Origin: an uncultured Opitutales bacterium
Lineage (GTDB): Bacteria; Verrucomicrobiota; Verrucomicrobiia; Opitutales; Intestinicryptomonadaceae
Assembly: GCA_944389195.1 (NCBI GenBank)
Contig: CALXLM010000018.1
Coordinates: 1 to 35,619, forward strand
Reading direction: 5' to 3'
Length of the DNA stretch: 35,619 nucleotides
Below the pieces are notes generated by a model. The model worked only from the letters and a program-made list of their open reading frames with translations, was not told where the DNA came from and did not search any database. Each line of letters starts with the position of its first letter. Position 1 is the first letter of the stretch. Shown one piece after another: positions 1 to 35,619 of the stretch. The translations under genes and the position numbers were made by a program.

Positions 1-408
1 TAAAGATAGAGTGATATTGCCGTAAGGTAAAATTGTGAGGGCTGTGTCGAGAAACCAGAAATTAAATAAGGTCTGCCAAAAGCGCCGTGATAACGGAGAG
101 AGCTTTCGCGTGAAGATGAAGCTAATAGAACCGAAACTTGGCTTGCGTCTATAAAAGCATAAAAAATTTATATGTTAAATATTCTATTCTGATGAGGCAT
201 CTTTCAGTAACTTCTACTGACATTGGTATTGGCTAGAGGTGTTTGCGGAATGATTGGAGGAAATATTAAAATAGGGTGTTTTTCTAAACTCAAAAATCCT
301 TTTCAGCAACTTTTGGCAGCGACACGATTTATCGGCTTTACTTTTGCGAAGTCGGCTTTCCCGTTGATATGTACATTTTATTATTTTTTCTACACATGAA
401 AAACAGAA

Positions 409-438
409 GGCCGGCAACGTACCCCCACGTTGCCGGCC
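409..438. terminator. strong 12-bp hairpin, probable transcription terminator
   Basis: A perfect 12-bp GC-rich stem (409-420 paired with 427-438) closes a 6-nt loop. On the plus strand it is followed by a T-rich but interrupted stretch (agtttgttttct); on the minus strand it is followed by a mixed T-rich run. It therefore probably ends transcription coming from the left, separating the leftmost region from the antiporter gene. Confidence 0.6.
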
Positions 439-496
439 AGTTTGTTTTCTACTTTATTTATTTACCCCATCTCCCGTAGGAGAAATCGTAATCCTT

Positions 497-543
497 ATAT
501 CTTGACGCTTAGTTTTTTGATTTTGTTTCAATTGTCAAGATAT
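497..543. promoter_or_regulatory. inverted repeat upstream of the antiporter gene
   Basis: The 10-mer atatcttgac (497-506) returns as its exact reverse complement gtcaagatat (534-543), separated by 27 nt and followed by a run of eight T. It lies 76 bp before the ATG of the antiporter. It could be an operator for a dimeric regulator or a weak second terminator; the sequence alone does not decide. Confidence 0.3.
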
Positions 544-619
544 TTTTTTTAAAAAATCGAGTTTTTTTAAGGCGACTTTGCTTTACAAAGGTTGCATCGC
601 TTTTATTCTTCGTTTTCGT

Positions 620-2128
620 ATGTTCAGAAACGGCATATTATTCGTCTTTCTTGCGTTTTTTATTGCGTACCCTGCCGGCGCGCACGCCGCCGATATTTTT
701 GCATATCCGGTTCCGCTTTCCGACTATCCCGAAAGCGGGGGTTTATGGAATACACTTTGCGTCAGGGCGAGGGAAATACCGTTTAATTTGTACGCAACGG
801 GGGTGTTCTTTTTGGCGATACTGCACACTTTCTGCCATAGGCGCTTTCTGGAGATTTCGGAGAGGCTTAAACTTGGGCAGAGAATCGAGATAGGCCGCAG
901 CGAACAGCACGGTGAATTTAGCGATGAGGCACAAAAACGCCCAGTCGCGTTTTGGGCGGAATTTTTCCATCTTATGGGGGAAGTGGAGGCTATTTTTGCA
1001 CTTTGGCTGATTCCTCTGTTCGGGGGGTTTTGGTTCGTTTACGGTTGGAGGGATTTTACGGCGTATCTCGACAAGCTTACTTTTGTGGACGAAAAATTCG
1101 TGGAGCCGGTGTTCGTGGTTGTTGTCATGTGCATGGCGGCTACCCGCCCGATAATTCAGCTGTCGGGTGACATAATTAATCTTTTTGCGAAAATTGGTGG
1201 CGGGCGCGTGTTTGCATGGTGGTTCGCAATATTGTCGATTGGGCCGCTTTTAGGCTCGTTCGTGACGGAACCCGCCGCGATAACAATTTGCGCCGCGCTC
1301 TTGTCGGAAAAGTTTTTCGTGCACGAGCCCACGTTAAAATTCAAATATGCCACTATTGGGATATTGCTTGTTGCGGTGTCGGCGGGCGGAACCCTTACGC
1401 ATTTTAGCGCTCCTCCCGTACTGATGGTGGCGGGGCAGTGGGGCTGGGGCATGCCTTTTATGTTCTCGCATTTTGGCTGGAAGGCTGTTGCCGGGATAGT
1501 CGCAAGCGTTGCGTTGTACGGCTTTTTATTCCGCCGCGGATTTTCGGAGCTTCAGAAGCGCGCCGACGCCCGCTCGGCGCGCGGGTATGCAAATCCGCGC
1601 GTTCCGTGGAAGGTTGTGGCCGTGCACGTCGGTTTTCTTATTTTCACGGTGCACAGCCTTCACCATCCGGCTCTGTTTATATTCGCCTTTTTGCTGTTTC
1701 TGGCGTTTGTCGAGGCGACGAGGCAGCATCAGTATGAGATGCGCCTGAAAACGCCGCTGCTTGTGGGATTGTTTTTGGCCGCGCTCGTCACGCACGGGAG
1801 CCTGCAGGGTTGGTGGATAGAGCCGGTCTTGAAGAGCTTGGGCAAAGACGAAATGTTTTTTGGGGCGCTTGCGCTCACGGCGTTTAACGACAACGCCGCC
1901 ATAACGTATCTGGCTTCGCTCGTGCCGGACTTTTCGTACACGATGAAATATATGGTTGTGGCGGGGGCCGTCGCCGGAGGCGGACTTACGATTATTGCGA
2001 ATGCTCCCAATCCTGCTGGCGTTGCCATGCTAAAAAAATATTTTTCCGGGGGGGTGTCTCCTGTAGGCCTGTTTTACGGCGCGCTGGTTCCGACGGCGAT
2101 AGTGTCCGCCGCATTTTACTTTTTTTAA
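620..2128 (+). CDS. putative Na+/H+ antiporter, membrane protein
   Basis: About 502 residues with many hydrophobic segments, resembling the putative Na+/H+ antiporter family of the ArsB/NhaD-like ion transporter superfamily. Visible signs are repeated membrane spans, a polar loop in the middle and, near the end, the intramembrane stretch FNDNAAITYL followed by a Gly-rich segment and NAPNPAG, both typical of this group. It should exchange Na+ for H+ across the inner membrane. The frame is open further up to a TTG at 578, but I prefer the ATG at 620, which starts directly with a hydrophobic signal-like segment (FRNGILFVFLAFFIAYPAGA). No good ribosome binding site is visible. The next gene starts 15 bp downstream and may be cotranscribed. 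Confidence 0.75.
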   Translation: MFRNGILFVFLAFFIAYPAGAHAADIFAYPVPLSDYPESGGLWNTLCVRAREIPFNLYATGVFFLAILHTFCHRRFLEISERLKLGQRIEIGRSEQHGEFSDEAQKRPVAFWAEFFHLMGEVEAIFALWLIPLFGGFWFVYGWRDFTAYLDKLTFVDEKFVEPVFVVVVMCMAATRPIIQLSGDIINLFAKIGGGRVFAWWFAILSIGPLLGSFVTEPAAITICAALLSEKFFVHEPTLKFKYATIGILLVAVSAGGTLTHFSAPPVLMVAGQWGWGMPFMFSHFGWKAVAGIVASVALYGFLFRRGFSELQKRADARSARGYANPRVPWKVVAVHVGFLIFTVHSLHHPALFIFAFLLFLAFVEATRQHQYEMRLKTPLLVGLFLAALVTHGSLQGWWIEPVLKSLGKDEMFFGALALTAFNDNAAITYLASLVPDFSYTMKYMVVAGAVAGGGLTIIANAPNPAGVAMLKKYFSGGVSPVGLFYGALVPTAIVSAAFYFF

Positions 2129-2143
2129 AAGTTTAAAACCCAT

Positions 2144-3481
2144 ATGGAAAAGTTCGACGTTGTTGTATTGGGAGCCGGCCCCGCCGGATATTCGGCGGCC
2201 GTAAGGCTTGCTGAATCCGGATTGAAAGTCGTCTGCGTTTGCGGAGGCGAACCCGGGGGAACCTGCCTCAATTGCGGATGCATTCCCACAAAGTCCCTTT
2301 TAAAATCGGCTGGCAGGGCGGCGCTTTCCCCTTCCCCAGGCAATGAGTCGGCCAAGCTTTCGTTCGGCGATGCAGTCGCGCGCGCGGAATCGGCAAAGCT
2401 CAAGTTGCGCGCGGGCGTGGAGTTTATGTTGAAAAAAACGGGCGTTTTGCTTGTGAGGGGATTCGGCAGGATAATATCGAAAAATATTGTCGAGGTGTCG
2501 TCGGAATCCGGCGTTGCGGAGATTTGGGCTGAAAAAATTTTATTGGCTGTCGGCTGCGCGCCCAAAATACCTTCTTCAGTGGCATGCGACGGCGAAATAA
2601 TCGTCTCTGCCTCAGGCGCTCTAAAATTTTCGTCTCCGCCCGAGAGCGCGGTCGTTGTCGGAGCCGGTGCCATCGGATGCGAGTTCGCGCAGATATGGAG
2701 TTCGTTTGGGTCGAAAGTCGTCCTCGTAGAGTTCGAAAACCGAATTCTGCCGCGCGAAGACGCCGAGTGCGCCGACGTTTTGCGCCGACGATTAAGGCGC
2801 TCAGGCATAAAGATAATGGTTTCCACAAAGGTGCTTTCGGCTTCCGTCGGGCCGTCCGGAGCGGTGGAGTGCATTGTGGATTCCGAAGGGAGGCAGGAGC
2901 GTTTGAAGGCTGAGCGCCTTCTCGTGTGCGCCGGGGTCAGGCCCGATTTGGAGGCGGTGCTTTCTCCGGGTTTTTCATTGGATACAACCCCGCAGGGCTT
3001 TGTGTCCGTAGATAAAAACTACCGCACCAGCGTCGGCAACATATACGCTGCGGGAGACGTAATCGGGCCTCCCGCCCTTGCGCATGCGGCCGAACGCGAG
3101 GGGATTCTTGCGGCGGATTCGATTATGCGCGGAACTTGCGAAGAGTTCGGGCAATGCTGCTCGTGCGTGTACACGACCCCCGAGATAGCCTCGGTGGGAA
3201 TGTCTGAAAGCGAGGCGAGGGCGCTTTTCGGAGACGCCGTGCGCGTGCTGAAAAAACCCTTTGCCGCCTTGGGAAGGGCTGTGGCCGACGGGTGCACTGA
3301 AGGATTTGCAAAAATTTTGTACAACGCCTCCGACGGCCGCGTCTTGGGCGCGCATATTGCAGGAGAGCGCGCCGGCGACATAATCTCAGTTTGCGCGCTT
3401 GCGCTCAAAAAGAAAGCCACCGTTTCCGATTTGCGCTCGGTTGTCTTTCCGCATCCGTCGTATTCGGAAATTTTGAGGTAG
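2144..3481 (+). CDS. lpdA: dihydrolipoamide dehydrogenase-family flavoprotein
   Basis: A 445-residue class I pyridine nucleotide-disulfide oxidoreductase. It begins with the FAD dinucleotide fold (GAGPAG, residues 10-15), then the redox motif GGTCLNCGCIPTK with active cysteines C41 and C46, an NAD-binding motif (VVGAGAIG, about 174-181), the second FAD motif IYAAGDV and a C-terminal dimer domain that ends FPHPSYSEIL, which keeps the His-Pro...Ser-Glu catalytic pair. The family oxidises dihydrolipoamide in 2-oxoacid dehydrogenase or glycine cleavage complexes. Its length is slightly short (usual 450-475) because the tail is trimmed. An extra cysteine, C44, sits between the two redox cysteines. 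No E1/E2 genes are nearby, so the parent complex is unknown and a mercuric- or glutathione-reductase-like role is not fully excluded. Confidence 0.85.
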   Translation: MEKFDVVVLGAGPAGYSAAVRLAESGLKVVCVCGGEPGGTCLNCGCIPTKSLLKSAGRAALSPSPGNESAKLSFGDAVARAESAKLKLRAGVEFMLKKTGVLLVRGFGRIISKNIVEVSSESGVAEIWAEKILLAVGCAPKIPSSVACDGEIIVSASGALKFSSPPESAVVVGAGAIGCEFAQIWSSFGSKVVLVEFENRILPREDAECADVLRRRLRRSGIKIMVSTKVLSASVGPSGAVECIVDSEGRQERLKAERLLVCAGVRPDLEAVLSPGFSLDTTPQGFVSVDKNYRTSVGNIYAAGDVIGPPALAHAAEREGILAADSIMRGTCEEFGQCCSCVYTTPEIASVGMSESEARALFGDAVRVLKKPFAALGRAVADGCTEGFAKILYNASDGRVLGAHIAGERAGDIISVCALALKKKATVSDLRSVVFPHPSYSEILR

Positions 3482-3503
3482 GCGGTAGGCGCGAGACGAA
3501 GGG

Positions 3504-4835
3504 TCAATCCTTTACTATCTCCGAAATATCCATGATGTACAGTTGGCGTCCCCCGTTGTGCGAGGAATCCACTATGACTTTTTTGCCGTCGGGCGTCGAC
3601 CGCGGGTGGGTGTCGCACCTGTATTCGCTTCCAAGTTTTTTGGACATGTACAATTTTGCAATGTCTATGCGCTTGCCCGTTTTTACATTGTACAAATAGA
3701 CTGTTTGCATGCGGGTTTTCTTGTCCGGATATGTGTCGTTGAGAATCCAATCGGGGTTTTTAAGGTATGTGCAGTGCCCGTTTAGGTTCATTATGCCCTT
3801 GCCTATTTGCCTTATATTTTCTTTCGGCGAGTCTTCGATAAGGAAAAATCCGCTGCCGTAGGCCGGGATTTTAGTCCATGCGAGGACGTTTTTGCTTTCG
3901 TTGTCCCATATGAAGTGGGAGGTGTAGTTGTAGGGGTCTATGATGCGCAAGTCCGATCCGTCGGCGGCCGCGGTAAACATTCTCGTTCCGAATCCACCCA
4001 CGTACCTGTATTTTTTGCTTCTCTCTTTGTCGGGAAAACGCCAGCGGTGGAGAAATATGAAGCGCTTGCCGTCGGGCGAAACAAGGAGGTGGTTGAACCA
4101 ATGCTTCGCGTCGGTAAATTCGGCGTCGTACGGATTTTTTATGGCCACGGCGTCGGCGAGCGACACCAACAGCTCGGCTTTTCCGGTTTTGAGATCGACT
4201 TTCCAAATGCCCGATTCTTTAGGCGCTTTTTGGTCGGCGTATTTGTCGGCGATTCCCTTGTATCCGTAGCCCGGGCGCATGTCGTTCACGCGCGCATAGT
4301 CAACCGTTATTGCCCACTTGCCGTCGGGTGAAAGCGCATATATCGGGTGCTCCAGCGTGCGCATCTGGCGTGTTTCGACATTCATTATGCGCGACACGAA
4401 TTTTCCGCCCTCGCGGTCGTTCCATATTACCTCGTTTTTGCTGTTCGGGATAAACTGCAGCTGGCAGCCCTGTTGCCAGCCCCACGCGTCCGATTTGCCG
4501 AGATGAATCCACTTGCAGTTGTCACGGGTGTCAACCATGCCAATTTCTATCGAATCTTTTTCGGTGGGTGTTCTGTCCTCGAAGTCGGTGCGCATTGCGA
4601 GGACGTATCTGCCGGAGGGGTCGGTTTCGAGCTTGTCGTAATATGCGAACCAGTGGTATCCGGGAGTGCTTGTAATCTGTTTGTAGGGGACGTAAAACTC
4701 AAAGCGCGGATTTTGTGGATTGTCGCTTTTGGGAGATTCAAAGGCAATTTTATTGCCGCTTCCCATACATGAAGATAAAATAAAAGGTGATAGAAAATAA
4801 AAAATATGTGTAAATTTTAATATTATTTTTTTCAT
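3504..4835 (-). CDS. beta-propeller lipoprotein, oligogalacturonate-lyase-like fold
   Basis: A 443-residue protein with a lipoprotein signal: a hydrophobic stretch ending in the lipobox LSSC, lipidated Cys at position 23. The remainder shows recurring blades with the motifs LSPDGKWA, VSPDGKRFIFLHRWR and STPDGKKVIVDSSH, as in TolB/WD40-like beta propellers. The HWFNHLLVSPDGKR segment with scattered conserved His recalls the seven-bladed oligogalacturonate lyase (PL22) fold, but I cannot confirm the catalytic residues, so no lyase activity is claimed. It is probably attached to the outer membrane or exposed in the periplasm. It converges with the preceding gene with only 22 bp between them and diverges from the phosphatase-like gene. 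No Shine-Dalgarno is visible before the ATG; the leader is very AT-rich. Confidence 0.7.
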   Translation of the reverse strand: MKKIILKFTHIFYFLSPFILSSCMGSGNKIAFESPKSDNPQNPRFEFYVPYKQITSTPGYHWFAYYDKLETDPSGRYVLAMRTDFEDRTPTEKDSIEIGMVDTRDNCKWIHLGKSDAWGWQQGCQLQFIPNSKNEVIWNDREGGKFVSRIMNVETRQMRTLEHPIYALSPDGKWAITVDYARVNDMRPGYGYKGIADKYADQKAPKESGIWKVDLKTGKAELLVSLADAVAIKNPYDAEFTDAKHWFNHLLVSPDGKRFIFLHRWRFPDKERSKKYRYVGGFGTRMFTAAADGSDLRIIDPYNYTSHFIWDNESKNVLAWTKIPAYGSGFFLIEDSPKENIRQIGKGIMNLNGHCTYLKNPDWILNDTYPDKKTRMQTVYLYNVKTGKRIDIAKLYMSKKLGSEYRCDTHPRSTPDGKKVIVDSSHNGGRQLYIMDISEIVKD

Positions 4836-4930
4836 AGTTAAATTTTATATGTTTCAATTTGGGTTGTAAAGTTTTTTTGGCGGTCGGATATTTTGTTGAC
4901 GCGGTTGCGGCGCTGGATAGCCTGAAGGCA

Positions 4931-6064
4931 ATGTTTAGACCTTTGGCAATCTTTCTACTTTGCGCGGCGCTTGTTTCGCGCGCGGAAATTGTTTCCGTTT
5001 GGCTTACGCATTCCTCGGAGACGCCGTCGGACGTGGTTTTAAATTGGACGACTTCAAAACCGGTTCCGTCGGAGGTTTTTTTCCGCTCATCGGACGTCGC
5101 CGAAACCCGCGCAGGCGATTCGCGCGAAAAAAACCTGCACAGCGTAAAGATTCCCGTTTCGCCTGTCGGCAGGGAAATATTCTACAAAATATGCGACTCT
5201 TCCGGAGGGGAGTTTTCGTCAAAGATAAACGCCTACCCTGTTGAAGGCGAGTTCAGGGCGGTGTTTATCGGAAATTTGGGATACGCAAAGAACGTCGATT
5301 TTTCGGCGATAGCCGCCGACAGGCCGCATATTATATTTACGTGCGGCGACAATATTCCGGCGCTGCATTCGGGCGGCGTTTGGGGCGGATCGTTAAAGCC
5401 TTTTGAAGGCGCCATAAAAAAATTTCCGGTTTCACTTCTGGCGTCCACCCCGATAATGCCGGTTCTTGGAAATCACGACAGGGAAATCCGCCCGCGCGGG
5501 ACAAAATACCCTAAAGAGCCCGTGTACGACGTTTCAGCATCCGCCTACGGCGAGTTTTTCAAACTTCCGCAGCCGTTCAAATTTTGGAAGTTTTCGGTTC
5601 CTGAGTTCAATGCCACTTTTGCGGCTTTGGATTTATGCCATACTGGCGATTTTGGAACAACATGGCAGGCGTGCTCGCCGTTTTCCTCCGACAGCGCGCA
5701 GTATGCGCGCTTTGCGGAAATTGCGGGGGGCGCGAGGGAAAAGCTTTTGTTTGCCATTATGAACGAGCGCTCCCAAAACATGCGCGACTTTTCCGGAGGG
5801 ATCTGGCGGCGCCTTTTTTCAAAGGCTACGGTTGTCGTGAGCGGGTTCGGATATTATCTCGAGCGCGCCCACGACGAAGTGCCGTACTACAATACGTCGC
5901 TTTGCGCCGGGGACAAATATCCCGACAGGAATTCCAAATTTTTCAGCGCAGAAAGCGGATATCTTCTGGTTTCTATAAGAAAGGGCGGGGGTGTCCGCTG
6001 CCGCCTCAAGTCCGTCAAGGGAGTTGTGCTGGACGACTGCGAGGCGGCAGGTTCGGGAAAGTGA
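4931..6064 (+). CDS. exported metallophosphoesterase-like protein, active site probably lost
   Basis: About 377 residues. It starts with a signal peptide (FRPLAIFLLCAALVSRA), has a fibronectin-like N-domain (about 20-105) as in purple acid phosphatases, then a calcineurin-like phosphoesterase domain. Two metal motifs are intact: CGDN (138-141) and GNHD (180-183). The others are not: the first motif reads FIGNLGY, with Asn115 where Asp is expected; the later His motif reads FAIMNERSQN; and the final GHxHxYER motif reads SGFGYYLER (304-312), with both His gone. It therefore looks like a non-catalytic or altered member of the family. I use the ATG at 4931 rather than the in-frame TTG at 4859 because the signal peptide begins there and GAAGG lies just upstream. 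Confidence 0.75.
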   Translation: MFRPLAIFLLCAALVSRAEIVSVWLTHSSETPSDVVLNWTTSKPVPSEVFFRSSDVAETRAGDSREKNLHSVKIPVSPVGREIFYKICDSSGGEFSSKINAYPVEGEFRAVFIGNLGYAKNVDFSAIAADRPHIIFTCGDNIPALHSGGVWGGSLKPFEGAIKKFPVSLLASTPIMPVLGNHDREIRPRGTKYPKEPVYDVSASAYGEFFKLPQPFKFWKFSVPEFNATFAALDLCHTGDFGTTWQACSPFSSDSAQYARFAEIAGGAREKLLFAIMNERSQNMRDFSGGIWRRLFSKATVVVSGFGYYLERAHDEVPYYNTSLCAGDKYPDRNSKFFSAESGYLLVSIRKGGGVRCRLKSVKGVVLDDCEAAGSGK

Positions 6065-6138
6065 TTCTTTAGGGGATATTTTAGTTGCCAATGGCATAAT
6101 AAAGTAAACGACGAGGCGGCAGGTTCGGAAAGTGATTT
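6041..6138 (+). repeat. imperfect direct repeat duplicating the end of the phosphatase-like gene
   Basis: The last codons and stop of the phosphatase-like gene (gaggcggcaggttcgg plus gaaagtgatt, 6041-6067) reappear at 6113-6138 with one G missing and one base changed, 72 bp downstream. It looks like the scar of a small local duplication between this gene and the acetylesterase gene. Confidence 0.65.
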
Positions 6139-6227
6139 TTCAGAATAGGCTGGGAAAGCGCCTTTTGCTTTCCGTTCGTTCCCGAATTTTCTTTGATTTT
6201 TGGAAAGAAAGCTGGTTTTATTGGCGC

Positions 6228-7853
6228 ATGTTGAGGATCATATTACTGTTTGCGGCCGCTGTGGTGGCTGCGTCTCCGGCGCAAGCCGAGATTAAAACGC
6301 CGCGCGCCATTTCGGACGGCATGGTTTTGCAGCGCGAAAAACCCGTAAAAATTTGGGGTTGGTCGGAGCCTAACGCCGAAGTGGAAGTGAGGTTCGGAGG
6401 AAAAATCAAAAGGAGCCGCGCAGACGGGAGCGGTGCTTGGAACGTCATTTTCGAGCCGATGGAGGCTTCCGGCACGCCGCGTGAGATGGAGTTTTTTGAG
6501 AACGGAAGGCTTTCGAAAAAAATATCCGACATTCTCGTCGGCGAGGTTTGGGTTTTGGGCGGGCAAAGCAACATGTCGTGGCCGCTCCTTCCAACCGAGG
6601 GCGGCGAGGCAGCAGCCGCGCGGGCGGACTATCCGTCGGTGCGCTGTTTCAGGCAGGGAAGGCAGTTTCTTCCGGACGTCTATCTCGATAAAAAATTCGG
6701 AATGTTCGAAAAGAGCTCTCTTTGTTCTCTCGCGTTGTCGCGCACGCCGCAAAAAGATTCGCCCGAAGGTTCGTCTTGGGAGAAGGCGTCTCCGGAGTCG
6801 GTGCCGCTGTGGAGCGCGATAGGATTTTATTTCGCCGAAAGGCTGGCGGCGGATTTAAAAGTTCCCGTTGGATTGCTGTTCACTTCCCTCGGAGGCTCTC
6901 CGATGATAGCATGGATGCCGGAATCGGCGGCCGCGGGAAATCCGTACCTTAAAAAGAGGGCGGAAAGTTTTTCCAAGGCCATGAAAGAGTGGGATTCAGG
7001 GGGCTACGAAATGGCGGCAAAAAAGCACCTTAAAAAAATCTCCGACCGCAAAGAGGCCATTGCAAAGGCCAAACTTGCCGGCAAAAAGATTCGCCAGGAA
7101 GCGTATAGGTACTATCTGCCCCCGTCTAAGGATTCTCCCTACGCGCATTCGTCCACTCCGTTTTACAACTTCAACGCGAAAGTCGCCCCGCTGTCGGGCT
7201 ATGCGGTTCGCGGAATTCTATGGTATCAGGGCGAATCGGACGCAAACGGTCCGGCGGCGGAAAATTTTGAGGGGCAGCTCGAAACGCTTATAGCGGCATG
7301 GAGAAAATGCTTCGGCGATTCCTCACTGCCTTTTATTCAGGCGCAGCTTTCTTCGTATGGAAGGGGAAAAAATTGGCCGCGTGTCCGGGACGCCCAGCTC
7401 GGCGTATCCCAAAGGAAGCAAAACGTTTACACCGTCTGCACAATTGACGTAGGCGACAAAAACGACGTTCACCCGCGCAATAAGTCCGCCGTGGCAGAAA
7501 GAATGGAGAAAATAGCACTTTCAGAGGTTTACGGCGACGCTTCTGTCTATCCGTTTTCACCCGTTTTCAAATGTGCCAAGTTATCGGGCGGCAGGGCAGA
7601 AGTGGTTTTGGAAACGTTCGGCAGAAAGGTCGAAATGTCAGGGAATGCAGGCGGATTCGAAATCCTTTCCGGCGAAAAATGGACACCTGCAAAAGCCGTG
7701 CTTGAAGGATCAACGATAGTGTTTGAATCCGATGGCGGGCGCGTTATAGACGGCGTGCGGTATTTGTGGAGCGCGTTCCCGCAGAATGACGCATGCATAC
7801 GCAATATCGACGGCTTGCCACTGTTTCCGTTTTCGTTTATAAGGGAAAAGTAG
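6228..7853 (+). CDS. sialate O-acetylesterase family protein (SGNH/SASA hydrolase)
   Basis: A 541-residue exported esterase. A signal peptide (LRIILLFAAAVVAASPAQA) is followed by a beta-sandwich region opening TPRAISDGMVLQRE, a very typical N-terminus of this family, then the catalytic block VLGGQSNMSW with nucleophile Ser114, the WYQGESD block, and the C-terminal Asp413/His415 pair in DVHPRNK. The family removes O-acetyl groups from sialic acids, or from xylan and other glycans; the substrate cannot be told from sequence. I use the ATG at 6228, since the frame above it is not signal-like. It follows the phosphatase-like gene on the same strand with about 160 bp between and ends before a bidirectional terminator. 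Confidence 0.85.
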   Translation: MLRIILLFAAAVVAASPAQAEIKTPRAISDGMVLQREKPVKIWGWSEPNAEVEVRFGGKIKRSRADGSGAWNVIFEPMEASGTPREMEFFENGRLSKKISDILVGEVWVLGGQSNMSWPLLPTEGGEAAAARADYPSVRCFRQGRQFLPDVYLDKKFGMFEKSSLCSLALSRTPQKDSPEGSSWEKASPESVPLWSAIGFYFAERLAADLKVPVGLLFTSLGGSPMIAWMPESAAAGNPYLKKRAESFSKAMKEWDSGGYEMAAKKHLKKISDRKEAIAKAKLAGKKIRQEAYRYYLPPSKDSPYAHSSTPFYNFNAKVAPLSGYAVRGILWYQGESDANGPAAENFEGQLETLIAAWRKCFGDSSLPFIQAQLSSYGRGKNWPRVRDAQLGVSQRKQNVYTVCTIDVGDKNDVHPRNKSAVAERMEKIALSEVYGDASVYPFSPVFKCAKLSGGRAEVVLETFGRKVEMSGNAGGFEILSGEKWTPAKAVLEGSTIVFESDGGRVIDGVRYLWSAFPQNDACIRNIDGLPLFPFSFIREK

Positions 7854-8040
7854 CCTGTTGGCTATAATTTAAACTATCCGGGCAAAAAAACAAAAAAACG
7901 CGCCATAAAAATCCCCTGCGGCTACGCTGTGGTTTAAATCTGCCGGGAGAAATCAGAGACCTGTTTTTGTCGCGCGCTTTCAGGCGGAGATTTTATTTGC
8001 ATGCGGAGTTTCGGCCGCTTTTGGAGCATGTTTTAAAATA

Positions 8041-8076
8041 AAAAATCCGGGTGAAGTTTTAACACCCGGATTTTTT
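8041..8076. terminator. bidirectional intrinsic terminator
   Basis: A perfect 13-bp stem (8041-8053 with 8063-8075) and a 9-nt loop, with A-tract before and T-tract after. It sits between the convergent acetylesterase and GH5-like genes and can serve both. Confidence 0.9.
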
Positions 8077-8100
8077 GATTTTTGCAAGCAGCCTGCGGGC

Positions 8101-9204
8101 CTATTCCCCCATGGTTTTCTTTATATATTCCGCCTCTTTTTTGCTGTAGGGTACTCCGCTTTCGAAGAAAACGTCGTGGAACCATATTTTAAGCATGTCT
8201 GGAGTGGGATTTTCCATTTTGTTGAACTTCCATGAATATATGGTTTGGGTCTTCCCGCTTACAAGCCCCCAGCAATATGCGGCAACTTTTTCTTTTTTCA
8301 TCATGCCGAGTTCAGGGTCGAAGCGGCTGCCGGGGCGCGCCATAAATTCGGTGCAGAACAGCGGGCGGTTATATCGGCGAAGCTTGGATATTATGGTTTT
8401 CAGATGTTTTTTGCCGCCGTAGCAGTGGAACGATATTATGTCGGATTCGCTGCGCTGCAGCGCGTTAAACACTTTGCCTACGGTGCTGGTTTCAGAGGAG
8501 TACTCGCCTGACGTTATGGGTTGGGACGGATTTGCGGAGCGCGCCCATTCGAATGTTTTTTTCAAAAGCTCCTTTGTGCCGTAAAACGCGGCGGCGTCGC
8601 CTTTTTCGTTTCCGTCTATCACAGTGAAACCTATGTTTCCAGGTTCATTGTACACGTCCCAGCCCAAAACGCGCGGGTCGTCGCGGTAGCGCGACACGAC
8701 GGCTTTTACATATTCCTCAAGCTTTCCCCATTTCGACTTGTCCTTGACTATCGACAGCGACGGGGACTTTACCCAGCCGGAGTTGTGCCTGCAAAGCTTG
8801 GGTTCGGGCTGTTTGCCGTATGCCGATTCAGGATTCCAGCAGCTGTCGAAAATTACGAATAGGGTTTTTATTCCGCGTCTGTCGGCTATTTCCAGGTATT
8901 TGTCTACGTTCTTGAAAAACCTTTCGCCTTCGTTGGCCCACACGACGTCGCTGAGAAACACCCTCATGCTGTTGAAGCCGATGGCCGCCGCCCAGCCGAG
9001 TTCCCTGTCTATCGTCTCTGGGCTGAAGGTGTCAGAACTCCACATTTCTATTTGGTTTATGGCGTTTGACGGAATGAAGTTTGCGCCGGCATAAAACGGT
9101 TGTGAGGCGTACCATGAATTCGCCTTTTCCTCAGACCATTTTTCTCTCGCCGATAGAGCTGTGACGGTCAGAACCGCAATGATTGCAAATATTGTTCTAT
9201 TCAT
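8101..9204 (-). CDS. exported GH5-like (clan GH-A) glycoside hydrolase
   Basis: A 367-residue TIM-barrel glycosidase with a signal peptide (NRTIFAIIAVLTVTALSA). The clan GH-A pair is visible: acid/base Glu187 in WDVYNEPGN at the end of strand 4 and nucleophile Glu286 in FCTEFMAR at the end of strand 7. Other family marks are the Arg in NSMRVFL (strand 2), FDSCWNP and HCYGG. Relatives are annotated as cellulase-family or 1,4-beta-xylanase proteins; the real substrate is not settled by sequence. An AGGATAA element precedes the ATG. It is the last gene of an apparent operon with the two esterases (15 bp to the stop of the preceding one), which points to degradation of an acylated polysaccharide. 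Confidence 0.8.
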   Translation of the reverse strand: MNRTIFAIIAVLTVTALSAREKWSEEKANSWYASQPFYAGANFIPSNAINQIEMWSSDTFSPETIDRELGWAAAIGFNSMRVFLSDVVWANEGERFFKNVDKYLEIADRRGIKTLFVIFDSCWNPESAYGKQPEPKLCRHNSGWVKSPSLSIVKDKSKWGKLEEYVKAVVSRYRDDPRVLGWDVYNEPGNIGFTVIDGNEKGDAAAFYGTKELLKKTFEWARSANPSQPITSGEYSSETSTVGKVFNALQRSESDIISFHCYGGKKHLKTIISKLRRYNRPLFCTEFMARPGSRFDPELGMMKKEKVAAYCWGLVSGKTQTIYSWKFNKMENPTPDMLKIWFHDVFFESGVPYSKKEAEYIKKTMGE

Positions 9205-9219
9205 GTACTTATCCTATTC

Positions 9220-10059
9220 CTATTTAGAGTTGAAAAATTTAAGGAAGAAGAGAATTTGGTAGTCGACGGCGTTGTTCCAGTATTCGTGCGTGTGCGACCC
9301 GGGGCGCGTAATGTATTCGTGCGGAATCCTCATGTATAGCATCTTTTTATGCAGCTCTTCGTTGACGTTGTAGAAGAAGTCGGAGGTGCCGCAGTCTATG
9401 ATTATTTTAGGGGCGGTTCTCGGATTTATTTTGTGGAGCTGGTTGATAACGGTGTGGTCGTCCCATGTTTTGCTGTTCTGGCAATAGTCTCCAAGAGACT
9501 CCTTCATTTTCCAGTTTTCCGGAAACGGGCGTATGTCCACCCCGCCGCTCATAGAGCCGCACGCCCCGAACACATCGGGGTGCCTTATGCCGAGCCAAAG
9601 CGCGCCGTGCCCGCCCATGCTGAAACCGGTAATTGCTCTGCCTTTTGGCGACTTTACCGTCCGGAATTTTGCGTCTATTTGTTCTACGAGCTCTTTTGAC
9701 ACATACGTTTCGTACTTAAATTCGGGCTTTTTTGGCGCGTCCCAATACCAGCTTGTGGATCCGTCAGGGCATACGAATATAACGTCGCACTGCGACGCCA
9801 CTTTTTGAAGCGATGGCTTCGTTCGCTGTATCCACCCAAGATGGTTGTTGCCGAATCCGTGAAGGAGATATATCACAGGATACGATTTTTCGCTTTCCGA
9901 CGCATAGGAGTCAGGAAGGACCACGGTGGCGGGAATCTCCTTGTTCATTGACGCGCTTGCTGTGTTTATAACGCTCACGCTTTCGTCGCCGGCGCGCAGC
10001 AGGCACGCCGAAGACAGTATGAGTATGCCGGTGAATAATAACGCTTTTGCCGTTTTCAT
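9220..10059 (-). CDS. CE1-like exported esterase (EstA/esterase D type), copy 1
   Basis: A 279-residue alpha/beta hydrolase with a signal peptide ending near LRAG. Its triad can be read: nucleophile Ser147 in GFSMGGHG, Asp227 in DCGTSDFF and His256 in PGSHTHEYW; the oxyanion region is YLLHGFGNN. The family includes feruloyl and acetyl esterases and S-formylglutathione hydrolase; the export signal and the glycosidase neighbour favour a carbohydrate esterase. I place the start at the ATG at 10059, which follows the stop codon of the preceding gene by one base (TAA A ATG); the TTG further up is less likely. Such close packing suggests translational coupling. It is a close paralogue of the upstream gene. 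Confidence 0.85.
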   Translation of the reverse strand: MKTAKALLFTGILILSSACLLRAGDESVSVINTASASMNKEIPATVVLPDSYASESEKSYPVIYLLHGFGNNHLGWIQRTKPSLQKVASQCDVIFVCPDGSTSWYWDAPKKPEFKYETYVSKELVEQIDAKFRTVKSPKGRAITGFSMGGHGALWLGIRHPDVFGACGSMSGGVDIRPFPENWKMKESLGDYCQNSKTWDDHTVINQLHKINPRTAPKIIIDCGTSDFFYNVNEELHKKMLYMRIPHEYITRPGSHTHEYWNNAVDYQILFFLKFFNSK

Positions 10060-10060
10060 T

Positions 10061-10912
10061 TTATTTGTTTTGTTTGTTGATTTTTCCGTCAAAGAATCTC
10101 TTGAAGAAAAGCATGTGGTATTCTATGGCGTTGTTCCAATAGTCGTGTGTGTGGCCGCCGGGACGGAACGTGAAGTCGTGCGGTATTTTCAATTTCATTA
10201 GCTTTTCCGCAAGTGCCTTGTTGACATCAAAGAGAAAATCGTCGAATCCGCAGTCGATAAAAAGATAGGGAGAACCGGGATTCATCTTTTCTACCAAATG
10301 GAATGCTGAGTTGTTTTTGCGCAATTCCTGTGTCGAGGCTTCGTCTCCGAAAATTTTATCGAGAAGCAGCGTGTTTTTGTGTTTTAGAAGATTTACGGCT
10401 CCGCTTGTCGATCCTGCCGCGCCGAATATTTCGGGATTCCTTATGGCAAGAATAAGAGCGCCGTGCCCTCCCATGCTCGCCCCCGTTATTCCGCGCTTGC
10501 TTTTGTCGCGCTCAACGCGGAATTTTTTCTCTATTTGCGGCACAAGTTCCTTTGTTATATATGTTTCGTATTGCGAGTTCTTGTCTATGGGGCTGTCAAT
10601 ATACCATGTGTTGCCGACTTCTGGGCACACCACCACAATGTCGTATTTCGACGCCAAAGACTGCAGGTCGGGCTTTATTTTCGGCCACGATTTTCTGCTT
10701 CCCGTGTATCCGTGCAGCATGTACAAGACCGGATATTTTCTCGATCCTTCGGTAAAATACGAATCAGGAAGAACCACAAGAGCCGGAATGGTCTTGTTCA
10801 TTGATTCGCTTTTTATCTGGGTGTCGAAAACCTTTTCGATGCAATCTGATGCGCACGCGCATACCGCAGTTGCGGCGAAGATAAATATTGAAATAATACG
10901 GCAACCTTTCAT
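10061..10912 (-). CDS. CE1-like exported esterase, copy 2
   Basis: A 283-residue paralogue of the next gene, with the same blocks: SESMNKTIPALVVLPDSY, YMLHGYTGS, nucleophile Ser146 in GASMGGHG, Asp225 in CGFDDF and His254 in PGGHTHDYW. A hydrophobic signal (CRIISIFIFAATAVCACA) follows the chosen ATG at 10912; a second ATG at 10945 and a longer frame upstream are possible, but only this one gives a clean signal peptide. Function as for copy 1: probable acyl or feruloyl esterase acting outside the cytoplasm. It is the first gene of the esterase-esterase-glycosidase unit and diverges from the antiporter gene over 98 bp that must hold both promoters. No Shine-Dalgarno is visible. Confidence 0.85.
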   Translation of the reverse strand: MKGCRIISIFIFAATAVCACASDCIEKVFDTQIKSESMNKTIPALVVLPDSYFTEGSRKYPVLYMLHGYTGSRKSWPKIKPDLQSLASKYDIVVVCPEVGNTWYIDSPIDKNSQYETYITKELVPQIEKKFRVERDKSKRGITGASMGGHGALILAIRNPEIFGAAGSTSGAVNLLKHKNTLLLDKIFGDEASTQELRKNNSAFHLVEKMNPGSPYLFIDCGFDDFLFDVNKALAEKLMKLKIPHDFTFRPGGHTHDYWNNAIEYHMLFFKRFFDGKINKQNK

Positions 10913-11010
10913 AGAAACGATGATAATAAAAGAAATAGGTCGCATGTAGCAAATAAAAAACGTCTTTCGGAGTTTTTTAAGCGGCGGAAAAATTCGGATT
11001 TTACTCTGAT

Positions 11011-12510
11011 ATGAGGCACATAACCCCTGAGAATATTCTGCTCGTAGGTTCGGGAATGCTTCTTGCAAGCGTTTTTGCCGGGAAAATGAGTTCGCGGTTC
11101 GGGATACCTTCTCTGCTGTTGTTTCTGGGCGTCGGAATGATTATGGGAAGCGACGGCGTAGGATACCATTTTGACAACGCCTATACGACCCAATTCGTCG
11201 GTATAATGGCGCTTAGCGTCATACTTTTTTCCGGGGGCGCAGACACGAGGTTTTCGGAGGTAAGGCCCGTGCTTCGCGAGGGGATTGTCTTAGCGACGCT
11301 CGGGGTCGTTTTAACGGCACTGCTAACGGGGGCGTTCATTTGGCGTGTGAGCGGTTTTTTCGGGTTCGACCTCGGTTTTGCGGAATCGCTTTTGTTGGCT
11401 TCGGTGATGTCGTCCACCGATTCGGCGTCTGTTTTTGCGCTGCTGCGCTCAAAGGGGCTTTCGCTGCGCGAAAATTTAAGGGCCACACTCGAGCTTGAAA
11501 GCGGAAGCAACGACCCCATGGCATACATACTGACCGTGGTGCTTATACAGTATATACAGGGTGGAGTATCTTTAGATTCGGCGTTTTTGATGTTTTTTGC
11601 GCAGATAGTATTGGGGGCGGCCCTTGGGGTGTTTTTCGGATATGTCGTCGTGTGGCTGGCAAACAGGGCGGCTTTCGACAATGCGTCGCTATATTCGGTT
11701 TTAATTGTCGCGTGCGTATTATTCATATTTTCGGCGACAGACAGATTGGGCGGAAACGGTTATTTGGCGGTATATGTGTCGGGTCTGCTTTTCGGGAACT
11801 CCAAAGTGGCGCATCTGAGAAACACAAAGAGGTTCTTTTCAGCCTTTGCATGGCTATGGCAGATAATTATGTTTCTTACGCTTGGACTTCTCGTCAATCC
11901 GAGCGAGCTTCTACCAGTGTCGGTTTTTGCGCTGCTTATAGGCGTATTTCTGATATTATTAGGCCGCCCATTGAGCGTGCTGCTGTGCTTGGCACCGTTT
12001 AAGACCTATTCGGCTCGCGGAAAGCTGTATATATCGTGGGTCGGACTGCGCGGCGCGGTGCCGATTATTTTCGCAACATATCCGCTTGTTGCCGGAGTGA
12101 CGGAAGCACGGCTTATGTTCAACGTCGTATTTTTTATAACCATATTGTCGCTGGCGGTCCAGGGTATGACGGTCGCTAAAATGGCTTTCTGGCTTAAGGT
12201 TTGCGGAAAAGGCGAAAACGCAAAGTCGAATTTGGATTTTGAGCTTCCCGACGAAATGAAATCGGTGATATCCGAAATAGATGTGACAGAGACTCTGCTT
12301 TCGGGCGGGGATACGTTGGCGTCGCTTTCGCTTCCCCCAAAGACTTTGGTCATCATGGTCGGGCGCGGCGGGGGATATTTTATACCGGGCGGCGCCTCGA
12401 AGCTTTGCAAAGGCGACAAGCTGTTTGTTATAAGCCACGATGAAAGCAATCTGAAATCGGTATGCGAAAAATTGAACGTGCCATATTATACGATGGGCGA
12501 AAACAGTTGA
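11011..12510 (+). CDS. K+/H+ (or Na+/H+) antiporter of the CPA1 NhaP2/CvrA type
   Basis: A 499-residue protein with about 12 membrane spans, followed by a cytoplasmic tail. The transport core carries the CPA motifs LFLGVGMIMGSDG, ILFSGGADT, the SSTDSASV block and LELESGSNDPMAY with the conserved Asp-containing centre, and WVGLRGAVPIIFATYPL late in the core. The tail from about residue 415 to 490 (KTLVIMVGRGGGYFIPGG and KGDKLFVISH) matches a TrkA-C/RCK-C regulatory domain, the architecture of NhaP2/CvrA potassium-proton antiporters. It should export K+ or Na+ against H+ to control volume and pH. The ATG start has no clear Shine-Dalgarno. Confidence 0.85.
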   Translation: MRHITPENILLVGSGMLLASVFAGKMSSRFGIPSLLLFLGVGMIMGSDGVGYHFDNAYTTQFVGIMALSVILFSGGADTRFSEVRPVLREGIVLATLGVVLTALLTGAFIWRVSGFFGFDLGFAESLLLASVMSSTDSASVFALLRSKGLSLRENLRATLELESGSNDPMAYILTVVLIQYIQGGVSLDSAFLMFFAQIVLGAALGVFFGYVVVWLANRAAFDNASLYSVLIVACVLFIFSATDRLGGNGYLAVYVSGLLFGNSKVAHLRNTKRFFSAFAWLWQIIMFLTLGLLVNPSELLPVSVFALLIGVFLILLGRPLSVLLCLAPFKTYSARGKLYISWVGLRGAVPIIFATYPLVAGVTEARLMFNVVFFITILSLAVQGMTVAKMAFWLKVCGKGENAKSNLDFELPDEMKSVISEIDVTETLLSGGDTLASLSLPPKTLVIMVGRGGGYFIPGGASKLCKGDKLFVISHDESNLKSVCEKLNVPYYTMGENS

Positions 12511-12551
12511 TGCGCCATGCCGGCAGAGGATAGCATGAAGGCGGAGTTCAA

Positions 12552-12584
12552 GCGTCTCCGGCAGATTGGGACGCGCCGGTTTTT
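12552..12584 (+). terminator. probable terminator of the antiporter gene
   Basis: GC-rich sequence able to form either gcgtc/gacgc (12552-12556 with 12570-12574, extended by CC/GG) or ccggc/gccgg (12558-12562 with 12575-12579), followed at once by five T. It lies about 45 bp beyond the antiporter stop codon. Confidence 0.5.
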
Positions 12585-12643
12585 GTGCTTGTTTTGCAGC
12601 CCGAAATGTTTATTTTACAACAGAATTTATTCTATATATAACA

Positions 12644-14548
12644 ATGAAGAGGCTTAAATATTGTTTAATTTTTGTTTTTTTTGCGGTTTTGCCGCCTGCG
12701 CTATTTGGGGGAGAAAAGATTTTTTCGTACCGGTCGTTTTGGCCAGAGTTTGAAGCCATGAAGCGTTTTGCCGCCGCGGGGGTTGACACTGTGGCGTTTC
12801 TGCCTGGGAATACCCACAATTCGCTTGGGGAGCGGTACAGCAAGTATCCGAACGTGTGGAAATGGTACGGAGAATACGATTTCGGCGTTCTGGACAAACA
12901 GTTCGACGACATCATAGCGGTAAATCCAAATGCGAATTTCGTTTGTATTGTTGATTTGAATACTCCATTGTGGCTTTCACGGCAGTTGTCGTGCAGGGGG
13001 TTCTCGATGGAATGCGACAGCTTTACGCAGCTTTCAAACGTGGTTGCAAATCCGGTCTGGCGCCGCGAAGTTTCCGCCTATTTAAAGGCTTTTCTATCGC
13101 ATACTGAGAAAAAATACGGAAAAAAAATAAAGGCTTATCTGCTCGCGTGCGGACAAACCGACGAATGGATGGATTACAGCAGGTTTTCGGCGGCTCGCTT
13201 CAAGACTGCCGCTTGGAAGAAATGGCTTGCGGAACGGGGCAAGCGGATTGTCCCGGTTCCGGTTTTGGAGAGAATTGATTCGGCGTCGTTCGAGAATTTT
13301 ATAAGGGATCCCCAAACGGAAGGCGATATAATAGACTATGTGACGTTTTCGAGCGACATTATCGCCGACACTATTGAGGAATTCGCGTCTATTACGCGCA
13401 GGTCTATTTCCACAGACAAACAGATAGGAATGTTTTTCGGATATATACTTCAGCTTACCGGCGGCCGCATGGTGTCGTGCGGGCATTTAAGCTACGAGCG
13501 CATATTTTCGTCGCCCAACATCGATTTTTTTGTGAGCCCCGGCAGCTATTATGACCGCAAAATGGGGCAGGGCAGCGGATTCATGTGCCCCAACGGCTCC
13601 CGCCTCAGAAGCGGCAAAGGGTGGCTGCACGAAATGGACCATTTTACCCCCACATCGCGCTATCCCCATCCGACCGTTGCGGGACAGAACTCCTGCTGGA
13701 AAAACCAGGCAGAAATTGACGCTGGGCTTAAGCGCGAATTCGCGCTCACCATGGTGAACGGAACGTCGCTTTGGTGTTTCGACATGTGGGGCGGATTTTT
13801 TGATTCGCCCGAAAGCATGGCAGTAATAGAAAAAAGCAAAAAACTTTGGGATAAATACGCGAAAAATCCCGCGCCGAGCATGGCAGAAGTCGCGCTGGTA
13901 GTCGATCCGCAGAGCGCCGTTTATGTAAATGACAACAATCCGAAATGCTCAAAGCTTTTTGTGGAAATGCGCACAAAGCTAAATGCGCTCGGCGCGCCTT
14001 TTGAGGTTTATTCATTCAACGACATAGGGAAGGTCGATATGAGTCGGATCAAGCTTTTCATCTTTCCGGCAATGTTTCATTTGACTCCTGAACGCATGGA
14101 AATTTTAAACAAACACGTCTTTACGTCGGGAAAAACCTCGGTGTTCATGTATGCCGCGGGCATATCCGACGGAAAGACTCTCGACGTTTCTCGCGTGGAA
14201 AAGCTTACCGGGTTTCCCTATAAAACTAAGGGCATAAACGAAAAGAAATTTGCCGGGCACAACAGGGTGTATATATTCGACTACGATGTTGCGACTCCGG
14301 CAGTTCTCAGAAAGCTCGCCGAAAAGTCCGGAGTAAAGCTTTACACCGATTTTGAAACGCCCGTGTATGCAAACGAAAGGCTTGTAGCCGTACACACCGC
14401 AGAGGGTGGAAAGAAAACAATATCGTTGCCAAAAAAATATTCGAAGGTTGTAGAGCTTTACACGGGCAGAGTTGTAGCGGAAAATTCGGACGGATTCGTT
14501 TACGAGTTTTCGACCCCGGATACCGCGCTTTTTGAGCTTTTTGAATAG
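12644..14548 (+). CDS. exported GH42-like beta-galactosidase-fold glycosidase
   Basis: About 634 residues. A signal peptide (KRLKYCLIFVFFAVLPPALFG) precedes a TIM barrel. Glu174 in CGQTDEWMDYS fits the acid/base of GH42-like enzymes, and Glu330 in GWLHEMDHF fits the nucleophile position. After about residue 400 comes a Rossmann-like domain (AEVALVVDPQSAVYV, KLFIFPAMFHLT) like the beta-galactosidase trimerisation domain, and then a small beta domain. Substrate is not clear; a beta-galactosidase or related exo-enzyme is the best guess. The ATG follows directly on tctatatataac, a -10-like sequence so close that a leaderless mRNA is possible; no Shine-Dalgarno is present. The in-frame start further up (12566) lacks a signal peptide and is not preferred. 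Confidence 0.7.
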   Translation: MKRLKYCLIFVFFAVLPPALFGGEKIFSYRSFWPEFEAMKRFAAAGVDTVAFLPGNTHNSLGERYSKYPNVWKWYGEYDFGVLDKQFDDIIAVNPNANFVCIVDLNTPLWLSRQLSCRGFSMECDSFTQLSNVVANPVWRREVSAYLKAFLSHTEKKYGKKIKAYLLACGQTDEWMDYSRFSAARFKTAAWKKWLAERGKRIVPVPVLERIDSASFENFIRDPQTEGDIIDYVTFSSDIIADTIEEFASITRRSISTDKQIGMFFGYILQLTGGRMVSCGHLSYERIFSSPNIDFFVSPGSYYDRKMGQGSGFMCPNGSRLRSGKGWLHEMDHFTPTSRYPHPTVAGQNSCWKNQAEIDAGLKREFALTMVNGTSLWCFDMWGGFFDSPESMAVIEKSKKLWDKYAKNPAPSMAEVALVVDPQSAVYVNDNNPKCSKLFVEMRTKLNALGAPFEVYSFNDIGKVDMSRIKLFIFPAMFHLTPERMEILNKHVFTSGKTSVFMYAAGISDGKTLDVSRVEKLTGFPYKTKGINEKKFAGHNRVYIFDYDVATPAVLRKLAEKSGVKLYTDFETPVYANERLVAVHTAEGGKKTISLPKKYSKVVELYTGRVVAENSDGFVYEFSTPDTALFELFE

Positions 14549-14600
14549 CCGGCAAATTGCAAAAACGCCCATTAGGCGCGCTCCGGCCGGAATTTTTTGT
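14548..14600 (+). terminator. weak terminator-like structure after the GH42-like gene
   Basis: gccgg (14548-14552) can pair with ccggc (14583-14587) around a smaller hairpin cgcc-catta-ggcg (14566-14578), followed by cggaattttttgtttt. The T-run is good but the outer stem is short. Confidence 0.35.
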
Positions 14601-14753
14601 TTTGACGAGGGGGGGGCGATGGCGCCGCTTTTTATTGCGGGCGCTTTTTGCAAGCGGCGTTTTCCATCGGGGATTGTGGTTGTTTTTTGCCTTTTGCGGC
14701 GGCTCAGCGCCGGTCCGCCCTCCGACAAATTGGAGAATGGTGGTTTGGGCGTT

Positions 14754-15011
14754 TTAAGCAGTTATTCGTTCGTCGGTTTTTAACGCCGCAATGACCCTTT
14801 GCATGGACAATATTCTGTGCTTTAATCCGTTTTCGTATTCGTCGGGAGAGAATGCGGCCGTGCGCGAAGGATTATCGTCGTTGTTTAGCGAGCATCTGCA
14901 GATTTCGCATATCGAGGTTTCTCCGTTGACGTCGAAAGCGACGGCTTTTATATCGCTTCCGCAAATGTGTCACCGTTGTCCGATTGACAGGGTTTTAACT
15001 TTTCTTACCAT
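14754..15011 (-). pseudogene. small zinc-ribbon protein interrupted by in-frame TGA (nonsense mutation or selenocysteine candidate)
   Basis: On the minus strand an ATG at 15011 opens a frame of 85 codons that ends with TAA at 14754-14756 and has one internal TGA (14970-14972, codon 14). Before it the protein reads VRKVKTLSIGQR; after it come HICGSDIKAVAF, then ICEICRCSLNN, and a helical charged tail ending ALKTDERITA. If TGA were Cys, residues 14-34 would form a normal zinc ribbon: CxxCG, about 16 residues, CxxC. The substitution falls exactly on the first ligand, so either a TGC/TGT codon mutated to TGA or the codon is read as selenocysteine (UxxC). No ATG, GTG or TTG after the TGA could restart the ribbon. 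No Shine-Dalgarno is visible. A plus-strand frame (14791-15054) overlaps but is poor in charged residues and less protein-like. The family is not known to me. Confidence 0.45.
14933..14961 (-). other. 9-bp hairpin just downstream of the in-frame TGA (possible SECIS-like element)
   Basis: Read on the minus strand, the RNA CGGAAGCGA pairs with UCGCUUUCG (nine pairs, one G-U) around an 11-nt loop. The stem begins 9 nt after the TGA and the loop begins 18 nt after it, within the 16-37 nt range described for bacterial SECIS elements. The loop starts with UA, so it lacks the G usually found in its first two positions. A chance hairpin in coding sequence is equally possible. Confidence 0.3.
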
Positions 15012-15150
15012 AAAATGCAGTTGTTTTTTCTTTGTATATTTTATTATATTATGAAAAGCTTCAATATTTCAATAAAAAATATAAATAATTTTTCTATGAA
15101 TTAACCATAATTATTATGCGTTTTGTTTGCGGCCTGCGATTCGAATGTGT

Positions 15151-15208
15151 TTGACAAAACCCTCATTGCAAATCAAAATAATTCAACACAAACATTAAAA
15201 AGGTCAAT
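15151..15208 (+). promoter_or_regulatory. putative promoter and ribosome binding site of rhaB
   Basis: A perfect TTGACA (15151-15156) is followed after 17-18 bp by caaaata (15174-15180), a weak -10. An AAAAGG Shine-Dalgarno (about 15198-15203) stands 5 nt before the ATG. The surrounding 150 bp are AT-rich. I see no clear operator for a rhamnose regulator. Confidence 0.4.
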
Positions 15209-16684
15209 ATGGCGAATAAAGTTTATCTTGCGGTTGATTTGGGGGCGGGCAGCGGGCGTTTGATGGCCGCCGTTTTTGATTCGAAAAAAATAAGGCTCGA
15301 GGAGGTGTCGCGTTGGGCGAGCGAGCCGGTAAAAACTGGCAACTCCTTTCATTGGGATGCGGAGGCAATATTCGGCGAGATTGTGTCCGCGATAAAAAAG
15401 GCGAGGGCAATTTACGGGGCTTCGATAGTTTCGGTGGGCATAGACACATGGGGGGTGGACTACGGGTTGCTTGACGCCTCCGACAAACTTTTGAACATGC
15501 CGTACATTTATAGGGACTCGCGTACCGACGGAATGATGGACAGAGTGTTTTCAAAAGTTCCGAAAAGGGACATCTATTTTCAGACCGGCATACAGTTCAT
15601 GTTTTTTAACACGCTGTTTCAGATAATGGCCGAGCTTGAAAAGGGTGGAAATATAGACAAGGCAAGGACATTTTTAATGATGCCCGATTTGTTTGCGTTC
15701 ATGCTTACTGGCGTAAAAGCCAACGAGAGGACGAACGCTTCTACGACGCAAATGTACAATCCCTTCAAGCGCGAATGGTCGAAGGAAATAATAGGTGGCA
15801 TAGGTGCACCGCAGGGGATTTTCGGGAGCGGATTCGCCGAGTGCGGAGATGCAATAGGCGGTTTGCGCGCTGAGCTGCGCGGAGAATTGGGCGATATGAA
15901 AGTTGTTGCCGTGGCCAGCCATGACACTGCTTCGGCGGTTGCGGCGGCCCCTGCGCGCACGGGTTTGACGGCGTATATCAACAGCGGAACATGGTCTCTG
16001 CCGGGGGTGGAATTAAGCGCTCCGGTCGCAACCGACGCATCTTTTAAGGAGAATTTTACAAACGAAGTCGGGGCGGAAAACACGATACGCTTCCTCAAAA
16101 ACGTCACCGGAATGTGGCTTGTGCAAAAATCCAAAGAGTCGTGGAGGTCGAAAGGCTGCGACAAATCGTATGCGGAGCTCGAAAAGGCCGCGGCAGAAAG
16201 CGAACCTATGCGCACGCTGATAAATCCGGACGCCCCGGATTTCGTCATGCCGCAGGACATGCCGGGCGCCATCGCCGAGTTTGCCCGTAAAAACTCCCTG
16301 CCGGTGCCAGACACCCACGGCCGCATTTTTAGGGCCATACAGGAAAGCATCGCCCTCAAATACGCCTGTGTTTTCGATACTATCGAAAAACTCTGCGGCG
16401 TTGTCGTATCCGAGATAAACGTGATGGGAGGAGGCTCAAAAGACTCTATGTTGAACCAGTTTACGGCCGATGCGACGGGGCGCACGGTGCTTGCCGGCCC
16501 TACGGAGTCGACCGCCCTCGGAAATGTCGCCATGCAGATGAAGGCGGACGGTATCGTCGGGAATCTCGCCGAGGCGCGCGCTATTATATCGGCAAGCTGC
16601 GAGCCGAAAGTTTACGAACCCTCACGGGAGGCCGCCCCAAAATGGGCGGACGCGCTCGGAAAATTTCGGGAAATGTACGCGTAG
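15209..16684 (+). CDS. rhaB: rhamnulokinase (FGGY family)
   Basis: A 491-residue cytoplasmic sugar kinase that phosphorylates L-rhamnulose to rhamnulose 1-phosphate. The ATPase motif VDLGAGSGRLM is at the N-terminus; GIDTWGVDYGLLD, YRDSRT and TGIQFMFFNTLFQ are rhamnulokinase-type sequences; NSGTWSLPGVE and NVMGGGSKDSMLNQFTAD form the second ATP-binding half. Length matches the family (480-490). No isomerase (rhaA/rhaI) or aldolase (rhaD) gene lies in the window, so the rest of the rhamnose pathway must be elsewhere. A good Shine-Dalgarno and a bulged-stem terminator flank it, so it is probably a single-gene transcription unit. Confidence 0.92.
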   Translation: MANKVYLAVDLGAGSGRLMAAVFDSKKIRLEEVSRWASEPVKTGNSFHWDAEAIFGEIVSAIKKARAIYGASIVSVGIDTWGVDYGLLDASDKLLNMPYIYRDSRTDGMMDRVFSKVPKRDIYFQTGIQFMFFNTLFQIMAELEKGGNIDKARTFLMMPDLFAFMLTGVKANERTNASTTQMYNPFKREWSKEIIGGIGAPQGIFGSGFAECGDAIGGLRAELRGELGDMKVVAVASHDTASAVAAAPARTGLTAYINSGTWSLPGVELSAPVATDASFKENFTNEVGAENTIRFLKNVTGMWLVQKSKESWRSKGCDKSYAELEKAAAESEPMRTLINPDAPDFVMPQDMPGAIAEFARKNSLPVPDTHGRIFRAIQESIALKYACVFDTIEKLCGVVVSEINVMGGGSKDSMLNQFTADATGRTVLAGPTESTALGNVAMQMKADGIVGNLAEARAIISASCEPKVYEPSREAAPKWADALGKFREMYA

Positions 16685-16689
16685 TTTTC

Positions 16690-16717
16690 CGCCGCTTTCT
16701 TTAAAGGCGATTTTTTA
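16690..16717 (+). terminator. intrinsic terminator of rhaB
   Basis: cgc (16690-16692) and cttt (16695-16698), with a 2-nt bulge, pair with aaag and gcg (16703-16709) around a CTTT loop, followed by a run of six T. It starts just after the rhaB stop codon. Confidence 0.6.
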
Positions 16718-17335
16718 GCACCGTTTGTTTCGGAAGGACGGGGTTGGAGCGGGTGCGCGGGCTTTGCGGCTTGTGGCAAATTTGGAATATAAAATATGCC
16801 CTAAGTTTTTATTTAAACTTCAAGCTCCGGCATGGCATCTGGAAATTTTGCCGTGCAGGGGTGTACTTTATCGATCCTGGCTCGGTTTGTTTCGGTTGAA
16901 AGCCTCCGTTTTTTCTAAATCTTTAGAGATACTGCGGACGGAGGAAGGTCAGCCTTTGATGGTTGTGCACCCTAAATTTCGGGGAGTTGCGCAAACGAAC
17001 GCCGTTTTACGCTTTCCAATCCGCCGTTCAAAGGAAACCCCTATTTGACTTGCTTTTTGTTTTGAAAACAATCGGCGCCGTAAAATTAAAATTTTCGCCG
17101 CATTGCAATGCATTGTGTCGCCGTAAAATTAAAATGTTTGGAAGCCGGTTCATGGGAAAAGGGGGGCGTACCGGCGCAGAGCCGTTTTAGGTGCCGTCCG
17201 CCTGTTTTGCCCGTAATTGCGGCGTAAAAATTGCAAAATCCGCCGATGCGCCGATTAAAATTACGGTGTACCAATTCCCCCATTGCGGATTTAATCTTTC
17301 GAGCCTTCGGCAGAGGATTTCTGCGGTCATAATAT
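16718..17335. other. long intergenic region with broken reading frames
   Basis: No confident gene. On the minus strand one frame from about 17048 down to 16870 reads as plausible protein but is cut by TGA and TAA codons. A short minus-strand frame of about 45 codons starting with ATG near 17330 runs up to the terminator hairpin and ends at 17187; I cannot support it as a gene. Plus-strand frames need TTG or lack signals. The region may be a decayed gene or an intergenic repeat of this genome. The 17-bp direct repeats at 17076 and 17119 lie inside it. Confidence 0.4.
17076..17135 (+). repeat. two exact 17-bp direct repeats flanking a palindrome
   Basis: cgccgtaaaattaaaat occurs at 17076-17092 and again at 17119-17135. 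Between them is a perfect 12-bp palindrome gcattgcaatgc (17100-17111). Looser relatives of the motif (cggcgtaaaaattgcaaaat, cgccgattaaaattacgg) follow within 130 bp. Confidence 0.6.
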
Positions 17336-17339
17336 AAAA

Positions 17340-17383
17340 ACGCCCTTTGCGTGTCCGCATCAATGCGGCATGCGCAAGGGCGT
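17340..17383 (-). terminator. intrinsic terminator of the first PEP-CTERM gene
   Basis: An 11-bp outer stem with one bulged base (17340-17351 with 17373-17383) encloses an inner ccgcat/atgcgg stem. Read on the minus strand it is followed by tttttatatt. It lies about 85 bp after the stop codon of the 511-residue PEP-CTERM gene. Confidence 0.75.
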
Positions 17384-17468
17384 CATTCGGATTCACAGAA
17401 TGGAAAGCGGGCTTTAAAATATTCGGCTTCTCGTTCGCAATCGGGATTTTTAAGCGGATTTTTTGCGC

Positions 17469-19004
17469 CTATTTTCTATGAAGGCGCCGTTTTGCCGCGA
17501 AAGCCAACACGATAAAGCCCAATATCGACGCCCATTCTGCGGGTTCCGGGACGGCATTCAGCCAGTATCCCTGGGTTCCGTCGGAATAATTGCCTTCCAC
17601 GAATTTCAACATATCTTCGGTATATACGGTTCCGTCGGACGACTTTGCGGTAATTTCTAACGAATTTAAATTGTTTGTGGTTACGAAAAATACCATGTTG
17701 TTGGAAAAGTTTTCAATGTTTAATTCGTAGGTTCCGTTTACCCCGTTAAAGGATTCAAAGAACAGGGTATTTTGCGGATTGTCCGACAGGCGTATGGTGA
17801 GGTCTCCGGTTCCGCTGTAATATAATTGCTTAAATTTATTTGCGGCGTTTAATTCAAGCGTGTTTCCGCTTCCGACAATGAGCAGGTTGGAGTTGGTTGT
17901 ACTTCCATACGTAGATATCCTTTTAAATGCGTTTTCCTTGTTGAGCACGAGCGTTGATCCATTAGATATGAAAACTCTGCCTTCGTAGATTTCATCGGAG
18001 GAATCTATGACAACATCCGTAAGCTCTATTTTGCCGCTGTCTTCGCTTACATTGAATGTTCCGCCTCCTGTTATGTCAAGCGCCCCATTAATATAGATTG
18101 TTCCTCCTCCGCTTATGTAAGAATTTCCCGAAATCTTTATGCGCGCATTTGTTCCGGGAGTCAAATTTTTGGATATCACACTTCCTCCGCTTATATCTAT
18201 GTTATATAGTGTAATCTCGGAGGTATAGGTATATTCAAGCGTTCCATTTACAGCAAACGCTGTGTTTTTTTCAATTGTGGTTTTTGACAGCTTGAAAGTT
18301 GCTCCGCTTGCTATCGATGCTGACGAACCGTTATAGAATGCAAAATTTCCGGCATTAGAGGCGTCTAAAACACTATTCTCGCCGATTGACAATATCGCTC
18401 CTGATCCGAAATAAGTGTTAGTGACGGAATGGTTTACAGTGATTCCTCCGTTTATGGCATATCCGCCCCCGGCATTGCTTGCAAATGTAAGCATTTCACC
18501 GGTTATGTTTGCGTTAGTGCCTATGATTAGATTGGACTTTTCAGTCGAGGGTCTATTGACTGAGAATCTTACTGACGTTCCGACGTTTATGTCGGCGAAC
18601 GTGGATTCGCCGCCTTTTGAATTCTTTATTGTCAGCGTTCCGAGGTTCCAGCCGATAGTATTTCCGCTGTTATTCAGCGCCGTGACGTTGCCGTCTGAAT
18701 CGGAATTAATGTCTATTGTCAGGTCGCCGGTAAAACTCCACTTTAAACCTTCCGGGGGGGGGGTGTTAGTCGCGGCGTCAAGAGAGGTAATTGTGCTGCC
18801 GTTTCCCTTGAACATTGTGCCGTCGTAAGCTGTAGATTCCGGGCTTTCAAGAATTACGTTATAGTCTCCGGAGGGGATTGCCACGCGCGTCAAATAGTCT
18901 CCGCCTCCGCCAACAACAGTTATACTTTCGGTTGAAAAGGCGCTTGTAGCCAAAATTGCCGATGATATAAAATAAAGCGGGATATAAGTGAATTTATATT
19001 TCAT
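17469..19004 (-). CDS. PEP-CTERM sorting-domain surface protein, beta-helix-like
   Basis: A 511-residue exported protein. An N-terminal signal (MKYKFTYIPLYFISSAILAT) is followed by about 440 residues rich in Gly, Ser, Thr and Asn with short repeated strands (GSTITSLDA, SGNSYISGGGTIYINGAL, GSTLVLNKEN), as in autotransporter-type or pectate-lyase-like beta helices. The C-terminus is a standard exosortase tail: VPEPAEWA (PEP at 486-488), a hydrophobic span and KRRLHRK. It should be cut by an exosortase and released or fixed at the cell surface; the exosortase is not in the window. No enzymatic motif is visible. A C10 tract near codon 80 could switch the gene on and off. No Shine-Dalgarno before the ATG. 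It is a likely paralogue, in tail and style, of its upstream neighbour. Confidence 0.85.
   Translation of the reverse strand: MKYKFTYIPLYFISSAILATSAFSTESITVVGGGGDYLTRVAIPSGDYNVILESPESTAYDGTMFKGNGSTITSLDAATNTPPPEGLKWSFTGDLTIDINSDSDGNVTALNNSGNTIGWNLGTLTIKNSKGGESTFADINVGTSVRFSVNRPSTEKSNLIIGTNANITGEMLTFASNAGGGYAINGGITVNHSVTNTYFGSGAILSIGENSVLDASNAGNFAFYNGSSASIASGATFKLSKTTIEKNTAFAVNGTLEYTYTSEITLYNIDISGGSVISKNLTPGTNARIKISGNSYISGGGTIYINGALDITGGGTFNVSEDSGKIELTDVVIDSSDEIYEGRVFISNGSTLVLNKENAFKRISTYGSTTNSNLLIVGSGNTLELNAANKFKQLYYSGTGDLTIRLSDNPQNTLFFESFNGVNGTYELNIENFSNNMVFFVTTNNLNSLEITAKSSDGTVYTEDMLKFVEGNYSDGTQGYWLNAVPEPAEWASILGFIVLAFAAKRRLHRK
18754..18763 (-). repeat. mononucleotide tract, ten C in the coding strand of the PEP-CTERM gene
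   Basis: Ten G on the plus strand, hence C10 in the coding strand, encode the PPP of TNTPPPEGLKW near codon 80. This is the longest homopolymer of G/C in the window (others are 6-8) and a classic site for slipped-strand frameshifts. Confidence 0.8.
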
Positions 19005-19150
19005 AAGGCGTAAATAATTTTGTTAAAAATTTAATAAAAATCCGCTTCTTTCTTTACAAGAAAATTATGCCTTTTTTTGTTAAACGGTTTAATTTTTATA
19101 TCAGTATAATTATCAATATATTGCAAATTAAAATTACTCAAAAAAAACAA

Positions 19151-19178
19151 AAGACCGCAAAAGTATCCTTGCGGTCTT
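19151..19178 (-). terminator. intrinsic terminator of the second PEP-CTERM gene
   Basis: A perfect 10-bp stem (19151-19160 with 19169-19178) with an 8-nt loop; on the minus strand it is followed by ttgttttttt. It lies about 35 bp after the stop codon of the 337-residue gene. Confidence 0.85.
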
Positions 19179-19211
19179 GCAATATATTAAAAAAGTTATT
19201 TTTAAAACGGT

Positions 19212-20225
19212 TTATTTTCTTAAACGGCGTTTCCCAAATGCAAGAATCAATGCCGCCAAACCGAATATCGCCGCCCATTCGGCAGGTTCGGGAACGGCGG
19301 TCAGCAGGAATCCGTCTGAAGTGGTAATCCAATTAAGATTGGTAAGCGGATTTCCCGCAGAGTCCACGAATTTAAACGTATGGGTTTTTTCAGATGAGGT
19401 GGTCGTCAACAGGAGCGACGACGTTTCCGAATCCCATGAGTCCTCATTCCAAATGCTCGAAGAGTTTGAGAACAGTATGCCACCATCGGTAAGACCATTA
19501 TCAATATAAATAGTAGCCGCTTTATCATTCCATAATGTCGATTGAGTCGCAGATGTTACTGTGATAATTGCGCCGTCTGTAATGTTGAAATAAGCTCTTG
19601 TGCCAGTTCTCAAGTCTAATCCCAATGTCTGGTTTTTCGATGTATTAAGCGTGAACGAGCTATTATTACCGCCGTCGCTAATTCCTACCACGGGTACTGT
19701 GGAACCATCGGTGTACAGGGCGTTTTCCTTGCTTAAATTCAGTGTTAGTTTGCCTTGGTTGGCAAAGGCCTTTTTTATGGATACGTTGCCGGCAGATTCT
19801 TCAATGTTTATGGCAAGCGTAGAGGAAGCGTTGTTTAGGGATATCGAATTGCTGTTCGGTATGGATATGTTGCCTCCGTCCTTTATTGTTATGGAGTTTG
19901 TGCCTCCCTGCGCCACAATAGCGTACCAAGCCGACCCGTTTATAACCGACAATGCGCCGTTGGATTCGTTGGTGCCGGTAATGGAGAGCGTTTTAGAGGA
20001 GTCGTTCAAGGTTATGTTTCCGCCGTACAGCCATATAGATTTATAGGTGAGGGTGGATCCGAAATCGGATATGTCTCCGGTTCCGGAAACCTTGTACGTT
20101 TGTATGGTTCTGGCAGCGTCGGTATATGTGGCCTCCTGTATCGTAAGTTGTGCTAATGCACTCGGTATAAATATAAGATACGATACTACGGATAGAATAA
20201 TATTTGTAGGGGTTTTTATTTTCAT
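19212..20225 (-). CDS. PEP-CTERM sorting-domain surface protein
   Basis: A 337-residue exported protein with a signal peptide ending PSALA, a Ser/Thr/Asn-rich beta-strand body with repeated motifs (NITLNDSSKTLSITGTN, NSITIKDGGNISIPNS, GKLTLNLSKEN) and a C-terminal VPEPAEWA (PEP at 312-314), hydrophobic span and KRRLRK tail. The tail is almost the same as that of the next gene. It is predicted to be handled by an exosortase and displayed or secreted. Function beyond that is unknown. It has its own good promoter and its own terminator, so it is transcribed alone. No Shine-Dalgarno is visible; the leader just before the ATG is rich in A, C and G (acgaccaacgaccacc). Confidence 0.85.
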   Translation of the reverse strand: MKIKTPTNIILSVVSYLIFIPSALAQLTIQEATYTDAARTIQTYKVSGTGDISDFGSTLTYKSIWLYGGNITLNDSSKTLSITGTNESNGALSVINGSAWYAIVAQGGTNSITIKDGGNISIPNSNSISLNNASSTLAINIEESAGNVSIKKAFANQGKLTLNLSKENALYTDGSTVPVVGISDGGNNSSFTLNTSKNQTLGLDLRTGTRAYFNITDGAIITVTSATQSTLWNDKAATIYIDNGLTDGGILFSNSSSIWNEDSWDSETSSLLLTTTSSEKTHTFKFVDSAGNPLTNLNWITTSDGFLLTAVPEPAEWAAIFGLAALILAFGKRRLRK

Positions 20226-20282
20226 GGTGGTCGTTGGTCGTTTAAATTAACTAAAAAAACTAACGTTTTTACTGTTAAGCAA

Positions 20283-20310
20283 TTTATATAAGGCTTTATA
20301 AAGATGTCAA
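20283..20310 (-). promoter_or_regulatory. sigma-70-like promoter of the second PEP-CTERM gene
   Basis: On the minus strand a perfect TTGACA (20310-20305), a 16-bp spacer and TATAAA (20288-20283). This would give a 5' leader of about 50 nt before the ATG at 20225. It is the best housekeeping-type promoter seen in the window. Confidence 0.6.
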
Positions 20311-20337
20311 TATTTTATTAATAATATAAACATAAAA

Positions 20338-20364
20338 AAACACGGCCTTATTCCAGCCGTGTTT
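20338..20364 (-). terminator. intrinsic terminator of the pseudopilin gene
   Basis: A perfect 9-bp stem (aaacacggc at 20338-20346 with gccgtgttt at 20356-20364) and a 9-nt loop, followed on the minus strand by a T-run. It lies about 45 bp after the pseudopilin stop codon. Confidence 0.85.
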
Positions 20365-20409
20365 ACAAAAATTGATTTTAAAGTTTTGACGCGTAATTTT
20401 TGCGCCCGC

Positions 20410-21114
20410 CTATTCTTCAAAACCTATCGAACTTTTGAGAATATTTTGCGAACCCCCGCGGATTGCCTGGGCGATATTGAACGTTCTCGAGGTTTCGCCG
20501 TAAATAGTCAAAAGTCCCTGGCCCGTGTTTTCGTCGCGTAGTGACTGGTACCATTCTACGTGGGCGTCGGTAAAGGCGATGTGGCCGCCTTCGCGCTTGA
20601 ATACGCCTTCGTTTGCGTCCCATTCGCCGTTGGGTTTTAGCCCGCGGGACCATACAAGGGGAGTTCCGGACGGGGCGTTCGGGTCTGTGCGGTTTGCAAC
20701 CGCCCAGCTTATCGGGAAACTTTTAAATTCGGGGTCGATTTGAGTCGTCGAGCCCTTGCGGTCTATGACAAACTTCGGCATGGCCGCCCCCGACGAAATT
20801 TTTTCTATTACGGGAAGGTCGAAGTCGAGAATCCAGATCTTCGGGTCGTTGAAGTCGTCGACGCCGCGCGCCAGGGCCGCCGCCCAGTCGTAAATCGTCT
20901 GCCCGGTGACGATGCGCGTTTTTGTGCCCGTCTTAACGTACGAGAGCCACGTCTTTGCGATGTTGCTTGCGCTGTTCATCGACTTTACCTTGCTGCCCGC
21001 GCCCATTGCCTGGCTGAGCGCCGGATAAATCAAACTGGCCAGAACGCCGATGATGGCGATAACGATAAGCAGTTCGACGAGTGTGAATCCTTTGGATTTA
21101 TTTATTTTTTTCAT
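20410..21114 (-). CDS. type II secretion-type pseudopilin with long C-terminal domain
   Basis: A 234-residue protein with a class III (prepilin) signal: MKKINKSKG cut before FTLVELLIVIAIIGVLASL, with the +5 Glu present. A prepilin peptidase would remove the leader and methylate Phe. The rest is a large variable domain that ends in GGHIAFTDAHVEWY, a close relative of the H-x-DG tail of the many stand-alone pseudopilins of Verrucomicrobiota, Lentisphaerota and Planctomycetota. These usually occur in many copies and not with a complete secretion operon; none is seen here. Its exact role is unknown. It stands next to the PEP-CTERM genes on the same strand but has its own terminator. Confidence 0.85.
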   Translation of the reverse strand: MKKINKSKGFTLVELLIVIAIIGVLASLIYPALSQAMGAGSKVKSMNSASNIAKTWLSYVKTGTKTRIVTGQTIYDWAAALARGVDDFNDPKIWILDFDLPVIEKISSGAAMPKFVIDRKGSTTQIDPEFKSFPISWAVANRTDPNAPSGTPLVWSRGLKPNGEWDANEGVFKREGGHIAFTDAHVEWYQSLRDENTGQGLLTIYGETSRTFNIAQAIRGGSQNILKSSIGFEE

Positions 21115-21333
21115 AGTATAAGTTTGTTGTAATATAATAAAGCAGATAAATGCCTGAGCAATTTTTTACCATATAATTTGCCGTCGCCGTTTTTTTGCAA
21201 GCCTTTTTTCCGGATAATGGGCGGCTGCCACGGCCGGCATTCGCGGGAAGAAAAAAATCTCGCACGGCGAGCGAAAAGTCTTGAACTGTTTCGCATAAAA
21301 ATAGAGTGTTTGCAAAACGTTTTTTTTTGGCGC

Positions 21334-22719
21334 ATGTCAAACGACGACGACATATTGGAAGCGCAAAGCGAGCGCGGATACACCCTTTACGACCTCGTCG
21401 TAATGTCGGAGGCCGACGAGCTCGATAAAATAGATACGCAGACGCTTCTCGAGACGAGCCCGCACACGCTTTCGGTGTTTCTCGAACGCCTCGACGTGGA
21501 CACTCAGCGCCAGATTCTGCGGAGGCTGAATCCCGAGCAGGTTTCGGAGGTCGTATCGGAAATGGATTCCGACATGTCGGCGGAGCTCGTTTCCGAGATG
21601 CGCGAGCACCGCGCGGTTTCCGTCCTCAACGAGATGGAGCCCGACGACGCCGCGGACATCGTGCGCGAACTCGAACAGGAGGACCGCGACAGGCTCCTGA
21701 AGGGCATGCAGCGCTCGCAGCCGGAATCGGCGGAAAACGTGCGCGAGCTTCTCGAATATCCGGCCGACACCGCGGGTGCGATAATGAATCCGCATGTGGC
21801 CACGCTCGGTGCCGACATGACCGTCGACGACGCCATTAGCGCCGTGCGCAAAATGCGCGATGAATACGAGAACATCTATTATTTGTACGTCGTGGGCGTC
21901 GACGACGTCCTCGAGGGCGTAGTGTCGATGCGCGGCCTTCTTTTGGCGCCGAAGGGCGCAAAGGTAAAGGATATCATGGGAGTGAATTTGATAGGGCTTC
22001 TCGCTCCCACAATGGACAAGGAGGTCGTGGCCCACATCATGGCCGACACCGACTACCATACCCTGCCGGTCGTCGGAAAAAACGGCGAGCTTTTGGGCAT
22101 AATAACGCACGACGACGTCATAGACATCATGCGCGAGGAGGGTACTGAGGACTTGCAAAAACTCGCCGGCGCCGGCGCCGACGAAGGCTTGTTCGACCCG
22201 ATAAAAACGAGCATAAGGCAGCGTTCTCCGTGGCTTTTGGTGAACCTTATGACGGCGTTTATCGCTTCCGGCGTGGTGAGCGTTTTCGACGGGTATATCG
22301 CAATCCTGCCGATATTGGCGGTCTTTATGCCGATTATAGCTGGGATAGGCGGAAATACGGGCGCGCAGACTCTCGCTGTCACGGTTCGTTCGATAGCCTT
22401 GGGTGAGGTCGGAATGTTTGACATGCGTCGCGTGTGCATGCGCGAGACGTTGAAGGGCTTTTTAAACGGACTGTTTATCGGCTTGCTCGGCGGAATTCTT
22501 GCGGCAATAACGACTTTCCGTATTGATTTCGCCGCGATAGTCTGGGTCGCCATGGTGATAAACATGTCGCTCGGCGGGTTTATGGGCAGTTTCATACCGT
22601 TTACGCTCAAACGTTTCGATTTCGACCCCGCTTCGGGTTCGTCGATATTTACTACGGGAATGACGGATTCGGGGGGGTTTCTTATATTTTTGGGGCTTGG
22701 TTCGATTTTTCTGATGTAA
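21334..22719 (+). CDS. mgtE: magnesium transporter MgtE
   Basis: A 461-residue Mg2+ channel. It has an N-terminal MgtE_N superhelical domain (about 25-125, with repeats like LNEMEPDDAADIVREL), two CBS domains (about 130-255, with VVSMRGLLLAPKG and THDDVIDIM), a connecting helix, and five membrane helices with the signature GGNTGAQTLAVTVRSIALGE and a final FTTGMTDSGGFLIF. The cytoplasmic part senses Mg2+ and closes the pore. The frame is open to 21178, but I place the start at the ATG at 21334 since MgtE proteins begin close to this acidic region and the extra 52 residues look non-coding. The start context is a T9 run and ggcgcATG, without Shine-Dalgarno. Length fits the family. Confidence 0.93.
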   Translation: MSNDDDILEAQSERGYTLYDLVVMSEADELDKIDTQTLLETSPHTLSVFLERLDVDTQRQILRRLNPEQVSEVVSEMDSDMSAELVSEMREHRAVSVLNEMEPDDAADIVRELEQEDRDRLLKGMQRSQPESAENVRELLEYPADTAGAIMNPHVATLGADMTVDDAISAVRKMRDEYENIYYLYVVGVDDVLEGVVSMRGLLLAPKGAKVKDIMGVNLIGLLAPTMDKEVVAHIMADTDYHTLPVVGKNGELLGIITHDDVIDIMREEGTEDLQKLAGAGADEGLFDPIKTSIRQRSPWLLVNLMTAFIASGVVSVFDGYIAILPILAVFMPIIAGIGGNTGAQTLAVTVRSIALGEVGMFDMRRVCMRETLKGFLNGLFIGLLGGILAAITTFRIDFAAIVWVAMVINMSLGGFMGSFIPFTLKRFDFDPASGSSIFTTGMTDSGGFLIFLGLGSIFLM

Positions 22720-22807
22720 TTGGCGCGCTCTGCATTGCGGCCATTGTTTCCATGCGCGTATTTCGGCAGGCTTTTGAGGGGCGTTTGCCGTGTTTGCCTA
22801 TTTTAGC

Positions 22808-22836
22808 TTGACAGGACTTTCGGGTTGTATTTTATT
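22808..22836 (+). promoter_or_regulatory. putative promoter of the Gfo/Idh/MocA pair
   Basis: A perfect TTGACA (22808-22813), a 17-bp spacer and tttatt (22831-22836), 4 of 6 matches to TATAAT. It would give a leader of about 75 nt. A GGAGGG Shine-Dalgarno stands 4-5 nt before the first ATG. Confidence 0.35.
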
Positions 22837-22918
22837 TTTGGCAGAAAAACCGGCTTGTTTGGCGTCTTAAAGGGTCGGGTGTTGTTTTTTTATCGTTAAC
22901 AAATATATGGAGGGAAAA

Positions 22919-24232
22919 ATGCAAAGACGGGATTTTGTGAAATCTTCCGCTATAATCGGCATGGCGGCCGCCATGCCGCGCTTCGGTTTTGCGGAGGCCA
23001 AAGGGAGCGACAGAATCAAAGTGGGGCTTGTCGGCTGCGGCGGCCGCGGAAGGGGCGCGCTGTGCAATATGATTTCTGCGGATCCAAATGTTGAGATAAC
23101 GGCTCTTGCGGATCTTTTTCCGGAAAAGCCCGCGCAGGCGCTTGCGGCGGTTGAAAAACACGTAAAAAAGCTCGGCTTAAACGCGGGCGAGATAATTGAC
23201 TCATCGAAAGTGAAGCGGTTCAGCGGGGTTGGCTGTCTCGGCGAGCTTTTGGAGTCGGGCGTCGACGTGGTTGTCGATGCGTGCTCCCCGGCGTTTCGCG
23301 CGCCTAACTTCGAAAAGATTGTCGCAGCGGGCAAGCATGCGTTTCTTGAAAAGCCGGTTTGCATAGACGCCACCCAGGCGCGCAAAATGCTCGAGCTTTC
23401 CAAGAAAGCGGACGAAAAGGGCATGTGCGTTGTCTGCGGAACCCAGCGCCGCTACGACGCCGGGTACCAGGAAATGATAAAGCGCGTCCAGGACGGCGGC
23501 ATAGGCGAAATAGTTTCGGCGCAGTGCTATTGGAACGACGGTGATTATGTCGGCAGAAACCAGCTCAGAAATACGGAGCTTATGTGGGATACCATGGAGT
23601 ACCAGATACGCAACTGGTTCTCTTTTATATGGGCTTCGGGCGACCACATCGTGGAGCAGCACGTGCACAATCTCGACGCGGTAATGTGGGCTTTGGGCGA
23701 CAACCGGTTCCCTGTCGAGGTTCGGGCATGGGGCGGAAGAAGCACAGATCTGCCCACTCCCACCTACGGCGACCGCTTCAGCCATTTTGCGGTGGATTTC
23801 GACATGGGCAACGGGCTCCGTTTGCAAAGCTATTGCCATCAGGATCCGAAAACGGCAAGGGAGCAGGGCGAGCGCCTCATCGGGACGAAGGGTGTCATGT
23901 ATTCGAGCCTCGGCGGCAAAGTCGGTTTTCAAGACCTTAAGGGAAACACCGTTTGGGAGGCTTCAAAACCTGAGATCCCGGGTCTTGTGGCCGAGCACAA
24001 GTTCCTTCTTGACGCCATAAGAAACGGAAAGCAAGTAAACAAGATAAACCAGCTTGTAAACTCGACGCTTCTGGCCATAGCGGGGCGTTTAAGCGCTTAT
24101 TCCGGAAAGAAATTCAAGTTCGATTGGGTCTTGGCAAAATCGAAGGAAAATCTCTGTCCTGAAAAAATAGAATTTGCAAAGAAAATGCCTTGGAACGGCG
24201 TTCCTGTTCCTGGAAAATTTCAATTAATATAA
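22919..24232 (+). CDS. Tat-exported Gfo/Idh/MocA oxidoreductase, copy 1
   Basis: A 437-residue NAD(P)-dependent oxidoreductase. The N-terminus QRRDFVKSSAII followed by a small hydrophobic stretch is a twin-arginine signal, so the folded, cofactor-loaded protein is exported. The Rossmann motif is VGLVGCGGRGRGA, and HAFLEKPVCID is the family EKP motif; the C-terminal half has the usual open beta-sheet with EQHVHNLDAVMWALGD. Members act on sugars and derivatives, and some exported ones are NAD-dependent glycosidases with tightly bound NAD; the substrate here is unknown. The start is set by a strong GGAGGG before the ATG; the upstream in-frame ATG at 22907 is part of that leader. It forms an operon with the following paralogue (17 bp gap). 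Confidence 0.85.
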   Translation: MQRRDFVKSSAIIGMAAAMPRFGFAEAKGSDRIKVGLVGCGGRGRGALCNMISADPNVEITALADLFPEKPAQALAAVEKHVKKLGLNAGEIIDSSKVKRFSGVGCLGELLESGVDVVVDACSPAFRAPNFEKIVAAGKHAFLEKPVCIDATQARKMLELSKKADEKGMCVVCGTQRRYDAGYQEMIKRVQDGGIGEIVSAQCYWNDGDYVGRNQLRNTELMWDTMEYQIRNWFSFIWASGDHIVEQHVHNLDAVMWALGDNRFPVEVRAWGGRSTDLPTPTYGDRFSHFAVDFDMGNGLRLQSYCHQDPKTAREQGERLIGTKGVMYSSLGGKVGFQDLKGNTVWEASKPEIPGLVAEHKFLLDAIRNGKQVNKINQLVNSTLLAIAGRLSAYSGKKFKFDWVLAKSKENLCPEKIEFAKKMPWNGVPVPGKFQLI

Positions 24233-24249
24233 TGTAAGGAGAAAAAATT

Positions 24250-25557
24250 ATGGAAAGACGCGATTTTGTAAAAACATCCGCGATAATCGGCGCGGCGTCG
24301 GCTTTGCCGCGCTTCAGTTTCGCCCAGGTAAAGGGGAGCGACAGGATTAAGGTGGGGCTTATAGGCTGCGGCGGCCGCGGCACGGGCGCCACATGCAACA
24401 TGATAGAGGCCGATCAGAACGTTAAGATTGTGGCCATGGCAGATCTTTTCGCAGACAAGATTCCCGGTTCCAAAAAGAAAATACAGGACTTTTTGAATAA
24501 GAACTTCCCCGAAAAGGCCAAGGATATTTTTGACTCTGACAAAGTGAAAACATTTACCGGATGGGACTGTTGCGACGCCCTCTTAAAAGAGGACGTGGAT
24601 TTAGTCATAGAGGCGACTCCTCCAGTGTTCCGCACGCCGCATTTTGCAAAAATAGTCGAAGCCGGCAAGCATGCGTTCCTCGAAAAGCCGGCGTGCGTCG
24701 ACATAACGCAGGCCAGGGAAATAATGGATCTTTCAAAGAAAGCCACCCAAAAGGGCATGTGCATCGTTACGGGCAACCAGCGCCGCTATTCGGGAACGTA
24801 TCAGGACGCAATAAAGCGCGTCCAGGACGGCGAGATAGGAGACATTCTTTCGGCGCAATGCTACTGGAACGGCGCGTATTACGTAGGCGGCTATAAAGGT
24901 TTCGAAAATCTCGGGTTCGACTCCACCGAATACCAAATTCGCAAATGGGGGGCGTTTATATGGACTTCCGGAGACCAGATTGTCGAACAGCACGTGCATA
25001 ATCTCGACGTGATAATGTGGGCATTGGGCGACAAACGTTTCCCGGTGGAGGTTCGCGCATGGGGCGGCAGGAGCGCCGACGCGGAGCTTCCGTCGCCGCA
25101 ATACGGCGACAGATTTTCACACTGTGTGGTGGATTATGACTTTGGAGATGGTTTGAGGCTTATGAGCTCTTGCAGCCAGGAGCGCAAAACTTCCGGGGAG
25201 GTCGGCGAGCGCATTATCGGCACGAAGGGCATTTTTACGACTTCGGGCGGGTGCAGGTTTGTCGACGCCAAGGGGAAGGTTCTGTACATGAACAAGGAAA
25301 ACTTTCCCAACGCGTATGTGGCCGAGCACAAGTTCCTTCTCGACGCAATACGCGCAGGGCGCCGCGTGAACAAGCTCGACGAACTCATAGGCTCCAACCT
25401 GATAGCCATAGCGGGGCGCATGAGCGCCTTCTCGGGCAAAAAGTTTAAATACGGGTGGATGCTTGCAAAATCCAAAGAGTCGCTTGCCCCCAAGGAGTGG
25501 AAGTTTGAAAAGCGTGCGGTAAGCGTTCCGGTTCCGGGGGAATACGAGCTTGTTTAA
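24250..25557 (+). CDS. Tat-exported Gfo/Idh/MocA oxidoreductase, copy 2
   Basis: A 435-residue paralogue of the gene before it; large blocks are almost identical (RDFVKTSAIIGAASALPRF, HAFLEKPACVDITQARE, NQRRYSGTYQDAIKRVQDG, VEVRAWGGRS). It has a twin-arginine signal (ERRDFVK), the Rossmann motif VGLIGCGGRGTGA and the EKP motif, as in copy 1. An AAGGAG Shine-Dalgarno lies 7-8 nt before the ATG. The clearest differences are in the stretch after the Rossmann fold, where this copy has KNFPEKAKDIFDSDKVKTF. The tandem pair most likely arose by local duplication and may handle related substrates or form a mixed oligomer. The substrate is unknown. Confidence 0.85.
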   Translation: MERRDFVKTSAIIGAASALPRFSFAQVKGSDRIKVGLIGCGGRGTGATCNMIEADQNVKIVAMADLFADKIPGSKKKIQDFLNKNFPEKAKDIFDSDKVKTFTGWDCCDALLKEDVDLVIEATPPVFRTPHFAKIVEAGKHAFLEKPACVDITQAREIMDLSKKATQKGMCIVTGNQRRYSGTYQDAIKRVQDGEIGDILSAQCYWNGAYYVGGYKGFENLGFDSTEYQIRKWGAFIWTSGDQIVEQHVHNLDVIMWALGDKRFPVEVRAWGGRSADAELPSPQYGDRFSHCVVDYDFGDGLRLMSSCSQERKTSGEVGERIIGTKGIFTTSGGCRFVDAKGKVLYMNKENFPNAYVAEHKFLLDAIRAGRRVNKLDELIGSNLIAIAGRMSAFSGKKFKYGWMLAKSKESLAPKEWKFEKRAVSVPVPGEYELV

Positions 25558-25605
25558 TTTCGGAATTGTTTGATAAGCAAGTTGTGCCGGCCGTGTTGCC
25601 GAATG

Positions 25606-25712
25606 GCGGGGTTCCCCGCATATTTCGGGCGACCGGCGCACACGAGAGGGGGCAAGATATCCCCTCCATGCAAACGCGGGGTTCTTCGCATATTTCGGGC
25701 GGCCGGCGCACA
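25606..25712 (+). repeat. two 37-bp direct repeats, 70 bp apart
   Basis: A 37-bp unit (25606-25642) containing gcatatttcgggc and ccggcgcaca recurs at 25676-25712 with three mismatches. The 33 bp between the copies hold a small hairpin (gagggg...cccctc). There is no third copy in the window. The repeats stand right after the Gfo/Idh/MocA operon and before its terminator. Confidence 0.75.
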
Positions 25713-25719
25713 GGCGTTT

Positions 25720-25747
25720 CCGGCGTTTCGCGGCGCCGGTTTTTTTT
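25720..25747 (+). terminator. intrinsic terminator of the Gfo/Idh/MocA operon
   Basis: An all-GC 6-bp stem (ccggcg at 25720-25725 with cgccgg at 25734-25739), an 8-nt loop and eight T directly after it. It lies about 165 bp beyond the last stop codon, after the 37-bp repeats. Confidence 0.7.
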
Positions 25748-26159
25748 GCCCGCCCGCAAAACAAAGCGTTTTTGCCGCATTTTTTGACGCGCGGGGGCGC
25801 AATTTTTCCGCGCGCCTTCAAGGTGCCCTCCGCGCGCCGTGCACGCGAGCAAGGCTTTTTGCCAGTGTTTTAATCAGCGGGAGGAGTTTTTTAGCCGCGC
25901 TGCCTTAAGGCCCCAAGTTGACACTAAGGCCGCGTGTGAAATCCGCAAGGTTTATGCGGTGCATGGACCGTCCGACGCCCGTGCTTTTCGATAAAGCCCG
26001 AAGGCCTGCGGGCGAAATTCGTAAAGTTTGTGAGGGGCGGCACATTCGGGCTGAAATGCAGTTTGCAGATCCCGCCCGAGGCGCTTTGCAAACGGCGTTT
26101 CCGGGGGGGGATAGGCGCCGCAAAATGCGCTCCGCTTTACGGATGCGGAATATGTCGGG
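25748..26159. other. GC-rich intergenic region without a recognisable gene
   Basis: Frames are open in several directions because the sequence is GC-rich, but none has a plausible start, a Shine-Dalgarno or a recognisable motif. The long plus-strand frame that begins at 25918 is for the most part the antisense of folD. I see no terminator for folD in this stretch on the minus strand. Confidence 0.5.
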
Positions 26160-27044
26160 TTATATTTTGCGTTCGGCCATGTGGCGCTTGTATGCGGAAA
26201 GCGTGTTTCGCATGAGCATAGCCACGGTCATCGGGCCTACGCCTCCCGGTACGGGGGTGATTTTAGAACACTTTGGGGAAACGCTTTTAAAATCGACATC
26301 TCCCACAAGTCTGTATCCCGATTTCGTTTCGCTTGACGGTATTCTGTTGATGCCGACGTCGATTACGCATGCTCCCTCTTTAACCATGTCGGCTGAAACC
26401 GTATTGGGCCTGCCCACGGCCGCTATCAGAATATCGGCTTGGGAGCAAATTTCGGCGAGATTTTCGCTTTTTGAGTGGCAGACGGTGACGGTTGCGTCGG
26501 AGCCTTTTTTTGAAAGCAGCAAAGCCATGGGCTTGCCGACTATCAGGCTGCGCCCGATTATAACCGCTTTTTTACCCGCGGTCTTTACGCCTGATCTTTT
26601 AAGAAGCTCTGCGATTCCCGCCGGAGTGCATGCCACAAATGCTTGCGGGTCTTCCTGGCACAAGAGTCCGAGATTGGCGTTGCTGAAGCCGTCGACGTCC
26701 TTGTCGGCGCGCACGCGGTTGAAGGTGCGGCGTTCGTTCAGCTGCTTGGGAAGCGGGGCCTGAACCAATATGGCGTCTACGGTTTCGTCTCCGTTTAATT
26801 TGTCTATGAGCGCGTCAAGCTCGTTTTGTTCCGTGGTCTCCGGGAGGACGTGCAGGCGGCTTTCGATGCCGATTTCGGCTGCAACTTTCCCCTTTTTTTT
26901 AACGTAGGAAACCGAGGCTGGATCTTCTCCCACCCTTATGAATGCCACGCACGGCGGCCTGCCGAAATTCAATTTTGAAAGTTCGTCCTTGAGTTCTTGG
27001 TGTATGCTTTTTGCGGTGGCGTTGCCGTCTATGATTTCGCTCAT
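26160..27044 (-). CDS. folD: FolD, methylenetetrahydrofolate dehydrogenase / methenyl-THF cyclohydrolase
   Basis: A 294-residue bifunctional cytoplasmic enzyme that interconverts 5,10-methylene-, 5,10-methenyl- and 10-formyl-tetrahydrofolate for purine and fMet-tRNA synthesis. Visible blocks are SYVKKKGK (catalytic Tyr47 and Lys51), [37 protein letters not shown] for NADP binding and [15 protein letters not shown] at the end. Length is normal. It begins 10 bp after the stop codon of the small lipoprotein gene, so the two are probably cotranscribed. The sequence is regular for the family. Confidence 0.96.
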
Positions 27045-27054
27045 ATATTTTGTA

Positions 27055-27393
27055 TTATCGTTTTATTCTGATAGATTCCGCGCGCAATATGGGGTCTCCG
27101 TCGTCTTTCAGAAGCGTTCCCCTTATTTCCACAAGCTTGTCGCGGTACGAGTTGATTTGTGGCATTACGATTTTCGTCGTGTCCACATACGCGATAAAGC
27201 CGTCGTTTATGTCGTAGATTGCGAATTTATAGGGGGCGCGGAAATGGAATGGTGCGTAGGTGGCCCCGGTGTATTTTAGTATGCCCGTCACGTCGCGCGG
27301 GGAGGGATAGTCTGTGGTGTCCGAATTGCATCCCGCCATGGGGCTAAGGGCGGCGGCCGCGAATGTTGCAAGGGCGAGAATTTTTACTTTCAT
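27055..27393 (-). CDS. small lipoprotein with OB-like domain
   Basis: A 112-residue protein with a lipoprotein signal and lipobox-like MAGC (Cys22). The mature part has alternating beta strands ([46 protein letters not shown]) arranged as in small OB-fold nucleic acid- or ligand-binding domains; this is an inference from the pattern only. I do not recognise a named family. It sits upstream of folD in the same direction with a 10-bp gap, and diverges from the alpha-galactosidase gene. No Shine-Dalgarno is visible before the ATG. Confidence 0.65.
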
Positions 27394-27556
27394 GCCGGCG
27401 AGATTAGTTTCGCGCGTTTAAATTGCAAGTCGATATGAAGGCGTTGGCGTAATTTTTTCGAGAGGCTCTTTTGCTGGGAAAGTCCGCGCTTTCAATATGC
27501 GTGCGGAAAATCCGTTTTATGGGAAAATAGCTTCTTTATTTCTTGAAAGGACAACC

Positions 27557-29773
27557 ATGGGGATTAATATGGTATCCATGTTAAGAAAATTGCTGTTTGT
27601 TTGCGCGTGTTTGGCGCTTGCGCCTTTTTTGCGCGCGGGAGGATATGAAATCGCGGGCGTTGTGGACGTTTCCACGAACGATACAACGCTTCTAATATCG
27701 TACACCGACAAGAAGATTCCCCACTTCGAGTATTACGGCAAAAAGCTTAATTCTCCCGGGGATTTTATCGGCAAAGGCGGCATGACGCCCCCGGAGATGG
27801 GCGAGGAAAACCCATTGTATTCCGGGCGCGGGGGCAAGAATTTTCTCGAGCCGGCGCTTGCGGTGGTGCATTCCGACGGCGACTTGAACACGGAGCTTCT
27901 CTTTGAGGGCGCCGAAAAGTCGGTTTCAAAAGACGGAAACGTCCAAACCACGGTGGTAAAGCTCAAGGATACAAAGCACGATTTCTTCGTGAATTTGATT
28001 TTTACGGCATACATGAAGGAGAACGTCATATCCGAGCGCGCCGTGATAGTCAACGGGCAAAAAGGGGCGGTAGAGTTGCAGAAATTCGCGTCGTCGTACA
28101 TCTCGCTTAGGGGGCGCGAGTATTATCTCACCCACATAAACGGCGCATGGGCAAACGAGGCAAACGTGTCGGAAGACAGGCTCACGAGGGGAATGACCAC
28201 CATACAGTCGAGAAAGCTCGTGCGGACGACGCTTTCGGAGAATCCGTCGTTCATGCTGTCGTTAAACGCTCCGCTTTCCGAGAAGTCCGGGGAGGTTGTC
28301 GCCGGCGCCCTCGTGTGGAACGGAAACTATAAATTGGACTTTGAATTCGACGAGTTTTCGAATTTGAATATTATATCCGGCATCATGCCCGTAAATTACG
28401 CCTTAGGTGCCGGCGAGAAGTTTGAGACTCCGGAGTTTGTGTTTACCTATTCCTCCGAAGGCGCCGGAAAGGCTACGCGCAACATGCACGATTGGGCGCG
28501 CAATTACGGGGTGTATGCTGGCAACAAGCAGCGCCCGATTTTGCTGAACTGTTGGGAGGGCGTTCACTTCGACATAAAGGAGGACGTCATGTTTGAAATA
28601 ATCGACGATGCCGCCGATATTGGCGCAGAGATGTTCGTTATGGACGACGGCTGGTTCGGAACAAAGTTCCCGCGTAACGACGAGTTTGCGGGTTTGGGCG
28701 ACTGGGCGGTAAACCCCAGGAAGCTCCCGCGCGGCATAGCTCCGCTTGCCGAGCATGCCGCCTCCAAAGGCATGAGATTCGGAATATGGATAGAGCCCGA
28801 AATGGTCAATCCCAAGAGCGAGCTCGCCCAGGCGCACCCCGATTGGATAGTGGGCGCAAAGGGGCGCGAAAAGCCGCTTATCAGAAACCAGTGGCTTTTA
28901 GATCTGTCTAATCCGGAGGTTCAGGATTTCGTATTCGGGGTGTTCGATTCGATTTTGAAAAGCTCCGACAAAATATCCTACATAAAGTGGGACGCAAACA
29001 GGCATTTGGAGCAGGTCGGGTCCGCTTATCTTCCCGCCGACAGGCAGGAGCGCTTTTATATAGACTATGTGCGCGGCCTTAACGAGGTTTACAGGCGCAT
29101 TCGGGAAAAATATCCGGACATTATAATCCAGGCGTGCTCCAGCGGCGGTGGAAGAGTCGATTACGCGTCATTAAAATATGCCGACGAGGCGTGGGGCAGC
29201 GATAATACGAGCGCGCTCAGCCGCATTTTTATACAGTACGGCGAATCCTTGATATATCCCGTCAAAGCGATAGGCGCGCATGTGGCAAGGAGTCCGAGAA
29301 GAAACGTGGCTACATCTATGAAGTTCCGTTCCGATGTGGCCATGATGGGGCGTTTCGGCATAGAGATGCGTCCGAAAAACCTTACGAAAGAGGAGCGCGA
29401 GGACCTCAAGCGCGCCGTGTCAACGTATAAGTCCATACGCGACGTCGTGTGCGACGGCGACATGTACAGGCTCGTTTCCCCCTTTAAGGACCCGAATTAC
29501 GCCGCAACAATGTTTGTTTCAAAAGACAAGCGCCGCGCGGTGGCGTTCATTTTCTGCGTAAACGAGAACGAAAATACCGACAGGCCGTACTTCAAGCTTG
29601 ACGGTTTGGATCCGAACAAAAAATACAAGGTCTCCGAAATAAACGCCGACAGGCCGATATGCATGCAAAACGGCAAAACGCTTTCGGGCGAATATCTGAT
29701 GAACAGGGGCGTAGGGCCGCGTTTTATGTACGGTTTGTCGAGTTGCGTAGTCGAGCTTACAGCGGTGGAATAG
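27557..29773 (+). CDS. alpha-galactosidase, GH36
   Basis: About 738 residues. After a signal peptide (LRKLLFVCACLALAPFLRAG) comes the N-terminal beta-supersandwich domain (to about residue 330), the TIM barrel opening with LNCWEGVHFD and FVMDDGWFG, then GIWIEPEMVNPKS, the nucleophile Asp479 in YIKWDANRH, CSSGGGRVD and the acid/base Asp549 in WGSDNTSA, and a C-terminal beta domain. This is the pattern of GH36 alpha-galactosidases, which remove terminal alpha-1,6-galactose from raffinose-type sugars, galactomannan and glycans. The start at 27557 is set by a GAAAGG Shine-Dalgarno 6 nt before the ATG; the frame above it is not signal-like. It is a single gene, divergent from the lipoprotein-folD unit over about 160 bp. 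The signal peptide suggests action in the periplasm or outside. Confidence 0.92.
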   Translation: MGINMVSMLRKLLFVCACLALAPFLRAGGYEIAGVVDVSTNDTTLLISYTDKKIPHFEYYGKKLNSPGDFIGKGGMTPPEMGEENPLYSGRGGKNFLEPALAVVHSDGDLNTELLFEGAEKSVSKDGNVQTTVVKLKDTKHDFFVNLIFTAYMKENVISERAVIVNGQKGAVELQKFASSYISLRGREYYLTHINGAWANEANVSEDRLTRGMTTIQSRKLVRTTLSENPSFMLSLNAPLSEKSGEVVAGALVWNGNYKLDFEFDEFSNLNIISGIMPVNYALGAGEKFETPEFVFTYSSEGAGKATRNMHDWARNYGVYAGNKQRPILLNCWEGVHFDIKEDVMFEIIDDAADIGAEMFVMDDGWFGTKFPRNDEFAGLGDWAVNPRKLPRGIAPLAEHAASKGMRFGIWIEPEMVNPKSELAQAHPDWIVGAKGREKPLIRNQWLLDLSNPEVQDFVFGVFDSILKSSDKISYIKWDANRHLEQVGSAYLPADRQERFYIDYVRGLNEVYRRIREKYPDIIIQACSSGGGRVDYASLKYADEAWGSDNTSALSRIFIQYGESLIYPVKAIGAHVARSPRRNVATSMKFRSDVAMMGRFGIEMRPKNLTKEEREDLKRAVSTYKSIRDVVCDGDMYRLVSPFKDPNYAATMFVSKDKRRAVAFIFCVNENENTDRPYFKLDGLDPNKKYKVSEINADRPICMQNGKTLSGEYLMNRGVGPRFMYGLSSCVVELTAVE

Positions 29774-29801
29774 CCGGGCGCATTCCGGATCCATTCTGTG
29801 T

Positions 29802-29842
29802 CGAGATGCGGCCGGCGGCATGACAGGCGCCGCCGCGTCTCG
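29802..29842. terminator. GC-rich hairpin between convergent genes, possible terminator
   Basis: cggcggc (29813-29819) pairs with gccgccg (29829-29835), and an outer cgaga/tctcg pair (29802-29806 with 29838-29842) extends the stem with an internal loop. It is located between the alpha-galactosidase and rsmG ends. No strong T-run follows at once, so it may only block the transcripts. Confidence 0.45.
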
Positions 29843-29962
29843 GTTTATAAATACGGAATTTTTCTTTTATGTGACGCGGAACAGTTTGTTGCCGCATTTT
29901 CCTTTGCGAAAAAGCTTTCCAAGCCTTGGCCGTTGCGGAGTTTTTGCGGGTTCAAAGGCTCT

Positions 29963-30604
29963 TTAAATGCGCAAGACCGATTCAGTCGGGAAGTGCAGAA
30001 TGCGCTTGCCCTCGAACCGCTCGTCCCCGAAAAAATCGCGCAGATCCAGTTCGGCGTCGGGGGCTATGTTTTTTGAGGCGAGCTCCGGTTCAAGCTCGCC
30101 GCCTTTAAAATATATGACGCCGTTTTTAAGGTTTCCCTTTTTCCCGCGCTTCAAACGCTTTTTTACAAATCCAAAAAACATGGGCAACGCGCAAACGGAG
30201 CGCCCCGTGGCGTAGTCGAAAAAATCGCGGCGCTCCTCTATCCTTGCGTGCCGCGCGCGGGCGTTCGGCAGCTTAAGCTCTTTTATCATTGACTCTACCA
30301 TGGCAGCTTTTTTCCCCACGCCGTCGAACATTTCCACATAGGCGTTCGGATATAGTATCGCCATAACGATTCCGGGAAGCCCGCCGCCCGTGCCGACGTC
30401 CGCTATGCGCGCGCCGCCGCAAGGCTTGAAAAATTCGCCTATGGCCGCGCAAAAGGCGATGTGCCGGTATTCCAAATCTTCGGTGTCCTTTCTCGAAAGA
30501 AGGTTTACCTTTTTGTTCGCTTCTCGCAGGAGCGTTCCGAATTCAAGAAGTTTTTCAGCTTTGTCGGGCGCGAGCGATGGTATCTTTGAGAATGGCTGTT
30601 CCAT
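29963..30604 (-). CDS. rsmG: 16S rRNA (guanine-527 N7)-methyltransferase RsmG
   Basis: A 213-residue class I methyltransferase, also known as GidB, that methylates G527 of 16S rRNA with S-adenosylmethionine. The SAM-binding block ARIADVGTGGGLPGIVMAI (about 65-83) is typical, as are NLLSRKDTEDLEYRHI before it and the PNARARHARIEE stretch after it. Length is normal (205-240). The start is the ATG at 30604, whose A is the last base of the ndk stop codon (TGATG), so translation is probably coupled to ndk. The C-terminal half is rich in Lys/Arg, as expected for an rRNA-binding enzyme. Confidence 0.92.
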   Translation of the reverse strand: MEQPFSKIPSLAPDKAEKLLEFGTLLREANKKVNLLSRKDTEDLEYRHIAFCAAIGEFFKPCGGARIADVGTGGGLPGIVMAILYPNAYVEMFDGVGKKAAMVESMIKELKLPNARARHARIEERRDFFDYATGRSVCALPMFFGFVKKRLKRGKKGNLKNGVIYFKGGELEPELASKNIAPDAELDLRDFFGDERFEGKRILHFPTESVLRI

Positions 30605-31020
30605 CAAAAAACTTCGCAGTCTTTAAAGAAGCGTTTTATTTCAGCGGCGGCGTTTTCAACCGAGTCTGAAGCGTGCGCGATGTTTTCGCGCGTATTGTCT
30701 CCGAAGTCTCCGCGTATTGTCCCGGCGCAGGCTTCGCGGGAGTTTGTGGGGCCGAGCAGGCGCCTTACCTTCGCGACGGCGTCGTCTCCTTCAAATATCG
30801 CAAGCAGCACCGGCCGGCGCTGCATGAATTCCACCAGCGGGGGGTAATACGGCTGGCCTGCAATGTGGGAGTAGTGCTCCCTGAGAATTGGCTCCCCGAG
30901 TTTTGTCATCTTGCAGGCGACGATCTCCAGGCCTGCCTTGAAAAATCTCGACAGCACCTCGGGAATAATGCGTTTTTCCATGCAGTCGGGCTTCAATATT
31001 ATAAGGGTTCTTTCTTTCAT
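30604..31020 (-). CDS. ndk: nucleoside diphosphate kinase
   Basis: A 138-residue cytoplasmic enzyme that transfers phosphate between nucleoside tri- and diphosphates through a phospho-His. It begins RTLIILKPDCMEK, with the ATP-binding Lys, and contains the catalytic His116 in ENIAHASDS, preceded by GTIRGDFGDN. Length fits the family. It overlaps rsmG by one base at a TGATG junction. On the other side it diverges from a small pseudopilin gene; 8 bp directly before the ATG (ggctttga at 31021-31028) have an inverted copy at 31088-31095, possibly a regulatory site. Confidence 0.96.
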   Translation of the reverse strand: MKERTLIILKPDCMEKRIIPEVLSRFFKAGLEIVACKMTKLGEPILREHYSHIAGQPYYPPLVEFMQRRPVLLAIFEGDDAVAKVRRLLGPTNSREACAGTIRGDFGDNTRENIAHASDSVENAAAEIKRFFKDCEVF

Positions 31021-31143
31021 GGCTTTGATAATTTGTTTTTTTATAATCGGGCTTCAATAAAAAAATGGCTAATTTTCAGCCGCCTTTTCAAAGCCGGAGT
31101 TAATTGCTTGATTTTTCGGAAAAAGTAAAAAACAATTGGGCGC

Positions 31144-31488
31144 ATGAACAAATGCAGAAAAGCCTTTTCAATCATTGAAGTCGTTTTGGTCCTCGTGATA
31201 CTCGGCCTTGTGGCGGCGGTGTTCGTTCCGGCCACGGTAAAGATACGCAACATGGCTCGCGAGGATGCCATTTCTGCAAACATATTGAAAGTCATACGGG
31301 CAGGGCAGCGGTACAATACGGACAAGTCCGTAAAAACCGTCGATTATAAAACGCTTGTCGATTCAAAATACCTGGAGCCCGTCTTGCCGATAGCGGGGGA
31401 ATCGTACGATAAAATCGTCATAGATTCCGGCGGAGGGAAAATCTCCCTTAAAAACTCTCTTGGTGAAGACATAGAGAGGGAATATTGA
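31144..31488 (+). CDS. small pseudopilin-like protein
   Basis: A 114-residue protein with a prepilin-type N-terminus: MNKCRKA followed by FSIIEVVLVLVILGLVAAVFVPA. Glu at +5 is present; the residue before the cut is Ala instead of the usual Gly, which prepilin peptidases accept in some cases. After the helix comes a short soluble domain of about 80 residues with KSVKTVDYKTLVDSKYLEPVLP, as in minor pseudopilins/GspG-like proteins. No other secretion genes are nearby, so its assembly system must be elsewhere. The start context is gggcgcATG without Shine-Dalgarno. It converges with the pseudouridine synthase gene, with about 43 bp between them. Confidence 0.75.
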   Translation: MNKCRKAFSIIEVVLVLVILGLVAAVFVPATVKIRNMAREDAISANILKVIRAGQRYNTDKSVKTVDYKTLVDSKYLEPVLPIAGESYDKIVIDSGGGKISLKNSLGEDIEREY

Positions 31489-31531
31489 CGGGAGCGGCGC
31501 CGAGTCATGGCTGCTTGCCCGCTTGCGCGCG

Positions 31532-32365
31532 TCAGGCACGGGCGGCGGAATATTTTTCCGGAAGCGGGATTTGCTTTTCGTTCATGAATTCGAGAAAGTC
31601 GCCCTGAAGCGGAGCCCGGAATGCGATGTTTTCAAACACCTTTGAAAAATCCACTTCGTACGCGTGGAGGGCTTGGCGTCTCATTGGCAGGATTTTTGCC
31701 ATTTCGGGCGTGAATCCTTTTTCGACGAAATCAAGATATAGTGTTTCGTCGGGGCCGTATATTTTGTCCGCCACCACGCAGTGTCCCATCCATTGGGCGT
31801 GCGCGCGTATTTGGTGCTTGCGCCCGGTGATTATTTTCACTTCCGATAGCGTATATTCTCCCCCCTTTCGGGAATACGATACGGGTGTGAAAATCGAAAC
31901 GGCCGACTTCGCGGAGGGCTTCTGTACCGCGCAGCAGGTTTTTATGGATACGGGCGACTTCTTGTCGTCCGATAGGGGCTGTGATATTGTGGTGCAGCCT
32001 TCGAGTCTTCCCTCTAAAATGGCAAGGTACGTTTTTGAAACTTTGCCGCCACCGTCGAGGGCTTTTTGCGCCGCGCTTGCGGTGGCATGGTTTTTGGCGA
32101 GCGTGACCACGCCGCTTGTTTCCCTGTCGAGCCTGCTTACAAGGTGCAGCGTGTCTGCCCCGAGATATTCCCTTGCTGCCCCCACAAGGCTCGAAAACGG
32201 CCCGTTTTTGGACGGGTGGCAAACTAGCCAGCCAGGCTTGTTTACCGCCAAGAAATTTTCGTCCTCGTATATTATCCACGAGGGGAACTCCTCCGGATTT
32301 ACAAGGCCCGCCTTTGGCCCGAATTCGGAGCCTTGCAAATCGTTTTCATGGTTGCCGCAGCCCAT
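31532..32365 (-). CDS. RluA-family pseudouridine synthase
   Basis: A 277-residue RNA-modifying enzyme. The catalytic block LHLVSRLDRETSGVV carries Asp80, followed by LAKNHATASAAQKAL, KTYLAILEG and the ITGRKHQIRAHAQWMGHCVVAD block near residue 185. These fit RluA/RluC/RluD or TruC types; there is no N-terminal S4 domain, so RluA or TruC is nearer. It isomerises uridine to pseudouridine in rRNA or tRNA; the target cannot be told. The start codon follows the ubiE stop codon by one base, so it is cotranscribed with ubiE and the ClpX-like gene. The N-terminus is not hydrophobic; cytoplasmic. Confidence 0.9.
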   Translation of the reverse strand: MGCGNHENDLQGSEFGPKAGLVNPEEFPSWIIYEDENFLAVNKPGWLVCHPSKNGPFSSLVGAAREYLGADTLHLVSRLDRETSGVVTLAKNHATASAAQKALDGGGKVSKTYLAILEGRLEGCTTISQPLSDDKKSPVSIKTCCAVQKPSAKSAVSIFTPVSYSRKGGEYTLSEVKIITGRKHQIRAHAQWMGHCVVADKIYGPDETLYLDFVEKGFTPEMAKILPMRRQALHAYEVDFSKVFENIAFRAPLQGDFLEFMNEKQIPLPEKYSAARA

Positions 32366-32366
32366 A

Positions 32367-33104
32367 TCAACTCCCGCGCTTTTGCCCCGATGTTATGGCG
32401 ACGAATCCGAACGCCATGGGCAGCGTTTTGACGTTTTTCAAGCCGGCTTCGGCGAACATTTTTTCCACTTCGCAGCATTCGGGATATGACAGCGTCGTTT
32501 CGGAAAGATATTTGTAGTCCGACTTTCTCCCACCGCACGCCGCCGCCGCGCACGGCACGAATCCCGACATGAAAAACCTTTGAATATGCGCAAGCATTCC
32601 CTTTGCCCTGGATACCTCGAGCATGCACAGCGCCGCGTTCGGCTTCAGCACTCTCGCTATTTCGCGCAGGCACTCGCTTCTTCTTCGAAAATTTCTGAAG
32701 CCGAAAGATATCGCCGCGCCGTCAAAAACGGAGTCGCCAAACGGCAGCCTTTCGCAGTCGGCCTCGATAAATTCCACATTCCGTCCGGGAAGCTTTTTTG
32801 CGAATTTTGCGCGCGCAATATCGAGCATCGGAACGCAAAAGTCCACGCATTTTATTGACGCGTTCGGATACATTCGGGCAATCGCCAAGGCTGAGTCTCC
32901 GCTTCCGCATGCGATATCGGCAACGAGAGTTTCTCCGTTTCCGAGCTTCATCTGAGACGCGAGCCTCTTTCTCCAGATTGCGTCCATACCGAAAGTCATG
33001 GCGCGGTTGATCAGGTCGTAATGCGCGGCGGTGTGCGCGAACATCGCCTTTACGGAGTTCTCGTCGCGCTTCGACGGATCCGCAGAGGGCGGGCAGCTAT
33101 TCAT
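32367..33104 (-). CDS. ubiE: UbiE/MenG-type C-methyltransferase (menaquinone biosynthesis)
   Basis: A 245-residue methyltransferase. It has the family start VKAMFAHTAAHYDLINRAMTFG, WRKRL, SAM motif I VADIACGSGDSALA (about 61-74), the acidic motif IKCVDFC, the block AISFGFRNFRRR and a YKYLSETTLSYP segment near the C-terminus, all typical for demethylmenaquinone methyltransferase. It catalyses the last methylation of menaquinone (or ubiquinone). The block AAAACGGRKSDY replaces the usual P-x-x-G...D-Y stretch with two extra Cys but keeps the shape. It overlaps the end of the ClpX-like gene by 8 bp. Other men genes are not in the window. Confidence 0.88.
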   Translation of the reverse strand: MNSCPPSADPSKRDENSVKAMFAHTAAHYDLINRAMTFGMDAIWRKRLASQMKLGNGETLVADIACGSGDSALAIARMYPNASIKCVDFCVPMLDIARAKFAKKLPGRNVEFIEADCERLPFGDSVFDGAAISFGFRNFRRRSECLREIARVLKPNAALCMLEVSRAKGMLAHIQRFFMSGFVPCAAAACGGRKSDYKYLSETTLSYPECCEVEKMFAEAGLKNVKTLPMAFGFVAITSGQKRGS

Positions 33105-34704
33105 TTTTCGTCCCTTTAAACGAATTTACGACCATGTCTGACAAATATTTATCGGGCGATTTTACGCATTCGGAGCTTATTTTGAAGCTCGTTTCGCCGG
33201 TGTTTCTGGATACGATTGCCAGCCCGTGGTGGAAGTCTTTGAAAATGCCCTCGCACACGGCGGATACGGATTTGTCGCGGTCGACAGCCTCGGCTATAAG
33301 CTCGCGTTTTGCGTCTTCGTCGAAGACGAGTTCGTATCCGGTTTTTGTTTTGAAGGAATCGGCGAATTTCGATATGTCCGAGAGCATGGAATCCCTTATG
33401 AGATCCCCGTTATCGACAAGAAGTTCCTTGAGCGTCTCTTTCGGGTTTTCAACCGTTCTCGTATTGAGTTCAAAGTTTTTTATTCCCGACGACGGAAGCT
33501 CGAATTTATAATCCCGCAGGGTGCGCTCCAGAACCGTCATCAGCCCCCTTGCTCCGGTCTTTTCCATGTACGCCAGATTGGATATGGCTTTCACCGCTTC
33601 GGGAGTGATGCTGAAATCTATGCCGTATCCACTGAAATCCTCCCTGTACTGCTTTAGTATGGAGCCTTCCGACGATACGAGAATTTCGGCGATATCGTCG
33701 GGTTTTAGCGCCTCGCAGGCAACTCGCACGGGAAGCCTTCCTATAAATTCGGCCTCGAAGCCGTATTTTATAAAATCGCTCGTTTCGGCGAATTTGAGGT
33801 AGTCAGAGTTGTCGGAGTCTTTTGCGTAATCGGCGTCGGAGGAGAAGCCTATGGTTCCCTTGTTCATTCTTTTGGCTATGTCCTCTCCGAGCTTGTCGAA
33901 CGCCCCGCTTACTATAAACAGAATATGCCGCGTGTTGATTGTGCGTTTCGGCTTTTTGCCGCTTCTTGCGCTCATGGCCATTTGCATCTGCCCCATCATG
34001 TCCTGAGGGCTCACCACGCTGACATTCGATTCCTCCATGAGCTTTAGAAGGTTTATTTGCACCCCGCGGCCCGATACGTCCCTGCCTCCGAAATCGCCCC
34101 TTCCGGCTATCTTGTCTATTTCGTCGATGTAAATTATGCCGTATTGTGCGACGTCCACGTTGCCGTTTGCGGTTTTGACTAAATCGCGGACGAGGTCCTC
34201 GACGTCGGCGCCCACGTATCCGGTTTCCGAAAATTTTGTCGCGTCTGCCTTGACGAAGGGAACCCCGATAAGCTTTGCTATTGTGCGCATCAGGTAGGTC
34301 TTGCCGACCCCCGTCGGGCCGAGGATAAGTATGTTTTGCTTGCCGTATTCGAGATCCTTTATGCCGGGATTTTCAATGCACCTGCGCACATGGTTGTAGT
34401 GGTCGCAAATGGCCACCGACAATACCTTTTTTGCCTCGTCCTGCTTTATGACATAGCGGTTGAGGTAGTCGCGTATTTCGCGGGGCTTCATTGAGAATTC
34501 CCGTATGCGCTTGAGAATTTCTTCCGATTCGTCCTCATGCGGCGGCGTCCCCGCGGCCTGTTCGTGCGCAGACATGAACGGATTTCCGCCGAACTCCACC
34601 TTGACCGGCTTGCCCCCGAAAAGCCCCTCGAGCTGTTTTTTCAGTTCGTCCAAAGGGTTTTCGTTTTTAGGTTTTTCCTCTTTTTCCGGTTTGTCGTTGT
34701 CCAT
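33097..34704 (-). CDS. ClpX-like AAA+ ATPase without zinc domain, with C-terminal lid-like extension
   Basis: A 535-residue AAA+ unfoldase resembling ClpX. In order: an acidic/Lys-rich N-tail (1-70) without the four-Cys zinc domain of ClpX, a helix REIRDYLNRYVIKQDEAKK, Walker A GPTGVGKT (129-136), pore loop GYVG (162-165), Walker B IIYIDEID (190-197), an IGF tripeptide (285-287) as used by ClpX to dock on ClpP, the Arg finger in FIGRLP (about 323), and sensor 2 GARGL (384-388). Canonical ClpX ends near here. This protein goes on for about 120 residues; from about 456 (GYELVFDEDAKRELIAEA) the sequence can be matched with the preceding lid (GIDFSITPEAVKAISNLA), so it may hold a second lid-like domain. 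No clpP is near. Expected role: ATP-driven protein unfolding, with or without ClpP. Confidence 0.85.
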   Translation of the reverse strand: MDNDKPEKEEKPKNENPLDELKKQLEGLFGGKPVKVEFGGNPFMSAHEQAAGTPPHEDESEEILKRIREFSMKPREIRDYLNRYVIKQDEAKKVLSVAICDHYNHVRRCIENPGIKDLEYGKQNILILGPTGVGKTYLMRTIAKLIGVPFVKADATKFSETGYVGADVEDLVRDLVKTANGNVDVAQYGIIYIDEIDKIAGRGDFGGRDVSGRGVQINLLKLMEESNVSVVSPQDMMGQMQMAMSARSGKKPKRTINTRHILFIVSGAFDKLGEDIAKRMNKGTIGFSSDADYAKDSDNSDYLKFAETSDFIKYGFEAEFIGRLPVRVACEALKPDDIAEILVSSEGSILKQYREDFSGYGIDFSITPEAVKAISNLAYMEKTGARGLMTVLERTLRDYKFELPSSGIKNFELNTRTVENPKETLKELLVDNGDLIRDSMLSDISKFADSFKTKTGYELVFDEDAKRELIAEAVDRDKSVSAVCEGIFKDFHHGLAIVSRNTGETSFKISSECVKSPDKYLSDMVVNSFKGTKNE

Positions 34705-34745
34705 AAATAAAAGTAAAAATCGGGCGCTGGGTTTCCGCGGCGCGT

Positions 34746-35619
34746 TTATTTTTTCAGCATATCTGCGATGTTTCGGGCGAGTTCGGAGAATATCCCGCGC
34801 GCTGCCTCCGAAGGAGTGTCCGTGTGCAAAGTTTTGTCTATCGGCACGCGCGCCGCCACAGGAACGTTAAGGCGCGCCGCAGCCCCGTCGGCAAAACCCT
34901 CTCCAAAAATGTACTCTTTGGAACCGTCGGGCATCTGAAAATAAGCCATGTTTTCCACGACGCCCAATATTTTTACCCCGCATTTTTCAAATACGGCCGC
35001 CCCGCGCGCGGCGGTTGTCGCCGCCAGATTGTTCGGGGTTGTCACAACCAGCGCGCCGTCGAGGGGTATCGTTTGGACGACGCTTAAAACGGCGTCCCCC
35101 GTGCCGGGCGGCAGGTCTATGACCATTGCGTCCAAATTACCCCACACCATTTCTTCGGCAAACTGCTTTATTGCGCTGGTGACCATGGGGCCGCGCCACA
35201 ATAGAGGCTGGTCGTCTTCGACGAGCATTCCCATGGACATCACCTTTATGCCGTCTATGGTGGGGGGGACTATTTTTTCGTCTGGAGTGACGTCCGGGAA
35301 CACCTTTTCACCGAGCAGAATAGATGCGCTCGGGCCGTGTATGTCGCAGTCCATAAGCCCTACGCGCGCTTCGCCTTTTGGCGGAAACATTTCCGCAAAC
35401 GCCCTCACAAGGTTTACCGCTATCGTGCTCTTGCCCACACCGCCTTTCCCCGAGGCGACCGCAATTTTGATTCCAACGTTCGAAAGGGTTTTCGATTTCG
35501 GAACGGGCGCGGCGCTTTTGGACGGATCCTCCGATAGCAGTACGACCTCAAATTTGCAATTCGGATATGTCGATTCGAGAAGTTTTGTGGATTCCAGCGC
35601 GATTTTTTTCGCCGGTTCG
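34746..35619 (-). CDS. Mrp/ApbC-type P-loop ATPase, N-terminus beyond the window
   Basis: At least 290 codons, open to the window edge. The deviant Walker A reads IAVASGKGGVGKST; it starts before the GTG at 35438, so the gene does not begin there, and the translated stretch up to the edge (KFEVVLLSEDPSKS) fits the end of an N-terminal DUF59/MIP18-like domain. Further blocks are GLMDCDIHGPSAS, DQPLLWRGPM, IDLPPGTGDAVLSV and VVENMAYFQMPDG. The family carries and transfers Fe-S clusters in the cytoplasm as a dimer. The C-terminal CxxC that bridges a cluster in many members is missing; the place reads FQMPDGSKEY, as in several other lineages. It is 41 bp upstream of the ClpX-like gene in the same direction. 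Confidence 0.9.
   Translation of the reverse strand, partial: EPAKKIALESTKLLESTYPNCKFEVVLLSEDPSKSAAPVPKSKTLSNVGIKIAVASGKGGVGKSTIAVNLVRAFAEMFPPKGEARVGLMDCDIHGPSASILLGEKVFPDVTPDEKIVPPTIDGIKVMSMGMLVEDDQPLLWRGPMVTSAIKQFAEEMVWGNLDAMVIDLPPGTGDAVLSVVQTIPLDGALVVTTPNNLAATTAARGAAVFEKCGVKILGVVENMAYFQMPDGSKEYIFGEGFADGAAARLNVPVAARVPIDKTLHTDTPSEAARGIFSELARNIADMLKK

Follow-up and report, generated by a model that had tools for sequence, protein, structure and literature searches.

A TGA at a conserved cysteine codon probably marks a decaying copy of a small four-cysteine gene in a gut Opitutales lineage

The stretch of DNA analysed here (the window, 35,619 nucleotides) comes from an uncultured Opitutales bacterium and carries on its minus strand a short reading frame that is interrupted once, by a TGA at the position where the first cysteine of a C-x2-C pair would be expected. 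A hairpin is predicted shortly after this TGA. The locus thus raises the question of whether the TGA is a nonsense mutation in a gene that is being lost or is read as selenocysteine; a preliminary description made from the sequence had left both readings standing.

Translation confirms the frame as it had been described. It occupies positions 14754..15011 and has 85 codons between an ATG at 15011-15009 and a TAA at 14756-14754, reading MVRKVKTLSIGQR up to the TGA at codon 14 (14970..14972) and HICGSDIKAVAFDVNGETSICEICRCSLNNDDNPSRTAAFSPDEYENGLKHRILSMQRVIAALKTDERITA from there to the terminal TAA. The TGA is the sole interruption; a second stop or a frameshift is absent. The second cysteine of the C-x2-C pair is encoded by the TGC at 14961..14963, and translation and alignment place the C-x-C pair of the family (conserved E-x-C-x-C) in the stretch ICEIC(R)C at 14892..14906, so that three of the four site cysteines (C-x2-C...C-x-C) are retained and the first is the TGA. 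A sigma-70-like promoter match (TTGAAA-18-TATAAT, 11 of 12 consensus positions; a consensus match only) lies on the same strand at 15043..15072, 32 bases 5' of the ATG. The divergent neighbour on the plus strand, at 15209..16684, is a rhamnulokinase-like sugar kinase gene (rhaB), a name taken from its sequence alone.

Whether such a short frame is a gene had to be decided on grounds other than codon use. Its codon score ranks within the lowest 3% of segments taken from real genes in the window; this is weak evidence of decay, because the intact homologues in genomes G004 and G002 likewise score low. Six-frame codon scores alone also fail to distinguish the strands at 14791-15054, where an overlapping plus-strand open reading frame lies. 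We rejected this frame as the true gene, since homology, cysteine pattern and start all favour the minus strand. Codon statistics are insufficient by themselves to prove that the interrupted frame is coding; at the level of sequence comparison the proof comes from protein homologues that match it in register, which makes it more than a chance frame. The view that this is, or once was, a real gene is thereby borne out, and homology was found on the minus strand rather than only to the overlapping plus-strand frame.

The search for relatives, made with X at codon 14, returned cysteine homologues in related genomes. The window protein matched one genome of the same family (E = 2.8e-5), a profile built from it and this first relative found seven relatives, and the resulting eight-row profile added an eighth, in G002 (E = 2.2e-6). 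Homologues are thus present in 8 of 18 relatives from the same GTDB family, in two of its three genera. One genome, G010 (one contig, 2.3 Mb), gave no candidates even for an EF-Tu-type protein or rhaB, and absences from it were left uncounted. Profile searches of the remaining 354 genomes of the order-wide sample yielded no homologues, nor did the phylum-wide sample of 388 genomes beyond the window's genome and G004, and the window's own protein had no match among 85k genome records. Five of the homologues stand in records of metagenome-assembled genomes (MAGs) labelled Opitutales or Verrucomicrobiota, two of them from yak abomasum and cecum.

All eight homologues are intact frames of about 80-95 amino acids. 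Their starts lie 13-14 codons 5' of the first cysteine, conserved to within one codon, and neither the second cysteine nor the C-x-C pair varies in any homologue or in the window copy. At the position of the TGA all eight carry TGC, as predicted from the C-x2-C pattern; no residue other than cysteine occurs there among them, and the supposed TGC to TGA change is indeed a change of one base. No second TGA-bearing homologue was found in the order-wide, phylum-wide or record searches.

This Cys4 family (about 80 amino acids, C-x2-C...C-x-C and a C-terminal helix) is undescribed and confined to one gut Opitutales family. Sequence searches of Pfam, NCBIfam and PDB gave no significant family matches; the closest approach was PF09526 (DUF2387, probable metal-binding protein), at E = 0.025-0.046 for two members, which is below the curated Pfam cut-off. 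Members resemble PF09526 and other small zinc-ribbon families in their small size, their CxxC motif and a very weak profile similarity, but no Cys4 protein matches these families at significance. A phage or mobile origin was also considered and rejected, as neither phage records (queried with the G012 homologue) nor viral contigs gave a match and PHROGs gave none of significance. The family is represented at our loci L100-L104, and the copies of G006, G017 and G002 lie in L079, L081 and L083.

The selenocysteine reading has several attractions: the UxxC geometry, the cysteine that all 8 homologues have at the TGA position, and a hairpin with its loop 18 nt from the TGA. In having a TGA at a CxxC cysteine of a small Cys-rich protein, the locus resembles bacterial UxxC/CxxU selenoproteins, among them the FmdB-family candidates from the GOS survey (PMC2398784). 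The predicted fold is real and is a 10-bp hairpin with a 9-nt loop (AUAAAAGCC; 14933..14961, minus strand). The earlier distance to the loop is upheld, and the stem begins 8 nt after the TGA and has 10 bp, where 9 nt and 9 bp had been given. A stem of this length at a comparable distance is found at only 1.7% of 9,019 codon positions in the window's genes. Its energy is ordinary, however: z = -1.36, 20 of 200 shuffled sequences fold equally well, and the 45-nt folding energy is equalled or bettered at 15% of 920 sampled codon positions in the window's genes.

The bacterial SECIS (bSECIS) model needs a G in the first or second position of the loop (PMC13188914). We applied it as a stem-loop 16-37 nt past the TGA with a G among the first two bases of the apical loop. 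The distance of 18 nt fits, but the loop begins with AU, as the preliminary description had already noted when it remarked on the missing G, and the rule is broken. The hairpin is therefore not a bacterial SECIS.

The machinery for selenocysteine is likewise missing. The joint presence of selB and selC is the signature of Sec decoding used by Romero et al. (PMC1273633). Across 19 genomes (the window's genome and its 18 relatives), two models detected no SelA; the best SelB scores were at most 186 bits against a cut-off of 242, from matches that look like EF-Tu, IF-2 and LepA-type paralogues; and the best SelD scores were at most 43 bits against a cut-off of 125, from matches resembling AIR-synthase-like proteins. 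In the window's genome no tRNA-Sec exceeded the gathering score, every tRNA-Sec-like match that was read proved to be an ordinary tRNA, and none of the 40 tRNAs over the tRNA cut-off has a UCA anticodon. The search for selA, selB, selC and selD that had been proposed as a check thus found none of them above cut-off in this genome. About 4% of the genome is missing, and tRNA-Cys(GCA), tRNA-Asp(GTC), tRNA-Ile(GAT) and tRNA-Ala(TGC) are also not among the 40 tRNAs, probably owing to gaps in the MAG. With such gaps, failure to find one tRNA gene is indecisive by itself; what decides the matter is that the family lacks both SelA and SelB.

In the GOS survey, sequencing errors were the reason for demanding two or more TGA-bearing sequences per new selenoprotein family (PMC2398784); here the TGA occurs in the window's copy only. 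The locus differs from the UxxC/CxxU selenoproteins, then, in that Sec machinery, a loop compatible with SECIS and a second TGA sequence are all absent. Selenocysteine is excluded as far as the available genome allows, and we regard decoding of this UxxC motif by that route as vanishingly improbable. Cysteine homologues together with an absence of sel genes had been named beforehand as the combination that refutes selenocysteine and leaves a nonsense mutation, and of the two original readings it is the nonsense mutation that is favoured.

Other ways of reading through the TGA were weighed as well. Genome-wide recoding of TGA was rejected: TGA is used as a stop, ending 5 of the 24 main genes in the window, RF2 (prfB) is kept (516 bits), and no tRNA with a UCA anticodon was found. 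Leaky termination is a local alternative, in which tRNA-Trp or a near-cognate tRNA would read the codon at a low level, so that traces of full-length protein would be made, residue 14 being Trp or Cys. The stop stands in the UGA-C context, which terminates weakly in E. coli, and the codons past it are intact. The presence of RF2 speaks against this, as does the exclusive use of cysteine at the site in homologues, so that Trp would probably spoil it; nor is there a conserved recoding element, since no other sequence has the TGA. We consider such leakage quite unlikely. Less likely again is decoding at a useful level, by a near-cognate or modified tRNA and without Sec machinery, that would keep a divergent Cys4 protein in use; the chance of this seems to us very slim.

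The window copy had already diverged strongly from its relatives. In a rhaB tree the window genome is sister to G008 (support 100/98), followed by G004, and its rhaB is 82% identical to that of G008 and 80% to that of G004. The small gene of the window has only 25% identity to either, whereas those of G008 and G004 are 84% identical to each other and stand elsewhere in the genome than the window's copy. On the tree of the small gene the window copy has a branch of 8.89 changes per column, compared to 0-0.5 for most relatives. The site divergent from rhaB is common to the window (197 bp apart) and G012 (about 175 bp), where the intact homologue is the neighbour of rhaB in the same orientation as in the window. 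The sequence 5' of rhaB in G008 and in G004, the two sisters, yielded no remnant of the small gene, and no relative more than 35% identical to the window copy was found with which relaxed selection could be tested. One of two histories applies to the window copy, and the tree cannot separate them: its evolution was strongly accelerated, or it is an old paralogue since lost from both sisters.

The genomic place of the small gene varies among G008, G004, G012, G006 and G002. The family is patchy and its neighbourhood is different in most genomes, as if it were moving as a single gene. Given this patchy presence (8 of 18) and shifting neighbourhood, we infer that the gene is dispensable.

Taken together, the observations are very probably explained by a one-base nonsense mutation, TGC to TGA, in a small, monocistronic gene specific to this gut Opitutales lineage, whose copy in the window has decayed or is decaying. 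The ancestral gene would have encoded a protein of about 80 amino acids with a four-cysteine C-x2-C ... C-x-C site of metal-binding type and a C-terminal helix. In the window copy the codon for the first site cysteine, TGC in all homologues, would have changed to TGA by one base, and translation would stop after 13 residues. The next in-frame ATG after the TGA is codon 70, past the cysteine site, and a reading of the in-frame codons found no ATG, GTG or TTG restart between the TGA and the site; a usable truncated product is not expected, because none of these start codons precedes most of the site. We infer that the window copy has lost its function. It shows two marks of a pseudogene, namely in-register homology to intact relatives and a disabling TGA with no downstream restart.

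The locus is like an ordinary premature-stop pseudogene in its intact homologues in relatives, its single-base in-frame stop and its patchy presence. It is unlike one in that it has a single lesion so far and an uncommonly large divergence from its homologues. That lesion would have arisen recently, because the frame is otherwise undamaged, three of the four cysteines are kept and promoter-like sequence is in place. The long branch predates the stop, and it could equally mark a paralogue that was divergent but functional.

The same clean frame invites another explanation, that the organism has a cysteine codon and an intact gene and that the TGA is one miscalled base in the MAG consensus or assembly. 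TGC and TGA are one base apart, and the related assemblies are MAGs, in one of which the contig coverage is close to 3. Per base, however, a wrong single-base call in a consensus is a rare event, and the codon score, branch length and identity of the window copy are independent signs of drift. An error of this kind is thus unlikely, although we give it some weight beside the nonsense mutation.

For the intact protein, AlphaFold, run on six sequences, predicted a small domain with good confidence (mean pLDDT 86.8). The fold has strands with the C-x2-C pair in a turn and the C-x-C pair at the end of the third strand; a fourth strand follows, and then a long helix at the C terminus. The best structural matches were PUR-alpha repeats (Z 5.3 and 5.1, rmsd 3.9 over 64 residues), with relatives of PC4 also among the matches; at Z scores below 8, no more than a general arrangement may be shared. 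These single-strand nucleic-acid-binding folds have in common with the model its beta strands and, after them, a long helix at the C terminus, but the Cys4 protein is only 6-18% identical to them in sequence. To our knowledge, PUR and PC4 domains lack a four-Cys site.

The zinc ribbon initially proposed is plausible from the cysteine pattern and is not established: neither Pfam nor NCBIfam offers a significant family, and the predicted fold is a beta-sheet with a long helix. No zinc ribbon was found among the structural matches, a missing match that is no evidence against one. Our guess is that the intact protein may be a small metal-stabilised nucleic-acid-binding or adaptor protein.

Several other features of the window were observed in passing. 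Two adjacent minus-strand proteins at 17469-20225 have PEP-CTERM-like tails (VPEPAEWA...RRLRK), and a type IV pilin-like protein (20410-21114) adjoins this pair. Two similar Gfo/Idh-type oxidoreductases with twin-arginine-like leaders stand in tandem at 22907-25557. At 9220-11068 there is a second tandem, of two esterase-like proteins that resemble each other and that by eye are of the S-formylglutathione hydrolase/esterase D type; each tandem is probably a duplication.

The selenoprotein candidate at this locus is closed by direct tests, and the case shows that an isolated TGA at a cysteine position with a hairpin nearby can arise without selenium decoding in the genome. As a by-product, the analysis brings to light a Cys-rich small gene family that protein family libraries do not recognise, a minor point of interest for those who annotate gut Verrucomicrobiota.
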